Source: Rhodanobacter sp. DHB23 (GTDB taxonomy: Bacteria > Pseudomonadota > Gammaproteobacteria > Xanthomonadales > Rhodanobacteraceae). Taken from it: a DNA stretch of 64,000 nt. The position numbers and the translations under genes are program-made. Under the pieces are notes generated by a model that saw nothing but the letters and a program-made list of their open reading frames with translations, was not told where the DNA came from and ran no database searches. This document shows positions 1 through 64,000 of this stretch, one piece after another (the stretch's first letter is position 1; every line of letters begins with the position of its first letter). Location of the stretch: assembly GCF_014842975.1 (NCBI RefSeq), contig NZ_JACYXK010000028.1, forward strand, positions 124,001 through 188,000, written 5' to 3'.

Positions 1-574
1 CGGCGAGGCAAGCCGCGCACGCGCAGCGGGAATGGACGATTACCTGACCAAGCCGTTGCAGCTGCCCGCGTTGCGCGCGGCGCTGGAACGATGGTTGCCG
101 CCACCCATGGCCAATGAGGGTTTGCAGGATGCCGAACCCCGGCATGCCGGGACTGCGCAGGAGCGGCCGGCATTGGACATCAATGTGCTCAAGAGCCTGA
201 TCGGCAACGAGCCGGCCATGCTGCATGTGTTGCTCAAGGACTTCCTCGATGCGTTGACCGCAGGAATGGCCGTCATCCAGAAAGCCGCTGCGGGGAACGA
301 TTTCGGCGAGGTCGGGGCGATGGCGCATCGGCTCAAATCCTCGTCGCGCAGCGTCGGCGCGCTCCAGGTTGGTGACATTTGCGCCGAGCTGGAGAACAGT
401 TCGCTGCTCGGTGACAGGACGGTCACTGCAGGGGCCGTCGCGAACTTCGAGGCAGCAGCCGGGGAGCTGCTGCTGAAACTGCGGGAACAGCTGCGCCAGC
501 TGGAGGCCCGCCTGGATGCAAATTCGAATGTTTCCGGATGGAACAGCGATGAAAACCCTTCTGCTGGACGATGA
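1..574 (+). CDS. Hybrid sensor histidine kinase, C-terminal part (REC end plus Hpt)
   Basis: The gene runs in from the left edge, so only about 190 residues are visible. They begin with the end of a receiver domain, recognisable by the MDDYLTKP stretch with its conserved lysine. After a linker comes an Hpt phosphotransfer domain with the expected histidine in AHRLKSSS near residue 105 of the visible part. Kinase and sensor regions lie outside the window. Its end overlaps the next gene by 26 bases, so the phosphorelay very likely feeds the REC-EAL protein encoded there (inference). Confidence 0.85.
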
Positions 575-1769
575 CCCCTTTATCCTGAAGCTGCTTTCCC
601 TCCAGTTGCGCACGGTGGGGCTGCAAACGGAGATGATCTGTCACAGCAGCGGGCAAGCCGCCCTGGATCTGCTGGAGCGGGACAGGGAGATAGGGATGGT
701 CTTCTGCGATTTGCAGATGCCAGGGATGGATGGCGTGGAATTCGTCCGCCATCTCGTGCGCCTCTCGTATGCCGGCAGCCTGGTGCTCGTCAGCGGTGAA
801 AACCCGCGGACGCGGCAGGCCGTGGAGCAGTTGGCCCGTGCGCATGGCCTGCATGTGCTGGGCACGCTGGGCAAGCCGGTAACCACGGAGTCGCTGCTTC
901 AAGTACTGGTCGCGGCCAGTCCGGTGGCTCCCGCATCGGATTCGGCCGCTCCGGCTCCGCTCTATGCGCCGGCCGAACTCCAGCGTGCCATCCGCCACGG
1001 GGAATTGCGCAACTACTATCAGCCGAAAGTGGAACTGGCGACCGGCAGGGTGGCTGGCCTCGAAGTGCTCGTGCGCTGGCAGCACCCGCGGGATGGCCTG
1101 GTGATGCCCTCCCGCTTCATACCGATGTCCGAGGAGCACGGGCTGGTGAACTCCTTGGGCGTCGAGGTGATCCGTGGGGCATTGCGCGATCTGCGGCAAT
1201 GGCTCGATGCCGGCCACCGGTTCAATCTGGCCGTGAACGCGCCATTGGGCAGTGTCTCTTCGCTCGACTATCCCGAAATGCTGCTGGAGCAGGCGCACAT
1301 CGCGGGCGTGCCTATGCACCATCTCGTCCTGGAGATCACCGAGACCCAGCTGATGGACGATCCCCAGGTACAACTGGACGTGCTGAGCAGGTTGCGCCTC
1401 AAGCAGGTCAAGCTTTCCATCGACGACTTCGGCACCGGCTACTCCTCGCTGGCCCAATTGCGCGACCTGCCATTCGACGAACTGAAGATAGATCGCGGCT
1501 TTGTCCATGGGGCCAGCCACAACGCGTCCTTGCGCGCCATCCTTGAGGCCAGTCTTGGCCTGGCCCGTGACTTGGGCCTGCGCACGGTTGCCGAAGGCGT
1601 GGAGGACCGTGAGGACCTGGACCTGCTGCGGGCACTTGGCTGCGACATGATCCAGGGCTATCTCGTCGCCAAGCCGATGCCTGCGGACGCTGTCGATGGT
1701 TGGCTGGCCGAATGGGAAAGCCGCCGGGGCAGTTTCGCCGTCCCGGCACCCGCGGCAAGGGAGCATTAG
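549..1769 (+). CDS. Response regulator with EAL phosphodiesterase domain
   Basis: 406 residues. An N-terminal receiver domain has an acidic pocket (LLDDD) and a phospho-acceptor Asp near residue 53 ([11 protein letters not shown]). From about residue 136 a full EAL domain follows, with EVLVRW as signature, [14 protein letters not shown], the catalytic lysine in ELKID and AEGVE. The residues needed for cyclic-di-GMP hydrolysis therefore look intact. The architecture is that of RocR-like regulators. The start at 549 opens directly on the receiver core and overlaps the upstream kinase gene; an in-frame ATG at 516 would add 11 residues. Confidence 0.9.
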
Positions 1770-1886
1770 GAATGCACTGCTTTTGCCCGTCGTCCCGCGA
1801 GGCGTTTTTCAGCAGCCGAAGGCCGCTCAGGCCGGGTCCAGCGCGTCTGGGGCATTGAACGCAAAGGCACCGGATGACTCGCTACG

Positions 1887-1998
1887 CCCGCCCCTGCGGG
1901 ACCAGCCTTCGGCTGTTCAACGCTCGCATGGCCAGCTTTTGTCCTGCCTTCGCAGGACTGACGGGCAGGAAGCCGATCGACCAGCCCCCTTGGGGCTG
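1887..1998. repeat. Cluster of four short perfect hairpins
   Basis: In the gene-free strip after the REC-EAL gene, four compact inverted repeats follow each other: 1887-1900 (5 bp stem, CCCT loop), 1903-1915 (5 bp stem, TTC loop), 1941-1958 (7 bp stem, CTTC loop) and 1982-1998 (7 bp stem, CTT loop). They may act as terminators or be relics of dispersed palindromic repeats. I see no gene between 1770 and about 2130. Confidence 0.5.
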
Positions 1999-2130
1999 CC
2001 GCCGCATCAGGCCGGAATCAACGCCGCACAGCGTGACGGGCGCGCGTTGCAGGGCAGGGCCGCGGCGAACCCGTTTCCGGGACGGCGCCACGCGCCGGAT
2101 CATCGAGGGCAGGCCGCTTTCGCCCCCAAG

Positions 2131-2303
2131 TCAGCGCCTGGGCTTCTTCTGCGCAAGACTTGGTGCCGTCCCCGTCCATCGTTTGTAGGCCTGCGAAAAC
2201 GAGGACAGATCGCTGAACCCCAGTGCATGGCGATCTCGCCCATCGAAAGACGGGCCTCGGCAACCAACGCCTGTGCCCTGGATTGGCGCACCGCATTCGA
2301 CAC
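2131..2303 (-). pseudogene. Relic of an AraC-family regulator C-terminus, frameshifted
   Basis: Reading the minus strand, about 20 residues resembling the first part of an AraC second helix-turn-helix (ALVAEARLSMGEIA, then MHWG) lie in one frame. They continue one base out of phase as GFSDLSSFSQAYKRWTG, the typical recognition-helix end, up to a stop at 2131. A single-base indel around 2222-2228 would join the two parts. No N-terminal effector domain is found upstream, so this is a decayed 3' fragment. Confidence 0.6.
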
Positions 2304-2319
2304 ATCGCCGTCGCGTCAA

Positions 2320-2595
2320 CTTTCTCTTCGATTCCAGGCCGCTGGTCGGGGCCTGCCTCGGAGCCGGCGCGCACTATGTGGACATCACCGGCGAGATCCC
2401 GGTGCTCGAGCTGTGCCACGGACTCGACGCGCAGGCGAAAGCGCAGGGCGTGCTGCTGTGCCCCGGCGCCGGTTTCGACATCGTGCCCACCGATTGCCTG
2501 GCGGCCATGCTCAAGGAACGGATGCCCGATGCGGTGACGATCGACCTCGCGTTCTCGTTCGGGACGCGGCCGAGCATCGGCACGCCGGGGCAGTC
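2320..2595 (+). pseudogene. Internal fragment of a saccharopine-dehydrogenase-family oxidoreductase
   Basis: The plus strand reads ACLGAGAHYVDITGEIPVLE and then a GVLLCPGAGFDIVPTDCLAA stretch, a pattern I know from the middle of saccharopine dehydrogenase/trans-acting enoyl reductase family proteins. The N-terminal dinucleotide-binding region and the C-terminal half are both missing. The similarity stops near 2595, directly beside the 3' end of the oppositely oriented RND pump gene. This looks like a deletion or insertion junction. Confidence 0.6.
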
Positions 2596-2608
2596 CCGGT
2601 CCGTCAGG

Positions 2609-5600
2609 TCATACCTGCAGCCGGTCGTCCTTGCGCGCCACCAGGCCGTACAGCGCGGGCATCAGGAAGATGCTGATCGCCAGCCGCGTGAACAGGCCGC
2701 TGACGATCACCAGCGCGAACGGCTTCTGCGTGTCGGTGCCGACGCCGGCCGCGACGGCGGCCGGCAGCAGGCCCAGCGCGGCCACCAGCGCGGTCATCAT
2801 GATCGGGCGCAGGCGCAGGATCGCGCCTTCACGGATGGCCTCGGCGATCGGCGTGCCGCCCAGCCGCAGCTCGTTGACGTAGGAGATGTAGACCACCGCG
2901 GTCTGCACCGAGACGCCGAACAGCGCCAGGAAGCCGATGCCGGACGACACCGAGAACGGCGTGTGGGTGAGCCACAGCGCGACGATGCCGCCGACCGGCG
3001 CCGACAGCAGCACGCCCAGCACGGTGATCAGCGGGAACTTGAAGTTGCCGTACAGCGCGAACAGCAGCAGGAAGATCACCGCCAGCGTGAGCGGCAGCAC
3101 GATGGTGAGCTGGCGGTGCGAGGCGGTGTATTCCTTGTATTCGCCGCCCCAGTCGAGACGGTAGCCCTGCGGCAGCTTCACCTGCTTGCCGACCTGCGCC
3201 ATCGCGTCCTCCACCGCGCCGGCGAGGTCGCGGCCCTGCACCGAGAACTGCACGCCGATGTAGCGCGAATCGTTCTCGCGGTAGATGAAGGAGGCGCCGT
3301 TCTCGACCGTGATGCTGGCGAATTCCTTGAGAGGGATCTGCTGGCCGCCAGGCGTCGCGACCGGGATGTCGCCGATCTGCTGCGGGTTGTCGCGGTACTG
3401 CGGCAGCAGGCGCACCACCAGGTCGAACTGCTTCTCGCCCTGGACCACCTCGGTGGCGACGTCGCCGCCGACCGCGGCATTGATCAGGTTGTTGATATCG
3501 TCGACGTTGATGCCGTAGCGCGCGGTCTTGGCGCGGTCGATCCTGATCGCGAGGTTGGGCTGGCCCAGCTCGTGCACCAGGGTCACGTCGCTGATGCCGC
3601 GCACCTTCTCCATCGCCGCCTTGATCTGCTTGCCCTTCGCCTGCAGCGTGCGCAGGTCCGAGCCGTACACCTTCACCGCCAGCGCGCTCTTCAGGCCGGT
3701 CTCGGCCTCATCCACCGCGTCCTCGGCAGGCTGGGTGTAGTTGAACTGGATGCCGGGGAATTTCTGCAGCTTGGCGTCGATCGCGGCGATCAGCGCCTGC
3801 TTGTCGCGGTAGGCGCCGTGCCATTCCGAATACGGCTTCAAGCCGACGAAGAATTCGTCGTTGAAGAAGCCGGTGGAGTCGGTGCCGTCGTCGGGGCGCG
3901 CCAGTTCGGAAGCCACCGTGGTGACCACCGGGAAGGAGCGCAGCACCTCGCGGATCTGCGGCGAGATCTTCGCGGCCTCGTCGAACGAGATCGTGTAGGG
4001 CATGGTCGCGCGCACCCACAGCGCGCCTTCGTCGAGCTGCGGCATGAACTCCGCGCCCATGAAGGGCACCAGCAGCAGCGACAGGCCAAGCACCACCACC
4101 GAGGCCACCGTGATGCGCCACGGGTGCGCCAGGCAGGTATCCAGCCACTTCGCGTAGCGCGCCTTGATGGCCTCGAAGATCGCGTTGCGGCGCTCGCGCA
4201 CGCCCTTGCGCATGAACCAGGCGCACAGCACCGGCAGCAGGGTCAGGGTGACGATCAGCGAGCCGACGATCGCGAAGATCATGGTGTCGGCCATCGGCTT
4301 GAACAGCGTGCCGGACGGCCCGCTCAGCACGTAGATCGGCAGGAAACCGGCCACGATGACGCCCACCGCGTAGAACAGCGGGCGGTCGACCTCGGCCGCC
4401 GCGTCGCGGATGACGCCGCCGATGTCCAGCGGGCTGCCCTGGCGCAGCGCGAGCTGGCGGTAGATGTTCTCCACCATCACCACCGCGGCATCCACCAGGA
4501 TGCCGAAGTCCACCGCGCCGATCGACAGCAGGTTCGCCGAGGCGCCCTGCAGGTGCAGCCCGCAGAACGCGAACATCAGGGCCAGCGGGATGGTGACCGC
4601 GACGATCAGGCCGGCGCGCAGGTCGTACAGGAAGAACACCAGCACCGCGATCACCAGCAGCATGCCGACCAGCAGGTTGTGCCGCACCACTTCCTTGGTC
4701 TGCTGGATCAGGTCGGTGAGGTCGTAGTACGGATGGATCTTGACGTCCTTCGGCAGGATCTCGTCGTTGAGTTCCCGGGTCTTGGCCTCGACCCGCTGCA
4801 GGACGTTCTGCGTCTTCGCCCCGGTCAGGGTCAGGATCACGCCCTCGACCGCATCGTCCTGGCCCATGTAGCCGAACTCGCCCAGGCGCGGCGCGATGCC
4901 GATGCCGACCTTGCCGACGTCCTTCACCAGCACCGGCGTGCCGTTGTGCACGGTCAGCACCACGTTGCCGATGTCCTCCAGCGTCGTCATCCGCCCGAGC
5001 CCGCGCACGTAGAAGAACTGGCCGCCCTGCTGGTAGAAGCCGCCGCCGGCGTTGCTGTTGTTGGCGGTCAGCGAGGCTTCGACCTGCGTCACGCTGAGGC
5101 CGAGCGCGGCGACCTTCACCGGGTCGAGCAGCACCTGGTACTGCATGTTGCCGCCGCCGAACGCGGAGTCGTCGGCGACGCCGGGCACCGAGCGGTACTG
5201 CGGCGCGATCACCCAGTCCTCCAGCGTCTTCAGCTCCATCGGCGAACGGTCGGAGCTCTGCAGCACGTAGCGGTAGACCAGGCCGGACGGCGGCGACATC
5301 GGCGAGAGCGAGGGCGTGACGCCGCTGGGCAGGGTGATGCCGGGCAGGCGGTTGTACACCTGCTGCTGCGCGAAATAGTCGTCGACGCCGTTGGCGTAGG
5401 TGAGGGTGACGTCGGACAGCCCGTACAGCGAGATCGAGCGCTTGGTCTCCAGGCCGGGGATCGCGTTCATCCCCAGCTCCACCGGCACCGTGATCAGGCG
5501 CTCGACTTCCTCCGCCGAATGGCCCGGCCACTGCGTGATGATCTCCGCCATCGGCGGCGACAGGTCGGGGTACGCGTCCATCGGCAGCGAGTCGTAGGCC

Positions 5601-5731
5601 CAGATGCCGGCGACCGTGAGCGCGCAGGACAGCAGCACGATCAGCAGCCGCTGCTGCAGCGCGAACGCGACGATGCGGTTGATGAGCGAAGCGTCGCGCT
5701 TCGACGGTTCGGGTGGCGGGGCGGCGATCAT
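2609..5731 (-). CDS. Heavy-metal efflux RND pump, CzcA/CusA family
   Basis: 1040 residues, the usual length for the inner-membrane proton antiporter of HME-RND tripartite pumps. TM1 lies at about residues 27-46, followed by the periplasmic porter region (QQQVYNRLP, DDSAFGGGNMQYQV) and a second half with the same plan. TM4 carries D408, D414 and E421 in DFGILVD...VEN, the proton/metal relay typical of CzcA-type rather than drug-type pumps. The ATG at 5731 overlaps the adaptor stop (ATGA), indicating translational coupling. The exact metal (Co/Zn/Cd or Cu/Ag) cannot be decided from the sequence alone. Confidence 0.93.
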   Translation of the reverse strand: MIAAPPPEPSKRDASLINRIVAFALQQRLLIVLLSCALTVAGIWAYDSLPMDAYPDLSPPMAEIITQWPGHSAEEVERLITVPVELGMNAIPGLETKRSISLYGLSDVTLTYANGVDDYFAQQQVYNRLPGITLPSGVTPSLSPMSPPSGLVYRYVLQSSDRSPMELKTLEDWVIAPQYRSVPGVADDSAFGGGNMQYQVLLDPVKVAALGLSVTQVEASLTANNSNAGGGFYQQGGQFFYVRGLGRMTTLEDIGNVVLTVHNGTPVLVKDVGKVGIGIAPRLGEFGYMGQDDAVEGVILTLTGAKTQNVLQRVEAKTRELNDEILPKDVKIHPYYDLTDLIQQTKEVVRHNLLVGMLLVIAVLVFFLYDLRAGLIVAVTIPLALMFAFCGLHLQGASANLLSIGAVDFGILVDAAVVMVENIYRQLALRQGSPLDIGGVIRDAAAEVDRPLFYAVGVIVAGFLPIYVLSGPSGTLFKPMADTMIFAIVGSLIVTLTLLPVLCAWFMRKGVRERRNAIFEAIKARYAKWLDTCLAHPWRITVASVVVLGLSLLLVPFMGAEFMPQLDEGALWVRATMPYTISFDEAAKISPQIREVLRSFPVVTTVASELARPDDGTDSTGFFNDEFFVGLKPYSEWHGAYRDKQALIAAIDAKLQKFPGIQFNYTQPAEDAVDEAETGLKSALAVKVYGSDLRTLQAKGKQIKAAMEKVRGISDVTLVHELGQPNLAIRIDRAKTARYGINVDDINNLINAAVGGDVATEVVQGEKQFDLVVRLLPQYRDNPQQIGDIPVATPGGQQIPLKEFASITVENGASFIYRENDSRYIGVQFSVQGRDLAGAVEDAMAQVGKQVKLPQGYRLDWGGEYKEYTASHRQLTIVLPLTLAVIFLLLFALYGNFKFPLITVLGVLLSAPVGGIVALWLTHTPFSVSSGIGFLALFGVSVQTAVVYISYVNELRLGGTPIAEAIREGAILRLRPIMMTALVAALGLLPAAVAAGVGTDTQKPFALVIVSGLFTRLAISIFLMPALYGLVARKDDRLQV

Positions 5732-6894
5732 TGGGTCTGGATGAAATTGAGGAAGATCGCGCCGTCCACCACCACCTTGTCGCCGGCGTGCAGGCCCTGC
5801 GGGATCAGGTAGCGGTCGTCGATCCGCTCGCCCAGCGTCACGGGCGTGCGCGCATAGCTGCCGTCCTGCGCGACCACGTAGACGAACGGCAGGTTCTCGT
5901 CGTCGCGCAACACCGCCGACACCGGGACCAGGATGCCCGTCCGCGCGTCGTGCGAGCGGATCCGCACCGACACGTACATCTGCTGCTTCAACGCGCCATC
6001 GGGGTTGTCGACCGCGACGCGCGCGGTCACCGAACGCGTGTTCGGATCGATCACCGCGCCGACGTTGCCGACCTTGCCGGCGACGGGCCTGCCGCCGTCG
6101 CCGGTTGCCACCTCGGCGGCATCGCCCACCTTCACCGCGCCGAACTCGCGGTCGAACAGTTGCGCCATCACCCACATCTTCGAGGTGTCGGCGATGGTGA
6201 AGCAGTCGGTGCTGCCCGCCGCCAGCAGTTGCCCCGGCGTGATCGACTTGGCGACCACGGTGCCGGCGATCGGGGCGCGGATCACGCCCGCGCCGCCGCT
6301 GACCGGCCGGCCGGCCTGGATGTCGGCGATGGTCTTCGCATCGACGTGCAGCCCGACCAGCGCCTGCAACGCGGCGTCGCGATCGGAATCGGCGCCGGCC
6401 GCGTCGGATTGCGCCTGCGCGTATTCGCGCTGCGACACCGCCTGGTGTGCGTAGAGGTCGCGGTCGGTCGCGGCGATCTGGTCGGCGGCCCTGGCCGCGG
6501 CGAGGTTCTTGCGGTACGTGTCGATCGCGGCGGCGAAGTCGGGCGAATCCACCAGCGCCAGCGCCTCGCCCTGCTTCACCGTCTGGCCCAGCGCCACCAG
6601 CAGCTTGGCGACCGGGCCCGAGATCGGCGCGAGCACGTCGGTCGAGCGGTTGTGGTCGAAATCCACCACGCCGGAGGTATTGACCACGGTCTGGTAGGAC
6701 GAGGGCTCGACCGTGTACAGATGGATGCCTTGCTGCTGCGCCTGGGTCAGGCTCACGTTGTGCGGCGTCGTGGCGGCGGACTCCGGCGCGTCCGTGCCGG
6801 ACGAGCAGGCGCCGAGCGCGGCGGTCGCGAGCAGGAGCACGAACGCGACGCCATGGCGCGTGGAGGCGGGGAAGGGCGGGGCGGGTTTGTTCAT
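5728..6894 (-). CDS. RND efflux periplasmic adaptor (membrane fusion protein)
   Basis: 388 residues. An N-terminal lipoprotein-like signal ends in LGACSS, which would anchor the protein to the inner membrane. Then follow a lipoyl/barrel-sandwich half (GPVAKLLVALGQTVKQGEAL), a helical hairpin of about 80 residues, the second lipoyl half (IRAPIAGTVVAKSI) and a C-terminal beta-barrel region. This is the CzcB/CusB-type order. It sits between the outer-membrane factor (2-base gap) and the pump (4-base overlap) and should bridge them across the periplasm. I chose the start that opens the signal peptide; an upstream in-frame start would overlap the previous gene heavily. Confidence 0.9.
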   Translation of the reverse strand: MNKPAPPFPASTRHGVAFVLLLATAALGACSSGTDAPESAATTPHNVSLTQAQQQGIHLYTVEPSSYQTVVNTSGVVDFDHNRSTDVLAPISGPVAKLLVALGQTVKQGEALALVDSPDFAAAIDTYRKNLAAARAADQIAATDRDLYAHQAVSQREYAQAQSDAAGADSDRDAALQALVGLHVDAKTIADIQAGRPVSGGAGVIRAPIAGTVVAKSITPGQLLAAGSTDCFTIADTSKMWVMAQLFDREFGAVKVGDAAEVATGDGGRPVAGKVGNVGAVIDPNTRSVTARVAVDNPDGALKQQMYVSVRIRSHDARTGILVPVSAVLRDDENLPFVYVVAQDGSYARTPVTLGERIDDRYLIPQGLHAGDKVVVDGAIFLNFIQTQ

Positions 6895-6896
6895 CG

Positions 6897-8396
6897 TCAC
6901 TGCGTGCTCAGATCGGAGTGGTGCCACCAGCCGCCACCCAGCGCCTGGTACAGCGCGGCGGTGTCGGCGAATCGGTCGGCCTGGGCCTGCACGAGGGCGA
7001 TGCGTGCCTGCTGCCAGGTCTGTTCGGCGGTCAGCCATTGCAGGTTGCTGGCGTAGCCGTCCTTGAGCTGCTGCCCGGCGAGGTCCAGCGTCAGCTTCGC
7101 GGCCTGCTCGGCCTTCGCCGCGGACTGCAGCGCCTTCGCATCCTGCTCCAGCGCGACCAGGGTGTCGGCGACGTTCTGGAACGCCGCCAGCACGGTGCTG
7201 CGGTATTGCTCGTCGGCCTCGACGAAGGCCGCCTTCGCCGCGCGCTGCTGGTGCAGCAGGGTGCCGCCCTCGAAGAGCGGCGCGGTGATGCCCGCCGCCA
7301 TGTCCCAGAAGCCGGTGCCGCCGGTGAACAGTTTCGAGAACTGCAGCGCCGTGCTGCCGGTGTCGGCGGTCAGCGTGAGGCTGGGCAGGCGCGCCGCCGT
7401 GGCCACGCCGACCGCGGCGCTGGCCGCGTGCAGGTTGGCCTGCGCCTGCTGCACGTCCGGCCGCTGCGCCACCAGGGCCGAAGGCAGGGAAAGCGGCAGG
7501 GCCTCGGGCAAGTGCAGGCTGTCCAGCGTGATCTGGTCATCCGCCGTCTGCGAGGGGAAACGGCCCGTCAGCACCGCCAGCAGGTCGCGCTGTTGCGCCA
7601 GTTGCTTCTCCAGCGGCGGCAGCGTGGCCTCGGTCTGCGCCAGTTGCGATTCCTGCGCGGCCAGGTCGACTCGGCTGGCGTAGCCCTTGGCGAACTGGTA
7701 GCGCAGGATGTCGAGCATCTTCGTGTTCTCGTCGACCAGTTGCCGCGTGGCGTCGACCTGCGCCTGCAACGCGGCCAGCTGGATCGCCGCCACCGCCACG
7801 TTGGAGGCCAGCGTGTTCCAGGTCGCGATCATCTGGAAGCGGGCGGACTGCTCCTGCGCCTGCAGCGACTCGGCCGAGCGCCGGTTCGCGCCGAACACGT
7901 CGGGCGTATAGGAAACCGAGAGCTGCGGCGTGTACAGGTTGTACAGGAAGGCATTGGAATCGGGCACCGGCGCCAGCGAGCCGGCCTGGCGCTGGCGGCT
8001 GGCCGTCAGGTTCGCCGACACGCTGGGCAGGAAGGCGCCGCGCTGCGCCAGCATGTCCTCGTGCGCCACGCGCAAGGCGGCCTGCGCGGCCTTCAGGTCG
8101 GGGTTGTGCGCCAGCGCCTGCCGGATCAGCGCGTCGAGCGGCGCGGAGTGGAACAGCGTCCACCACTCGCCGGGAATGTCGGCGCCCGCTTCGAAATGCT
8201 GGGCCGAACCGCCGGCCACGCCCGGCGTGGCGGCCGTCGCCACGACCGGATGCGGGGTGTAGCCGCTGACGGCGGGCGGCGCCGGCGCCTTGAAGTTCGG
8301 GCCCACCGCGCAAGCCGCAAGCAGCATGGCGGCCGCCGGCACGGAGAATCGCAGGGCTTGCGCCACAGGCATGCGGACAAACGGCAGGACAACCAT
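6897..8396 (-). CDS. RND efflux outer-membrane lipoprotein, NodT/CusC family
   Basis: 499 residues. It begins with a hydrophobic signal and a lipobox (LLAACAVGPNF) whose cysteine is expected to be lipidated, as in CusC/OprM-type channels. Two repeats of the outer-membrane-efflux family follow, with typical motifs such as EWWTLF near the start, ALPSALVAQRPDVQQAQANL at mid-length and RAAKAAFVEADEQY. It is the first gene of the metal-efflux operon. A GAGGAG box lies about 13 bases before the ATG at 8396, slightly far; an internal ATG at 8372 lacks such a box. Confidence 0.9.
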   Translation of the reverse strand: MVVLPFVRMPVAQALRFSVPAAAMLLAACAVGPNFKAPAPPAVSGYTPHPVVATAATPGVAGGSAQHFEAGADIPGEWWTLFHSAPLDALIRQALAHNPDLKAAQAALRVAHEDMLAQRGAFLPSVSANLTASRQRQAGSLAPVPDSNAFLYNLYTPQLSVSYTPDVFGANRRSAESLQAQEQSARFQMIATWNTLASNVAVAAIQLAALQAQVDATRQLVDENTKMLDILRYQFAKGYASRVDLAAQESQLAQTEATLPPLEKQLAQQRDLLAVLTGRFPSQTADDQITLDSLHLPEALPLSLPSALVAQRPDVQQAQANLHAASAAVGVATAARLPSLTLTADTGSTALQFSKLFTGGTGFWDMAAGITAPLFEGGTLLHQQRAAKAAFVEADEQYRSTVLAAFQNVADTLVALEQDAKALQSAAKAEQAAKLTLDLAGQQLKDGYASNLQWLTAEQTWQQARIALVQAQADRFADTAALYQALGGGWWHHSDLSTQ

Positions 8397-8593
8397 GGCG
8401 AACCCGTACTCTCCTCACGCATTGTTCCGCCAAGCGGCGTGACCGCTTGAACCTGGCGAGAGACGGACTCAGCGCCACCCCATGTGGTTCGACCCCGGAC
8501 GACGGCGCCGCGTGGACGCATTGCGCACGGCTGCAGGTTCAGGGCCGGATCACGACCTGACAGATTTCCGGCACCGGCTGTCGCAGGTGCCTC

Positions 8594-8794
8594 ATGACAA
8601 GCACAAGACGCCGAAGATATTGCCTGACGGCAGACACGGCAACGATGAATTTTCTTGCGGGGGACGGTACGGTCGGCCGGGTGGCCAGTCGTCACGGGTG
8701 TCCGGGCCCTGCGGTGGTGGAGTGGCGGCAACGCTTCGTTGCCGGGGCACCCGGGAAGCAAATGAAGTCACGGTGTGGCAGATTCCCCGCGTGA
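8594..8794 (+). CDS. Possible small helix-turn-helix protein or relic
   Basis: A 66-codon reading frame in the 450-base gap between the metal-efflux operon and the next gene. Its middle (VGRVASRHGCPGPAVVEWRQ) has the feel of a helix-turn-helix from transposase-like proteins, and the stretch contains a perfect 8 bp hairpin at 8726-8744. There is only a weak ribosome-binding site and no clear family. It may equally be a relic or chance. The rest of 8397-8845 shows no gene that I can support. Confidence 0.2.
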   Translation: MTSTRRRRYCLTADTATMNFLAGDGTVGRVASRHGCPGPAVVEWRQRFVAGAPGKQMKSRCGRFPA

Positions 8795-8845
8795 GCCCGC
8801 AGGGATCTTGAGCCAACCCCACAGGCGGATCGGAGGGCAACCGGC

Positions 8846-9292
8846 ATGCCGCTCGACACGATCGATCTCGACGCACTGCGGCGCAGCCCGCGCGTCTCCT
8901 GCTATTTCCGCTATCGGTTGCATCGCAGCGATTTTCACGAGCTTCGCGTGGCGGACCAGCTCCATGGGCATTACGCGTCCAAGCCATTGCATGCCCGCCT
9001 CACGCCGCAGGGCAGGGTGGATCGTTCGTCTTCCTACAGCGGCGACGTGGCCGTCCTCTTCATACCCGGGGATGCCCGTACGACGGATGACGCGAGCGTG
9101 ATCCTCACGCACATCGATCCGCGGCAGGTCGCGCTGGAATCGGGGCGACGCAACTGGCCCGCGATCCACCAGGCTGCACGGGAGGCCATCCGCGGGAAGC
9201 TTGGCCTGCCGCCGGCATCCGCCGAGGCCGGATCGCGGTCCGGCGACGCAGCCGTACCAGCGTGCGACGATCGGCGGGGACAGGCACCATGA
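8846..9292 (+). CDS. Hypothetical protein, 148 residues
   Basis: I do not recognise a family. The frame has a strong GGAGGG site nine bases before the ATG and codon use like its neighbours, which supports a real gene. The predicted protein is soluble, with an arginine/histidine-rich N-terminal half (SCYFRYRLHRSDFHEL), a short hydrophobic strand (VAVLFIPGD) and a low-complexity acidic/alanine C-terminus. No signal peptide or membrane segment is seen. It lies 86 bases before the AI-2E-type transporter in the same direction and could share its transcript. Confidence 0.6.
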   Translation: MPLDTIDLDALRRSPRVSCYFRYRLHRSDFHELRVADQLHGHYASKPLHARLTPQGRVDRSSSYSGDVAVLFIPGDARTTDDASVILTHIDPRQVALESGRRNWPAIHQAAREAIRGKLGLPPASAEAGSRSGDAAVPACDDRRGQAP

Positions 9293-9378
9293 CTCTTCCG
9301 TACGTGTGCAGGTGCGCGGCCGGAGCAAACGGCACAGGCTGAGGCTAAGCTCTTGGCTCCAGCCAGACGGGGGCAACG

Positions 9379-11280
9379 ATGTCGACGAACGAGGCTGCCG
9401 CACCCAGGCTGCAGGCAACGGGAATCCTGGCAACGGCCGCCATGCTGGCCCTGCTTTACTTCGGGCGCGAAGTGCTGGTGCCCGTGATGCTGGCCCTGTT
9501 CCTCGGCGCACTGCTGAGTCCCTGGGTGCGGTTCTGCCTGCGGCTGGGGCTAGGCCATGGCTTTTCCGTGCTCCTGGTCGTGCTCGCCACCCTGGCCATC
9601 ACGCTTGGCATGGCCCTGGTGCTGGGCTCGCAGGCGACGCACCTGGCCCGCAGCCTGCCGCAGTACCAGTCCACCATCCACGCCAAGATGCAGACCTTGC
9701 GCGGCCTGACCATCGACCGCTTCGAAAGCATGCAGGGCGAGCTGGGGCGCGTCATCGAGCCGGCGGCGGAGCCCGTCGTCCCGGGGCAGGCGGCTGCCGT
9801 CGCGACCGTCCCCGGCCCCGCGTCATCCCCGGCCACGGTGCCGGCGGCGATGTCGAGTGCGTCGCTGGGCGTGCTGTCGCACCTGCTCACGGTGGCGTGG
9901 GTACCGCTGCAGACGGGCGGCATCGTGCTGGTGGTGCTGGCCTTCGTCCTGCTGGAACAGGAGTCGTTGCGCGACCGCTTCATCCGCCTGGCGGGCGGCG
10001 CCGACCTGCGTGCCACCACCATGGCCATCAACGACGCGGCGGAGCGCCTGTCACGGTTCTTCATCTCGACGTTTTCGGTCAACACGGGCGTCGGCGTGGC
10101 GATCGGTGCCGGCCTGTGGCTGATCGGGCTGCCCAACGCGCTGCTGTGGGGCGCACTGGCCGCGATCCTGCGGTTCGTGCCCTACGTGGGGGTGTGGCTG
10201 GTCGCCGCGCTGACGATGCTGTTCGCGGCGGCGGTAGGGCCGGACTGGTCGCTGGTGGTGATGACGGGCATCCTGTTCGCCACGGTGGAACTGGTCGTGT
10301 CCCAGGTGATCGAGCCCTTGCTCTACGGGCACACCACCGGGCTGTCGCCATTGGCGGTGGTGGTGTCCGCGATCTTCTGGAGCTGGCTGTGGGGGCCGGT
10401 GGGACTGGTGATGTCCACGCCGTTGACCTTGTGCCTGGTGGTGGCGGGGCGGCACGTGAAAGCGCTGGACCTGCTGACCATCCTGCTCGGCGACGCGCCC
10501 GCCCTGACGATGCCGCAGCGGCTCTACCAGCGGGCGCTTTCCGGCGACGCCCAGGAGATCCTGGACGACGCACGCCGTTACCTGAAGCGCAGGACCTTCG
10601 GCGCCTATTGCGACACCATCGTGCTGCCGGCTCTGCAGTTCGGCCGCATGGACCTGGAGCGCGGGGTGATCCGTGCCGAACAGCTGCGGGTCCTGCGCGA
10701 AACCATCGTCACGGTGATCGGGACGCTGGGCGGGGAAGGGCGGACGCGCGCGTGGCGGAAGCGTCCCCAAGGCGTACTGAGCGGGGAAAACATCGGGCGC
10801 CAGCTGCGCCAGCGCCGCGAGCAGGCGCGCGGGCGCTGGCAGGGGCCGCTGGCGGTGCCCGCCGGTTCGATCGCGCTGTGCATGAGCATGGGCACGGACT
10901 ACGACGACCTGACCACGGAACTGCTGACGCGCGTCCTGCTCGGCCTGAATGTCGACGCGCGCCACCTGTCACCCGACGACCTCCACAGTTTCGACGACGA
11001 GCCGCACCCGGAGCTCACGCCGGGTGCCGTCGCCTTGATCTATCTGGTGGACACCGCGCCGGAGGCCATGCGGGAGCGCGTTGACGCGCTCGCCGTGGAG
11101 CTGCGCCAGCGCATGCCCGCAGCACGCATCATCGTCCTGTGCCTTCCAGGGCTGCTGGCCCCGAGCGCGTCCGACCTGTCGGCATGCCCGCATGTCGATG
11201 CCGTGGCCGGCCTGCTGGAAGAGGCGGCGCAGTACGCCCTGCCGATCGCGCGGCAGGCCGACGCCCAGGCGGCGGCATGA
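9379..11280 (+). CDS. AI-2E (PerM) family transporter with long C-terminal extension
   Basis: 633 residues. The first about 365 residues follow the AI-2E/PerM family plan: two N-terminal TM segments (LALLYFGREVLVPVMLALFL), a soluble insert, then a C-terminal bundle of about five to six TM segments containing WGALAAILRFVPYVG. Members of this family have been linked to autoinducer-2 export or Na+/H+ exchange; substrate here is unknown. The family is normally about 350 residues. The remaining 265 or so residues are soluble, Arg-rich and end in an alpha/beta region (LIYLVDTAP, RIIVLCLPG) suggestive of a Rossmann-like regulatory domain. Confidence 0.85.
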   Translation: MSTNEAAAPRLQATGILATAAMLALLYFGREVLVPVMLALFLGALLSPWVRFCLRLGLGHGFSVLLVVLATLAITLGMALVLGSQATHLARSLPQYQSTIHAKMQTLRGLTIDRFESMQGELGRVIEPAAEPVVPGQAAAVATVPGPASSPATVPAAMSSASLGVLSHLLTVAWVPLQTGGIVLVVLAFVLLEQESLRDRFIRLAGGADLRATTMAINDAAERLSRFFISTFSVNTGVGVAIGAGLWLIGLPNALLWGALAAILRFVPYVGVWLVAALTMLFAAAVGPDWSLVVMTGILFATVELVVSQVIEPLLYGHTTGLSPLAVVVSAIFWSWLWGPVGLVMSTPLTLCLVVAGRHVKALDLLTILLGDAPALTMPQRLYQRALSGDAQEILDDARRYLKRRTFGAYCDTIVLPALQFGRMDLERGVIRAEQLRVLRETIVTVIGTLGGEGRTRAWRKRPQGVLSGENIGRQLRQRREQARGRWQGPLAVPAGSIALCMSMGTDYDDLTTELLTRVLLGLNVDARHLSPDDLHSFDDEPHPELTPGAVALIYLVDTAPEAMRERVDALAVELRQRMPAARIIVLCLPGLLAPSASDLSACPHVDAVAGLLEEAAQYALPIARQADAQAAA

Positions 11281-11403
11281 GGCGACGGCGGAATGCCTGA
11301 AGCACGCGCCGCGGGCGGGAATTTCCCGTAATCTGGCCGAGGGGCCATGAAGCAGTCCCGGCCGGGCGGCGGCCAGATCGTTCCGTGCTGAAGCGGATAC
11401 CGA

Positions 11404-11421
11404 CCGGCACGGGCGTGCCGG
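11404..11421. terminator. Inverted repeat downstream of the AI-2E-type gene
   Basis: A perfect 8 bp palindromic stem (CCGGCACG / CGTGCCGG) separated by two bases, 124 bases after the transporter stop codon and before the GGDEF-EAL gene. It could end the upstream transcript, but no T-run follows. Confidence 0.35.
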
Positions 11422-11535
11422 CCATCCGCCGGGAACACGGCACCGGTCCGGCCGCACCCCGAGCATGGCAACGGGCTCACTTCAATCCCCGCCCGGCCTT
11501 GCGACGTCAGGCATCAGGATCAAGGGTGTAGCGCA

Positions 11536-13833
11536 GTGCGAGTCAGACGTCCATTCCTCGGGGCACCGGTCCTTTTCGTGATCGCGGGGATCGCGATCAC
11601 GCTCGCCACCACGGGCGTGATGGCCTTGTCGCTCTACCAGATGCGGCGGGACGCGATGTCGCAGGCACGCGACGCCGCGGAGAACCTTGCCGACTCCCTG
11701 GAGAAGGAAACCGAGCGCAATCTCGACGTATTCCAGCTTGCCATGCGCGAGGTGGCGATCAGCATCCAGACGCCCGAACTCCAGCGTCTCCCCGCGGATG
11801 TCCGGCAGCTCGTCGCATTCGGCACGACCCGGGGCGCCAGGCAGCTTGGTGCGATGTTCGCGACCGATGCGGCGGGCAATTTCATCCTCGACTCGCGCTC
11901 GCCCGTGCCGCGCAGGCTCAACGTGGGCGACCGGGATTACTTCCAGGTCCAGCAACGGGACAAGGGCGCCGGCCTGTATCTGAGCAGGCCCTTCCTGTCG
12001 AGGGGCGACGATGCCGGGCAACCGACCATCGCGCTGAGCCTGCGGCTCGACGGGCAGGACGGCCAGTTCGCCGGCATCGTCGCCGGCTCGCTTCGCCTCA
12101 AGTACTTCCACGAGATGTTCAAGGACGCGATCCTCGGCCGGCATGGAACGATCACGCTGCTGCGCACCGACGGCTCGGTCCTGATGCGTCAGCCGTACCA
12201 CCCCGGCGACGTGGGCAGCACGCTGGCCGGCGGCCACTCGTTCCCCCCGCTGGTCCGCTCGGACCAGGGCAGCTACGTCGACATCGCGGTGCTCGACCAC
12301 GTCAGGCGCCTGTACAGCTTCAAGCGCATCGGCAGGTACCCGCTGGTCGTCGTGGTCGGCCTGTCGACCGGGGACATCTATGCCGGGTGGCACCGGCGCG
12401 CGATCGCCATCGGTGCCGTGACGATCGTGATCGACGTGCTTTCCATCGGGTTGTCGCTGATGTTCGCCGGTCTGCTGCGCCGAAGGCTCGAAATGGAACG
12501 CCAGCTGCGGGAGCTGGCCTGGTTCGATTCCCTGACGGGCCTGCCCAACCGCACGCAGCTGCAGCGGGAGGCGCGTCGCGCGCTCGCGCACGCGAAGCAG
12601 GATGCCTCGAGCTTCGCGACGCTGTTCATCGACCTGGACCGTTTCAAGCGCGTGAACGACACGCAGGGCCATGCCGTCGGCGACGAAGTGCTGCGCGAGA
12701 TCGCGGGGCGCCTGCGCGAACAGCTCCACGCCGGCGATTCGGTCAGTCGCCTCGGCGGCGACGAGTTCCTTGCCATCCTGCAGGACTGCGACGTGCTGAA
12801 GGCGATGCATGTCGCCGGGCGCATCCTGCAGGCGATCCGCCAGCCCGTCGCCCTCGATTCGGAACAGGACACCAGCATCACGATCAGCGCCAGCATCGGC
12901 ATCGCGATGTATCCGTCCGACGGGGAGAACACCGACGTCCTGCTGCGCAACGCGGACATGGCGATGTACCAGGCCAAGCGCAGCGGGCGCAATCGCATCC
13001 ACTTCTATGCGCCCGAGTACGAGCGCAAGGCCAGGGAACACCTCGATCTCGAGATCGCCCTGCAGCACGACCTCAAGGCCAGGACGCTCAGCGTCGCCTA
13101 CCAGCCCAAGGTCGACGCGACAGGCCGGCTGCACGGAGCCGAGGCGCTGGTCCGCTGGCGCAACGACAGGATGGACTCCATTCCGCCGGACTATTTCATC
13201 CCGATCGCGGAAGAGAGCGGGTTGATCGTGGAGCTGGACGCCTGGGTGCTCGGCGAGGCCTGCCGCCAGCTTGCCGCATGGCGGGCCGGGGGCCTGGCGG
13301 TACCGAACATCGCGGTGAACGTCTGCGCCATGGACCTCAAACGGCCGGACTATCCCGGCTTCGTCGCCCGGACGCTGGCAGACCACGGCCTTGCCCCGGC
13401 AGACCTCATCCTGGAGATGACCGAGCGCGTCATGTTCGACGAGGCCGCCGACGATATCCGGACGTCCATCGATGAAATCCATGCGCTGGGCGTGATGCTC
13501 GCCATCGACGACTTCGGCACGGGCTATTCGTCGCTGAACTACCTGCACCGGTTCCCCGTCGGGGAACTCAAGATCGACAAGAGCTTCGTCCAGGGCATCG
13601 GCGACAACGCCAGGTCCGAGTCCCTCGCGCAGACCATCATCAACATCGGCAAGACACTGAAACTGACGGTCGTTGCCGAAGGCATAGAAACGCCGGCGCA
13701 AAGGGAGTTCCTGCGCCGGCACGACTGCGACCTGTACCAGGGCTACCTGTTTTCGCCACCGCTGTCGCCGGACGACTTCGCGCGCTGGGTGGCGGCGCAG
13801 CGCCAATCCGTTCCTGCCAGGCCATCGCCGTGA
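11536..13833 (+). CDS. Membrane GGDEF-EAL cyclic-di-GMP protein with dCache-like sensor
   Basis: 765 residues. A TM segment at about residues 8-30, a periplasmic double-Cache-like sensor (DRDYFQVQQRD, ISLSLRL-like strands) and a second TM near residue 290 precede the catalytic part. The diguanylate cyclase domain carries an intact GGDEF near residue 407 (RLGGDEFLAIL). The EAL domain starts near residue 535, with [25 protein letters not shown] and AEGIE all present. Both activities appear possible. The frame starts with GTG at 11536, preceded by AAGGGTG; any later start would remove the first membrane segment. Confidence 0.9.
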   Translation: MRVRRPFLGAPVLFVIAGIAITLATTGVMALSLYQMRRDAMSQARDAAENLADSLEKETERNLDVFQLAMREVAISIQTPELQRLPADVRQLVAFGTTRGARQLGAMFATDAAGNFILDSRSPVPRRLNVGDRDYFQVQQRDKGAGLYLSRPFLSRGDDAGQPTIALSLRLDGQDGQFAGIVAGSLRLKYFHEMFKDAILGRHGTITLLRTDGSVLMRQPYHPGDVGSTLAGGHSFPPLVRSDQGSYVDIAVLDHVRRLYSFKRIGRYPLVVVVGLSTGDIYAGWHRRAIAIGAVTIVIDVLSIGLSLMFAGLLRRRLEMERQLRELAWFDSLTGLPNRTQLQREARRALAHAKQDASSFATLFIDLDRFKRVNDTQGHAVGDEVLREIAGRLREQLHAGDSVSRLGGDEFLAILQDCDVLKAMHVAGRILQAIRQPVALDSEQDTSITISASIGIAMYPSDGENTDVLLRNADMAMYQAKRSGRNRIHFYAPEYERKAREHLDLEIALQHDLKARTLSVAYQPKVDATGRLHGAEALVRWRNDRMDSIPPDYFIPIAEESGLIVELDAWVLGEACRQLAAWRAGGLAVPNIAVNVCAMDLKRPDYPGFVARTLADHGLAPADLILEMTERVMFDEAADDIRTSIDEIHALGVMLAIDDFGTGYSSLNYLHRFPVGELKIDKSFVQGIGDNARSESLAQTIINIGKTLKLTVVAEGIETPAQREFLRRHDCDLYQGYLFSPPLSPDDFARWVAAQRQSVPARPSP

Positions 13834-13997
13834 CCGCCGGGTGCATGTGACCGCGGAAACGATGTGCGAAGGGCAGGCATATGGACTGAGCCCATTTCAC
13901 GTTGACATGCCTGGAGTCATGCCAGATTGCGACCGACCCGCGTACCGGCGACAGGGTCCAACGTCAATCCGCACACGACAACGATGAGGAGCGCGCG

Positions 13998-14426
13998 ATG
14001 AAGATCAACCGTACCGGTTCCGCCGCATGGACAGGCAACCTCAAGCAGGGCAAGGGAAGCATCTCCACGCAAAGCGGTGCGCTCAAGGCCTACCCGTACG
14101 GATTCGGCAGCCGTTTCGAGGGGATCCCCGGGACCAACCCGGAAGAACTGATCGCCGCGGCGCATGCGGGGTGCTTCACCATGGCCTTGTCGCTCGCGCT
14201 CGGGGAGGCCGGCTACACGGCCGACCGGATGAGCACGGATGCGACCGTCGTGCTGGAACAGGCGGCGGAAGGTTTCGCGATCAACGCCTCGCACCTCGTG
14301 CTCCGCGCAAGGATCCCGGGCATCGACGAGCAGACCTTCCAGTCGATCGCCGCGAAGGCGAAAGCCGGTTGTCCCGTGTCCAAGGTGCTGAACGCAACGG
14401 TCACACTGGACGCCGCGCTCGAGTAG
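13998..14426 (+). CDS. OsmC family peroxiredoxin
   Basis: 142 residues, the family's usual size. Two redox cysteines are in the expected contexts: C59 (AHAGCF) and C125 (GCPVSK). OsmC/Ohr proteins reduce organic hydroperoxides in the cytoplasm using these two thiols. The N-terminus (KINRTGSAAWTG) marks the OsmC rather than the Ohr subgroup. A GAGGAG site precedes the chosen ATG; a longer frame upstream has no such support. A close paralog, with cysteines at identical positions, is encoded at 46804-47238 on the other strand. Confidence 0.92.
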   Translation: MKINRTGSAAWTGNLKQGKGSISTQSGALKAYPYGFGSRFEGIPGTNPEELIAAAHAGCFTMALSLALGEAGYTADRMSTDATVVLEQAAEGFAINASHLVLRARIPGIDEQTFQSIAAKAKAGCPVSKVLNATVTLDAALE

Positions 14427-14439
14427 ACCGACTGCAGAA

Positions 14440-14468
14440 GCCGTCACGGGACCCGATCCCGTGACGGC
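14440..14468. terminator. Bidirectional terminator hairpin
   Basis: A perfect 12 bp stem (GCCGTCACGGGA / TCCCGTGACGGC) with a five-base loop lies between the convergent OsmC and oxidoreductase genes, 13 bases after the OsmC stop. No long T-run is present on either side. Confidence 0.65.
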
Positions 14469-14507
14469 AGGGCAGCGCAGGGCGTTACGCCGTGCGCCAT
14501 GGCCGGC

Positions 14508-15584
14508 TCATCGGCCTGGCCATGCATCACGTTCCGCCGCATCCAGCTCCGGTGCGACGGCTCTTCCTTGCGCGGCCGACACCATCGCCGCTTCGATCAC
14601 CGCCATCACGGCAATGGCCTGCCCAGGCGTGACCGGGTTGGAGCCGTGTCCTTGCACGGCGTCGCGGAAGGCGGCGTAGTAGCGGCCCTGGTCGCCGCGG
14701 GGCGGGGCAAGCCGCTGGATGTTGCCGTTGCCGTCGTAGAGCAGCAGGTCGTCCGCGTCCTCGCCCCAGCCCGCATCTCCCGGCCGCATGCCCGCGAGCA
14801 GTTGCGTTTCCTGCGGGTCGATCTCCGGTTTCACCACGCTGCCTTGCGTACCGTGCACGATGAAACGGGGAGTGCCGCCGGCCACCAGCGTGCTGGCGTG
14901 CAGGATCACCCGCCGTTCGCCGTACTCGAGCACGGCATGCGCCCAGTCGGTGACTTCGCCACCGTCGCGCTGCGTGGCGAGGCTGGCCAGGACGCGATCG
15001 GGCACGCCGAACAGGCACAGCGCCTGGTCCACCAGATGCGGCCCCAGGTCATACCAGAGCCCGCTGCCGGCACCGGCCCGTTCGCGCCAGCGCGCGCGTA
15101 CCTGCGGGCGGAAGCGGTCGATATGCGATTCGAAGTGCGTGACCCGACCCAGCCGGCCTGCTTCCATCAACTGCCGCACACCGAGGAAATCGCTGTCCCA
15201 GCGGCGATTCTGGAACACCGACAGCACCCGTTGCTCGCGTTCCGCGAGGGCGGCGAGTCCGCGCGCCTGGGCCAGATCGAGCGCAAAGGGCTTGTCGACC
15301 ACCACGTGCTTGCCGGCCTCCAGCGCGGCACGCGCCAGCGGTGCATGCGTGTCGTTGGGCGAGGCAATCACCACCGCGTCCAGCCGCGGGTCGGCGAAGG
15401 CAGCGGCCGCATCGGCGACCACGTCGACGCCGGGCAGGTCGGCATGGACCTTGCCGGCATCGCGCGAGACCACCGTGCCCAGCACCAGGCCGGGCACGCT
15501 GCCGATCAGCGGCGCATGGAAAGTCTTGCCGGCGAAGCCGTAACCGACCAGTGCCACGCGCAGCGGGGCGGAGGAATCGTGCAT
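14508..15584 (-). CDS. Gfo/Idh/MocA family oxidoreductase
   Basis: 358 residues. The N-terminal Rossmann fold has the dinucleotide-binding motif VGYGFAGKTFHAP (GxGxxG variant) and the family signature VVDKPF, where the lysine takes part in catalysis. The C-terminal alpha/beta domain contains GLWYDLGPHLVDQAL, whose His is the usual second catalytic residue. It resembles the YdgJ subgroup of NAD(P)-dependent sugar or cyclitol dehydrogenases; substrate unknown. The start at 15584 was chosen because it immediately precedes the Rossmann strand. Confidence 0.88.
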   Translation of the reverse strand: MHDSSAPLRVALVGYGFAGKTFHAPLIGSVPGLVLGTVVSRDAGKVHADLPGVDVVADAAAAFADPRLDAVVIASPNDTHAPLARAALEAGKHVVVDKPFALDLAQARGLAALAEREQRVLSVFQNRRWDSDFLGVRQLMEAGRLGRVTHFESHIDRFRPQVRARWRERAGAGSGLWYDLGPHLVDQALCLFGVPDRVLASLATQRDGGEVTDWAHAVLEYGERRVILHASTLVAGGTPRFIVHGTQGSVVKPEIDPQETQLLAGMRPGDAGWGEDADDLLLYDGNGNIQRLAPPRGDQGRYYAAFRDAVQGHGSNPVTPGQAIAVMAVIEAAMVSAAQGRAVAPELDAAERDAWPGR

Positions 15585-15813
15585 GGAGGGATCCGCGAGC
15601 CAATGGGAGGTCGCCATGATAGGCGCGCACGCCGCGGAGTTTGACCAGGGCCGCGGCGCAGGCGCCGCGATCCACCCGTGTCCAGCACGCGCAACCGCCA
15701 TCGCCAGCAGGCAATGCGGCTTGCCTGCGCACGACGGCACCTTCTTCGATGCCTCCTGCCGGTGAGTGTCGCGGCGAGCCTTTCCCTCGGGCGCCGGATG
15801 CTGGATCCGGGAG

Positions 15814-16497
15814 TCAAAGCAATGCCGCGACCTGCTTTGCGGTGGCCTTCGCCGAAGCCGGATTCTGGCCCGTCACGAACCGACCATCGCGCACCACGTT
15901 CGGGACGAATGGCAGCAGGGCCTTTTCGTAGAGCGCACCGCGGTCCTTCATCGCCTGCTCGGCGTTGTAGGGCACGTCCCTGGCGACACCGGCAAGCACT
16001 TCCTCGGACCAGGAATAGCCGGTCAGCCGGCGCCCCGCCACCAGCAGGCTGCCATCCGACAACCGGGTGTTGAGCAATCCGCAATACCCGTGGCACACCG
16101 CAGACACGACGCCGCCGCGTTCGAAGATGTCGCGGGTGATCCGCTGCAGCCCGGAGTCATCCGGGAAGTCCCACATGACTCCATGGCCACCGGTGAAATA
16201 GATGGCGTGGAATTCCGCGGGGTCGATCGCGTCGGGCCTGGCGGTGTCCTTCAACAGCGCCAGGTTCCGGGGATCGGCCAGCCACTGCCTCGTCGAGCGG
16301 TCCGCCAACGGCCATTTCAGCGCGCGCGGCTCCAGGGGCGAGACGCCACCCCTGGGGCTCACCAGGCGCTGCTCGAACCCCTGTCCGGCGAAGACGCGAT
16401 ACGCGTGGGTCAGCTCCGAGAGCCACAGGCCCGTCGGATGACGGGGATCGTCGTAATGGGACACGTTGGTGACGACGTGGAGGATGCGCTTGGCCAT
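15814..16497 (-). CDS. DJ-1/PfpI (Hsp31-like) family protein
   Basis: 227 residues. It has the class I glutamine-amidotransferase-like fold: a strand-1 start (ILHVVTNVSHY), an early acidic residue in LWLSELTHAY, the FTGGHGVMWDFP loop and the nucleophile-elbow cysteine in SAVCHGYCG. Relatives act as glyoxalases/deglycases or chaperones against reactive carbonyls. A second protein of this superfamily is encoded at 34816-35493; the two are only distantly similar. The start at 16497 opens the conserved core; an upstream extension of 33 residues would be low complexity. Confidence 0.85.
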   Translation of the reverse strand: MAKRILHVVTNVSHYDDPRHPTGLWLSELTHAYRVFAGQGFEQRLVSPRGGVSPLEPRALKWPLADRSTRQWLADPRNLALLKDTARPDAIDPAEFHAIYFTGGHGVMWDFPDDSGLQRITRDIFERGGVVSAVCHGYCGLLNTRLSDGSLLVAGRRLTGYSWSEEVLAGVARDVPYNAEQAMKDRGALYEKALLPFVPNVVRDGRFVTGQNPASAKATAKQVAALL

Positions 16498-16628
16498 GCC
16501 GGGACCACTCTCGAGGCAGGAGGGCGGCTGCCCGAACATGTCGGGCGGCCTGGGGCGCCAGCTTAACCTTCGGGATGCCTCGAACGCTCCCGGCATCGTG
16601 TCGAGCCACAGGCGAGGCCGTCGCCGGC

Positions 16629-16655
16629 AGCCGGCACAAATATCGTGTGCCGGCT
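16629..16655 (-). terminator. Hairpin at the stop codon of the DUF2945 gene
   Basis: A perfect 10 bp inverted repeat (AGCCGGCACA / TGTGCCGGCT) with a seven-base AT-rich loop overlaps the last bases of the DUF2945 gene and could end its transcript. Confidence 0.55.
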
Positions 16656-16863
16656 AGATGAGCCGCAGCGCCTTGCCCTTGTGCATTGCCACGTGGTCGG
16701 TCCTGTCGCTCTGGATCTCGTACTGCGGATCATCGACGCTCGCGTGGTGGGTGTAGCCCTTGTAGTCCACGTCGCTGGTGTGGACGCGCACGATGCGGCC
16801 ACTGACCCAGCCGGCTTCGGAGTTCCACGTCACGTGGTCGCCGACCTTGAACGCATGTGTCAT
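16654..16863 (-). CDS. DUF2945 (hypervirulence-associated TUDOR-like) protein
   Basis: 69 residues, a small single-domain protein. The pattern FKVGDHVTWNSEAGWVSGRI, then VDYKGYTHHAS and PQYEIQSDRT, matches the DUF2945/HVA1 TUDOR-like family, a compact SH3-like beta barrel. Its molecular role is not established; relatives often occur near stress genes. It stands alone upstream of the DJ-1-like gene in the same direction. Confidence 0.85.
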   Translation of the reverse strand: MTHAFKVGDHVTWNSEAGWVSGRIVRVHTSDVDYKGYTHHASVDDPQYEIQSDRTDHVAMHKGKALRLI

Positions 16864-17300
16864 GGCACCTCCCGCATTGGCGTCTGCCGGCCTGGCTGCC
16901 GGGCCATCACGATAGCTTGTCTGTCAGGTAGTCGAGCAGGCCGTCGACGCGTACAACGCGGTGCTTGGCACAGGGGCGCCGGTCAAGCATGTGCCGAGCA
17001 TGGCTCGAGGTTGCGGATCGGCAGGAAGCGCCTGCCATCGGCCGCCCGGTGAAACGGACGGTATCGACCCGGCCTGGGATGCGGTTGTCGCAGGGAGATG
17101 CCAACCGGCATGGCAGGTGCCGCCAATCGCCGAGCGTGATCGACAGGTGACGGGATAAGCACGACAATCGCAACGGCAACTCCGAGGCGCAGGATCTTCG
17201 TTTCTTCCCCTGGAACATGGTGCTGCGTCCGTGGTTCCCGGAACCACCGGGCGAGCGGGGAAACGCGTTCGCCTCCCGCACTTGGAAAGGAGCACATGGC
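16864..17300. other. Long leader region upstream of moaA, no gene supported
   Basis: 437 bases between the divergent DUF2945 and moaA genes. Short frames on both strands have no family resemblance. An 8 bp complementary pair (17031-17038 with 17110-17117, CCTGCCAT/ATGGCAGG) encloses a GC-rich stretch about 180 bases before moaA. It could be part of a structured leader, but the conserved core of the Moco RNA motif could not be confirmed. Confidence 0.3.
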
Positions 17301-18284
17301 ATGACCCCGCTGGCCGATCGCTACGGCCGCAGCTTTCCCTACCTGCGCCTGTCGATCACCCCCGCGTGCAACTTCCGCTGCACGTATTGCCTGCCGCACG
17401 GCTACCACGCCGATGCGGGCATGCCGGGGCCATTGTCGCTGGAGGAGATCGCGCGCCTGCTGCGCGGCTTCGCCGAACTGGGCATGCACAAGCTGCGCAT
17501 CACCGGCGGCGAGCCCAGCGTGCGCCACGACCTCACCGACGTGCTGCGCACCGCCGCCGCGGCGCCGGGCGTGACCAGGCTGGCGATGACCACCAACGGC
17601 ACCCTGCTGTCGCGCCGGCTGGGCGAGTGGATGGATGCGGGGCTCAACGCCATCAACGTCAGCGTGGACAGCCTCGACCGCGCGGCGTTCGCGCGCATCA
17701 CCGGTCACGACCGGCTGGACGACATCCTGCACGGCGTGGACATGGCGCTGGCCGCCGGCCTGTCCGCGGTGAAGCTCAACGCGGTGTTGCTGAAGGGCGT
17801 CAACGACAACGAACTGCCGCGCTGGCTGGACTACCTGCGCGACCATGCCGTGGGCCTGCGCTTCATCGAGCTGATGCAGACCGGCGACAACCTCGCGTTC
17901 TTCCGCGACCACCACGTGGGCGCCGGGCTGCTGGAAACCGAACTGCGCGAGTCGGGCTGGCAGGCGTTGCCGCGCGCCGCCGATGCCGGCCCCGCGCGCG
18001 AGTACCGCCATCCCGGTTACGCCGGGCGCATCGGCATCATCGCGCCGTACTCGAAGGACTTCTGCGCGGGCTGCAACCGCCTGCGCGTCACCGCCACCGG
18101 CGACCTGCGCCTGTGCCTGTTCGGCGAGTTCGGCATTCCGCTGCGTCGCTACCTGCAGCGCGACGAACAACTCGATGACTTGGTGCGCGCCATCGGCGGC
18201 CAGATCGGCCGCAAGGAGCAGGGGCACTTCCTGCATGAGGGCCGCACCGGCATCACGCCCCATCTCGCATCCACCGGAGGTTGA
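17301..18284 (+). CDS. moaA: GTP 3',8-cyclase
   Basis: 327 residues. Radical SAM enzyme for the first step of molybdenum cofactor synthesis, converting GTP to 3',8-cyclo-GTP. The N-terminal cluster motif CNFRCTYC, the SAM-binding ITGGEP and the second cluster motif (CAGCN with a third Cys 13 residues on, LRLC) are complete. The C-terminal Gly-Gly needed for activity is present. An AAGGAG site lies ten bases before the ATG. It heads a long operon; the next gene starts three bases after its stop. Confidence 0.97.
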   Translation: MTPLADRYGRSFPYLRLSITPACNFRCTYCLPHGYHADAGMPGPLSLEEIARLLRGFAELGMHKLRITGGEPSVRHDLTDVLRTAAAAPGVTRLAMTTNGTLLSRRLGEWMDAGLNAINVSVDSLDRAAFARITGHDRLDDILHGVDMALAAGLSAVKLNAVLLKGVNDNELPRWLDYLRDHAVGLRFIELMQTGDNLAFFRDHHVGAGLLETELRESGWQALPRAADAGPAREYRHPGYAGRIGIIAPYSKDFCAGCNRLRVTATGDLRLCLFGEFGIPLRRYLQRDEQLDDLVRAIGGQIGRKEQGHFLHEGRTGITPHLASTGG

Positions 18285-18287
18285 TCC

Positions 18288-19301
18288 ATGCCCCAGCGCG
18301 AGGAACGCGCCCCGCTCCAGGACAGTGCTTTTCACATGGCCGACGTGCGCCGCAAGCGCGCCACCGCGCGCCGCGCGGTGGCGGTGGGCGAGCTGTACGC
18401 CGGCAGCGCCTTCGACGACATCGTGGCGAAGCGGCTGCCCAAGGGCGACGCCATCGCGATGGCCGAGATCGCCGGCCTGCAGGGGGCGAAGAACGCCTCG
18501 CAACTGATGCCGCTGTGCCATCCGCTGCCGCTGGAATACCTGGAGCTGCGCTGCGAGCCGGTGGCCGGGCGCCAGGCGATCCGCGTGTATTGCGAAGCGG
18601 CCACCCATGCCCGCACCGGCGTGGAGATGGAAGCGCTGGCCGGTGTCAACGCGGCCCTGCTCACGCTCTATGACCTCACCAAGCCGGTGCAACCCGCGCT
18701 CGCCATCGGCGGCGTGCGGCTGCTGTTCAAGGAAGGCGGCAAGAAGGGACTTTGGCTGCATCCCGATGGCATGAGCGACGCCGAGTGCGCGCACTATCGC
18801 CCGCAGGCCACGCCGCGGCTGGAAGGCGTGCCGGCCGCTGTGGTCACGCTGAGCGACCGCGCGCGCCGCGGCGAGTACGAGGATGTTTCCGGCCCCTTGC
18901 TGGTGGAACGCCTGCGTGCATTGGGCGCCGACGTCGGCCCCGCCGAGGTGCGCGCCGACGAGGCCGAACCGCTGGCCGCGCGTCTGCGCGAACTGGCCGC
19001 CGCCGGCGTGCGCCTAGTGCTGTGCACCGGTGGTACCGGGCTTGGCCCGCGCGACGTGACGCCCGAGGCGCTGGCGCTGGTGGCCGAACGCCGCGTGCCC
19101 GGCATCGCGGAAATGTTCCGCAACGAAAGCAGCCAGCACACGCCGCTGGCCTGGCTGAGCCGTGCCGAGGCGGTGCTGCTGGGCGGCACGCTGGTGATCG
19201 CCTTGCCCGGCAGCGCGAAGGCGGTGGCGCAGGGCATGGACATCCTCGCGCCCATCCTCGCGCATGCGCTGGCGATGGCTGCGGGCGAGGGCCACGCATG
19301 A
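18288..19301 (+). CDS. moaC/mogA: Fused MoaC (cyclic pyranopterin synthase) - MogA/MoaB (adenylyltransferase)
   Basis: 337 residues with two enzymes in one chain. Residues 1 to about 160 are MoaC, which forms cyclic pyranopterin monophosphate: MPLCHPLPLE, TGVEMEAL and YDLTKPV carry the known binding and catalytic positions. Residues from about 170 are MogA/MoaB, which adenylates molybdopterin: TLSDRA, the CTGGTGLGPRDVTPEA nucleotide loop and LPGSAKAV. Separate MoaB/MogA genes are not seen nearby, which agrees with the fusion supplying both steps. Its stop overlaps the start of moeA (ATGA). Confidence 0.93.
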   Translation: MPQREERAPLQDSAFHMADVRRKRATARRAVAVGELYAGSAFDDIVAKRLPKGDAIAMAEIAGLQGAKNASQLMPLCHPLPLEYLELRCEPVAGRQAIRVYCEAATHARTGVEMEALAGVNAALLTLYDLTKPVQPALAIGGVRLLFKEGGKKGLWLHPDGMSDAECAHYRPQATPRLEGVPAAVVTLSDRARRGEYEDVSGPLLVERLRALGADVGPAEVRADEAEPLAARLRELAAAGVRLVLCTGGTGLGPRDVTPEALALVAERRVPGIAEMFRNESSQHTPLAWLSRAEAVLLGGTLVIALPGSAKAVAQGMDILAPILAHALAMAAGEGHA

Positions 19302-20551
19302 GCCACGCCACGCTCGATCCGGCCGAGGCATTGCGCCTGATCCTCGACGCCTGCGCGCCATTGCCTGCGCAAGAGGTATTTGTGACCGCGGCGATGGGCC
19401 GCGTGCTCGCCGCGCCGGTGTCGGCGCCCGGCGCATTGCCGCCGTTCGACAACTCGGCGATGGACGGCTATGCGCTGGGCGGCGGCGACGAAGCGCTGGC
19501 CGCGGGCGGCGAATGGCCGATCGAAGGTGAGCAGGCCGCGGGCGACGGGGCCACCCGGGCACGGCGCGGCGCGTGGGAAATCATGACCGGCGCGCGCCTG
19601 CCCGACGGACTGGACCGCGTGATCCCGGTTGAACAGACCGAGCGGCTGGAAGCGCCGCCGCGCGTGCGCCTGCTGGCCGACGTGGCCGCCGGGGAGAACG
19701 TGCGCAACGCCGGCTCCGACGTACCGGCTGGCGCAAGCGTGCTCGCCGCCGGCACCGTGCTGGCGCCGCAACACCTGATGCTGCTCGCCGCGCTGGGCGT
19801 GGACCGCGTCAGCGTGGCCGCGCGCCCGCGCGTGGCGGTGCTGTGCACCGGCCGCGAACTGGCGGACGACCCGGCCAGGCCGCTCGAGCCAGGGCAGATC
19901 CGCAACTCCAACGGGCCCTTCCTGGCCGAGCGCGTGCCGCGTGCTGGTGCCGAACTCGCGCACATCGAGACGGTGGGCGACGAGGTGGATGCTTTCCTCG
20001 CAGCGTTCGCGCGCGCCCGCGCCGCCGGCGCGCGCATGGTGGTGTCCACCGGCGCGGTGTCGATGGGCCGCTACGACTTCGTGCCGCAGGCACTGGAACG
20101 GCTGGGCGCGGAAGCCATCTTCCACAAGGTGGCGATCCGGCCAGGCAAGCCGCTGCTGTTCGCGCGGCTGTCCGACGGCACGCTGTTCTTCGGCTTGCCG
20201 GGCAATCCCATCGCGGTGGCGGTGGGTCTGCGCTTCTTCGTGGAGCCGGCGTTGCGCGCCATGCTGGGCCTGCCGCGTGAAGTGCCGTGGCGCGTGCCGC
20301 TGGCCGGCGACTACGCGAAGAAGCCGCGCCTGCGCTTCCACCTCAAGGCAGACGTGACGCTGGATGCGCAGGGACGCCTGGTGGCGCGCGTGCTGGCGGG
20401 ACAGGAGTCCTACCGCATCCGCCCGCTGACCGAGGCCAATGCCTGGGTGGTGGTGCCGCTCGAGGCCGCGGAAGTGCCGGCGGGCACGCTGGTGGAAGTC
20501 TGCGGCCTTGGCCATCTGGAAAGCCCGGCGATAGTCGGGAGCGCGGCATGA
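19298..20551 (+). CDS. moeA: Molybdopterin molybdenumtransferase
   Basis: 417 residues. MoeA inserts molybdate into adenylated molybdopterin. Conserved stretches are PPFDNSAMDGYA near residue 50, EIMTGARLPDGLDRVIPVE, RNAGSDV, the catalytic-region TGRELADD, IRNSNGPFL, STGAVSMGRYDF and GLPGNPIAV. The four-domain length is normal for the family. It is coupled by 4-base overlaps to the fusion gene upstream and moaD downstream. Confidence 0.96.
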   Translation: MSHATLDPAEALRLILDACAPLPAQEVFVTAAMGRVLAAPVSAPGALPPFDNSAMDGYALGGGDEALAAGGEWPIEGEQAAGDGATRARRGAWEIMTGARLPDGLDRVIPVEQTERLEAPPRVRLLADVAAGENVRNAGSDVPAGASVLAAGTVLAPQHLMLLAALGVDRVSVAARPRVAVLCTGRELADDPARPLEPGQIRNSNGPFLAERVPRAGAELAHIETVGDEVDAFLAAFARARAAGARMVVSTGAVSMGRYDFVPQALERLGAEAIFHKVAIRPGKPLLFARLSDGTLFFGLPGNPIAVAVGLRFFVEPALRAMLGLPREVPWRVPLAGDYAKKPRLRFHLKADVTLDAQGRLVARVLAGQESYRIRPLTEANAWVVVPLEAAEVPAGTLVEVCGLGHLESPAIVGSAA

Positions 20552-20808
20552 AGGTGCGCATCGCACTGTATGGCGCGTTGCGCGAAGCCGATACCAGCGG
20601 CTACGTGGAGCTGGAAGTGCCGGCCGGCAGCAGCATCGCCGAGCTGCGCGAATTGCTCGTGGCGCACCTTGCCGGACACGTGCCGGCGATCCCGGCCAAC
20701 CTGGTGCGGCGCAGCGCCTTCGCCAGCGCCGAGGAGATCCTGCACAACCACCGCACGGTGCCCGAAGGCATCGAGCTGGCCGTGCTGCCGCCGGTGAGCG
20801 GAGGCTGA
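20548..20808 (+). CDS. moaD: Molybdopterin synthase sulfur carrier subunit
   Basis: 86 residues with a ubiquitin-like fold. The C-terminus ends in PPVSGG; the final Gly-Gly is thiocarboxylated and donates sulfur to the MoaE active site. It starts inside the moeA stop (ATGA), and moaE begins one base after its own stop, an arrangement suited to making the two synthase subunits together. Confidence 0.95.
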   Translation: MKVRIALYGALREADTSGYVELEVPAGSSIAELRELLVAHLAGHVPAIPANLVRRSAFASAEEILHNHRTVPEGIELAVLPPVSGG

Positions 20809-20809
20809 G

Positions 20810-21319
20810 ATGGACGACCTGCACGTCGCCGTGGTGGAGCGCCGCGTGGCCGCGCTGGACGTGGCCGCGGCGCTGGATTTCGTGGGCGACCCGCGCTTCG
20901 GCGGCATCACCACGTTCATCGGCCGGGTGCGCGACCACAACGTGGGCCGCGTCGTCACCGGCATCAGCTACGACCTGTTCGAGCCGTTGGCGCTGCGCAT
21001 GTTCCGCGCCATCGGCGAACGCGCGCGGGCCGAGGTGGGCGCGCCGTTGAAATTGTGGATCGCGCATGCGAAGGGCGACCTCGCCATCGGCGACCTCGCC
21101 GTGGTGGTCGCCGCGGGCACGCCGCATCGCGACGAGGCCTTCCGCGCCTGCCGGCTGGCCATCGAGGCGGTGAAGCACGAGGCGCCGATCTGGAAACAGG
21201 AACATTACGTGGACGGCGACAGCGCCTGGAGCGAGGGCTGCTCGCTGTGCGAGGAGCAGCGCGAAGCGGAGCGGCATGCCCATGGGCACGACCATGCCGG
21301 CCATGCCCACGGCCGCTGA
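20810..21319 (+). CDS. moaE: Molybdopterin synthase catalytic subunit
   Basis: 169 residues. MoaE converts cyclic pyranopterin monophosphate to molybdopterin using MoaD thiocarboxylate. FIGRVRDHN, YDLFEPLA, the substrate-binding HRDEAF and the catalytic lysine region APIWKQE are intact. Unlike a minimal MoaE it ends in a histidine-rich tail (HAHGHDHAGHAHGR) that might bind metal (inference). The tail-coding bases overlap the start of mobA. Confidence 0.95.
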   Translation: MDDLHVAVVERRVAALDVAAALDFVGDPRFGGITTFIGRVRDHNVGRVVTGISYDLFEPLALRMFRAIGERARAEVGAPLKLWIAHAKGDLAIGDLAVVVAAGTPHRDEAFRACRLAIEAVKHEAPIWKQEHYVDGDSAWSEGCSLCEEQREAERHAHGHDHAGHAHGR

Positions 21320-21875
21320 GCGCCTGCCATGCATCGGCGTGGTGCTGGCCGGCGGCCAGTCCACGCGCATGGGACGCGACAAGGCGCTATTGGAATGGCA
21401 CGGTCGCCCGTTGCTCGAACGCCAGCTCGACGCATTGCGCGCATCCGGCGTGGACGAGTTGCGGGTAAGCGGCGATCGTCCCGCTTATCACGGTGTCGTC
21501 GATATGCAGCCCGGGCTCGGCCCGCTGGGCGGCCTGGCCGGCATCGCCGGAGCGGTGGCGGACGATGCCGATCTGCTGGTGATCCCGGTGGACATGCCGC
21601 TGCTCGGCGCCGCGTTGCTGCGCCGGCTGCGCACGGAACAACCGCAGGCGCGCGGCCTGCGTTGCGTCGACCATGTGTTGCCGACGCGCCTGCGTGTCGA
21701 TGCGGCAACCCGTGCGCTGCTCGCCGCGCTGCTGCACGAGCGCGAGCCGCGCCAACGTTCGCTGCGCGCACTGCAGCAGGCGATGGGCTGCACGGAGATC
21801 GCGCTGGCCGCCGATGAAATCGCGCAACTGGCCGACTGCAATACCGAGGCAAGCTGGAACGAGGTGAACCGATGA
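21276..21875 (+). CDS. mobA: Molybdenum cofactor guanylyltransferase
   Basis: 199 residues from the first candidate start. The nucleotide-binding motif LAGGQSTRMGRDKALLEW is fully conserved, followed by GPLGGLAGI and the metal-binding VDMPLL. MobA attaches GMP to the molybdenum cofactor, giving the bis-MGD form used by DMSO-reductase-family enzymes such as the fdhF-like gene at 26850-29159. ATGs at 21276, 21294 and 21303 are all possible; none has a clear ribosome-binding site, and all overlap moaE. Confidence 0.9.
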   Translation: MPMGTTMPAMPTAAERLPCIGVVLAGGQSTRMGRDKALLEWHGRPLLERQLDALRASGVDELRVSGDRPAYHGVVDMQPGLGPLGGLAGIAGAVADDADLLVIPVDMPLLGAALLRRLRTEQPQARGLRCVDHVLPTRLRVDAATRALLAALLHEREPRQRSLRALQQAMGCTEIALAADEIAQLADCNTEASWNEVNR

Positions 21876-22222
21876 GAGTGCAACTGCAGGGACAAACGCT
21901 GCGCCTGCGCATCGACGAAGCGGAGCTGGCGATCCTGCTGGCCGGCGGCACGGTGGAAAACGCCGCCCGCTGGCCCGATGGCCGCGACGAGTGCCAGCAA
22001 CTGGCGCTGGCTCCGCAGCATGGCTGGTGGCGTAGCAGCGATGGCTGGCATGTGGACCTGGCGGACGCGGCGGTGCGCGAACTCGCCGCGCGCCTGCCCA
22101 GCCGCGACGGGCTGTCGTTCGAGCTGGCCGTACCGGAGGGCAGGGCGCTCGCGGTGCTGTTCGACGTGGACGTGCGCGACAGCGTGCGCCAGCGCCACAC
22201 CAGCAAGGGAGTCCGGACATGA
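21872..22222 (+). CDS. Small protein of unknown function in the molybdenum operon
   Basis: 116 residues, not recognised with confidence. It starts with a basic/hydrophobic alternating strand (MRVQLQGQTLRLRI), is rich in charged residues and tryptophan and has no signal peptide or membrane segment. Four-base overlaps couple it to mobA upstream and the binding-protein gene downstream, so it is very likely co-translated with both. Its position between cofactor synthesis and oxyanion uptake suggests a role in molybdenum handling (inference from context only). Confidence 0.8.
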   Translation: MRVQLQGQTLRLRIDEAELAILLAGGTVENAARWPDGRDECQQLALAPQHGWWRSSDGWHVDLADAAVRELAARLPSRDGLSFELAVPEGRALAVLFDVDVRDSVRQRHTSKGVRT

Positions 22223-23130
22223 GGCACCCCGCACGTTTCGCACGCTGGCTGGCACCGCTGCTCCTGCTGTTCGGCCTGGCCACGCTGGCCGCCGACGCGC
22301 CGGTGCTGCGCGTGGCCTACGCCGGCTCGATGGGCGTGGTGATGGACCACGATCTGGGCCCCGCGGTAGCCGGCGCGCAGCACGCCAGTTACCAGGGCGT
22401 CGGCCAGGGCTCGTACGCGCTGGCGCGTCTGCTGGCCGGCAAGCAGTTGCAGGCCGACGTGTTCGTGGCTATCACGCCCGGCCCGATCAAGGCGCTGCAG
22501 CAGGCCGGCCTGGTGGACCACGCAGTGCCGGTGGCCAGCACGCGCATGGTGGTGGTCTACAGCCCGAAGAGCCGCTACGCCGCCGACTTCGCCGCGGCGG
22601 CGCAGGGCAGGAAGTCCTGGTACGACGTGCTGCGCGAACCCGGCCTGCGCTTCGGCCGCACCGATCCCGCAGTGGACCCGCAGGGCGCCAACGCGCTGCT
22701 CACCCTGCAGCTGGCGTCGCGTTACTACCACCAGCCCGGGCTGCTGCAACAGTTGGCCGGCGATTTGCAGAATCCGCAGCAGATCTTCGCCGAGACCTCG
22801 CTGATGTCGCGGCTGGAAGCGGGCCAGCTCGATGCCGCCATCGGCTACGCCAGCGCGGCCTTCTCGCACCACCTGCCGACCGTCGACCTGCCCGCCGAGA
22901 TCGACCTGGCGCAGCCGGCGATGCAGGCGTCGTGGTATGCGCAGGCCGGCTTCACCCTGGCCAACGGCAAGAAGGTCGAAGCGCAACCGCTGGTGTTCTA
23001 TGCCGCGGTGCCGGCCGATGCGCAGCAGCCCGCGCTGGGCCGCGCCTTCGTGCAGTTCATGCAGGGTGCGCGGGGGCAGGCGATGTTGCGCGAACGCGGC
23101 TACGACCCGCCGCACGGGAACGCGCTGTGA
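22219..23130 (+). CDS. ABC transporter substrate-binding protein, molybdate/tungstate type
   Basis: 303 residues with an N-terminal signal peptide ending near residue 25 (LATLAAD). The mature start LRVAYAGSMGVVMDHDLGPAV and the stretch DVFVAITPGPIKAL, then FGRTDPAVDPQGANALL, resemble WtpA/ModA-like periplasmic oxyanion-binding proteins, more WtpA-like than classical ModA. Location in the cofactor operon supports molybdate or tungstate as ligand. It overlaps the permease start (GTGA). Confidence 0.85.
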   Translation: MRHPARFARWLAPLLLLFGLATLAADAPVLRVAYAGSMGVVMDHDLGPAVAGAQHASYQGVGQGSYALARLLAGKQLQADVFVAITPGPIKALQQAGLVDHAVPVASTRMVVVYSPKSRYAADFAAAAQGRKSWYDVLREPGLRFGRTDPAVDPQGANALLTLQLASRYYHQPGLLQQLAGDLQNPQQIFAETSLMSRLEAGQLDAAIGYASAAFSHHLPTVDLPAEIDLAQPAMQASWYAQAGFTLANGKKVEAQPLVFYAAVPADAQQPALGRAFVQFMQGARGQAMLRERGYDPPHGNAL

Positions 23131-23893
23131 GCGATGCCATGCGGCCGCGGCTGACCACGTTCGCCGCGGCGCTGGCGTTGCTGCTGCTGGCGGCACCGTT
23201 CGCGGGCCTCGCGATCGCCACCGACTGGCGCCATCCCGGCTTCGCCCATGGCGACGGCGGTGCGGTGGCGGTGTCGCTGGGGCTGAGCCTGGTCGCGTTG
23301 CTGCTGATCGTGGCGCTGGGCACGCCGCTGGCGTGGTGGCTGGCGCGCCATCGCGTGCGCGGGCAGTGGCTGATCGACGCGCTGCTGCTGTTGTCCCTGC
23401 TCACGCCGCCACTGGCGATGGGTCTGCTGCTGGCCACGATGTACGGTCCCTATGGCCCGGCCGGACAACTGCTGGAACGCGCCGGCCTGCTGCTCACCAA
23501 TTCGGCGCCGGCCTTCGTGATGGCGCAGTTCTACGCCGCGTTGCCGTACTACGTGCTCGCCGCGCGCGCCGCCTTCGAGGGCGTGCCGCGCGAGCTGGAG
23601 CAGATCGCGCTGACGCTGGGCCATTCGCCCGCGCGCAGCTTCTTCCACGTCAGCCTGCCGCTGGCGAAGCTGGGCCTGGCCGCGGCGGTGGCGCTGGCCT
23701 GGGTGCGCGCGCTGGGCGAGTTCGGCGTGGTGCTGATCGTGGCGTATTACCCGCAGGGCATCCCGGTGAAGCTGTGGGTGAACCTGCAGGACATCGGCCT
23801 GTCCGCGGTGTACCCGTTGCTGTGGGTGTTCTTCCTGGTCGCCTTGCCGCTGCCGCTGGCACTGGGCCTGGCCGTGCGCAGGCGGCTGGCCTG

Positions 23894-23894
<1 letters not shown>
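23127..23894 (+). CDS. ABC transporter permease, molybdate/tungstate type
   Basis: 255 residues with about six TM segments. The cytoplasmic coupling loop is visible as ELEQIALTLGHSPARSFFHV (EAA motif with the conserved Gly), followed by LGEFGVVLIVAYYPQGIP, typical of ModB/WtpB permeases. The start is probably GTG at 23127, overlapping the previous stop; an ATG at 23139 is the alternative. The ATPase gene begins at its last base. Confidence 0.9.
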
Positions 23895-24892
<998 letters not shown>

Positions 24893-24964
24893 TTCCGCTC
24901 CCTTGAAACACCTGGAGCACTCCACACCGGAAGCATGGGCCGGCTCGTTGTATGTTAGGCGCCC

Positions 24965-25888
24965 ATGATCGTCCGCCCGCACAACGTGCATTCCGTGACC
25001 ACCTTGCTGTTCGCACGCAAGGGTTCGATCGTGCCGGTGATCCTGCCGCAGGTGCTCTACACCATGCTGCTCTCGCTGGTGGTGGTGACCGTGCAGCGAC
25101 GGGGACTGGCGATCCATTTCACCTTGAACGCGGCCCCGCTGACCCTGCTTGGACTGACGCTGGCCATCTTCCTCGGCTTCCGCAACACCGTGGCCTACCA
25201 GCGCTGGTGGGAGGGCCGCACGCTGTGGGGCGACCTGGTGATCGCCACCCGCAACCTGGCCCGCCAGACCATGGCATTCATGCCGTCGCTGCCGCACGAG
25301 CAGCGGCGGCGGCTGGTGCATGGCCTGGTCGGCTTCACGCACGCGTTGCGCCATTACCTGCGCGGCACGGATCCCGGCCCCGACCTGCGGCGCTGGCTGT
25401 CCGACGAGGCATATGCGGCAGCGATGGCATCGCCGCATGCGCCGAATGCCGTGCTGGGCCTGCTCGGCGCGGCCTATGCGCAGGATGCCCGGGCCGCCGG
25501 CATCGACAGCATGCTGCTGGTGGAGATGGATCGCGAACTCAACCAGATGTCGCACGTGCTGGGAGGCTGCGAGCGCATCAAGGGCACGCCGATTCCGTTC
25601 GCCTACATCCTGCTGCTGCACCGCACGGTGCACATCTATTGCTTCATGCTGCCGTTCTGCCTCATCGACTCGCTTGGATGGCTGACGCCGCTGGCGGTCG
25701 GCGTGCTGGCCTATACCTTCTTCGGCCTGGATGCGATCGGCACGCAGATCGAGGATCCCTTCGACCTGCTGCCCAACGACCTGCCGCTGGATGCGATCAG
25801 CCGCAACATCGAGATCAACCTGTGCAGCCTGCTCGGCGATCCCGATGTTCCCGCTCCGCTGGAGCCCAGGGACTTCGTGCTGACCTAG
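24965..25888 (+). CDS. Bestrophin-family (YneE/UPF0187) membrane protein
   Basis: 307 residues. The order of an N-terminal amphipathic part, TM1-2 (PQVLYTMLLSLVVV), the FLGFRNTVAYQRWWEGR signature and a C-terminal DAIGTQIEDPFDLLPNDLPL motif is that of bacterial bestrophin homologs. These form pentameric ion channels, some selective for cations. It lies 72 bases after the molybdenum operon in the same direction and converges on fdhD; no functional link is shown. Confidence 0.9.
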   Translation: MIVRPHNVHSVTTLLFARKGSIVPVILPQVLYTMLLSLVVVTVQRRGLAIHFTLNAAPLTLLGLTLAIFLGFRNTVAYQRWWEGRTLWGDLVIATRNLARQTMAFMPSLPHEQRRRLVHGLVGFTHALRHYLRGTDPGPDLRRWLSDEAYAAAMASPHAPNAVLGLLGAAYAQDARAAGIDSMLLVEMDRELNQMSHVLGGCERIKGTPIPFAYILLLHRTVHIYCFMLPFCLIDSLGWLTPLAVGVLAYTFFGLDAIGTQIEDPFDLLPNDLPLDAISRNIEINLCSLLGDPDVPAPLEPRDFVLT

Positions 25889-25966
25889 TCCGCACAGGCA
25901 AGTGGGGCAGGTCCCTGCCGGCTTGCATCGGCGACGTGCAGCGCCAGCCGGAAGACCATTCCCTCC

Positions 25967-26860
25967 CTAGTCGGCAACAAGCCGGTCGGGGCAGGTATAG
26001 ACGTTGTGGTTGCCCGGACGGGCAAAGCCGACCAGGCATACGCCGGCACTGCGTGCCAGTTCGATGGCCAGCGCCGTGGGTGCGGAAATCGCGGCCATGA
26101 AACCGATGCCGGCGTTGGCTGCCTTGGTGACCATCTCGTAGCTGGCGCGACTGGTCAGCAGCAGCATGCCGGAGTCCGGCGTGATGCCGGCGCGGGCCAT
26201 GGCGCCGATCAGCTTGTCGAGCGCGTTGTGCCGGCCCACGTCCTCGCGCACCAGCACCACATTGCCTTCGGCGTCGGCCCAGGCGGCGGCATGGACGGCG
26301 CCGGTGGCGGCATTCATCGGCTGCCTGGCCGGGAGCTGAGCCAGGGCGCGTTCCAGCGCCGAGGCCCGGAATGAGCCAGGGTTCCGGATGTGTCCGGGCT
26401 GGCGCACCGCATCCTCCAGTTCGCGCGTGCCGCAGATGCCGCAGCTTCCGCGTCCCGGCAGCAGGCGCCGGGACGCTTCATCGAGCCGTGCGGCGGGCGC
26501 TTCGGGAGCCACCGTGATGGCGAGCTGGATGCCTTCGAGCAGTTCAGTCCGCGCGATGGAGCGCAGTTGCGGTGATTCGGTGACCAGTCCCTCGCTGAGC
26601 GAAAAGCCGAGGGCGAAATCCTCGAGGTCGTGCGGCGTCGCCATCATCACCGCGAAGGACACGCCGTTGTACAGCATGGCGATGGGCATTTCCTCGGCGA
26701 TGCAATCCTCGACCGGTTCGCCGTGGCCATGGCGCCAGCGTTCGATGCGGCGCCCGACGTATCCCGGCGAGGCGGGGACGGCAGGCGGGGCGCTGGAATC
26801 CGTGGGGAGCATTTCCCGCTTCAGGCCCGTTTCGTACTTCAATCGCCCGTCATCCCGCAT
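25967..26860 (-). CDS. fdhD: Formate dehydrogenase accessory sulfurtransferase
   Basis: 297 residues. FdhD passes sulfur from a cysteine desulfurase to the molybdenum cofactor of formate dehydrogenases. The two-cysteine loop GSCGICGTREL, the GAVHAAAWAD strand and the cofactor-binding VREDVGRHNALDKLIG are conserved. The start overlaps the end of the upstream molybdoenzyme gene by 11 bases, strongly suggesting that this enzyme is the client. A shorter start at 26812 is possible. Confidence 0.95.
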   Translation of the reverse strand: MRDDGRLKYETGLKREMLPTDSSAPPAVPASPGYVGRRIERWRHGHGEPVEDCIAEEMPIAMLYNGVSFAVMMATPHDLEDFALGFSLSEGLVTESPQLRSIARTELLEGIQLAITVAPEAPAARLDEASRRLLPGRGSCGICGTRELEDAVRQPGHIRNPGSFRASALERALAQLPARQPMNAATGAVHAAAWADAEGNVVLVREDVGRHNALDKLIGAMARAGITPDSGMLLLTSRASYEMVTKAANAGIGFMAAISAPTALAIELARSAGVCLVGFARPGNHNVYTCPDRLVAD

Positions 26861-29159
26861 GCGTACGCGCGATGCGCACGGGGATCGACTTGTACGACGG
26901 CGTCCCGCTGGCCTGGTCGTTGTAGTCCAGCGGCACCAGGCAGTTGCCCTCGGGGTAGTAGGTCGCCACCGAGCCCCTGGCGATGCTGTAGGCGACGGCG
27001 ATGACGTTGGCCAGCCGGCGCTCCGGCCCCTGGCCGATGGCCGTTTCGACGAGAATTTCGTCGCCTGGCTCGATGCCGCGCTCGGCCAGGTCGTCCGCGT
27101 TCATGAACACCACGTCGCGGCGCCCGAACACGCTGCGGTAGCGGTCGTCGAGGCCGTAGATGGTGGTGTTGTACTGGTCGTGGCTGCGTATGGTGGTCAG
27201 CGTCAGGATCATCGGATCGGCGAGGACGGGATCTTCGTCCAGTCCCTTCATGCGCAGGAATTCCGCCTTGCCGGACGGCGTGTTCCAGATGCGCTCGGTG
27301 GGCGGCAGCGGCAGCCTGAAGCCACCTGGCACGAGGATGCGCTCGTTGTATTGCGCGAAGTCAGGGAAGACGGATTCGATGGCGTCGCGGATGAGGTCGT
27401 AGTCGGTGATCAGCTTCATCCACGGCACCTTGCTCCCGGGCAGGGTCGCGGCGGCCATGCCGGCGATGATCGCCGGCTCCGAACGCAGGTGCGGCGAGGC
27501 CGGCGGCAGCTTGCCCAGCGAGGCGTGCACCATCGACATCGAGTCCTCCACCGTCACGGCCTGCGGGCCGCCCGCCTGCAGGTCGCGTTCCGTGCGCCCC
27601 AGGCAGGGCAGGATGAAGGAGTGCTTGCCGGTGAGCAGGTGCGAGCGGTTGAGCTTGGTGCCGATGTGCACCGCGAGCTCGAGGCCGCGCATGCCCGGGA
27701 AGCAGCGCTGCGGATCGGGCATCGCGACGGCGAGGTTGCCGCCCAGGCAGATCAACGCCTTCGAGCGCCCCTCGCTGATCGCCTGCATCGCCGCGACGGC
27801 ATCATGGCCATGCGCGCTCGGCGGCTTGAAGCCGAAGGTCTGCTCGATGCGCCTGAGCATGTCGGCGCCCGGCTTCTCGGTGATGCCGACGGTGCGGTCG
27901 CCCTGCACGTTGGAGTGGCCGCGCAACGGGCAGATGCCGGCGCCGGGCTTGCCGAAATTGCCGCGCATCAGCAGCAGGTTGGCGACCTGCTGCACGTTCT
28001 GCGTGCCCTGATGGTGCTGGGTCAGCCCCATGCCGTAGGTGATGATGGTGGCGTTCGACTTGGCGTACGCCGCGGCGACATCGCGCAGCGCCTGCATGGG
28101 CAGGCCGGACCTGGCCTCGATGTCCTGCCAGGAAGTCGCCCGCAGGTCGGCGGCCAGTTCCTCGAAGCCACGGGTGTGCCTGGCGATGAACGCATGGTCC
28201 AGCACTTCGGAACCGGGCGCGCCGGCATCGTCCATTTCCAGCAGCGACTTCATGATCCCCTTGAGCGCCGCCGCGTCGCCGCCGACCTTGACCTGCAGGT
28301 AGGTGGAGGCGATCGGCGTCGAACCGAGCGTGGCCATCTCCACCGGGTTCTGGGGGTCGGCGAAGCGTTCGAGCGCACGCTCCCTGAGCGGGTTGAACAC
28401 GATGATGGGCGCGCCGCGGCGAGCGACCTCGTGCAGCGTGCCCATCATGCGGGGATGGTTGGTGCCCGGGTTGTGCCCCATCGCGATGATCAGCTCGCAA
28501 TGCTCGAAGTCGTCCAGCGAGACCGTGCCCTTGCCGATGCCGATCGACTGCGGCAGGCCCACGCTGGTGGCCTCGTGGCACATGTTCGAGCAGTCCGGGA
28601 AATTGTTGGTGCCGTATTCCCGGGCGAAGAGCTGGAACAGGAAGGCGGCTTCGTTGGAGGCACGCCCCGAGGTGTAGAACTCGACGCTGTTCGGATCCGC
28701 CTGGCTGCGCAGGATCTCGCCGATGCGCGCAACGGCCTCGTCCCAGTCGACCGCCTCGTAGATGTCCTTCTCGGCGTTGTAGGCCAGCGGGTGGGTCAGG
28801 CGTCCCTCGCCCTCGAGCTGGTAGTCGCTCCAGCCCAGCAGCTCGGTCACCGTGTGGGCAGCGAAGAATTCCGGCGGCACACGCTTCTTGGTCGCCTCCC
28901 AGGTGACGGCCTTGGCGCCGTTCTCGCAGAACTGGAAGGTCGAGGTGTGCTGCTTGTCCGGCCAGGCGCAACCGGGGCAATCGAAGCCCTCGGGGCGCTT
29001 GGCGCGCAACGCGTAGGGCTTGTTGGTCCGGAACAGCGTGATCGCCGCCTCCGGAGCGTTCATCTGCTCGAAGACGGCCTTGGCCGTGGCCTTCAACGCA
29101 CCCCAGCCACCCGCAGGGGCCTCGTAAGGATGAATGCCGGGAATTTCTTTGTCAGCCAT
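26850..29159 (-). CDS. YdeP/FdhF-like molybdopterin oxidoreductase
   Basis: 769 residues, matching the length of the YdeP-type family of putative formate-dehydrogenase alpha subunits. Cysteines near the N-terminus (CPGCAWPD, CENGAK) replace the classical 4Fe-4S spacing. SGRASNEAAFLFQLFAREYG and SNMCHEATSV are followed by MGHNPGTNHPRMM and, in the C-terminal domain, SHDQYNTTIYG, which should bind bis-MGD. Substrate is not established; the family is linked to acid or nitrosative stress in enterics. A GAGGTGG site precedes the ATG. It is co-transcribed with fdhD. Confidence 0.93.
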   Translation of the reverse strand: MADKEIPGIHPYEAPAGGWGALKATAKAVFEQMNAPEAAITLFRTNKPYALRAKRPEGFDCPGCAWPDKQHTSTFQFCENGAKAVTWEATKKRVPPEFFAAHTVTELLGWSDYQLEGEGRLTHPLAYNAEKDIYEAVDWDEAVARIGEILRSQADPNSVEFYTSGRASNEAAFLFQLFAREYGTNNFPDCSNMCHEATSVGLPQSIGIGKGTVSLDDFEHCELIIAMGHNPGTNHPRMMGTLHEVARRGAPIIVFNPLRERALERFADPQNPVEMATLGSTPIASTYLQVKVGGDAAALKGIMKSLLEMDDAGAPGSEVLDHAFIARHTRGFEELAADLRATSWQDIEARSGLPMQALRDVAAAYAKSNATIITYGMGLTQHHQGTQNVQQVANLLLMRGNFGKPGAGICPLRGHSNVQGDRTVGITEKPGADMLRRIEQTFGFKPPSAHGHDAVAAMQAISEGRSKALICLGGNLAVAMPDPQRCFPGMRGLELAVHIGTKLNRSHLLTGKHSFILPCLGRTERDLQAGGPQAVTVEDSMSMVHASLGKLPPASPHLRSEPAIIAGMAAATLPGSKVPWMKLITDYDLIRDAIESVFPDFAQYNERILVPGGFRLPLPPTERIWNTPSGKAEFLRMKGLDEDPVLADPMILTLTTIRSHDQYNTTIYGLDDRYRSVFGRRDVVFMNADDLAERGIEPGDEILVETAIGQGPERRLANVIAVAYSIARGSVATYYPEGNCLVPLDYNDQASGTPSYKSIPVRIARTHAG

Positions 29160-29178
29160 GGGGCCACCTCGCGCATTT

Positions 29179-29199
29179 GCAGCGACGATGCGTCGCTGC
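29179..29199. promoter_or_regulatory. Perfect 21-base palindrome in the leader of the molybdoenzyme gene
   Basis: GCAGCGACG-ATG-CGTCGCTGC lies 20 bases upstream of the start codon of the YdeP-like gene, just before its ribosome-binding site. It may be an operator or an RNA hairpin. The remainder of 29160-29525, between this gene and the divergent EAL gene, shows no further gene. Confidence 0.4.
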
Positions 29200-29525
29200 C
29201 GGTTGCAGCCTGCCTCCCGCCAGACGACGGATCAAGGCAACGACGATGCCGTCTGCGATGCCGCTATTCGACCGGGAAGACCCGTCGCCTGAGGACAGGG
29301 AATCACTATCCTCTTTCTGCTTCGCCATTGTCCATCCGGGCGCAGGTTCGCCTGCGCGGGGCACGCCGCCACCCGAAGATGCAGGAAACGAAGCGAACGC
29401 GGCGCATTGGATCCGTTGCCTGCCGCAGTACCGGCCAGCTCCACCCCTGGGCCGTGCACCGGATCGGGCAAGTGCCCACGCATGCTAGAGTGCCTGCCCT
29501 GTGGCATGCAGGTTTCGGGGGATGT

Positions 29526-30281
29526 ATGGCAGGGCCTGGCGACATCACACCCGGCGCAGTGCACGATGCCATCCTCCGCAAGGAACTCTTCCTCGAGTAC
29601 CAGCCGACCATCGCGCTGCAGGAGGGCGGGCGCTGCGTCGGCTGCGAGGCACTGGTGCGTTGGCGGCGCGGTGCGCACGTCGTCCATCCGATGGATTTCG
29701 TCCCCGTCATCGAAGAGACGCCCGTATCCGGGCTGCTGACCTACTGGGTCATCGATACCGTGGCCAGGGAATTGGGGGACTGGCTGCGCGGCCATCCCGA
29801 CGTCCATGTCGGCATCAACGTCCCTCCGGAAATCCTGGGCAGGGGCGGCTTGGAATACGCCGTGCGCAAGGCCAATTTCGCCGACGTCTGCAAGCAGATC
29901 ATCCTGGAAATCACCGAGCGCGGCTTCCCGGACCGCCTGGGGCTGGAGGAACTGCGTGGCTTGATCAGGGAACACCGTCTCGTCGCCATGGACGACGTCA
30001 ACCTGGACGAGAGCAACTTCATCGTCCTGTCCCGGCAGCCGGTCCCGATCATCAAGCTCGACAGGGAGCTGGTCGAGGAGCTGACGGGTTCGGATGGCAG
30101 GAAGCTCGGCCAGATCTCCGCGTTCACCCGCTTCCAGGGCCACTACGTGGTGGCCGAGGGAGTGGAGACCCGCGAGCAGGAACGATTGCTGAGGGATGCG
30201 GGCGTGCAGTTCGCACAGGGATGGCTGTATTCGAAATCGCTGTCCGCCGGGGACTTCAGGGCGTTCTACGCCTCGAGATAG
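29526..30281 (+). CDS. Stand-alone EAL-domain protein
   Basis: 251 residues comprising a single EAL domain without sensor or GGDEF part. CEALVRW, the Asn of GINVPPEIL, EITERG, a lysine in IIKLD and AEGVE are in place. The loop that normally reads DDFGTGYSS is changed to DDVNLDESN: both aspartates remain but the following glycines, threonine and tyrosine are lost. Activity is therefore uncertain; it may be a weak phosphodiesterase or a c-di-GMP binder. The ATG at 29526 follows a GGGGG run closely. Confidence 0.85.
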   Translation: MAGPGDITPGAVHDAILRKELFLEYQPTIALQEGGRCVGCEALVRWRRGAHVVHPMDFVPVIEETPVSGLLTYWVIDTVARELGDWLRGHPDVHVGINVPPEILGRGGLEYAVRKANFADVCKQIILEITERGFPDRLGLEELRGLIREHRLVAMDDVNLDESNFIVLSRQPVPIIKLDRELVEELTGSDGRKLGQISAFTRFQGHYVVAEGVETREQERLLRDAGVQFAQGWLYSKSLSAGDFRAFYASR

Positions 30282-30465
30282 GGATGGCAGGTGTCATCCG
30301 CCGGACCTTCGACCTCGCAGGAATCGCCACGCCGGAAGCCGGGATCCTTGTCGACCAGCGCGCAGGCCTGCACATCGCCGCGAGTCGCTTCGGCTTGTGC
30401 CTGATGATTTAGGCAGGCTTCGGGAACAAGCCCACGTCGCGGAAGGCGGGGCATCGGGCCGGCGA

Positions 30466-31398
30466 TCAGGAAGCAGGGTCGGAGCCGTGCACAGGCCGGG
30501 ACCGGACCGGCTTCAACTTCAATGCGTCCAACACCAGCGAGAAGGCGGGCGAGGGCTGGCGGCGGCTCGGGTAGTAGAGGTAGTAGCCGGGAAACGGCGG
30601 GCACCAGTCCTCCAGCAAGCGGACCAGGCGGCCTTGCTGCAGGTACGGCGAGACCTCGTCCTCGGGCAGGAAGGCCACGCCCATCCCGTCCAGGGCGGCC
30701 TCGACGATGGGCGGCGAGGTGTTGAACGTGAGCTGCCCCTCGACGTGCACGTTCAGCGGGCGGCCGCGGCGTTCGAATTCCCACACGTACAGGCCGCCGT
30801 AGGTCGGCAGCCGGAGATTGATGCACCGGTGCGAAACCAGCTCTTCCGGTTTTGCCGGCGGCTGGCGCGAGGCGAGGTAATCCGGCGCGGCCACGGCCGC
30901 CATGCGCAGCGGCGGCCCGATCGGCACGGCGACCATGTCCTGGTCGATGCTCTCGCCCAGGCGCACGCCGGCGTCGAAGCGGTCGGCGACGATGTCCCGG
31001 AAACCGTAGTTGACGTCGAACTCGATCTCGATGTCCGGGTAGGCGCGGAGCAGGGGTGTGAGCTTCGGCAGCAGGATCGTGCGCAGCACGAGGTCGCCGC
31101 AGGTGATGCGCACGGTGCCGGCCGGCTTGTCCCGCAGCGCGGTGAGGGCCTCCAGCTCGGCCTCGATGTCGTCGAAGCGATGGCCGATGGCTTTCAGCAG
31201 GCGTTCGCCCGCTTCGGTCGGCGACACGCTGCGTGTCGTGCGCGTGAGCAGGCGGATGGCGAGCCGCTCTTCCAGCGAGCGCATGGTCTGGCTCAGGGCC
31301 GACTGGGTCACGCCCAGCTGCGCCGCGGCGCGCGTGAAGCTGCCCGCGCGGGCGATGGTGACGAAGGCGAGCAGGTCGTTGAGGTTGCGTCTTGCCAT
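30466..31398 (-). CDS. LysR-family transcriptional regulator
   Basis: 310 residues. The N-terminal winged helix-turn-helix (AFVTIARAGSFTRAAAQLGV, then SALSQTMRSLEERL) and the periplasmic-binding-like effector domain are both complete. It belongs to the CrgA/AaeR-like branch judged by TRTTRSVSPTEAG and the pattern ITCGDLVLRTILLP. It is divergent from the cupin-to-aldo/keto-reductase cassette and is the likely regulator of it. Start chosen at MARRNLND; five more residues upstream are possible. Confidence 0.93.
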   Translation of the reverse strand: MARRNLNDLLAFVTIARAGSFTRAAAQLGVTQSALSQTMRSLEERLAIRLLTRTTRSVSPTEAGERLLKAIGHRFDDIEAELEALTALRDKPAGTVRITCGDLVLRTILLPKLTPLLRAYPDIEIEFDVNYGFRDIVADRFDAGVRLGESIDQDMVAVPIGPPLRMAAVAAPDYLASRQPPAKPEELVSHRCINLRLPTYGGLYVWEFERRGRPLNVHVEGQLTFNTSPPIVEAALDGMGVAFLPEDEVSPYLQQGRLVRLLEDWCPPFPGYYLYYPSRRQPSPAFSLVLDALKLKPVRSRPVHGSDPAS

Positions 31399-31422
31399 GG
31401 CGCAGTGTGGCACGGGCTATAG

Positions 31423-31437
31423 ATTAGTTTGACTAAT
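31423..31437. promoter_or_regulatory. Likely LysR operator between divergent genes
   Basis: ATTAGT-TTG-ACTAAT is a perfect 6 bp inverted repeat that also fits the T-N11-A rule for LysR boxes. It lies in the 136-base divergent region, 25 bases from the regulator start and about 100 bases from the cupin start, in an AT-rich patch unlike its GC-rich surroundings. Confidence 0.6.
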
Positions 31438-31534
31438 ATAGTCTTTAAGCATCCATTAGCTAGTCGCGGGACACGCTGCGCGGGAAACTTTCGTGCATTC
31501 AACGAAAGCCATTCCAGTTCCAGGAATCCACGCC

Positions 31535-31954
31535 ATGCAGATGCGCATTTACCGCAGCGGTTCCCGCCCCTCGGCGAAGGGGCCGGCCAGCTACTTCACC
31601 GGCGACGTCCGGATCGACCCGCTGTTCGACCCGGCCGGTCCCGGCCGTACCTCCGCCGCCCTGGTGACCTTCGATCCGGGCGCGCGTTCGGCCTGGCATA
31701 CGCACCCGCTGGGCCAGCACCTGGTCGTGGTCTCCGGGTGCGGCTGGACGCAGTGCGAGGGCGGGCCGAAGAAGGAGATCCGCGCCGGCGACGTGGTGTT
31801 TTGCGACTGCGGCCAGAAACACTGGCACGGCGCCACCGCCACCACGGCGATGAGCCACATCGCCGTGCAGGAATGGCTCGACGGATCGCCGGTCACCTGG
31901 CTGGAACAGGTAAGCGATGCCGATTATCTCGGCCCGGTCGAAGCCGACCAGTGA
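31535..31954 (+). CDS. Cupin-domain protein, mandelonitrile-lyase-like
   Basis: 139 residues forming one small beta barrel. Metal-binding residues of the two cupin motifs are visible: [17 protein letters not shown] and the later [14 protein letters not shown]. The family includes (R)-mandelonitrile-lyase-like and other small metal-dependent cupins; the substrate is unknown. It is the first gene of a five-gene cassette. An AGGAA site precedes the chosen ATG. Confidence 0.88.
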
Positions 31955-31973
31955 CGGCAGGGGAGCGGACGCC

Positions 31974-32201
31974 ATGCCACACGTGATCGTCAAAGCCTGG
32001 CCGGGAAAGACCGAGCAGCAGAAGCAGGCGCTGGCCGACCGCATCACCGCGGACGTCATGGAGGTCCTCGGCTACGGCGAGGAGTCCGTCTCGGTCGCGT
32101 TCGAGGAAGTGAGTCCGCGCGACTGGGCGGCGCAGGTCTACCGGCAGGATATCCAGCAAGGGCAGGGCAGGCTCTACAAGAAACCCGGCTACACGATGTG
32201 A
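31974..32201 (+). CDS. PptA-like tautomerase
   Basis: 75 residues. After removal of Met the chain starts with the catalytic Pro-1 ([11 protein letters not shown]), and it ends in KKPGYTM as in E. coli PptA (YdcE). The 4-oxalocrotonate tautomerase superfamily catalyses keto-enol shifts on small acids. It lies 19 bases after the cupin gene and 19 before the alcohol dehydrogenase, so it is part of the same transcript. Confidence 0.88.
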
Positions 32202-32220
32202 ACACCCAGGAGAACGAACG

Positions 32221-33237
32221 ATGCTGGCAACCATCCTGCACGGCCCTGGCGATGTGCGCTACGGGCACGTCGAAGAGCCGGAAATCCTCAAGCCCACCGA
32301 CGCCATCATCAAGCTGTCGGCCACCTGCATCTGCGGGTCGGACCTGTGGCCCTACCGCGGACTCCAGCCCATGGCCGGCCCCGCCCGCATGGGCCACGAA
32401 TACTGCGGCGTGGTCGTCGCGGTCGGCAGCGAAGTCAGGACCGTCAAGCCGGGACAATTCGTCGTCGGTTCGTTCTGCCTTTCCGACAACACCTGCCCGC
32501 ATTGCCAGTTCGGGTTCCAGTCGTCCTGCGTGCAACGCGAATTCATGAGCGGCGCCCAGGCGCCCTATGCGCGGGTGCCCCTGGCCGATGGCACGCTGGT
32601 GCCGACAGCCGTCATGCCTTCCGATGACCTGATCCCGAGCCTGTTGGCCGTGTCGGATGTACTGGGCACGGGCTGGTACGCAGCCGACGCCGCACGCGTC
32701 CAGCCGGGCGCCACCGTGGTGGTGGTCGGTGACGGTGCCGTCGGCCTCATGGGGGTACTTGCAGCCAAACAAATGGGCGCCGGGCGGATCATTGCCATGA
32801 GCCGGCACAAGCAGCGGCAGGAACTTGCGCTCGAATACGGAGCCACGGACATCGTGACCGAGCGTGGCGACGCGGGCGTGGCGCAGGTCCGGGCATTGAC
32901 GAACGGCATCGGCGCGGATTCGGTCCTCGAATGCGTGGGCACGCAGGAATCCATGCAGCAGGCGATCCGCAGCGCGCGCCCCGGCGCGATGATCGGCTAT
33001 GTCGGCGTCCCGCACGGCGTCGAACTGGACGGGCAATCGCTGTTCTTCTCGCAGACCGGGATGCTGGGCGGTCCCGCGCCGGTGCGCCGCTTCCTTCCGC
33101 ACCTGATGGACCTGGTCCTGAGCCGCACCATCAATCCAGGCAAGGTCTTCGACCTCGACCTGCCGCTGGCCGACGTGGCCGAGGGCTACCGCGCCATGGA
33201 CGAACGGCGCGCCATCAAGACCCTGCTGCGCGTCTGA
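32221..33237 (+). CDS. Zinc-dependent alcohol dehydrogenase family protein
   Basis: 338 residues, medium-chain dehydrogenase/reductase fold. Catalytic zinc ligands are in CICGSDLW and MGHEYCG; the structural zinc loop keeps cysteines around NTCPHCQFGFQSSC. The nucleotide-binding motif is VVGDGAVGLMGVLAAKQMGA. Substrate unknown; an alcohol or aldehyde handled together with the neighbouring aldo/keto reductase is plausible (inference). Confidence 0.92.
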   Translation: MLATILHGPGDVRYGHVEEPEILKPTDAIIKLSATCICGSDLWPYRGLQPMAGPARMGHEYCGVVVAVGSEVRTVKPGQFVVGSFCLSDNTCPHCQFGFQSSCVQREFMSGAQAPYARVPLADGTLVPTAVMPSDDLIPSLLAVSDVLGTGWYAADAARVQPGATVVVVGDGAVGLMGVLAAKQMGAGRIIAMSRHKQRQELALEYGATDIVTERGDAGVAQVRALTNGIGADSVLECVGTQESMQQAIRSARPGAMIGYVGVPHGVELDGQSLFFSQTGMLGGPAPVRRFLPHLMDLVLSRTINPGKVFDLDLPLADVAEGYRAMDERRAIKTLLRV

Positions 33238-33276
33238 TCCGACGAAGCGAACCACTTGAATTCCGGGAGTCACGGT

Positions 33277-33606
33277 ATGAAAGAAGTACCCACCAACGCA
33301 CGCCAATCCTTCGGCGACATCGCCCCTCATCTGGCGGAGATCACCGATCAGGTGCTGTTCGGCGATGTCTGGGAACAGGTGGCCCTGTCGTCGCGCGATC
33401 GCAGCCTGGTGACGATCACCAGCCTCATCTCGCTCTACCGAATCAACGAGATGCCGTTCCACCTCAAGAAGGCCCTGGAGAACGGACTGACGCGCGAAGA
33501 GATCATCGGCACGATCACGCATCTGGCCTTCTATGCGGGCTGGCCGCCCGCGATGACGGCGTTGCAGATCGCGCGCAAGGTTTTCGACGAGGCTGGCGGC
33601 ACATGA
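33277..33606 (+). CDS. Carboxymuconolactone-decarboxylase-family protein
   Basis: 109 residues, an all-helical single domain. RDRSLVTITSLISL, the PFHLKKALENGLTREEI stretch and THLAFYAGWP match the gamma-carboxymuconolactone decarboxylase subgroup. The CxxC of AhpD-type members is absent, so a peroxidase-partner role is unlikely, unlike the two AhpD-like proteins at 43369 and 49503. It belongs to the LysR-controlled cassette. Confidence 0.9.
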   Translation: MKEVPTNARQSFGDIAPHLAEITDQVLFGDVWEQVALSSRDRSLVTITSLISLYRINEMPFHLKKALENGLTREEIIGTITHLAFYAGWPPAMTALQIARKVFDEAGGT

Positions 33607-33665
33607 CGCCCAGTCCGGCAAGAGAGTTGCCGCCGGCAACAAGCCACGTGATCCACAAGACCTGA

Positions 33666-34700
<1,035 letters not shown>

Positions 34701-34815
34701 TAGTCCGGACGGCAGCGGCACGCGCGGCGATGCCAGGGATCCGTAGGCGACGGCGGACACGCGCGATTAACCGTACGCGTGCGAGGGTGTGGCTTTCCTT
34801 CCAGCGGGACAGGCC

Positions 34816-35493
34816 ATGAAAATCCTCGTCGTCCTCACATCCCACGACCGCCTCGGCGACACCGGCAAGAAGACCGGGTTCTGGCTGGAGGAACTGGCTG
34901 CGCCGTACTACGTGTTCCTCGATGCCGGCGCCGGACTGGTGCTGGCCTCGCCCGAGGGCGGCCAGCCGCCGCTCGATCCGAAGAGCGACGAACCCGGTGC
35001 GGAAACCGAAGCTACCCAGCGCTTCAAGGGCGACAAGGCGGCGATGGATGCGCTGGCACACACGCGCAAGTTGTCCGAGGTGTCGCCGGGCGACTTCGAC
35101 GCGGTCTTCTATCCCGGCGGCCATGGCCCGCTGTGGGACCTGGCCGAAGACCCTGTGTCCATCGCCCTGATCGGCAACACGATCAAGGCGGGCAAGCCCG
35201 TCGGCGCCGTCTGCCATGCGCCGGGCGTGTTGCGCCACGTGAAAAACGCCGACGGCACGCCGCTGGTTGCGGGCAGGGCGGTTACCGGTTTCAGCGACAG
35301 CGAAGAGGCCGCGGTCGGCCTGAGCAACGTGGTGCCGTTCCTCGTGGAGGATGTGCTCAAGGCCAACGGTGGCCGCTACAGCAAGGCCGCCGACTGGCAG
35401 CCGCATGTCGAAACCGACGGCTTGCTGGTTACCGGCCAGAATCCGGCCTCGTCGGCGCCTGCCGCGCAGGCGCTGCTCGCGATTCTGCGCTGA
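34816..35493 (+). CDS. DJ-1/PfpI family protein (type 1 glutamine amidotransferase-like)
   Basis: 225 residues. The catalytic elements are ILVVLTSHD at the start, the Glu of GFWLEELAAPY, FYPGGHGPLWDL and the nucleophilic cysteine in GAVCHAPGVL. This subgroup (Hsp31/glyoxalase III-like) detoxifies methylglyoxal and related carbonyls. It follows the aldo/keto reductase after 115 bases in the same direction and may be read through with it. The ATG at 34816 begins the conserved strand. Confidence 0.9.
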   Translation: MKILVVLTSHDRLGDTGKKTGFWLEELAAPYYVFLDAGAGLVLASPEGGQPPLDPKSDEPGAETEATQRFKGDKAAMDALAHTRKLSEVSPGDFDAVFYPGGHGPLWDLAEDPVSIALIGNTIKAGKPVGAVCHAPGVLRHVKNADGTPLVAGRAVTGFSDSEEAAVGLSNVVPFLVEDVLKANGGRYSKAADWQPHVETDGLLVTGQNPASSAPAAQALLAILR

Positions 35494-35723
35494 CGCCGAG
35501 TCGCGCGATCGCGCCGGTCCCGTGGCCGTCATGAATTCGCGGGTGTGTGATTAGGGTGCGTTATCGCGGGTGTAAAAGTAGGCTTGGCAGGCGAGACTGA
35601 CGCGCTATGCCTCGTAGATGCCTGAAGCCGCTGAGGGACACAGACGCAGCAGTCTGCGCTCCTCAACACCAAATTAGGCCAGATGAGCATCAGCATCGGT
35701 CGAATGGGACGACTTCCCGTGAA

Positions 35724-35757
35724 GCAACCAAGGGCGGGAAAGCCCCGCCCTGGTTGC
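35724..35757. terminator. Bidirectional terminator hairpin downstream of norB
   Basis: GCAACCA-A-GGGCGGG pairs with CCCGCCC-TGGTTGC, a 14 bp stem with one bulged A and a five-base loop. It lies 14 bases after the stop of the leftward nitric oxide reductase gene. The DJ-1-like gene converges from the left, and the 230 bases between show no gene. Confidence 0.7.
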
Positions 35758-35770
35758 CTTTAGGCCCTTG

Positions 35771-38068
35771 TCAGCGGGGTTCCCCAAGACTTGTCCGGCG
35801 CTGCGCCCACAGCTTGGACACGAAATCCCACGCCATCAGCAGCGCGCCGGCGGCGAACACGATGTCGCCCGGCATGCGCATCCACTGCCAGAACGTGGTG
35901 GTGTCGTAGAACGCGAGGCTGCGTGCGTAGGCATAGCCATGGGTGTAGACCGCCTCCAGCTGCGGCCAGCCGATCGGGTAGAAGTTCAGCACGATCCACA
36001 TCATCACGCCGATGTTGTACAGCCAGAACGCCCACACGCCGCAGCGGTCGCTCCACGGCCGTTCGCCGTTGAAGTAGCGCAGCACCATGTAGAGCAAGCC
36101 GATCGCGAGCAGGCCGAAGGCGCCGAACATGGAGGTGTGCGCGTGGTTGAGCGTGAGGAAGGTGCCGTGCTCGTAGTAGTTCACCAGTGGCGCGTTTAGC
36201 GTGCCGCCGCCGAACACACCTGCGCCCACGAAATTCCAGAACGCCGCGCCCAGGATGTAGAGGTAGGCGAGTTTGTAGGGGAAGCCCTGCTTCTGCTGGA
36301 TGTGCCGCTGCTGGTCGATCGCCTCCAGCGCCAGCAGCACCAGCGGCAGTACTTCGATGAAGGAGAACATGCTGCCCACGCCCACCCACAGACTTGGTTC
36401 GCCGGCCCAGTACAGGTGGTGGCCGGTGCCGAGCACGCCACCGATGATGATCAGGATCCACTCGAACAGCACAGTGCGCTCGACCATCTGCCGCGACACC
36501 AGCCCCAGCGCCATCAGGAAGTAGCCGGTGACTGAGGCGGTGAACAGCTCGAAGGCCAGTTCCACCCACAAGTGCACCACCCACCAGCGCCAGAAGTCGG
36601 TGATCGAGAACGATGGGTTGGGCGAGCCCAGCGGGATCATGCCGCAGACGTAGAGCACGGCGACGCTGAGCGTGCTGAACCATAGCAGGTGCTCGATGCG
36701 GAACAGCCCATAAAGTGTGCCGCCGCCCTGCTTGAACAGCGCTTTCAGTGTTGGCCAGAATGCACGCAGCAGTACTGCGCACCACACGGCGAGGCCGACG
36801 AAGAACAGGATCTGCCAGAAGCGACCCAGTTCCAGATAGGACAGGCCCTGGTTGCCGAGCCAGAACCAGTGCTTGTCGACCGTGCCGGCGATGCCGAGGT
36901 AATCGCCGGTCAGCGCGCCGGCCACGATGACCACCAGCACCCAGAAGATCAGGTTCACCAGAAAGCGCTGGCAGCGCGGCTCGCTGCGGCCGATGATCGG
37001 AGCGAGGAACAACCCTGCGGCGATCCAGCTGACGCCGATCCACACGATGGGCGCCTGTACGTGCACACTGCGCAGGAACGCGAACGGCAGCCACTTGTCT
37101 ACCTCGATGCCGTAGAAGCTCGCACGGTCGGTGTAGTAGTGCGCCATGATTGAGCCAGCGAGGATCTGCACCAGCAGCACGCCGGTCACCACCAGGAAGT
37201 ACTTCCACAGCGCCTTCTGGCTGGGGGTGGGTGCGCGGAACACGCTGAGCACGGGCTCGAAGGTCTCGTTCGTCGCTTTCGGTTCGATCCACAGGCGGAA
37301 GATCACCAGGATCGCGCCGATGGCGAAGAACACCATGGTGAACGAGGCCCAGGTCCAGGTGAAGGTGGCTGCGGTGGGGTGGTTGCCCACCAGTGGTTCG
37401 GACGGCCAGTTGGAGGTCCAGGAATAGTCTTTGCCCGGGCGACGCGCCACCGTAGTCAGCGCGGAGTAGAGCAGGAAGCTTGCGGTCCGCTTGGCGCTTT
37501 CAGGGTTCAGGGCGCGAGCGCCGGTATAGCCCTTGGTGAAGTCATCCTTCAACAGCGACGCCCCGATGCGCGCGCGCAGCGTGACGATCGCCTTGGCCAC
37601 GGTATCGGATAGCACTATCTGCGGCTGGCTGAGGTCGATGCCCTGAAGCTGCTGGCGCATCGTGGTGGTGACACCGGATTGCTGGTCGGCGTCGATGGCG
37701 TCGAATGGCTTGCCATAACGCGTCAGCGCGAGGTTGTTCTGCACCTCCTTCGCCAATTGCACGAGGTATTCGGCGGTGTAGTCCTCGCCGAAGGCGGAGC
37801 CCATGCCGTACAGGCTGCCGTAGTCCATCAGGTCGGCCTTCTGGAAGCCCGACTTGCCGGCGACGATGTCGGCGTAGCTCATCACCACAGTACCGTCGCC
37901 GGCGGTCATCTGCTGCGGGATCGGTGCGGCCTGCTGATAGGTGCTGCGGGTGGCCGCCAGCATGCCGATCGAACAGGCAATGGTGGCGGCAACGAGTATC
38001 CAGATCAGTATCCGGCTGACGCGATCCTGCGGACCGGCGTGGTCTGCAGGCAAGGTGTCTGAGGCCAT
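35771..38068 (-). CDS. norB: Quinol-dependent nitric oxide reductase
   Basis: 765 residues. Single-subunit qNOR of the inner membrane, reducing two NO to N2O with electrons from quinol. The N-terminal extension absent from cytochrome-c-type NorB is present (about residues 40-230, FQKADLMDYGSLYGMGSAFG). The core has about 12 TM segments with the metal ligands WWVVHLWVE, GTGHHLYW and LNHAHTSMFGA. AAGGAG precedes the ATG at 38068, and an FNR/DNR-like box lies about 75 bases further upstream. Confidence 0.95.
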   Translation of the reverse strand: MASDTLPADHAGPQDRVSRILIWILVAATIACSIGMLAATRSTYQQAAPIPQQMTAGDGTVVMSYADIVAGKSGFQKADLMDYGSLYGMGSAFGEDYTAEYLVQLAKEVQNNLALTRYGKPFDAIDADQQSGVTTTMRQQLQGIDLSQPQIVLSDTVAKAIVTLRARIGASLLKDDFTKGYTGARALNPESAKRTASFLLYSALTTVARRPGKDYSWTSNWPSEPLVGNHPTAATFTWTWASFTMVFFAIGAILVIFRLWIEPKATNETFEPVLSVFRAPTPSQKALWKYFLVVTGVLLVQILAGSIMAHYYTDRASFYGIEVDKWLPFAFLRSVHVQAPIVWIGVSWIAAGLFLAPIIGRSEPRCQRFLVNLIFWVLVVIVAGALTGDYLGIAGTVDKHWFWLGNQGLSYLELGRFWQILFFVGLAVWCAVLLRAFWPTLKALFKQGGGTLYGLFRIEHLLWFSTLSVAVLYVCGMIPLGSPNPSFSITDFWRWWVVHLWVELAFELFTASVTGYFLMALGLVSRQMVERTVLFEWILIIIGGVLGTGHHLYWAGEPSLWVGVGSMFSFIEVLPLVLLALEAIDQQRHIQQKQGFPYKLAYLYILGAAFWNFVGAGVFGGGTLNAPLVNYYEHGTFLTLNHAHTSMFGAFGLLAIGLLYMVLRYFNGERPWSDRCGVWAFWLYNIGVMMWIVLNFYPIGWPQLEAVYTHGYAYARSLAFYDTTTFWQWMRMPGDIVFAAGALLMAWDFVSKLWAQRRTSLGEPR

Positions 38069-38136
38069 GCGAATCTCCTTGGGAAAGTGGGGGGAGGATG
38101 CGGGCGGCATGCTAGGCGCCGATGGGTCAATCTTTC

Positions 38137-38150
38137 CTGATCTACATCAA
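38137..38150 (-). promoter_or_regulatory. FNR/DNR-like binding site upstream of norB
   Basis: On the minus strand the site reads TTGAT-GTAG-ATCAG, one mismatch from the TTGAT-N4-ATCAA consensus. Its centre is about 75 bases before the norB start codon, consistent with activation by a Crp/Fnr-type oxygen or NO sensor. Confidence 0.65.
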
Positions 38151-38226
38151 CCGATGCCTGCGTTGGTGTAGCTGGCCGGGTCGGTGCGTGGTCGACTGGC
38201 GCTGCACCAGCCGCCAGGCTGGACAT

Positions 38227-38859
38227 CTAGAGATCGAAGGCTGCACCGATCAGCACCATCGTTTCGCCGCGGTTGGGCTCGTGGAGCGAGCCGTTGGAGA
38301 TATGGCGGATCTGGAAATTCACATGGCGGCCCTGCCAGCCGAGTGTGCTCACGAATTCGTAGGCACTGCTCAAGGCCTGGGTACGGCCGCTGTGCATCGC
38401 TGGCTGAAAACTGAAGAACAACGGTCGGTACCAACTGGTGTCGTCGCCATAGTGAATTCGTGCACCACCAGCGATCAGCCATACTGAATCGGTCGTTTGG
38501 TAGCGCCGGTATCGGTATCGTTCGACATCACGGCCATCAATCCAGCCCACAGAGACATCGGGCGACCAAGTGAGACGACTCGTCCCGATGCGTCGCTCAT
38601 CAAACACGCCTTCAATGAACACCGCTGAGGCGCTTGCACAATCCATGTAGCTGGGGCCGACCTCGATGCTCAGCTGTCTTGCAGCCGAGGCGCGAAAAGA
38701 GGGAAGGGCGAGGCCAAACGCGAGAGCAAGAGCAAGCCCAAAAGACTTGCCAGATACATATCTCGCTCCGTTGCCGCCGGTGCGATGTGAAGCTGTTGCT
38801 TGAGTGGCACTGTCACTAAAGCGGCATGTTTTCTTCCCGCCTGGAATCATGAACTTCAT
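38227..38859 (-). CDS. PagL-like lipid A 3-O-deacylase (acyloxyacyl hydrolase)
   Basis: About 210 residues. After a long charged N-terminus comes a hydrophobic signal (LALALAFGLALPSFRASA), then a beta-barrel-like protein ending in RHISNGSLHEPNRGE and a final aromatic/hydrophobic Leu. The His-Ser pair in that motif matches the PagL active site in the outer membrane. The signal sits unusually far from the N-terminus, so the start is uncertain (38913, 38859 or 38850). Lower GC than neighbouring genes hints at acquisition. Confidence 0.75.
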   Translation of the reverse strand: MKFMIPGGKKTCRFSDSATQATASHRTGGNGARYVSGKSFGLALALAFGLALPSFRASAARQLSIEVGPSYMDCASASAVFIEGVFDERRIGTSRLTWSPDVSVGWIDGRDVERYRYRRYQTTDSVWLIAGGARIHYGDDTSWYRPLFFSFQPAMHSGRTQALSSAYEFVSTLGWQGRHVNFQIRHISNGSLHEPNRGETMVLIGAAFDL

Positions 38860-39061
38860 CCATACATCTCGTCGGGCAAATGCTCCTTCGAGTGGACTCC
38901 GTCCGTATTTCACAAATTGATTGCGCCTTGTATGAATGCATTTCTGGTTCTGCCGTGGGAACCCATGAAGAGGCCAATTTGATCTAGCGGCGGCAATTTT
39001 GTGACATACGCAACCACTGTCTTGGCGGAAGGATGCTCACGAACCATATCGGCATCCGTAC

Positions 39062-40567
39062 ATGAAGCAGGACAAGACGAACGCGGCCCTCACACATGGA
39101 GCGCGGCATGGCATGGTCCTGTTGGCCACCGTCATGTTCACCGGTTGTGCCAGCACGGCCGGCTTGCACACGCAGGCGACGATGCGGGATGTGAATCAAG
39201 TGCAGGCCACCCGTAGCCTTTCGGGTACGTCGCTATCGGTCGCGGCATGGCCACAGGATGAGTGGTGGACGGAGTACGGCGACCCGCAACTCGATAGGCT
39301 GATGGACAACGCCTTGAACGGCCAGCCAGGACTGCGCATCGCTGAGGCGCGTGTGCGCCAAGCGCAGGCAGTGGCTGGCGTGGTTGCCGCTGGGCTGTAT
39401 CCGCAGGCCAACGCGAGCATAAAGAGCACTCGTCAGCGCTTCAGCGAGGACGGCACGGTGCCGCCGCCGATAGCCGGCACCTGGCAGACCATCAACGATC
39501 TCTCGCTGGGAGTGGGCTACGAACTGGATTTCTGGGGCAAGAATCACGCGGCGGTGAGTGCAGCTATCGATCGCGTTCATGCTACCGAAGTAGATCTGCA
39601 GGCAGCGCGGCTCATGCTCGCAACCGCGCTGACGCGCGTCTACCTGCGGCTCGACCTTGCATACGCGCAACTCGACTTGGCGCAGGCAACATTAAAGCAA
39701 CGCGAGCAGACGTTGGCGCTGACCCGTCGGCGCGTTGCCGCGCAGATCGACTCCCAGCTGGAATTGACCCAGGCCGAAGCTGCTTTGCCGGTCGCACGAG
39801 AGCGTATCGCCGCGATCAACGAATCAATCGCGCTGATCGCGAACCAACTCGCAGCGCTGCAGGGCAAGGGCCCGGATGCCGGATTGCAGATTGCCCGACC
39901 GCAACTGGCCGGCATGGGCGCGGTTAGCCTGCCGGGCAACCTGCCAGCCGAACTGGTCGGCCGGCGCCCCGACGTGGTGGCCGATCGCTGGCGCGTCGAG
40001 GCGGCCAGCCAGGACATCAAGGTGGCCAGGGCGCAGTTCTATCCCAACATCAGTCTTAACAGCCTGGTCGGCTTGCAGAGTCTGGGCTTCGACAACTTTC
40101 TTGATGCTGGAAGCCGAGTGATCGGCATCGGTCCGGCGATCTCACTGCCAATCTTCGACGGGGGGCGGTTGCGCGGCAATCTTGGCGCGCGCCAAGCCGG
40201 CTACGACGCGGCCGTCGAGCACTACAACGCCACGGTGATTGCCGCCGTGCATGACGTGGTCGACCAGTTGGTGTCGTTGCACTGGCTGGAGCAGCAGGAG
40301 CACGAACAGAACGAGGCATTGCGTCTGACGCAGCGCGCCTACGACTTGGCGCTGGCGCGCTACCGCAGCGGCCTTGCGAATTACCTGCAGGTGCTATCGG
40401 CCGAAGCTCAGGTCTTGGCGCAGAAGCGGCTGGTGATCGATTCGCAGTCGCGCCAGCGCGAATTGCGACTGAACCTGATCCGCGCGCTGGGTGGTGGCTA
40501 CAGTCCGGCCGTCGTGCCGGATGCCGCCGCGGCGACGCATGCACACATCCGTGGGAGCAAGTCATGA
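39062..40567 (+). CDS. Efflux outer-membrane factor, NodT family
   Basis: 501 residues. A signal with lipobox (VMFTGCASTAG) is followed by the two outer-membrane-efflux repeats: DEWWTEYGDPQLDRLMDNAL, LGVGYELDFWGKN, then LVGRRPDVVADRWRVEAAS and a final LGGGYSP. It provides the exit duct of a tripartite pump with the next two genes, overlapping the adaptor start by four bases. Confidence 0.92.
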   Translation: MKQDKTNAALTHGARHGMVLLATVMFTGCASTAGLHTQATMRDVNQVQATRSLSGTSLSVAAWPQDEWWTEYGDPQLDRLMDNALNGQPGLRIAEARVRQAQAVAGVVAAGLYPQANASIKSTRQRFSEDGTVPPPIAGTWQTINDLSLGVGYELDFWGKNHAAVSAAIDRVHATEVDLQAARLMLATALTRVYLRLDLAYAQLDLAQATLKQREQTLALTRRRVAAQIDSQLELTQAEAALPVARERIAAINESIALIANQLAALQGKGPDAGLQIARPQLAGMGAVSLPGNLPAELVGRRPDVVADRWRVEAASQDIKVARAQFYPNISLNSLVGLQSLGFDNFLDAGSRVIGIGPAISLPIFDGGRLRGNLGARQAGYDAAVEHYNATVIAAVHDVVDQLVSLHWLEQQEHEQNEALRLTQRAYDLALARYRSGLANYLQVLSAEAQVLAQKRLVIDSQSRQRELRLNLIRALGGGYSPAVVPDAAAATHAHIRGSKS

Positions 40568-41751
40568 GTACCGATGCAGATACGCCGAAGGCGGGTGCTA
40601 CTACCGCGTCAACGACAAACCCTTCGCCGGCGCTGCGTTCACGCCTCGGCCAGTTGCTGGGCATGACCGTGGTGGTGGTCGCGGTGTTCGGCGTGGCGCT
40701 ATGGTGGTTGTTCGCGGGCCAGTACCGTGAGACCACCGAGGACGCTTACGTCGATGGCAACGTGGTGGCGGTGACAGCCCAGGTCAGCGGTGTGGTCACC
40801 GAGATCAATGCGGACAACACCGATTACGTCAGCGCTGGCAGCCGCATGGTGAAGCTCGACGACACCGATGCTCGGCTCGCGCTCGCACGCGCCGAGGCGC
40901 AACTGGCGCGCACTGTGCGACAAGTGCGCGCGCAGTACGCCAACGTCGGTCAGAGTCGCGCCAATTTGCAGTTACGAGAAGTCGAGCTGTCGCGGGCGAA
41001 GGCCGACCTGGCGCGCCGGCACGAGCTGCTTGCCAGCGGCGCGATTTCCGGTGAGGAAGTGAAGCACGCCGAACAGGCCGTGCGCGCCGCCACTGCCGCA
41101 CTCGGCGCGGCCACCCAGCAGGTCGCCGGGAGCAGCGCACTGGTCGACCGCACTTCGATTGCGAACAATCCGGACGTGCTGGCTGCCGCCTCGCAGGTGC
41201 GCGATGCCTGGATCACTCTCTACCGCACCAACGTACCCGCACCGGTCACCGGCATGGTGACCAAGCGCAACGTGCAGCTCGGGCAGAAGATCAGTCCGGG
41301 CGTATCGCTGATGTCGGTGGTACCGATGGATCACCTCTGGGTCAACGCGAACTTCAAGGAGTCCCAATTGCGGCACATCCGCATTGGCCAGACGGTCGAG
41401 CTGGTCGCCGACGTGTACGGCGACGACGTGGTCTACCGCGGCACCGTGATCGGGCAAGAGGCCGGTACCGGCAGCGCGTTTTCGTTGCTGCCCGCGCAAA
41501 ACGCCACCGGCAACTGGATCAAGGTGGTTCAACGCGTACCGGTTCGCATTGCGTTGGATCCGCGACAGGTGGTGGAGCATCCACTGCAGTTGGGCTTGTC
41601 GATGAAGGCCGTCGTGGCCACACGCCAGCGCGAAGGCAGCCGGCTGGTCGAGCCGGGTTCGCAGGAACACGGCTACCACACCAATGTCTTCGCCAACGAA
41701 TTGGTCAGGGCGGATGCCGTGGTCGACAGGATCATCGCGGCCAACCGCTAG
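40564..41751 (+). CDS. HlyD/EmrA-type membrane fusion protein
   Basis: 395 residues. One TM segment at about residues 33-53 anchors it in the inner membrane, followed by TTEDAYVDGNVVAVTAQVSG, a long helical hairpin and VPAPVTGMVTKRNVQLGQ. These are hallmarks of EmrA-type adaptors that work with MFS pumps. It lies between the outer-membrane factor and the 14-TM transporter. Confidence 0.93.
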   Translation: MSTDADTPKAGATTASTTNPSPALRSRLGQLLGMTVVVVAVFGVALWWLFAGQYRETTEDAYVDGNVVAVTAQVSGVVTEINADNTDYVSAGSRMVKLDDTDARLALARAEAQLARTVRQVRAQYANVGQSRANLQLREVELSRAKADLARRHELLASGAISGEEVKHAEQAVRAATAALGAATQQVAGSSALVDRTSIANNPDVLAAASQVRDAWITLYRTNVPAPVTGMVTKRNVQLGQKISPGVSLMSVVPMDHLWVNANFKESQLRHIRIGQTVELVADVYGDDVVYRGTVIGQEAGTGSAFSLLPAQNATGNWIKVVQRVPVRIALDPRQVVEHPLQLGLSMKAVVATRQREGSRLVEPGSQEHGYHTNVFANELVRADAVVDRIIAANR

Positions 41752-41778
41752 GCGCCGGCGCATCAGGAGGGCATCGCC

Positions 41779-43308
41779 ATGAACATGCGCGTACCGGAGC
41801 TCGGGCTGTACGCCACGATCTTCGTGCTTGCTGCAATCGAGTTCCTGCAGCTGAGCATGGTCGCCTTCGGCGCCGGCCCGATCATGGGCGAGGTGAGCAT
41901 CACACCGGAGGACTTCAGCCTGATTGCGGCGATCTATGCAAGCGTGGCGATCCTGATGATCTCGATGCAGCGCTGGTTCGTGACCCGCTTCGGTGGAAGG
42001 CAATTCATCCAGTGTTCCACCGCGGTATCGCTGCTCGGAGCGGTTTTGTGCGCGACCAGCCACGACTTCGCCTCGTTTCTGCTCGGCCGTTTCGTGATGG
42101 CGGTCGGCGGCGGTGCACTGTTCACGTCGGCACGCATGATCATCCACCATCGGCTGGCGGGTCCCAAGCGTTTCATGGGCATCAAGTCGCTGGCCTACAG
42201 TGTGGCACTGTGCATCTCGGCCGGACCCTGGCTGGCGGCGCAGGCGGTGTCGAACGACACCTGGTCCGTGATCTTCTGGCTGCTGGCAATCCTCGACGTC
42301 GTCGCGTTCGTTCTCGCCAGCGGAAGCCTGAACAACAGCCTGCGCGGCTACGAGGAAGGGCGCAGCGATTGGAATCCGGGGATGCAGGTGCTGCTGGTGG
42401 GCGGCAGTTTCGGCTTGCTGTATGCGCTGCAGCGCTTCTATTACGACTTCTACGGTGACGTGCTGTTTGTCGCCAGCGTGCTGGTGGCTGCACTGGTGGC
42501 GTTGATCCTCTACGCGCATCACCAGCGTCGCCGCAGGCAGCCGTTGCTGCACATTCGCCCGATGCTGCACACGCGCTACCTCGCCGGCCTCACCTTGTTC
42601 CTGTTTGCCTACCTGATGCTGGGTGCGAACAACTACGTGATACCGGTGATGCTGCAACGGACGCTGGGATATTCGTGGGAAAGCGTGGGCCATTTCGAGG
42701 CGATTGGCGCGCTTGCCGCGGTGGCTACCTTTACCGTGGTGTCGAAGTTGCTACCGAAGCATCCCTCGCCACGCAAGTTCTGGATCACCGGCTTTATTGC
42801 GCTGGGTCTGTTCGGGGTCATGCTGATGCGGCTCGATCCGTCGGCCAGTCCATGGCTGCACATCCTGCCGGCACTGGCCTGCTACAACATTTTCCTGCTG
42901 ACCGTGCTTCCGATCACCGCGATGCAGGCGTTTCGCGAGATGGAAAGCGACGAGACACTGTTCTCCAACGCGCAGCAGTTGAAGAACATGCTGGCCCAGG
43001 CCGGCATCGCGCTGGGCATCTCCATTGCCACGCTGGGTCAGCAATGGCGCACCACCGTACATTACAACGTGCTCAACGCCCAAGTGACCCCGGACAATCC
43101 AGTCTATGAGGCAACTATCCGCCACCTGCAGGAGGCACTGAGCACAAGCGTCGGTCCGGCGCAGGCAGGGCAGATCGCAGTAGCGCGTGTGGCGCAAATG
43201 CTCAACCAGCAAGCGGCGCTCCTGGCCAACATCGATCATTTCAGCATGATCGCCATGCTCGCTTCGCTGGGCATAGTGGTGACGTTGTTGCAGCGAGTGT
43301 TCCGGTAA
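41779..43308 (+). CDS. MFS drug:H+ antiporter, DHA2/EmrB type
   Basis: 509 residues with about 14 TM segments, as expected for DHA2 transporters. The N-terminal half has an atypical motif A region (RWFVTRFGGRQFIQ) and LLGRFVMAVGGGALFTSARM. Together with the two preceding genes it forms an EmrAB-TolC-like export system for hydrophobic toxicants; no regulator gene directly adjoins it. Confidence 0.92.
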   Translation: MNMRVPELGLYATIFVLAAIEFLQLSMVAFGAGPIMGEVSITPEDFSLIAAIYASVAILMISMQRWFVTRFGGRQFIQCSTAVSLLGAVLCATSHDFASFLLGRFVMAVGGGALFTSARMIIHHRLAGPKRFMGIKSLAYSVALCISAGPWLAAQAVSNDTWSVIFWLLAILDVVAFVLASGSLNNSLRGYEEGRSDWNPGMQVLLVGGSFGLLYALQRFYYDFYGDVLFVASVLVAALVALILYAHHQRRRRQPLLHIRPMLHTRYLAGLTLFLFAYLMLGANNYVIPVMLQRTLGYSWESVGHFEAIGALAAVATFTVVSKLLPKHPSPRKFWITGFIALGLFGVMLMRLDPSASPWLHILPALACYNIFLLTVLPITAMQAFREMESDETLFSNAQQLKNMLAQAGIALGISIATLGQQWRTTVHYNVLNAQVTPDNPVYEATIRHLQEALSTSVGPAQAGQIAVARVAQMLNQQAALLANIDHFSMIAMLASLGIVVTLLQRVFR

Positions 43309-43317
43309 AGACGGCCA

Positions 43318-43336
43318 ATGCCATTGCCGATGGCAT
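43318..43336. terminator. Hairpin between convergent MFS and AhpD-like genes
   Basis: ATGCCAT-TGCCG-ATGGCAT, a perfect 7 bp stem with five-base loop, ten bases after the transporter stop. No T-run follows. Confidence 0.4.
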
Positions 43337-43368
43337 GGATCCGCAGAGGATGACAGACCTGATCGGAA

Positions 43369-43806
43369 TCAGGCCGGCAACTTGCGGAACGCGATGGCGA
43401 AGCGATTCCAGCCATTGATCGCAGTCACCAGCAGGGTGAGGTCGGCGAGTTCGGTATCGGTGAAGTGCGGGCGCACCTGCTCCCACAGCTCGTCAGGCGC
43501 ATGGGTCTGGCTGATCAGGGTGAGCGACTCGGTCCAGGCCAGCGCGGCACGCTCGCGATCGGTGAAGAACGGAGTCTCGTGCCACACACTCAAGGTGGCC
43601 AGTCGGCGCTCATCCTCGCCGGCCTTGCGGGCGTCGGCGGAGTGGGTGTCCACACAATAGGCGCAACCATTGATCTGGGAGGCACGCAGGCGGACCAGTT
43701 CCACCAGCGACTTTTCCAGGTCGCTCTTGGCGATGCGTTGCTCCAGGCCGACCATCGCCTTGATGGCCTCGGGACTGGCTTGGTAGAAGTCGAGACGTTG
43801 GTTCAT
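43369..43806 (-). CDS. AhpD-like carboxymuconolactone-decarboxylase-family protein (copy 1)
   Basis: 145 residues. The AhpD-type redox centre is complete: C48, C51 and H55 in NGCAYCVDTHSADARK. Such proteins act as alkylhydroperoxidase components in the cytoplasm. A paralog of the same length with about three quarters of residues identical lies at 49503-49940. In both places it is divergent from antitoxin-like small genes and an AraC regulator, which suggests a duplicated module. Confidence 0.92.
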   Translation of the reverse strand: MNQRLDFYQASPEAIKAMVGLEQRIAKSDLEKSLVELVRLRASQINGCAYCVDTHSADARKAGEDERRLATLSVWHETPFFTDRERAALAWTESLTLISQTHAPDELWEQVRPHFTDTELADLTLLVTAINGWNRFAIAFRKLPA

Positions 43807-44155
43807 GGGAGTTCTCCGAAGTGAAGTGGGATGGGATACGTGCCTGAGGTCCTGGCGAGCATCCTGCGCGCCATTAGCGGCTTTGTCGTACGACGGGATC
43901 GGCGTACACGTTCGGAATTCTGGAACATGTCGTCGAACGGCAATCGACCGGCTGCCATTTCCTCGCGAATGGCCTGATAGAGGAGCACCTGGACGGCCGG
44001 TCTGAAGTCGACGCAGGAGAAACTGGCAATCCGGCGCAATATTTGACAAGCCACGTCTCGTCGCCGGGATTAGTGTGTAGGCGTCATCAGCCGAGAGAAA
44101 ACGAGCATGCCGGCCCGGCCACGGATATGCCTGGTGCCCCAGTCGGCGTTGCAGC

Positions 44156-44272
44156 AAGCTGCGCTTCCATACAGAACTCGACTTTCCCACCGCAGAGCAA
44201 CTGGTGGGGATGGAGCGTCCGCTCGACGTCATCGATTTCCTGCAGTCGACCCGCCACTGCGAGCGTGGCTGA
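44156..44272 (+). pseudogene. 3' relic of the first small antitoxin-like gene
   Basis: The frame reads TELDFPTAEQLVGMERPLDV and ends in CERG and stop. The intact gene at 50153-50482 ends with AELGYLTAEQLVALDRTEAV and likewise ERG and stop. Upstream of about 44156 the similarity fades, and a TAG at 44078 closes the frame with no ATG, GTG or TTG in between. The 5' half of this copy has been lost. Between 43807 and 44155 I see no supported gene. Confidence 0.65.
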
Positions 44273-44298
44273 CCTTACACGACCAAGGACACTCGTCC

Positions 44299-44622
44299 AT
44301 GAGCCCGATTCAGCGCTTCCGCAACATCACCATCGAACTATTTCAGCTCAAATCCGCACGCGAGACCGTCATCGTCGAGGCTTTCACCGCCCTGGAGGAG
44401 CAGATCCCTGCGCTTGCCTCGCTGGCAGTTCAAAACATCGGCGAGCGGATACGTGCCGCCCACTGGATGTCCATGCATCAACGAGCCTTTGGTGACCGAT
44501 CGGCTTATGACTTGTTGGCTGATGGCGATGTGGACACTGTCTGGGATCGGCTGACGGGAGAGGATGGAGCTCCGCTGCCCAAGTTGACACGGGCGCCGTC
44601 GGCTGGAGGTCCTGCCTACTAG
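44299..44622 (+). CDS. Small antitoxin-like (DUF2384-type) protein, copy 1
   Basis: 107 residues. The C-terminal half, RAAHWMSMHQRAFGDRSAYDLL followed by GDVDTVWDRL, resembles the MbcA/ParS/Xre toxin-binding domain, where a Trp-containing helix precedes a short Gly-rich turn. The N-terminal half is helical (ETVIVEAFTALEEQIPALA). The paralog at 50537-50854 shares RAAHWM, HQRAF, AY.LL and D.VWD. No RES-type toxin gene is nearby. It is followed by an AraC gene, as in the other copy. Confidence 0.75.
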   Translation: MSPIQRFRNITIELFQLKSARETVIVEAFTALEEQIPALASLAVQNIGERIRAAHWMSMHQRAFGDRSAYDLLADGDVDTVWDRLTGEDGAPLPKLTRAPSAGGPAY

Positions 44623-44696
44623 CTAGAATGCGCGAGGCCCCTCAGGTAGGGAATCGTCGTGGGCCGAGAGATGGTTCAGTACATCCGGAGTTGACG

Positions 44697-45620
44697 ATGG
44701 GACGTGGCGCTTACGGCGATCAGTTGGGAGAAACCTTTCGGCTACAAGAGCCGCCGGCGCTCGTGTCGTCATCCGGCCGGCCGTGGCGGTTGGCTGTCAC
44801 GGAGATGAGGTATGAGGCGCCGGATTTCGGCTTCACGGATCCGGTGGTGCCTGAGGAAGCGTTCCTGCTCAGCTTGGAGTTGCATGGCTTCAGGGAGCTG
44901 GAGCTCTGGCTCGACGGTCGATCCGTGGCCAAGCAGCCCGTCTACCCGGGCGGCACCAATTTCTTTGATCTGACAAGAAATCCGGTTGCCCACATGGTCG
45001 ATCCGTTCCATGCACTGCTCTTCTATGTCCCGCATGAGGCGCTCACGGAATTGTGCGACGAAGTGGGCGTGACGAGTAGTCACTTGCGGCATCAGCCGGG
45101 TATGCAGGCCATGGATCCGGTGATCGAGCAATTGGGTCGGGCATTGCTGGCACCGCTGCATGCCGAACAGCAAACCAACGCCTTGTTCGTGGATCATGTG
45201 CTGCTTGCCTTGCGCAGCCATCTGCTCATCCACTATGGGGACGGGCAGCGTCCTCGCATCCCCTTGCACCGAGGTCTTGCGCCATGGCAGGAGCGGCGTG
45301 CGAAAGAGGTGATGCGGGCGAGTGTGGCCGAGGGAATCACGCTCTCGGCCCTGGCACAGGCATGTCATATGTCGCCGAGTGCATTCGTGCATGGATTCAA
45401 GCGGAACACAGGATCAACGCCCCACCAATGGCTGATGCTGCTTCGTACCGAACTGGCCATGCAGTTGATGCGCGAGTCGAATCAGCCCTTAGTCGCCATC
45501 GCCCGGCAGACAGGCTTCGCCGACCAGAGCCATTTCACCAGGATTTTCGTGGCCAAAACGGGCATGACACCCGGAGTGTGGCGAAAGAGTATTCCCGGTA
45601 GACGATCGGCGGTGCGGTGA
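44697..45620 (+). CDS. AraC-family transcriptional regulator (copy 1 of the duplicated module)
   Basis: 307 residues. The N-terminal effector region contains ELELWLDGRSV, FFDLTRNPVAHMVDPFHALLF (first part) and YVPHEALTEL; the C-terminal double helix-turn-helix is typical (ALAQACHMSPSAFVHGFKRN, TGSTPHQWLM, ARQTGFADQSHFTRIF). A CGGAG site lies seven bases before the ATG. The closest relative in the window is the product of 51083-51988, sharing GAYG, FVDHVLLALR and FADQSHFTRIF. Confidence 0.92.
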   Translation: MGRGAYGDQLGETFRLQEPPALVSSSGRPWRLAVTEMRYEAPDFGFTDPVVPEEAFLLSLELHGFRELELWLDGRSVAKQPVYPGGTNFFDLTRNPVAHMVDPFHALLFYVPHEALTELCDEVGVTSSHLRHQPGMQAMDPVIEQLGRALLAPLHAEQQTNALFVDHVLLALRSHLLIHYGDGQRPRIPLHRGLAPWQERRAKEVMRASVAEGITLSALAQACHMSPSAFVHGFKRNTGSTPHQWLMLLRTELAMQLMRESNQPLVAIARQTGFADQSHFTRIFVAKTGMTPGVWRKSIPGRRSAVR

Positions 45621-46017
45621 GATCCGGCCCATACGTCTGCCGCTTCGCCAATCGGGCCTGACGGAGCTCGGCTCGTGATCATTTCGATTCGGCTCGTCGC
45701 CATGCAAGGTGTGCGTCGAGGCAGGGCGGCGACGGCAGGGCGGTCTTCGTGCGCACAGCCTGCGGCCGGAGCGCAATGCCCAAGGGAACATGTTCGAAGC
45801 ATTCGTACAAGCACGTCGAAATGATGGTACGGCAAGCGCGAGTTGCGGGATCAGGATAGCCACACCCGCTCAACGAGAGCTGTCATCACGCGCCATGCCA
45901 AAGTCTGTCTGATTCGGTTCATCACTGATGGTTAAACCGCCATCCATGAGGGCTTGGATCCTCACGGAAGCCGTTTCAGTACCAGACCTGGTTCGCGCTC
46001 CATCTGGAGTCACAGTC
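45621..46017. other. Intergenic region, no gene supported
   Basis: About 400 bases between the first AraC gene and the SDR gene. Only short unsupported frames are present, with no hairpin or repeat that stands out. It should carry the SDR promoter. Confidence 0.4.
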
Positions 46018-46740
46018 ATGTCTTCTCGCACTTTCCTCATCACTGGCGCCAGCAAGGGCATTGGCCGAGCGCTATCGGAGCGACTCGCCAAGGCGGGCCA
46101 TCGAGTCGTCGGCATTGCACGCAGGGGAGGGGATGACAGCTTTCCCGGTGAATTGGTCGCGCTTGACCTGGCCGATCGCCACGCTACGGCCAAGACGCTT
46201 CACGAGCTGACCTCACGTTACGCATTCGATGGCGTGGTGAACAATGTGGCACTCGTTCGGCCGCACCGCATCGGCGAGGTAGATCTCGACGACCTGGATG
46301 CCACCCTGGCTTTGAATCTCCACCCGGCCGTGCAGGCGGTGCAGGCATTGTTGCCTGGCATGCGCGAGCGCGGCTGGGGCCGCATCGTCAACATCTCCAG
46401 CTTGACAATACTTGGCATGGTCGAACGTACCGCCTATGCGGCTGCCAAGAGCGCGATGGTGAGCTTTACCCGTTCGTGGGGGCTGGAGCTGGCTCGCACC
46501 GGCATCACCGTGAATGCAGTCGCGCCGGGACCGACCGAAACGGTGCTGTTCCGTGAAAACAACCCGCCTGGCAGCGAAGGTGAGAGTCGGTATCTTTCCT
46601 CGGTTCCCATGAACCGGTTCGGCAAGCCCGATGAGCTTGCAGCGGCGATCGGCTTCTTCCTGTCGGAAGAGGCAGGCTTCATCACCGGTCAGACGCTCTA
46701 TGTCGATGGCGGCGCCTCGATCGGAAAACTTCCGTTCTAG
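46018..46740 (+). CDS. Short-chain dehydrogenase/reductase
   Basis: 240 residues, classical SDR. TGASKGIG binds the cofactor, NNVA replaces the usual NNAG, the catalytic serine lies in NISSLTILG and YAAAK carries the Tyr and Lys. VNAVAPGPTET and GQTLYVDGGASIG complete the pattern of FabG-like oxidoreductases. A GGAG site precedes the ATG at 46018; a longer upstream frame lacks one. It stands convergent to an OsmC gene and may be controlled by one of the nearby AraC proteins. Confidence 0.92.
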   Translation: MSSRTFLITGASKGIGRALSERLAKAGHRVVGIARRGGDDSFPGELVALDLADRHATAKTLHELTSRYAFDGVVNNVALVRPHRIGEVDLDDLDATLALNLHPAVQAVQALLPGMRERGWGRIVNISSLTILGMVERTAYAAAKSAMVSFTRSWGLELARTGITVNAVAPGPTETVLFRENNPPGSEGESRYLSSVPMNRFGKPDELAAAIGFFLSEEAGFITGQTLYVDGGASIGKLPF

Positions 46741-46757
46741 CTTGGCATGCCGCTGAC

Positions 46758-46788
46758 GATGCGGGGCCGCCCTGGGTGGCCCCGCATC
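46758..46788. terminator. Bidirectional terminator hairpin
   Basis: GATGCGGGGCC and GGCCCCGCATC form a perfect 11 bp stem around a nine-base loop in the 63-base gap between the convergent SDR and OsmC genes. Confidence 0.65.
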
Positions 46789-46803
46789 CGCATCGAGCAA
46801 GGG

Positions 46804-47238
46804 CTAGGCGGACACCAAGGATGCGTCGAGCTCCACCTGAGCCCGCAACAGCTTCGATACCGGGCATGTGGTCTTGGCCACGGTGGCCAACCGCTCGAAA
46901 GCCGTTGCGTCGATCCCGTCGATGTCGGCACGTACGACGAGGTGCACCGTGGTGATATTGAATTCACCCGACTGCTGCTCCAGTGTGACCTCGGCCGACA
47001 CCGCCAGTTGCTTCGGAACGAAATGGCCTTCGCCCAGTACCAGCGCAAGAGCCATGGCGAAGCAGCTGGCATGCGCTGCCGCAATGAGCTCCTCGGGATT
47101 GCTACCGCGCTGGCCTTCGAATCGACTGGAAACGCCGTAAGGGTAGGAGTGCAGTGCTCCACTCTGGGTGGAGATACTGCCGGTGCCTCCCGGAAAGCCA
47201 CCTTGCCAGATTACGGAACCGGTTCGCTTGATCTTCAT
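46804..47238 (-). CDS. OsmC family peroxiredoxin (second copy)
   Basis: 144 residues. Redox cysteines are C59 (AHASCF) and C125 (TTCPVSK), the same positions as in the product of 13998-14426, and the N-termini match closely (KI-RTGS, GTGSISTQSGAL). It should reduce organic peroxides. Its surroundings of AhpD-like proteins and AraC regulators suggest a locally regulated peroxide response (inference). Confidence 0.92.
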   Translation of the reverse strand: MKIKRTGSVIWQGGFPGGTGSISTQSGALHSYPYGVSSRFEGQRGSNPEELIAAAHASCFAMALALVLGEGHFVPKQLAVSAEVTLEQQSGEFNITTVHLVVRADIDGIDATAFERLATVAKTTCPVSKLLRAQVELDASLVSA

Positions 47239-47439
47239 GTCGGGACCTCGTGTTGCTCGTGGAATAGGGCTGGCATGTACCAGCGCGTGGCCATTGCAGG
47301 ATAGGTCGAAGCCTGTCCGCCGTATTGCCTAAAACGGTTGCTGCTTGGCGTTTCTGGCGCTTGACCGTTGGCCGCACGCCACATTTCGGCAGGTGCTCCT
47401 TCATGCTGGCTAATGCGCTTGGCCTGATCGGCATAGCCA

Positions 47440-48381
47440 TCACATGGCTACAGAAATTGTTCCGCGGAACCGATCACGACAGGACATGAGGTAGCTTTCC
47501 GGCGTAATGCCACAGGCCACGGTGAAGATGCGCTGCATCTGCCGCAGATCAGCGAACGCGCAGAGCTGGGCGACATCCGCAAGCGGAAGCTGGGTGTCGC
47601 GCAGTAAAGCGCACGCCCGCTCGATACGTTGCAGCATCAGCCACTGGTGCGGTGTCGTGCCGGTCCTGCGCAGGAACGCTCGGCGGAATTCACCCACTGG
47701 CATGCCACAGACCGCAGCCAGTTCCGCCATCGAGACGTTGCCGGACAGGTGCGCGGCGAGCATCTCCTTGACCTTGCGCTCGTGCGCGGTGGACAGCGGG
47801 GCGGGGTTGCGCAGGGCACGGTTGGTGCCGGTTCCGTAGGCGCGAGCCAAGCGGGCGGTCATGGCCGAGGTGACGTGATCGATAAAAAGCGAAGCCACGA
47901 CATCGGGCATGTCGAAAGCGTGCTCCAACGACAGGCCGAGCCCGGTCAGCGACAGATCGGCGGTGCCAAGACCGGGTTCGTTCGGCAACTCGTCCACCTC
48001 CGCCAGTCCGTCCTGTCTGGCCATTGTGTTCAGTGCCGCGCGCGGAATGTAGAAGTGCATGTTGCGGAACGGACTGATCGAGTTGACCACCGGACTGGTG
48101 CGCAGGTCGTAGATCGAGATGTCGCCGCGGCGCAGCGGCCCGGTGCGCTGCGCGCGACCGTCGATCCAAAGTTCATGGCTGGCGCAGTCACGCAGCTGCA
48201 GGGTCAGCAGGAATGCGTCATCGACGGGGATCGGCGCGGTCAGGCCGTTGTTGCCCCAGTCGCACTGGATCCGGGTGACGGCGATCGCCGATTTCGCAAG
48301 GCGGATGCTGCTGGGTACTTGGTCCAGACCGAAGCAGGCACCCAGGCGCGCTCCGGAAACGGAGGTTTCGAAATCACTCAT
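47440..48381 (-). CDS. AraC-family transcriptional regulator
   Basis: 313 residues. The N-terminal domain is of the same type as in the three other AraC proteins here (SHELWIDGRAQ, IYDLRTSPVVN, FYIPRAALNTM). The C-terminal DNA-binding domain reads ELAAVCGMPVGEFRRAFLRR and ends ITPESYLMS. Its second recognition helix is altered: CAFADLRQMQRIF where the others have GFADQSH.TR.F, so target DNA may differ. Its start overlaps the end of the next upstream AraC gene by eight bases. Confidence 0.9.
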   Translation of the reverse strand: MSDFETSVSGARLGACFGLDQVPSSIRLAKSAIAVTRIQCDWGNNGLTAPIPVDDAFLLTLQLRDCASHELWIDGRAQRTGPLRRGDISIYDLRTSPVVNSISPFRNMHFYIPRAALNTMARQDGLAEVDELPNEPGLGTADLSLTGLGLSLEHAFDMPDVVASLFIDHVTSAMTARLARAYGTGTNRALRNPAPLSTAHERKVKEMLAAHLSGNVSMAELAAVCGMPVGEFRRAFLRRTGTTPHQWLMLQRIERACALLRDTQLPLADVAQLCAFADLRQMQRIFTVACGITPESYLMSCRDRFRGTISVAM

Positions 48382-49306
48382 CGACGTCGATGCTCCGATC
48401 CACGACGTGGCGTCGCCACTCGCCAGGGCTGACTCCCATCGCCCTGGTGAACACCCGGGTGAGATGGCTCTGATCCGCAAAACCCGAGGCCAGCGCGATC
48501 GCAGCCAGTGTCTGCTTGCCGTCGCGCATGAGCGAGGTGGCCACGTCGACGCGTCGTCGCATCAGCCAAGCGTGGGGTGTGATGCCCATCGACAGGCGGA
48601 ATGCGCGGGAAAAGTGACCGGTGGAAATGCCGCACTCAGCGGCCACTTGCTGTAGCGGCATGCCGCCATTGAGATGTGCGTCGAGCACCTCGCAGGCCCG
48701 CTTGCGTTGCCAGCCGGCCAGCCCGCCGCGGTTCGGTGGTGCAACGTGGCGAAGGCCGCCATAGGTGTGGGCAATGTGCACGGTCAACGCCAATGTGACG
48801 TGATCGACGAAAAGGCGGCCGGCCTGTTCCGGTGCCCTGAGCGCCTGTCGCATCACGTTGCCGAGTTGGCGCATCACTTCGTCGTCGTGGCCTATCCCGG
48901 CTTGGTAGCTGAGTTCGCCGAGAGGTTGTGCTCGCGCCTCCTTCGCCACCGCGTCAAGTGCCCCGCGCGGCACGTAGAACATGAGCACGTGGATCGGCTT
49001 GTCGATCAGGAAGCGCGGGTCGCGCTTTACGTCGTACAGGTGGGTATGCCCCTGCACAACGTTCGTGCGGGCGACGCAGCGGCCCTGTTCCCATGACTCG
49101 CAATTGTCATAGGGCTGCAGTTGCAGCCCGGCTATGTAGGCGTCGTCGGCAGGGAACGGAATGGACAGCTGACTGTCGGCCACGGTAGAGCGGCATTCGC
49201 TGATAGTGATGGCGGTGTCGTCCAGCATGCCGGCCAGAAAGCTGGTCGGCTCCCTGATCCGGAAACTTGTGGGGAACCGTTCGCCGTGGATTGCGTCGTT
49301 GCGCAT
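48374..49306 (-). CDS. AraC-family transcriptional regulator
   Basis: 310 residues. Shared N-terminal features are LYDVKRDPRF, FYVPRGALDAV and LFVDHVTLAL. The DNA-binding half has QVAAECGISTGHFSRAFRLS, GITPHAWLM and ALASGFADQSHLTRVF, all standard. It is the promoter-proximal gene of a two-gene AraC operon. Downstream overlap with the 47440 gene implies that both are made together, which is unusual for this family. Confidence 0.92.
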   Translation of the reverse strand: MRNDAIHGERFPTSFRIREPTSFLAGMLDDTAITISECRSTVADSQLSIPFPADDAYIAGLQLQPYDNCESWEQGRCVARTNVVQGHTHLYDVKRDPRFLIDKPIHVLMFYVPRGALDAVAKEARAQPLGELSYQAGIGHDDEVMRQLGNVMRQALRAPEQAGRLFVDHVTLALTVHIAHTYGGLRHVAPPNRGGLAGWQRKRACEVLDAHLNGGMPLQQVAAECGISTGHFSRAFRLSMGITPHAWLMRRRVDVATSLMRDGKQTLAAIALASGFADQSHLTRVFTRAMGVSPGEWRRHVVDRSIDVDE

Positions 49307-49502
49307 GGTCTGTCGTCCGGGCGCGGGTCAGGAGTGCTCGAAGATGGAGGGCGGATTCGCCGCACTGCGTACTGCGATCATCGAATCGGCGGTCGAAGCG
49401 GTATGCCCGTGGCCTGGTTCATGAACGGCACCTTGGCGCAGCAGCCTTACTTCAGGTTGGCCCTCATACGCGTCGTCGTGCCGTGTGGATTGAATTGGGG
49501 TT

Positions 49503-49940
49503 TCAGGCCGGCATCTTGCGGAAGGCGATGGAGAATCGGTTCCAGCCGTTGATCGCCACCACCAGCAAGGTCAGGTCGGTGATTTCCTCCGGCGTGAATT
49601 CGGGTTGCACCGACTCCCAAACGTCGTCGGGCACATGCGAGCTGCTGACCAGGGTGAGTGCCTCGGTCCACGCCAGCGCTGCGCGTTCGCGCTCGCTGAA
49701 GAACGGCGTCTCGCGCCACGCGCCCAAGGTGGCCAGCCGGCGCTCATCCTCGCCGGCTTTGCGCGCATCGGCTGAATGCATATCCATGCAATAGGCGCAG
49801 CCGTTGATCTGCGAGGCGCGCAGGCGCACCAGCTCGATCAACGGCTTTTCCAGCGAGCTTTTCATGACGCGCTGTTCCAGCGCGATCATCGCCTTGATTG
49901 CTTCCGGGCTTGCTTTGTAGAAATCGATACGAGCGTTCAT
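49503..49940 (-). CDS. AhpD-like carboxymuconolactone-decarboxylase-family protein (copy 2)
   Basis: 145 residues with the CxxC...H redox centre (C48, C51, H55 in NGCAYCMDMHSADARK). It is the paralog of the product of 43369-43806 and keeps INGWNRF near the C-terminus. Upstream, in the opposite direction, lies an intact pair of small antitoxin-like genes and an AraC gene. The 196-base gap to the AraC operon on its downstream side shows no gene. Confidence 0.92.
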   Translation of the reverse strand: MNARIDFYKASPEAIKAMIALEQRVMKSSLEKPLIELVRLRASQINGCAYCMDMHSADARKAGEDERRLATLGAWRETPFFSERERAALAWTEALTLVSSSHVPDDVWESVQPEFTPEEITDLTLLVVAINGWNRFSIAFRKMPA

Positions 49941-50152
49941 GACGGCCTCCTCGCGCCGGACTTTGGACACGCATCAATGTAGCCCCGGTCGCGCCACCGG
50001 ACTTGGACAATCGTGCTGCGGTTGGATCGTTCGGGGCTGATCTTTCGGATCAGGGCCGAAAGGTGCGGAAGTAACAAGCTTGTGCAAGAACAAACAAGCC
50101 TGCTCATGGCGACCTGCCTAACGTCATGCCGCACCGACGAGAGGGCATTCCG

Positions 50153-50482
50153 ATGAAGGAAAACCATGCGTCCCGGCCTGCCACAAGCACCTCATTGCGC
50201 AATCTGTTGCACGCCGCGTATCGGGCCGACCCGCGAGATCGGCTGATTTCTCCGATCGGCGAGCACGACTACAGCACGCTGTTTGGCCGCATTCCGGCGG
50301 CATTGGCGGTGTTGCGCGTGGCAGCCGAGATCGAGGCCAATCCGGTGGTCGTGATGCACTGGTATCGCCATGTCCGAATCGCCGAGCTTGGTTACCTCAC
50401 CGCTGAGCAACTGGTAGCGCTCGATCGTACAGAGGCGGTGATCACCTTCCTGCGTTCGGCTCGAGACGGCGAACGCGGCTGA
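50153..50482 (+). CDS. Small antitoxin-like (DUF2384-type) protein A
   Basis: 109 residues. The second half, VMHWYRHVRIAELGYLTAEQ followed by LVALDRTEAVITFLRS, resembles the MbcA/ParS/Xre toxin-binding region (W....I.ELG..TA..LV...... VI.FL). The first half is helical with SLRNLLHAAYRADPRDRL. The assignment is by eye and tentative. A GAGGG site precedes the ATG. It lies 54 bases before a second protein of related type. Confidence 0.7.
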   Translation: MKENHASRPATSTSLRNLLHAAYRADPRDRLISPIGEHDYSTLFGRIPAALAVLRVAAEIEANPVVVMHWYRHVRIAELGYLTAEQLVALDRTEAVITFLRSARDGERG

Positions 50483-50536
50483 ATCCGTGCGGGCCGATCG
50501 AGTCCGCTGTACCCCAACAACTTAGGAATCGAAATC

Positions 50537-50854
50537 ATGCGCAACGCTCAAATCAGGTTTCCTGACATCGCTGCAGACATCGCACGCATCAATGCGCAGC
50601 GTGAGGCATTGGTGCTCGGTTCGTTCGAAGCACTGGAGCGTCGTTACCCGGAGTTGGCGCAGGTACTGCTGGAAAGTGTAGGAAGCCGGCAGCGAGCGGC
50701 GCACTGGATGTGCACGCATCAACGCGCGTTCGACGGCAGGATGGCCTACGAGTTGCTGGGCGAGGGCGACCTGGACAGTGTGTGGGATCTGCTCTCGAAA
50801 GCCGGGCGATTCGGTTCCGAGGATCGCTCTGCCGAACTGCGCCTTGCCCTGTAG
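50537..50854 (+). CDS. Small antitoxin-like (DUF2384-type) protein B, copy 2
   Basis: 105 residues. RQRAAHWMCTHQRAFDGRMA and YELLGEGDLDSVWDLLSKA give the same fold signature as the product of 44299-44622. The N-terminal region is helical (REALVLGSFEALERRYPELA). It is intact and preceded by AGGAA. It and its upstream partner sit between an AhpD-like gene and an AraC gene without any toxin gene, so regulation or protein binding rather than classical toxin-antitoxin action is likely (inference). Confidence 0.75.
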   Translation: MRNAQIRFPDIAADIARINAQREALVLGSFEALERRYPELAQVLLESVGSRQRAAHWMCTHQRAFDGRMAYELLGEGDLDSVWDLLSKAGRFGSEDRSAELRLAL

Positions 50855-51082
50855 TACGCCGCTGGCGCTTGGTGCTTTCGGCTATGTGCAGAGGGACATT
50901 GCATGCGGTATCCGGGGGTGCCAAGACAGCCCGCTACGATCAGGGGGAAGCCTTCCTCTGTCCCTTCTCGTCGATGTGTTCGGAAAAAGTACCCGATTGA
51001 GGGCAGCGCAGTGGCAACGCCATGTCCATCATCTGATGCTGCCCCGCCGTCGCAGCGGGTATGCAAGACAGGGACGCTAACG

Positions 51083-51988
51083 ATGCACCACGGTGCTTAT
51101 GGCCAACGATTAGCACGATCGTTCCACCTCGACGATCCGCCTACGCTACTCGGCTCCACCGGTGGCGGCTGTGTTCTGGCAGTGACCGAATTGCGTCTGG
51201 ACGAATCCGGTTGCGGCATGACCGCGCCGCTTGGTAGCGACGATGCCTACCTGGTCGGCCTGCAACTGCGTCGCCTGCAACGGCATGAACTATGGCTGGA
51301 CGGCTGCCCGGTGGCGACTCGCCCAACTGCCGAAGGCACGAGCTGCTTCTACGACCTGCAACGCAATCCGGTGGCTTGGCTCGACGAACCGTTTCACTCG
51401 CTGCAGTTCTACATGCCGAGGGCCGCTCTGGCCGAGGCGGCGGATGAAATGGGCCAGACGGTCAGTGATCTCATCTGCGAGCCTGGCGAATTCGTCGATG
51501 ACGCGGTGATCAACGGCCTCGGGCAATGCCTGCTGCCGCTGATGGGCGATCGAACGCAGGGCAACCGGTTGTTCGTGGACCATGTGCTGCTGGCACTGCG
51601 CGGGCATCTTCTGGTCACGTATGGTGGAGTTCGCTGTGCCGAGACGATTGCCCGTGGCGGGTTGACACCGTGGCAGCAGCGGCGGGCGACCGAGCTGATG
51701 CGCGAGCACGTTGTGGAAGGCATCGCGCTGGCCGATGTGGCGCGTGCCTGCCGGTTGTCGTCGAGCGCGTTCGTGCGTGCGTTCAAGAAGAGCATGGGCG
51801 TGCCGCCACACCAGTGGCTGTTGATGCGCCGGATCGACCGCGCGATCGACCTGATGCGTGATCGCTCCGTGCAACTGGCAGATGTGGCGTTGTCGGCCGG
51901 GTTTGCCGACCAGAGCCATTTCACCCGCATCTTCGCGCGAAAAATGGGCGTCAGCCCCGGTGTCTGGCGCAACACCTGCTGCGAATGA
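51083..51988 (+). CDS. AraC-family transcriptional regulator (copy 2 of the duplicated module)
   Basis: 301 residues. It opens with HHGAYGQRLARSFHLDDPP, parallel to GRGAYGDQLGETFRLQEPP in copy 1. The effector region has RHELWLDGCPV and FYMPRAALAEA; the C-terminal part reads DVARACRLSSSAFVRAFKKS, GVPPHQWLLM and GFADQSHFTRIFARKMG. The start at 51083 matches the shared N-terminus; an upstream in-frame extension of 60 residues has no family resemblance. It converges on the LuxR-type gene with an 8-base gap. Confidence 0.92.
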   Translation: MHHGAYGQRLARSFHLDDPPTLLGSTGGGCVLAVTELRLDESGCGMTAPLGSDDAYLVGLQLRRLQRHELWLDGCPVATRPTAEGTSCFYDLQRNPVAWLDEPFHSLQFYMPRAALAEAADEMGQTVSDLICEPGEFVDDAVINGLGQCLLPLMGDRTQGNRLFVDHVLLALRGHLLVTYGGVRCAETIARGGLTPWQQRRATELMREHVVEGIALADVARACRLSSSAFVRAFKKSMGVPPHQWLLMRRIDRAIDLMRDRSVQLADVALSAGFADQSHFTRIFARKMGVSPGVWRNTCCE

Positions 51989-51996
51989 TCGGAGAC

Positions 51997-52617
51997 TCAG
52001 GAGCCAAGGAAGCCGCGGCGTATCGCGATGGTCACTGCATGCGTGCGGTCTTCTGCGTCGAGCTTGGCCATCAGGCTTTTCATGCGCGCCTTGACTGTAT
52101 CCTCGGACACACATAAAGCCTCGCCGATGGCGCGGTTTCCCTTGCCCTCGGCAACCAGTCTGAGCACGCTCAGTTCGCGCACGGTCAGGCTTTCACTGCC
52201 GCGATATGAATCGATCTCCCGCGCCACCTCCGTCGCCACCACCTGGCGACCTTGCGCAGCACTGCGGATCGCTTTGAGGATCTCGCCGCGGCAAGCGGTC
52301 TTCAGTAGGTACGAGGTGGCGCCAAGGGTTATCGCGCGGGTGACTCGCGCATCGCCGGGATAGGTGGTCAGCACCACGATGCAGGCATGCGGAAAGTCCT
52401 TGCGGATCGCGGTGATCGCCTGCAGTCCGTCCACGTGCGGCATCTGCAAGTCGAGAAGGGTCACGTCCGGAAGCAGCTCTCGGTAGCGCGCTATCGCCTC
52501 GGCACCGTCAGCGGCTTCGCCCACCACCTGCAGGTCGTTCTCCTGATCGATCGCGGCGCGCAGGCCGTCGCGCATCACCGGATGATCGTCGGCGATGAGG
52601 ATTCGGATGAGTGCCAT
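51997..52617 (-). CDS. NarL/FixJ-type response regulator
   Basis: 206 residues. The receiver domain has ADDHPVMRDGL and the phospho-acceptor Asp in TLLDLQMPHVDG; the C-terminal LuxR helix-turn-helix reads LTVRELSVLRLVAEGKGNRA and VSEDTVKARMKSLMAKL. The start MALIRIL was chosen because the receiver begins directly after it. The likely partner is the large kinase encoded divergently at 53235-56234. Confidence 0.93.
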   Translation of the reverse strand: MALIRILIADDHPVMRDGLRAAIDQENDLQVVGEAADGAEAIARYRELLPDVTLLDLQMPHVDGLQAITAIRKDFPHACIVVLTTYPGDARVTRAITLGATSYLLKTACRGEILKAIRSAAQGRQVVATEVAREIDSYRGSESLTVRELSVLRLVAEGKGNRAIGEALCVSEDTVKARMKSLMAKLDAEDRTHAVTIAIRRGFLGS

Positions 52618-52764
52618 GGTGCGGTCCACTTGACTTGTCCATGTTGCTGCTGGCTTTGCGCCGGCGACCGGCTCTTGCCGCTGCTGGGCCACCGACCAAG
52701 GTAGGCAATATCCTCGTCGGACATGATGCTGCTCAATACCCGAATGGGTAACTTGGCTGGGTGT

Positions 52765-52905
52765 TCAGTCGCGGCCGAAACGGTGGTTAGCCGTCGCGTA
52801 CATGGCCTGACCGTAGGCGCAGTAATCAAGCATGTTGATGGCGCGGTGGTCGTGCTTGGATAGCCGTGATCGACCGGCGGCGTCGCGCCGAACAGGCGTC
52901 GCCAT
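52765..52905 (-). CDS. Possible 46-residue protein of unknown function
   Basis: In the 617-base gap between the response regulator and the kinase, a short leftward frame with ATG at 52905 encodes a basic N-terminus followed by HRAINMLDYCAYGQAMYATA and ending FGRD. Its codons are strongly GC-ending and its composition looks natural. There is no strong ribosome-binding site and no family I recognise. It may be a small protein or the 3' relic of a longer gene. Nothing else in 52618-53234 is supported. Confidence 0.3.
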   Translation of the reverse strand: MATPVRRDAAGRSRLSKHDHRAINMLDYCAYGQAMYATANHRFGRD

Positions 52906-53234
52906 GCACTGGCATCCGCAGAGTCGTAGCTGCGCATCACGGCTTCATCGTTCCCCGTTCGTTTCGCTTCCGATGCCTGCGGCTCGCTGCGTTTGCAGCG
53001 CTGTACGAAGTGTGAATTCCACGAGTCGGCGGTCGAGACTATCGATGCGCTGCACGCTTGCCTTGAACAAAAACACCAAGTGTGGAACGAGCTGATTGAT
53101 CGTGTCTTCCGCACTGGTACAGAGACTGGTCAAACAGTAATGCTCGCGCGTCGTGGGTTGTCCGCGTCGTGTGCGGTACGGGCTTCATTCTATGGATCGA
53201 CATGTCTGTTCCAGTCGCTGAGGGTTGAATCGAG

Positions 53235-56234
53235 ATGTGTCATAGGTACCTGGCGGGTCGTTTCCGCTGGTGGGTCGTCCGAGTTCTCACGGTTTGCATC
53301 GTCATGGCGGCTGCGGATTCACCCATACACGCGGCTGTCCCGATGAGTTCCGCGGCGGAGGCCATTGGGTCGCTCTCGCTTTCCCAGCTCCGCCATCGCG
53401 TCTACACCTCGGTCGACGGCGCACCGGATCAGGTCACCGTGCTGGCACAGACCAGCGACGGTTTCCTTTGGCTGGGGTCGCCGACCGGGTTGGCCCGTTT
53501 CGACGGTGCCGCGTTCGACGCCAGTTTCGGCAGGCTTTTGCCCAGCCCCAACGTGCACGCCCTGTTCTCCGACGGCGAAGATCTGTGGATCGGCTATGCG
53601 TACGGCGGCGTCAGCCGCCTGCGTGGGGGACAGATTGCCAACTACGACGCGGCCAGCATTCCGATCGGAGGCATCGATTCGTTTGCGCGGAGCCTGGATG
53701 GCGTGCTGTGGGTCGCCGGCAGCAAGGGCTTGGCGAAGCTTGTCGGCGGGCGCTGGCTGCGCGTTGGCGCCGAAATCGGACTTCCGGATCAAAACATCAT
53801 CTGGATGGCACAGACCGACGGCACGTTGTGGGTCATGGGCGACCGAGGTGCGTATGCGCTGGCGCCGGGGGCGAACCGTTTCATTCCGATGGATCGTGAC
53901 CGGCTCTATCGCGCACGGATGCATGTGCCGGCGAGTGTGGTGCGGCAATTCAAGCTGCCGAGTTTGAGCAATCGCAGCATGTTGATCGATGGGGCGGGTG
54001 ACCTGTGGATGCGTGGCGAAAAGGGCGTGACGCGTTATCGCTGGTCACGGACGTCCGATCAGGTCGTGGTCGAAAACATGACATCCGCGCAAGGCCTCAG
54101 CAGCGATTCCGTGCCCGCGCTGCTGCAGGATCGCGAAGGTAACATGTGGCTAGGCACTGCCCGCGGGCTGGACGAGTTCAGTGCGCCCAGGTTCACCCGG
54201 CTCGATCTGCCTGGACGGTTCGAGGTGCCGTCGTTCGCGCTGGCTGCCGATGGCTCTCTCTGGGCAGGCAGCCTGTGGCAAGGCGTGTTGCGTGTGAATC
54301 AAGGCCGGGTCTCGACCACGCGATTGGGCAAGGATGTCTGGTGCATCCTGGTCGACAACCACGGCGGCATCTGGGCCAGCGGTGACGACAAGTTGCGATA
54401 CTGGCTGGATGGCAAGCTAAGTCAGATTCCCTTGCCGCCTGCACTGGCAACGTTGAGTGCGAATGACATCAGCGGCCTGTTCCAGGCGATGGCCGTGGAT
54501 CGGCAGGGTGGCCTGTGGCTATCGGTGGCCAAGTACGATCTCTACTACCTCGCACATGGCCGATGGACTTTGCGGGGTGGCCTTGGGCAGTTGCCGACCA
54601 TGCCGCCAATTCGCCTGCTTGCCGACGATGCCGGCCGCATGTGGTTCACCTATCCCGATAACCGCATTGCGGTACTCGACCACGGCAAACTGCAGGTCTA
54701 CACCAAAGCCAATGGACTAGCCGTGGGGAATGTGCAGGCGATCCACGTGCGCGGTGCGCAGGTCTGGGTGGGGGGCGATCTGGGCGTGGCCCATCTCGAG
54801 TATGGCCGCTTCGCAACGCTGCGCGGTGTCCATGGCGAGACGTTCGGCGGCACGGCTGGCCTGGTCGAAACCGCGGCCGGTGAGCTGTGGATCGACGGTG
54901 CGGCCGGGGTATACCGGATTTCGGCCGCCGAGGTGACACGCGTGCGTGCGGATCCGACCCGTCCAGTGGGATTCGAACTGTTCAATCAGCAGGATGGCTT
55001 GGCCGGTCCGGCCTTGCAGATCCGCCCGGGGCCTACCATGCAGCTGGGTAGGGACGGGCGCTTGTGGGTTGCCCGGTTCGGCGGCATTTCCTGGATCGAT
55101 CCGGAGCACGTGCGGCGCAATCGCATCGCTCCCGTCGTGTCGATCCAGTCGCTGCACGCTGCAGGCGTTGCCTATCCGCTTGCGGCTGGGCTGGTGTTGC
55201 CGAAGCTGACTCGCAGCCTTCACTTCGACTACACCGCGCCATCGCTCTCAATGCCGCAGCGTGTGCGTTTCCGCTATCAGCTCGAAGGTGTCGATGCCGG
55301 TTGGCAGGATGCGGGTATGCGGCGGCAGGCGTTCTATACCAACCTTGGCCCAGGTAGCTACCGCTTTCGCGTGCGTGCCGCGAACGCCGACGGAGTGGAA
55401 AGTGCTTACGACGCCACGTTCGATTTCCGCATCGCGCCGGCGTTCTATCAGACCTGGTGGTTCGGAGTGCTGTGCGGCTGCCTGGTGCTGGGGACGCTGT
55501 GGCTGCTATACCTGCTGCGCCTGCGACAGCTGGCGGTGCACGATCGCATCCGCGGCGCGGAGCGCGAACGCATTGCGCGTGACCTGCACGATACCTTGCT
55601 GCAGGGCATCCAGGGCCTGCAATTGCATCTGCAGACCTGGGCCGCGGACATGTCGCTGGCTCCGCACCGCCGCGACGAGATGGGTCGAGTGGCCATGCGC
55701 ACACGCGACATGCTGATCGACGGTCGCGACCGCATCATCGCGCTGCGCCGCTCCGGCGTTACGGACGGCGGACTGGTCGCAGCACTACGTGCAAGTGGCG
55801 AGGACTACGCCTCGATGTACCCGGCGTGCTTCGCACTGCACGAGGATGGCGAGCCGCGCATGCTGCGGCCCGAGGCTGCCAACGAAGCACTCGACATCAT
55901 GCGTGAAGGCTTGCGCAATGCCTTCGTCCATGCCGCTGCCGGCTGTATCGAGCTGGCCGTCGTATGGCAGAACGGTGGCTTGTGTCTGCGCGTCAGCGAC
56001 GATGGCCGAGGTATTGACGAGGCCGTCTTGCGCACGGGCGGACGCGCCGGACATTGGGGTCTGCCCGGCATGCGCGAACGTGCGGCACGGGTCGGTGCTC
56101 AATTCGATCTGTATCAGCGCGAAGGCGGTGGAACCATGTTGTCGCTGTGGTTGCCGGCACGCGGCACATTCGCCGACACTCGTGCGCGCCTGCTTCGAGG
56201 CTTGCAGCGCGCATGGAAAGTGCCTGCCGAATGA
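53235..56234 (+). CDS. Two-component regulator propeller-type sensor histidine kinase
   Basis: 999 residues. A signal/TM segment at about 13-34 leads into a periplasmic beta-propeller sensor with repeated DG.LW.G units (DGFLWLGSPTGLARFDG, DGTLWVMGDRG), then a Y_Y_Y-type domain (FRYQLEGVDAGWQ). A TM lies at about 740-760. The cytoplasmic HisKA_3 domain has its histidine near residue 785 (RDLHDTLLQGIQG), and the ATPase domain has EGLRNAFVHAA and GHWGLPGMRERA. It resembles hybrid-free propeller kinases sensing carbohydrates or other extracellular signals. The nearby NarL-type regulator is the likely partner. Confidence 0.93.
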   Translation: MCHRYLAGRFRWWVVRVLTVCIVMAAADSPIHAAVPMSSAAEAIGSLSLSQLRHRVYTSVDGAPDQVTVLAQTSDGFLWLGSPTGLARFDGAAFDASFGRLLPSPNVHALFSDGEDLWIGYAYGGVSRLRGGQIANYDAASIPIGGIDSFARSLDGVLWVAGSKGLAKLVGGRWLRVGAEIGLPDQNIIWMAQTDGTLWVMGDRGAYALAPGANRFIPMDRDRLYRARMHVPASVVRQFKLPSLSNRSMLIDGAGDLWMRGEKGVTRYRWSRTSDQVVVENMTSAQGLSSDSVPALLQDREGNMWLGTARGLDEFSAPRFTRLDLPGRFEVPSFALAADGSLWAGSLWQGVLRVNQGRVSTTRLGKDVWCILVDNHGGIWASGDDKLRYWLDGKLSQIPLPPALATLSANDISGLFQAMAVDRQGGLWLSVAKYDLYYLAHGRWTLRGGLGQLPTMPPIRLLADDAGRMWFTYPDNRIAVLDHGKLQVYTKANGLAVGNVQAIHVRGAQVWVGGDLGVAHLEYGRFATLRGVHGETFGGTAGLVETAAGELWIDGAAGVYRISAAEVTRVRADPTRPVGFELFNQQDGLAGPALQIRPGPTMQLGRDGRLWVARFGGISWIDPEHVRRNRIAPVVSIQSLHAAGVAYPLAAGLVLPKLTRSLHFDYTAPSLSMPQRVRFRYQLEGVDAGWQDAGMRRQAFYTNLGPGSYRFRVRAANADGVESAYDATFDFRIAPAFYQTWWFGVLCGCLVLGTLWLLYLLRLRQLAVHDRIRGAERERIARDLHDTLLQGIQGLQLHLQTWAADMSLAPHRRDEMGRVAMRTRDMLIDGRDRIIALRRSGVTDGGLVAALRASGEDYASMYPACFALHEDGEPRMLRPEAANEALDIMREGLRNAFVHAAAGCIELAVVWQNGGLCLRVSDDGRGIDEAVLRTGGRAGHWGLPGMRERAARVGAQFDLYQREGGGTMLSLWLPARGTFADTRARLLRGLQRAWKVPAE

Positions 56235-56237
56235 CAG

Positions 56238-56753
56238 CTACGTTGCCAGCAGCAAACGCAGGCGGGCGAGCGCCTCCGCGCCGGGGAGTGCATCAGCAAA
56301 ATGCCCCAAGCAGCTACCATCCGCATCGAACAGGTAGGCGATGGCGGTGTGCGGGACGCGGTAGCCGAGCGGATCATCGGGGTCACTGACGCGTCTGGCG
56401 AACACGCCGAACGCGGCCTTGGTTCGTTCGATTTGTTCGACGCTGCCGGTCAGGCCGGTAAAACGCGGGTGCGGTGCAAGAAAGTCGCGCATGACCTGCG
56501 GGGTATCGCGCGCGGGATCCACGCTGATGTACAGGCCACGTATCAACATTCCCTCGGCGGCCAGCTGGTCAAGCATGGCGGAGTACCGAGTCAGCGCCCG
56601 TGGACAGACCACGCGGCAATGGGTGAAGCCGAACAGTACCAGCGCAGATTGGCCCCGCCAGTCGGCTGCGGATACCGGCTGGCCGAAGTGGTCGGTCAAC
56701 TCAAGCTCGCTTCCGGAAGGCAGTCGCGGTCGGTCTGGCTTGGCAGACATCAT
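56238..56753 (-). CDS. SCO1/SenC-like protein without membrane anchor
   Basis: 171 residues, thioredoxin fold. The Cu-binding/redox motif C46-RVV-C50-P and H135 (YRVPHTAIAYLFDADG) are all present, as in SCO copper chaperones or thiol reductases. Typical SCO proteins have an N-terminal membrane anchor or signal; here the chain starts MMSAKPDRPRLPSG, so it should stay in the cytoplasm. Its start overlaps the stop of the linalool-dehydratase-like gene (ATGA), so it is made with that enzyme. Confidence 0.88.
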   Translation of the reverse strand: MMSAKPDRPRLPSGSELELTDHFGQPVSAADWRGQSALVLFGFTHCRVVCPRALTRYSAMLDQLAAEGMLIRGLYISVDPARDTPQVMRDFLAPHPRFTGLTGSVEQIERTKAAFGVFARRVSDPDDPLGYRVPHTAIAYLFDADGSCLGHFADALPGAEALARLRLLLAT

Positions 56754-58318
56754 GGCGACGATCCGTCGGCATGGTCGTTTGCGAACATCAGGCGCATCGA
56801 CTGAACGCGGTTACCCGTCCATCGCAACTCGAGTCCTGTATCAGTGTGGCGCAGCAACACCGAGCCGATGATATTCAGTTCGACCGCATCGCCATAAGCC
56901 ACGATCTGCGACTCGAACAACAGCGTCCAGCGGCCGCAACCATTGATGCGGCCGAGAATTATCCATGCTTCGCACGATGGACTGAGACCGCGCGCCTGGA
57001 GTGTGAACAGCAGTGAGTGGCTGGCGGGTTCAAAGCGCGCCAACAGCACATCGACACCCGTGCCGACCTCGACGATGGCCGGTTCCTTGAAATGGTCGCG
57101 ATCCCACGGCCCGCGGTAGATGCCCTGCAGGCCATCGCGCACGTTGAGTCGCGCATAGCCGAGTAGCACGTTGCCGGTCATCGGCTCGACCAAGGTGCGG
57201 TGCCCTGCGGCGTCTTCGGCGACGTCGTTGCGCGGATAGTAGAGACCACCGTCGCGCCAGCGCGGTGCCATGTAGCGATCGGCGTGACGCAGCAGGCCAT
57301 GCAGGGTTTCCTCGTCACCCATTTCCGACGCCCACGCTGCGACCCAGCCGAAATCGGAGTCATCGTTCAACACGACGTGTCCCTTGATCGGTGGACGCGG
57401 TGCCGATTTCACGGACAGCGTGCCGTCCGGCCCGGGCAGAAGCAGATCAGCCAACTGCCGCGGGTAATGCGCGCGCACGAAGTCACCGTTCCACATGTTC
57501 ATCATCGCGCCGCACCAGGCATCGACCCACGGCGCCTGCGCCAAGTTGGGCCGAATGGTCCGAGTGTCCTCCGACAGCATGACGTGGTAGTGGCCGTTGT
57601 CGCCGAGTCGGCCGAATTCCGCCCAGGCCTGTTCGTAGCCGCGCGTCACTTCCTGTGCCCGCTCGCCGCCGGTGAGCAGATCGTGCATGCGGAATCCGAG
57701 GATCGCCGGCTGGTTGCAGATCTGGAAGATGCAGTTCGGTTCGCATGCCACGCCGAGGTAGCCACTTTCGACCATCTTCCAGTACAGATGCTCGTTGAGT
57801 GAGTTCTGGTCGTACTTGAACTGGTGCCCGTCGCCACCCCAGAAGTAGGACCAATGCTCGAACGCGAGCGCGCCGGGACGAGCGTAGCGGTCGTCGTCGA
57901 ACAGCACGTTGTAGAGCAAGGTCAGCGACTGCACGTAGGCGCTGTACATGATGTTGTCGCGCGCTACCGGATCCCATTCCTCTTGGTAGCGCTCGCTGAG
58001 GTGCGCATTGAAGATGCTTCCGCCGCGGCTGACGTCTCGCCAGTACAGCCATACTTCGGGCAGTAGCAGCTTTGCGATCAGCCGCTCGAATATCGGCTTG
58101 AACACACCGGGCGCCGCAGGCAGGCGATGCACGTGCGTGATCGCCAGCGCATACGCCATGTAGGCAAGCTGGAAACGATACGCGCCGAAATCGTCCTGGC
58201 CGGTACCGCGACCTTTCATCAGCGTCCAGTCATTAGGCTGGAGCAGCGAAAGGTTTTCGATATGGCGAAGGTGGCCCACCTGCTGTGGGTCAAGAGGTTC
58301 TAGAGTGTGGTGGCGCAT
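56750..58318 (-). CDS. Linalool dehydratase/isomerase-like protein
   Basis: 522 residues. The core pattern (NIMYSAYVQSLTLLYNVLFD, GDGHQFKYDQNSLNEHLYWK, GVACEPNCIFQICNQPAI, GDNGHYHVML) resembles the Ldi family of Castellaniella defragrans. Cysteines C192 and C201 have the same nine-residue spacing as the catalytic C171 and C180 of that enzyme. An alpha/alpha toroid is expected. Unlike the reference enzyme no signal peptide is present. The preceding alcohol dehydrogenase gene (16-base gap) fits a route between tertiary or allylic alcohols and aldehydes. True substrate unknown. Confidence 0.75.
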   Translation of the reverse strand: MRHHTLEPLDPQQVGHLRHIENLSLLQPNDWTLMKGRGTGQDDFGAYRFQLAYMAYALAITHVHRLPAAPGVFKPIFERLIAKLLLPEVWLYWRDVSRGGSIFNAHLSERYQEEWDPVARDNIMYSAYVQSLTLLYNVLFDDDRYARPGALAFEHWSYFWGGDGHQFKYDQNSLNEHLYWKMVESGYLGVACEPNCIFQICNQPAILGFRMHDLLTGGERAQEVTRGYEQAWAEFGRLGDNGHYHVMLSEDTRTIRPNLAQAPWVDAWCGAMMNMWNGDFVRAHYPRQLADLLLPGPDGTLSVKSAPRPPIKGHVVLNDDSDFGWVAAWASEMGDEETLHGLLRHADRYMAPRWRDGGLYYPRNDVAEDAAGHRTLVEPMTGNVLLGYARLNVRDGLQGIYRGPWDRDHFKEPAIVEVGTGVDVLLARFEPASHSLLFTLQARGLSPSCEAWIILGRINGCGRWTLLFESQIVAYGDAVELNIIGSVLLRHTDTGLELRWTGNRVQSMRLMFANDHADGSSP

Positions 58319-58334
58319 GGCGATATAGGCCGGG

Positions 58335-59438
58335 TTAGTGTTGCATTTCCAGCACGGCCTTGATGGTCTTGCCGCTGAGTTGATCGGCGACCGCCTGATT
58401 GATGTCGTTGAACGGATAGCTGGTGATCAGCCGGTCGAACGGGAAACGTCCCTGCAGATACAGGTCGACCAACTGCGGAATGAAGATGTCGGGGATCGAA
58501 TTGCCCTCGACGTAACCCTGCACGGACTGCCCGGCCAGCAGCAGGTTGAACCACGGCAGTTCCAGCGCCTTGCCGGCCGACGACGGCACCGCGACCAGCG
58601 CCAGCTGGCCGCGAATCGCTAGCCCACCAAGGGCGTTACCGATCAGTGCAGCCACGCCGGCGGCATCGACGATGGCGTCCACGCCATGCGGTGCGATCGC
58701 GCGGATGGCTGCGCTCAGGTCGTCCACCGAACGGGTATTGATGAGGTGGGTGGCGCCGAGGCTGCGCGCGATGTCCAGACGCGACTCCACCAGGTCGATC
58801 GCGATCAGCGTGGCACAGCCGCAGACCTGTGCGGCCATGATCGCGGCAAGACCTACCGCCCCCATGCCGAGCACGGCGATTGAAGAGCCGGCCTGTGGCC
58901 GGATGCCGTTCATCACCGTGCCGGCGCCGGTCTGGATGCCGCAGCCGAGCGGGCCGAGCAGCTTGATCGGCACATCCTTGCGGACTTTCACGGTGTTCCG
59001 TTCGTTGGCCAGCGCATAGTGAGCGAACGAAGACTGGCCGAAGTATTTCAGATGCGCCTCGCCATGCGTGCGTTTGGCACGCCGCCCATGTGGGTCAGTC
59101 TGGAAATTGAGCGCGGCGAAGTTGTCGCAATACATCGGCTGGCCACTGACACACTGTGGACAGGTGCCGTCGAAAGCCGGAGCCAGCACCACGTGGTCGC
59201 CCGGCGCCACCTTGCATACGCGTCGCCCGACCTGCACCACGACGCCCGCGCCTTCATGTCCGAGGACGGTGGGGAACGGTGCGTCGACGATACCGTCCTT
59301 GCTGGCCAGGTCGGTGTGGCAGATGCCGACACCGGCAATCTCGACCAGCACCTCATCGTCATCGGGCTCGGGCAGGTCGATGTACTCCAGCGCGAACGGC
59401 TCTTTCAATGCATCGACCACGGCTGCGAGGCTTTTCAT
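58335..59438 (-). CDS. Zn-dependent alcohol dehydrogenase, aryl/allylic-alcohol type
   Basis: 367 residues. Catalytic zinc ligands lie in GICHTDL, GHEGAG and GCGIQTGAG; the structural zinc site has CPQCVSGQPMYC with the first cysteine replaced by Asp. The NAD-binding motif is LGMGAVGLAAIMAAQV. It belongs to the branch with benzyl-alcohol and geraniol dehydrogenases. Together with the Ldi-like enzyme it suggests oxidation of an allylic terpene alcohol (inference). An AGGTGG site precedes the ATG. Confidence 0.9.
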   Translation of the reverse strand: MKSLAAVVDALKEPFALEYIDLPEPDDDEVLVEIAGVGICHTDLASKDGIVDAPFPTVLGHEGAGVVVQVGRRVCKVAPGDHVVLAPAFDGTCPQCVSGQPMYCDNFAALNFQTDPHGRRAKRTHGEAHLKYFGQSSFAHYALANERNTVKVRKDVPIKLLGPLGCGIQTGAGTVMNGIRPQAGSSIAVLGMGAVGLAAIMAAQVCGCATLIAIDLVESRLDIARSLGATHLINTRSVDDLSAAIRAIAPHGVDAIVDAAGVAALIGNALGGLAIRGQLALVAVPSSAGKALELPWFNLLLAGQSVQGYVEGNSIPDIFIPQLVDLYLQGRFPFDRLITSYPFNDINQAVADQLSGKTIKAVLEMQH

Positions 59439-59478
59439 GGTGTTCCACCTGTGACGAAAGAAAGGGGTGCGGAAAAGC

Positions 59479-59946
59479 TCACGCCAGCGTGAGCACGATC
59501 AGGATGCCGCCACCGATGGCCACGGCATCCTCGGCCAGCACAGCGAACAGATCCCTGCCGCCGAAGTGGAGGGCCAACGAATGTCGGGAGCGGTAGCAGA
59601 CCAGGGTGCCGATGACGGCACCGCATGCACCGATGATCGCGCCCAACCACAGGTTGCCGTGGGCACCCATCAATGTGGCGCCCGACCATGCGCCAGCGAC
59701 TACCCGCGTGGCGAATTGCACGGGAATCTTTCGGCTCGGCGTCGTCGGCAGCTTGTCGTTGGCCAACTCGACCAACGCCAGCAGGGTGAGAATCCAAGGG
59801 GTGTACGCGTAGCCCATGAACGCCAGCGGCGTGTCATGCAGCGGCAGCCAGTCGAGCCACGCAGCCCAACTCGCCAGCGCCGGTGCGGTCATCGCACGCA
59901 GACCGGCGATCACGCCAATGAACAGGACCATCAAGCCAATAAGCAT
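59479..59946 (-). CDS. DUF4126 membrane protein
   Basis: 155 residues with about four TM segments. GLRAMTAPALASWAAW at the start, LANDKLPTTPSRK in the middle and GGRDLFAVLAEDAVAIGGGI at the end are typical of DUF4126. Function is unknown. A GAGGAG site precedes the ATG. It lies between wrbA and the alcohol dehydrogenase with about 40-base gaps on both sides, so it is part of the operon. Confidence 0.88.
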   Translation of the reverse strand: MLIGLMVLFIGVIAGLRAMTAPALASWAAWLDWLPLHDTPLAFMGYAYTPWILTLLALVELANDKLPTTPSRKIPVQFATRVVAGAWSGATLMGAHGNLWLGAIIGACGAVIGTLVCYRSRHSLALHFGGRDLFAVLAEDAVAIGGGILIVLTLA

Positions 59947-59987
59947 GTCCGGCTCCTCGTCGAATGCGTAAGGCCGCCGATCACGTT

Positions 59988-60587
59988 TCAGCCGTGTAGC
60001 GCGATTGCGGTATTCGCGACCAGCTCGCCTTGGTGACGCGCGCCAGCCAACTCGATCACGCTGGGTTGGCGCGAGCCGTCGCCACCGGCGATCGTGGTGG
60101 CACCGTAGGGCGAACCGCCGACGATCTCGTCCAATGTCATCTGGCCTTGGTGGCTGTAGGGCAGGCCGACCACGACCATGCCGAAGTGCAGCAGGTTGGC
60201 GATGAGCGAGAACAGCGTCATTTCCTGGCCGCCATGCTGTGTTGCGGTGGAGGTAAACGCAGCGCCGACCTTGCCGTGCAGTGCGCCGCGAGCCCACAGC
60301 CCGCCGGCTTGGTCGAGGAAGGCCGCCATCTGTGAGGACACGCGGCCGAAGCGGGTACCGGTGCCGATGACGATGGCATCGTAGTTTTCCAACTCGGCAA
60401 TGGTCGCCAGCGGTGCTGACTGGTCGAGTTTGAAGTGGTTGTTCCTGGCGATTTCCGTGGGCACCGTTTCCGGCACACGTCGGATATCCACCGTAGCTCC
60501 TGCGATACGCGCACCCTCGGCCACGGCTTCGGCCATTTTCTCGACGTGGCCGTAGGTGGAGTAGTAGAGAACCAGAACCTTGGCCAT
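59988..60587 (-). CDS. wrbA: NAD(P)H:quinone oxidoreductase, WrbA type
   Basis: 199 residues, flavodoxin-like fold. FMN phosphate binding is by [36 protein letters not shown] and [16 protein letters not shown] are the WrbA signatures. The enzyme reduces quinones by two electrons. It is the first gene of the operon running through DUF4126, alcohol dehydrogenase, the Ldi-like enzyme and the SCO-like protein. Confidence 0.95.
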
Positions 60588-60871
60588 GCGATGTTTCCCG
60601 TGGTTGAAGGTGAATGGCAAGGCAAGCGTTTGCCGCCATGCGAAAACCATAGCGACGCGAAAACCGTACTTCTTGGACGTTCTTCGCCAGGCTTGTTCAA
60701 ACCCGATAGGGGTTTTGAACGCTCACGCATCACGGTCGACACTGATGTATCGGAACGTTCAAGGCGTGGCACGAATGCAATAGAAGCCAAGGCAAGACGA
60801 GCCTAAGGTATGACTGACCGGCGTACGCGCACCGCCGTTTGAAGCTGCGCCACTTCCGGAGGTAGATCCCC

Positions 60872-61282
60872 ATGAGTATTCGACATGTGGTACTCGCCAT
60901 TGCGCTGACGGCACTGGCGATCGCGATGCCGGTCGCGGCAGCGGCGCACGAAACCGTCACGCCGGCATTCGCCCACGCGATCCCCAACGTACCCGGCAAG
61001 ACCATCACCGCGCTGGTGGTGACCTACAAGCCTGGCGGTACTTCGTTGGCACATCGGCATGGCGCGGCTTTCGTGGTCGCCTACGTGCTCAGCGGAGCGA
61101 TCCGCAGTCAGCTGGAAGGAGGCGAGTCGAAGGTTTACCACGCCGGCGAAAGTTGGACCGAGGCGCCCGGTGCACACCATCTGGTCAGCGACAACGCCAG
61201 TCAGACCGAACCCGCCACGTTGCTGGCCATCTTCATTGCCGATAGCAACGACAAGAAGCTGGTGACGTACGACAAGCCATGA
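60872..61282 (+). CDS. Secreted cupin-domain protein
   Basis: 136 residues. A signal peptide ends near residue 24 (PVAAAAHE). The cupin core has SLAHRHGAAFVVAYVLSGAI and GESWTEAPGAHHLVSDNAS with the expected histidines for metal binding in the periplasm. A GGAGGT site lies ten bases before the ATG. It is divergent from wrbA across 284 bases without a gene. Confidence 0.9.
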   Translation: MSIRHVVLAIALTALAIAMPVAAAAHETVTPAFAHAIPNVPGKTITALVVTYKPGGTSLAHRHGAAFVVAYVLSGAIRSQLEGGESKVYHAGESWTEAPGAHHLVSDNASQTEPATLLAIFIADSNDKKLVTYDKP

Positions 61283-61564
61283 TGGGACGAATCATTCCCC
61301 CCAGACTCGGTTGTACCGGAGCGCGTGTCGTGCGTGTGCGTTGCCCCTCCTGGGAACGCTCGGCGAAGCGCTCGACAGAGGTGTATCTCGTCGGTAGCCA
61401 CGAACCGGTTGATCGCAACGCATAGCTGAGCCTGGTGCAGGAGTTTGCCGACCAGGGCGATGTGCGTGCGCTTCGATCGCGGAGGCAAGCCGATGCTGGC
61501 AATAAGCGGTCGAGCCAATCGATCAGCACGAATCATGGTGTGCTGATTCCGAGGAGCATTTGAT

Positions 61565-62521
61565 ATGAGAGCAAGCCGCATTCACGCCTTCGGTCAACCA
61601 GAGGTCATCGTCAGCGACGAGATCGCCATACCCGCGCCGGGAACCGGCGAAGTCCTGGTGAAAGTCCATGCAGCCGGGGTGGGGCCTTGGGATAGCTGGA
61701 TCCGCACCGGCAAAAGCGCACTTCCGCAACCGCTTCCGCTGACGCTCGGTTCCGATTTGTCGGGTGTCATCACCGGACTTGGCGACGGTGTAACCGGCTT
61801 CGCGGTAGGTGACGAGGTCTACGGCGTAACAAGCCCTCAGTTCACTGGTGCGTGCGCTGAGTATGCGGTGGCGTCGGCAGGGATGATCGCCAGAAAGCCA
61901 CGCAGCGTCAGCCACGTCGAAGCGGCATCCGTTCCGGTGGTTGCCAACACTGCGTGGCAGATGCTGTTCGAGCATGCCGGGCTTGTCAGTGGCCAGCGCG
62001 TATTGATCCTCGGAGCGGCTGGCAACGTCGGCGGGTATGCAGTTCAGTTCGCCCGTCGGAAGGGGCTGTGCGTCATCGCCACTGGGTTCGCGGAGCAACT
62101 CGATGAGCTCCGTCGTCTCGGTGCAGATCAGGTGATTGCCGTTGATGCTGCGCAAGCCGAGGATCTGATCGCGCCGGTCGACGCAGTGATCGACACCATC
62201 GGCGGCGAGTGGCAGTCACGGGCCATGAAAATGGTGAGGTCGGGGGGCATTCTTGTCTCGGCCGTGAGCCCGCCCGATGTCAAGGCCGCTGAAGCACTCG
62301 GCATAAGGAGCCTGTTTTTCCTGGTCAAGGTCAACACGTCCACGCTGACCGAGATCGCCGCGACTATCGACCACGCCGAGCTGAAGCCTCGGGTCGGCTT
62401 GGTGCTGCCCTTGACCGGGATGATTCACGCGCACGAGCTTCTGGATGGCATTCGCAAGCCAAAGCCGCAAGGAAAAATCGTTATCGACATTCTCGATCTT
62501 CGGCCGGAGTTTGCCCGCTAG
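61565..62521 (+). CDS. NADP-dependent quinone-oxidoreductase-like MDR protein
   Basis: 318 residues. Medium-chain fold without the structural zinc cysteines; the nucleotide motif is LILGAAGNVGGYAVQFARRKG and the substrate region has LGSDLSGVITGLGDGVTGFAVGDEVYG. This is the zeta-crystallin/quinone oxidoreductase type. A GAGGAG site precedes the ATG. The 280 bases upstream show no supported gene. Confidence 0.92.
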   Translation: MRASRIHAFGQPEVIVSDEIAIPAPGTGEVLVKVHAAGVGPWDSWIRTGKSALPQPLPLTLGSDLSGVITGLGDGVTGFAVGDEVYGVTSPQFTGACAEYAVASAGMIARKPRSVSHVEAASVPVVANTAWQMLFEHAGLVSGQRVLILGAAGNVGGYAVQFARRKGLCVIATGFAEQLDELRRLGADQVIAVDAAQAEDLIAPVDAVIDTIGGEWQSRAMKMVRSGGILVSAVSPPDVKAAEALGIRSLFFLVKVNTSTLTEIAATIDHAELKPRVGLVLPLTGMIHAHELLDGIRKPKPQGKIVIDILDLRPEFAR

Positions 62522-62981
62522 AAAGTCTCCGATACATGCGGCCGCGTGAGGTTTGCAGGTCACGGCGATCGAGCCGCGGTGACAAAAAACACTCGTGGAC
62601 AATTTGAGTGTGCCAGCTCAGTCCAGCCACGACGATTGCTCCGTGGTTTCTGCATGGATCCTGACGAAATTTCGTTGCGTGCTCTGAGACGTCTCTTGCA
62701 TCAGTTGTCCGATCCAGACCTTCATTGCGATTGGGCTGTGCGATGCATCGGAATGATCAACCAGCAGCACGATTGCAAAAGAACCCGAGGGCACGGCGAG
62801 CGACGATGTAGTCACAAGAGTCGCCGTTGATTGTAGGAGCGCACCTTGCGCGCGAGCTCATCCCCGGCTCCCCCGCACTCCCCGGGCGCAGGGTGCGCTC
62901 CTACAAACAAGTCGGCAGCCAGGAGTCGATGGCGTTTGGGCAAGCCACCTCCCCACTTCCCTGTGTCTTGCGGAGGTAGTC
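62522..62981. other. Gene-free region before aceE, with a REP element
   Basis: 460 bases. Overlapping short frames on both strands (about 62640-62815) lack ribosome-binding sites and family resemblance, and base composition is less GC-rich than the flanks. The only clear structure is the REP-type palindrome at 62831-62906. Confidence 0.4.
62831..62906. repeat. REP-type inverted repeat (BIME-like doublet)
   Basis: TTGTAGGAGCGCACC at 62831-62845 is exactly complementary to GGTGCGCTCCTACAA at 62892-62906; the stem continues with one mismatch over the next six bases. The core TGTAGGAGCGCAC-TT-GCGCGCGA belongs to the REP type spread by RAYT transposases in Pseudomonas and Xanthomonadales. No other copy was noticed in this window. 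Confidence 0.75.
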
Positions 62982-64000
62982 ATGGATCAACTCGACGAAA
63001 CGCGTCAGCCGGACCCAGACCCGATTGAAACCACCGAGTGGCTCGAATCCATCGACGCGGTGATCCGCCACGACGGCACGCCGCGTGCGCAGTTCCTGCT
63101 GCAGCGGATGGCCGATTCGACCCGGCGCGCCGGTGCTGAACTGTCATTTTCCACGGCCACCGACTACGTCAACACGATTCCGCCGGAGCGCGAAGCGCGC
63201 AGCCCCGGCGATGCGGCGATGGAGTGGCGCATCCGCTCGTTGGTGCGCTGGAACGCGATGGCGATGGTGTTGCGCGCGAACCGCAAGCCAGGTGAGCTGG
63301 GTGGTCACATGGCCACCTTCGCTTCGAGTGCCACGCTGTACGACGTCGGCTTCAATCATTTCTGGCGTGCGCCAACGGCCAATCACCCGGGCGACCTGCT
63401 GTTCATTCAAGGGCACTCCAGCCCCGGCATGTACGCGCGCTCGTTTCTCGAAGGCCGGTTCGACGAGGAGCAGATGGAACTGTTCCGGATGGAAGTGGTG
63501 GGCAAGGGCCGCGGCCTGTCGTCCTACCCGCACCCGTGGCTGATGCCGGAATACTGGCAGGTGGCCACCGTGTCGATGGGGCTGGGACCGATTCAGGCGA
63601 TCCACCAGGCGCACTTCTGGCGCTACCTCGAACATCGCGGCCTGCTGCCGGTGAGCGACCGCAAGGTGTGGTGCTTCCTTGGTGACGGCGAGATCGACGA
63701 GCCCGAATCGCTGGGTGCGATTTCGCTGGCCGCGCGCGAGAAGCTGGACAACCTGATCTTCGTGGTCAACTGCAACCTGCAGCGACTTGATGGGCCTGTG
63801 CGCGGCAACGGCAAGATCATTCAGGAGATCGAGGGCCTGTTCCACGGCGCCGGCTGGAACGTGATCAAGCTGGTCTGGGGTGGCCGTTGGGACTCACTGC
63901 TGGCGCGCGACACGTCGGGCCGGTTGCGCCAGCTGATGATGGAAACCGTCGACGGCGAATATCAGGCCTGCAAGGCCTTCGGCGGTGCGTACACGCGCGA
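62982..64000 (+). CDS. aceE: Pyruvate dehydrogenase E1 component, N-terminal part
   Basis: The gene starts at 62982 after a GGAGGT site and leaves the window after 339 codons. Homodimeric E1 features are clear: the N-terminal ETTEWLESIDAVIRHDG, then HMATFASSATLYDVGFNHFW, FIQGHSSPGMYARSFLEGR and the thiamin-diphosphate/Mg motif GDGEIDEPESLGAISLA ending in NC.NLQRLDGPV. It decarboxylates pyruvate and transfers the acetyl group to E2. The complete protein would be about 890 residues. Confidence 0.97.
   Translation, partial: MDQLDETRQPDPDPIETTEWLESIDAVIRHDGTPRAQFLLQRMADSTRRAGAELSFSTATDYVNTIPPEREARSPGDAAMEWRIRSLVRWNAMAMVLRANRKPGELGGHMATFASSATLYDVGFNHFWRAPTANHPGDLLFIQGHSSPGMYARSFLEGRFDEEQMELFRMEVVGKGRGLSSYPHPWLMPEYWQVATVSMGLGPIQAIHQAHFWRYLEHRGLLPVSDRKVWCFLGDGEIDEPESLGAISLAAREKLDNLIFVVNCNLQRLDGPVRGNGKIIQEIEGLFHGAGWNVIKLVWGGRWDSLLARDTSGRLRQLMMETVDGEYQACKAFGGAYTR

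What the first reader, a model, noticed from the sequence alone, without database searches (positions are those of the whole stretch)
56238..60587. Operon with a linalool dehydratase/isomerase-like enzyme and an allylic alcohol dehydrogenase
Five leftward genes (wrbA, DUF4126, Zn-alcohol dehydrogenase, Ldi-like, SCO-like) are spaced by 41, 40, 16 and -4 bases. Ldi of Castellaniella defragrans links linalool, myrcene and geraniol, and geraniol dehydrogenase acts next in that pathway. The Ldi-like protein keeps two cysteines at the nine-residue spacing of C171/C180. A terpenoid-alcohol pathway in an aerobic Xanthomonadales-type genome, with a quinone reductase and an unknown membrane protein, would be new to me.
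Basis: partly seen in the sequence, partly recalled or inferred. Interest (0 to 1): 0.8.

Follow-up and report, generated by a model that had tools for sequence, protein, structure and literature searches.

The report
Linalool-dehydratase relative paired with anchorless SCO
A soil-type bacterium carries a relative of the enzyme that interconverts linalool, myrcene and geraniol; its branch of the family has an extra cysteine at the active site and travels with a small thiol/copper protein that seems to have moved inside the cell, which suggests a dedicated helper that keeps the enzyme working in air.

Summary
Observation confirmed: five leftward genes with the stated spacings and a full-length Ldi domain (372.8 bits). 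The enzyme is in the Ldi family but is not a Castellaniella-type Ldi: no signal peptide, no C48-C101 disulfide, Tyr for His128; C170, E171 and C179 are kept. It falls in a clade (100/99) found in Rhodanobacter, grapevine Agrobacterium plasmids, Variovorax, a family of another proteobacterial class and, deepest, Rhodococcus. All 13 clade loci read have a third cysteine, CEP[N/Y]CxxxxC; 0 of 32 other Ldi-family loci do. Eleven of the 13 come with a SCO gene (ten adjacent). Ten of these SCOs form one clade (100/99) without the N-terminal anchor that all 19 compared unlinked SCOs have. Best reading: a cytosolic allylic-alcohol dehydratase/isomerase whose catalytic thiols a dedicated cytosolic SCO keeps reduced, feeding the ADH and a nearby ALDH. 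Substrate and SCO role are inferred; the structure model failed; no second acyl-CoA carboxylase for the Atu route was found. Known family, new variant.

The parts
56750..58318 (-). Ldi-family enzyme, 522 aa, soluble by sequence; motif C192-E193-P-N-C196-x4-C201; part after about residue 413 predicted all-beta
   Evidence: Pfam PF18566 372.8 bits; C192, E193, C201 invariant in 17 aligned members; no hydrophobic N-terminus; model mean pLDDT only 45.3, block means 58-85 over residues 411-510
56238..56753 (-). SCO-family protein without signal or membrane anchor, 171 aa; C46xxxC50 and H135
   Evidence: Pfam SCO1-SenC 126.9 bits; closest solved chain Blr1131 (4wbj) E 1.3e-25; C46, C50, H135 invariant in 8 aligned linked SCOs; no hydrophobic N-terminus
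58335..59438 (-). Zn-dependent alcohol dehydrogenase of the benzyl-alcohol-dehydrogenase type, 367 aa
   Evidence: 5tnx 348 bits, 1f8f 339 bits, next best 173 bits; GHE and CxxCx7C motifs present (meaning as zinc sites recalled)
59479..59946 (-). DUF4126 protein, 155 aa, probably in the membrane (by eye), role unknown
   Evidence: Pfam DUF4126 34.8 bits, cut-off 27.5; 58-63% identical homologs in L007, L010, L035
59988..60587 (-). WrbA-type NAD(P)H:quinone oxidoreductase, 199 aa
   Evidence: TIGR01755 302.9 bits and PRK03767 327.5 bits, both above cut-off; kept in L007, L010, L035; not seen in its place in R. fulvus L069
53235..56234 (+). Neighbour, convergent: Reg_prop/Y_Y_Y sensor histidine kinase; link to the operon not shown
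   Evidence: Pfam hits; a homolog (36-62% identical) keeps this place in L007-L010
51997..52692 (-). LuxR-type response regulator beside the kinase; link to the operon not shown
   Evidence: Response_reg 89.6 bits, GerE 57.5 bits
61565..62521 (+). Neighbour: MDR/quinone-oxidoreductase-like protein
   Evidence: ADH_N, ADH_zinc_N_2; homologs near the operon in L007 (86%) and L010 (78%)
60872..61282 (+). Neighbour: small cupin with a hydrophobic N-terminus (by eye)
   Evidence: Cupin_2 48.6 bits; homologs near the operon in L008, L010, L035, L070

Best explanation
This is the Rhodanobacteraceae form of a third architectural type of Ldi-family enzyme: not exported like Castellaniella Ldi, not carrying the transmembrane part of Thauera Lis, but soluble and cytosolic. 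It most likely removes or moves the hydroxyl of an allylic (tertiary/primary) alcohol by acid-base catalysis with the C192/E193/C201 set. Because these thiols are easily oxidised in an aerobe, and both studied relatives need or were assayed with reductants, a dedicated SCO that has lost its export signal keeps them reduced through its own CxxxC; the extra C196, which makes a CxxxC at the catalytic cysteine, would be the point of contact. The primary alcohol so made is oxidised by the neighbouring benzyl-type ADH and then by the aldehyde dehydrogenase of the same island; WrbA and OsmC fit protection against reactive products. Shown: family membership, motif, absence of signals, gene linkage, clade structure. 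Inferred: reaction, substrate class, SCO-to-enzyme reduction, order of steps.
For: Ldi domain full length; profile to 5hlr E 1.5e-55. C192/E193/C201 invariant in 17 of 17. The C101 equivalent is Leu86 and there is no Cys before residue 192, so the periplasmic capping disulfide cannot form. CEP[NY]C in 13 of 13 clade loci read, 0 of 32 other family loci; clade 100/99. SCO adjacent in 10 of the 13 and at the other end of a same-strand gene run in Variovorax; also adjacent in 7 of 7 Agrobacterium/Allorhizobium records by coordinates. Ten linked SCOs form one clade 100/99, none with an N-terminal anchor, against 15 of 15 unlinked SCOs over 70 bits in the sampled genomes and 4 of 4 plasmid ones. 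Papers: C170 and C179 must be reduced, C48-C101 oxidised, DTT needed for full activity (PMC6600392, parts 1-2 of 6); Lis tested and assayed with dithionite/DTT (PMC4791888, PMC4847356, passages); Sco proteins are membrane-anchored and can act as thiol-disulfide oxidoreductases (PMC9145763, PMC6696091, passages). ADH type; ALDH, OmpW, OsmC, AraC upstream.
Against: His128 is Tyr and Tyr65 is Phe; Asp38 and Tyr44 lie before the aligned stretch; the structure model failed (mean pLDDT 45.3), so the catalytic shell and the place of C196 are unknown. Rhodococcus BG43 has CEPNC but no SCO within about 9 kb and looks exported. One of two G1356 copies has no SCO within about 8 kb. ADH is not beside the enzyme in the Rhizobiaceae, G868, G1486 or G1356 loci as far as read, and in Variovorax only a 24%-identical ADH-like gene is present. 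No CoA ligase was seen among the neighbours scanned and the genome has one full-length carboxyltransferase. Clade loci include close relatives, so counts are not independent.
Confidence: 0.42

Rival explanations
1. Detoxification rather than catabolism: the enzyme turns toxic terpenoid or related alcohols into less toxic alkenes or isomers, and ADH/ALDH/WrbA/OsmC clear the aldehyde and quinone side products; in other hosts an efflux pump does the rest.
For: RND adaptor and permease genes follow the Ldi-SCO pair on the Agrobacterium and Allorhizobium plasmids read, and an RND-like permease precedes an Ldi relative in G488 (named by eye). TetR genes sit beside the enzyme or its SCO in those plasmids and Variovorax and, by eye, in G868 and G1486. 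The Ldi papers discuss a defence role (PMC6600392 part 1; PMC4791888 section on Lis identification). No Atu-type second carboxylase.
Against: ADH plus ALDH plus OmpW plus an AraC regulator look catabolic; no efflux pump among the window neighbours scanned.
Confidence: 0.28
2. The SCO partner is a copper chaperone: it loads copper into the CEPNC...C site, making this clade a copper-dependent or copper-switched Ldi.
For: The CxxxC of this clade (13 of 13 against 0 of 32) has the spacing of the CuA cysteines that Sco serves in cytochrome oxidase subunit II (spacing recalled); Sco binds copper through CysXXXCysXnHis (PMC6696091, passage), and H135 is kept in the eight aligned.
Against: Castellaniella Ldi was most likely purified cofactor-free (PMC6600392, part 2). 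No copper-handling gene other than SCO among the neighbours scanned. Rhodococcus BG43 has CEPNC without a nearby SCO.
Confidence: 0.1
3. The SCO is a general antioxidant passenger, and the Ldi-like protein has drifted to a non-terpenoid substrate such as an aryl or lignin-derived alcohol.
For: ADH and ALDH are closest to benzyl alcohol and 4-hydroxybenzaldehyde dehydrogenases; WrbA and OsmC nearby; His128 and Tyr65 changed; SCO weakly matches AhpC-TSA, below its cut-off.
Against: One SCO clade goes with one Ldi clade in four host groups with otherwise different neighbours, which fits a dedicated partner better than a passenger.
Confidence: 0.2

Closest known systems
[quoted passage not shown] PDB 5hlr, 5g1u, 5i3t, 7ad2
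   Same: Same Pfam family over the whole domain; C170, E171, C179, M124, N122 and W105 kept; an alcohol dehydrogenase encoded in the same region.
   Different: Periplasmic with an essential C48-C101 disulfide there; no signal and no such cysteines here; H128 to Y, Y65 to F, N174 to C; 522 aa with an added C-terminal part; encoded with SCO.
Linalool isomerase (Lis, EC 5.4.4.4) of Thauera linaloolentis 47Lol
   Same: Ldi-like domain predicted in the cytoplasm; activity assayed with reductants; geraniol dehydrogenase in its pathway (PMC4791888, PMC4847356, passages).
   Different: Lis has four predicted N-terminal transmembrane helices; this protein has none. Membrane-anchored relatives found here mostly read CEPNW. 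The Thauera sequence itself was not available to align.
SCO/SenC proteins, nearest solved Blr1131 (4wbj, 4txo; ScoI of Bradyrhizobium by recall)
   Same: Family profile score, CxxxC and the distant His kept.
   Different: No signal or anchor; motif C[R/Q/A]VVCPR or CRKVCPR instead of CPDVCP/CPDICP; encoded with an Ldi-like enzyme.
Benzyl alcohol dehydrogenase (PDB 1f8f) and geraniol dehydrogenase GeoA
   Same: 1f8f is among the two closest solved ADHs; GeoA is described as an allyl-alcohol dehydrogenase (PMC4109377, passage).
   Different: Substrate untested; GeoA sequence not compared here.

Membership tests
Ldi family (Pfam PF18566) | Score above the curated cut-off over the full domain | tested here: met
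   372.8 bits against 26.1; profile 1-316 of 318
Ldi family (Pfam PF18566) | Catalytic Cys pair (C170, C179) and adjacent Glu | tested here: met
   C192, E193, C201; invariant in 17 aligned members
Castellaniella-type Ldi (EC 4.2.1.127) | Active-site His128 | tested here: not met
   Tyr128; His only in L023, L029, L034 of 17 rows
Castellaniella-type Ldi (EC 4.2.1.127) | Active-site Asp38 and Tyr44 | tested here: inconclusive
   Profile alignment starts at chain residue 50; model too poor to superpose
Castellaniella-type Ldi (EC 4.2.1.127) | Signal peptide and C48-C101 disulfide | tested here: not met
   No hydrophobic N-terminus; first Cys is residue 192, C101 aligns to Leu86
Castellaniella-type Ldi (EC 4.2.1.127) | Myrcene/linalool/geraniol turnover; pentamer | not testable with these tools
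   needs purified protein
Lis (membrane-anchored linalool isomerase) | N-terminal transmembrane part before the Ldi domain | tested here: not met
   Highest 19-residue hydropathy of the N-terminal extension -0.27; membrane-type relatives L025, L027 and L024 reach 2.66, 2.69 and 1.65
SCO/SenC (PF02630) | Family score; CxxxC and distant His | tested here: met
   126.9 bits against 22.8; C46, C50, H135
SCO/SenC (PF02630) | Membrane or lipid anchor outside the cytoplasm | tested here: not met
   None in ten linked SCOs; present in 15 of 15 unlinked ones over 70 bits and 4 of 4 plasmid ones
Acyclic terpene utilisation (Atu) route after geraniol | Geranyl-CoA carboxylase in addition to methylcrotonyl-CoA carboxylase | tested here: not met
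   One full-length Carboxyl_trans place (544.9 bits) plus two partial ones in the own genome; which carboxylase it is was not determined
Geraniol dehydrogenase GeoA | Orthology or activity on geraniol | not tested
   Only the class is shown: benzyl-alcohol-dehydrogenase type

The most novel reading that the evidence does not exclude
SCO has been recruited into the cytosol as a dedicated maturation or repair partner of a non-respiratory enzyme: it reduces (or loads copper onto) a CxxxC that one Ldi clade carries at its catalytic cysteine, the spacing SCO serves in cytochrome oxidase. That would be a new client and compartment for SCO and explain how an oxygen-sensitive thiol hydratase works in aerobes.
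Probability: 0.35. Interest if true: 0.8.

Novelty: new variant of a known kind. Interest (0 to 1): 0.6.

Why it matters
Ldi is wanted as a catalyst for adding and removing water at unactivated alkenes, but it is oxygen-sensitive and gave only traces of product when made in the cytosol of E. coli (PMC6600392, parts 1-2). A natural cytosolic clade that lacks the structural disulfide, has a further cysteine at the active site and comes with a small redox-type partner offers a direct test for an air-tolerant system. For copper/redox biology, an anchorless SCO clade tied to a non-oxidase enzyme makes the question whether SCO acts as reductase or copper chaperone testable in a two-protein system.

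Tried and rejected
Structure: AlphaFold2 on five close sequences gave mean pLDDT 45.3, pTM 0.34, so no fold search was run. A deeper alignment was not tried because the tool admits only certain loci; the second job was not used. Reading the enzyme as a Castellaniella-type Ldi was rejected (no signal, no C48/C101, His128 replaced). Reading it as Lis was rejected (no transmembrane part). A complete Atu pathway was tested only by carboxyltransferase count and not found. Promoter and terminator scans gave fewer sites than shuffles. Three plasmid SCO loci among the next-best hits (Roseomonas, NT-25, Haematobacter) hold ordinary anchored SCOs with CPDVCP/CPDICP beside PCu(A)C genes. The R. opacus Ldi relative stands beside a 'cytochrome c oxidase assembly protein' that looks like CtaG by eye, not SCO; not counted as linkage. 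Literature (open-access library only): 'linalool dehydratase' with 'Rhodanobacter' gave 0 papers; linalool/dehydratase-isomerase with SCO terms gave 2, neither with linalool; a search on cytoplasmic/bacterial Sco gave 360, of which the 8 listed showed no such pair; one search gave 7, none on this clade by title and abstract start.

Rows and limits of the counts: the 45 Ldi loci are those fetched with a usable frame. Second copies of the same places (among them L042, L048, L058, L066, L100, L101, L103) were not entered. Five further Agrobacterium plasmid hits and the Aureimonas hit were not fetched, so their motif was not read. L031 and L032 (fragments) are in the motif count but not in the tree. 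Flanks of L043-L065 and L102 are about 1.5 kb or less, so no SCO there means only not adjacent. Of 30 unlinked SCO matches, the 15 over 70 bits were compared; of the 15 weaker ones, four were tried and dropped (three without the motif in the frame picked, one with it at the very start) and eleven were not looked at. Three divergent rows and one of two NT-25 SCOs were left out of the tree. The SCO of L009 is not in that tree.
Full report
OBSERVATION. Pfam and NCBIfam name them WrbA, DUF4126, Zn-ADH, Ldi and SCO. The Ldi domain covers profile positions 1-316 of 318 at 372.8 bits. phmmer to the solved Castellaniella Ldi gives E about 3e-6; a profile of 17 relatives gives 1.5e-55.

ACTIVE SITE. 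C192, E193 and C201 align to C170, E171 and C179 and are invariant in 17 of 17 rows. H128, Y44, D38, C179 and C170 are named as key residues contacting substrates (PMC12455561, passage); exchange of any of the four cysteines inactivates Ldi, with C48-C101 oxidised and C170/C179 reduced (PMC6600392, parts 1 and 2 of 6 read). Here H128 is Tyr, Y65 (active-site by recall) is Phe, C101 is Leu86, and there is no cysteine before residue 192. D38 and Y44 fall outside the aligned stretch. The only structure model was poor, so the full catalytic shell is neither confirmed nor refuted.

WHERE IT ACTS. The N-terminus is not hydrophobic (highest 19-residue window -0.27), as in the nine other soluble members measured (at most 0.27); membrane-type relatives L025, L027 and L024 reach 2.66, 2.69 and 1.65, and the Rhodococcus member reaches 1.61 with an RR-containing, lipobox-like start (signal type read by eye). 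So there are at least three architectures: exported Ldi, membrane-anchored Lis, and this soluble form.

DISTRIBUTION. The gene is rare and patchy: Ldi-family matches in 1 of 15 genomes of the own genus, 5 of 233 of the family sample in 2 of 26 genera, 6 of 369 of the class sample and 3 of 398 of the phylum sample, the own genome counted each time. Close relatives are Rhodanobacter sp. Soil772, R. fulvus, R. spathiphylli and a Rhodanobacter MAG at 79-86% identity. With the window protein as query, 4 of 297 genomes of the order and 4 of 323 of the family of G868 match, and 16 of 36 of the family of G323, the last all weakly. Twelve plasmid records match: Agrobacterium 6, Rhodococcus 2, Variovorax, Allorhizobium, Novosphingobium and Aureimonas 1 each. 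G868, G1356 and G1486 are of one unnamed family in the same phylum but not the same class (probably Alphaproteobacteria; not shown).

THE SCO PARTNER. The enzyme and a SCO gene are neighbours in the five Rhodanobacteraceae genomes, in 7 of 7 Agrobacterium/Allorhizobium records by coordinates (two read in full), in G868 and G1486, and at one of two G1356 copies. In Variovorax, SCO starts a run of same-strand genes (SCO, TetR, TPP enzyme, SDR, ADH-like, five ABC genes, alpha/beta hydrolase) that ends with the Ldi-like gene. Exceptions: the other G1356 copy (no SCO within about 8 kb) and Rhodococcus BG43 (none within about 9 kb). Over the 13 clade loci read the tally is 11 of 13, ten adjacent; over the other 32 family loci 0 of 32 within the flanks held, many of them short. 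A Fisher test on these counts gives 8e-9, but the loci are related, so it is only a guide.

THE SCO IS UNUSUAL. Eight linked SCOs lack an N-terminal hydrophobic segment, and two more do too; all 15 unlinked SCO matches over 70 bits in ten sampled genomes have one, as do four plasmid SCOs. Weaker unlinked matches were not compared. The ten linked SCOs form one clade at 100/99. Their motif reads CRVVCPR, CRKVCPR, CQVVCPR or CAVVCPR; 12 of the 15 comparators read CPDVCP or CPDICP, the other three CDTICP, CAMVCP and CQMVCP. The window genome also has an anchored SCO elsewhere (L037). [quoted passage not shown]

A MATCHING CHANGE IN THE ENZYME. At the position of N174 of Castellaniella Ldi, 13 of 13 clade loci have cysteine (CEPNC, once CEPYC); 0 of 32 other family loci do (mostly CEPNW). 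The clade has 100/99 support in a 43-row tree (the program warns of long branches, among them L023). This puts a CxxxC at the catalytic cysteine. Since Rhodococcus, the deepest member, has the cysteine but no SCO nearby, the cysteine may have come first. Coincidence of two single events cannot be excluded.

PATHWAY CONTEXT. The ADH is closest to 5tnx and benzyl alcohol dehydrogenase 1f8f (348 and 339 bits; next best 173). ADHs 42-45% identical lie near Ldi relatives on two Rhodococcus plasmids; BG43 also has ALDH and an AMP-binding protein in the run. About 8-12 kb upstream, outside the window, lie OsmC, OmpW, an ALDH nearest to 4-hydroxybenzaldehyde dehydrogenase, and an AraC regulator. Homologs of the ALDH and OsmC lie near the operon in three of four other Rhodanobacteraceae genomes (G172, G205, G197); OmpW was matched in G205, the regulator clearly in G172 and more weakly in G205 and G164; for G164 the upstream stretch was only partly read. 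The own genome has one full-length carboxyltransferase match, whereas Thauera uses geranyl-CoA and methylcrotonyl-CoA carboxylases (PMC4847356, passages). So the upper part (isomerise, oxidise twice) is plausible and the lower part unknown.

MECHANISM. Most likely acid-base catalysis on an allylic alcohol, as in Ldi and Lis, with the SCO reducing the active-site thiols. This is inferred from family, motif and linkage. Ldi needs DTT for full activity (PMC6600392 part 1) and Lis was tested with several reductants (PMC4791888, passages), which makes a dedicated reductant reasonable. Detoxification, a copper site, and an aryl-alcohol substrate remain open.

VERDICT. Observation confirmed; interpretation partly supported. 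The family is known; the soluble, SCO-paired, three-cysteine clade is a new variant as far as the searches made here show (open-access library only).

Noticed in passing
window 62982 to beyond the end (L067:983-5004): An AceE-type pyruvate dehydrogenase E1 (1426 bits) followed by a NuoF protein (589 bits) beside the operon, 88% and 93% identical to homologs near the Rhodanobacter sp. Soil772 operon.
   Followed up: partly
L067:6765-10643 (own contig, just outside the window): OsmC, OmpW, aldehyde dehydrogenase and AraC regulator; ALDH and OsmC homologs lie near the operon in three of four other Rhodanobacteraceae genomes.
   Followed up: partly
L029:7935-14003 (G488): An Ldi relative with an N-terminal hydrophobic segment directly beside an RND-like permease (RND named by eye).
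   Followed up: no
L024:7182-10451 (Rhodococcus opacus plasmid): A 734-aa Ldi relative followed by a gene annotated cytochrome c oxidase assembly protein, another copper-type neighbour of an Ldi relative.
   Followed up: no
L023:8848-10548 (Rhodococcus erythropolis BG43 plasmid): The clade member with what looks like a twin-arginine lipoprotein signal, keeping His128, near ALDH, ADH, AMP-binding protein and P450 genes.
   Followed up: partly
family of G323: Ldi relatives are common in this family (16 of 36 genomes, five with two matches); those read mostly show CEPNW.
   Followed up: no
window 50903-56234: AraC regulator, LuxR response regulator and a Reg_prop sensor kinase on the other side of the operon; possible inducers, untested.
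   Followed up: no
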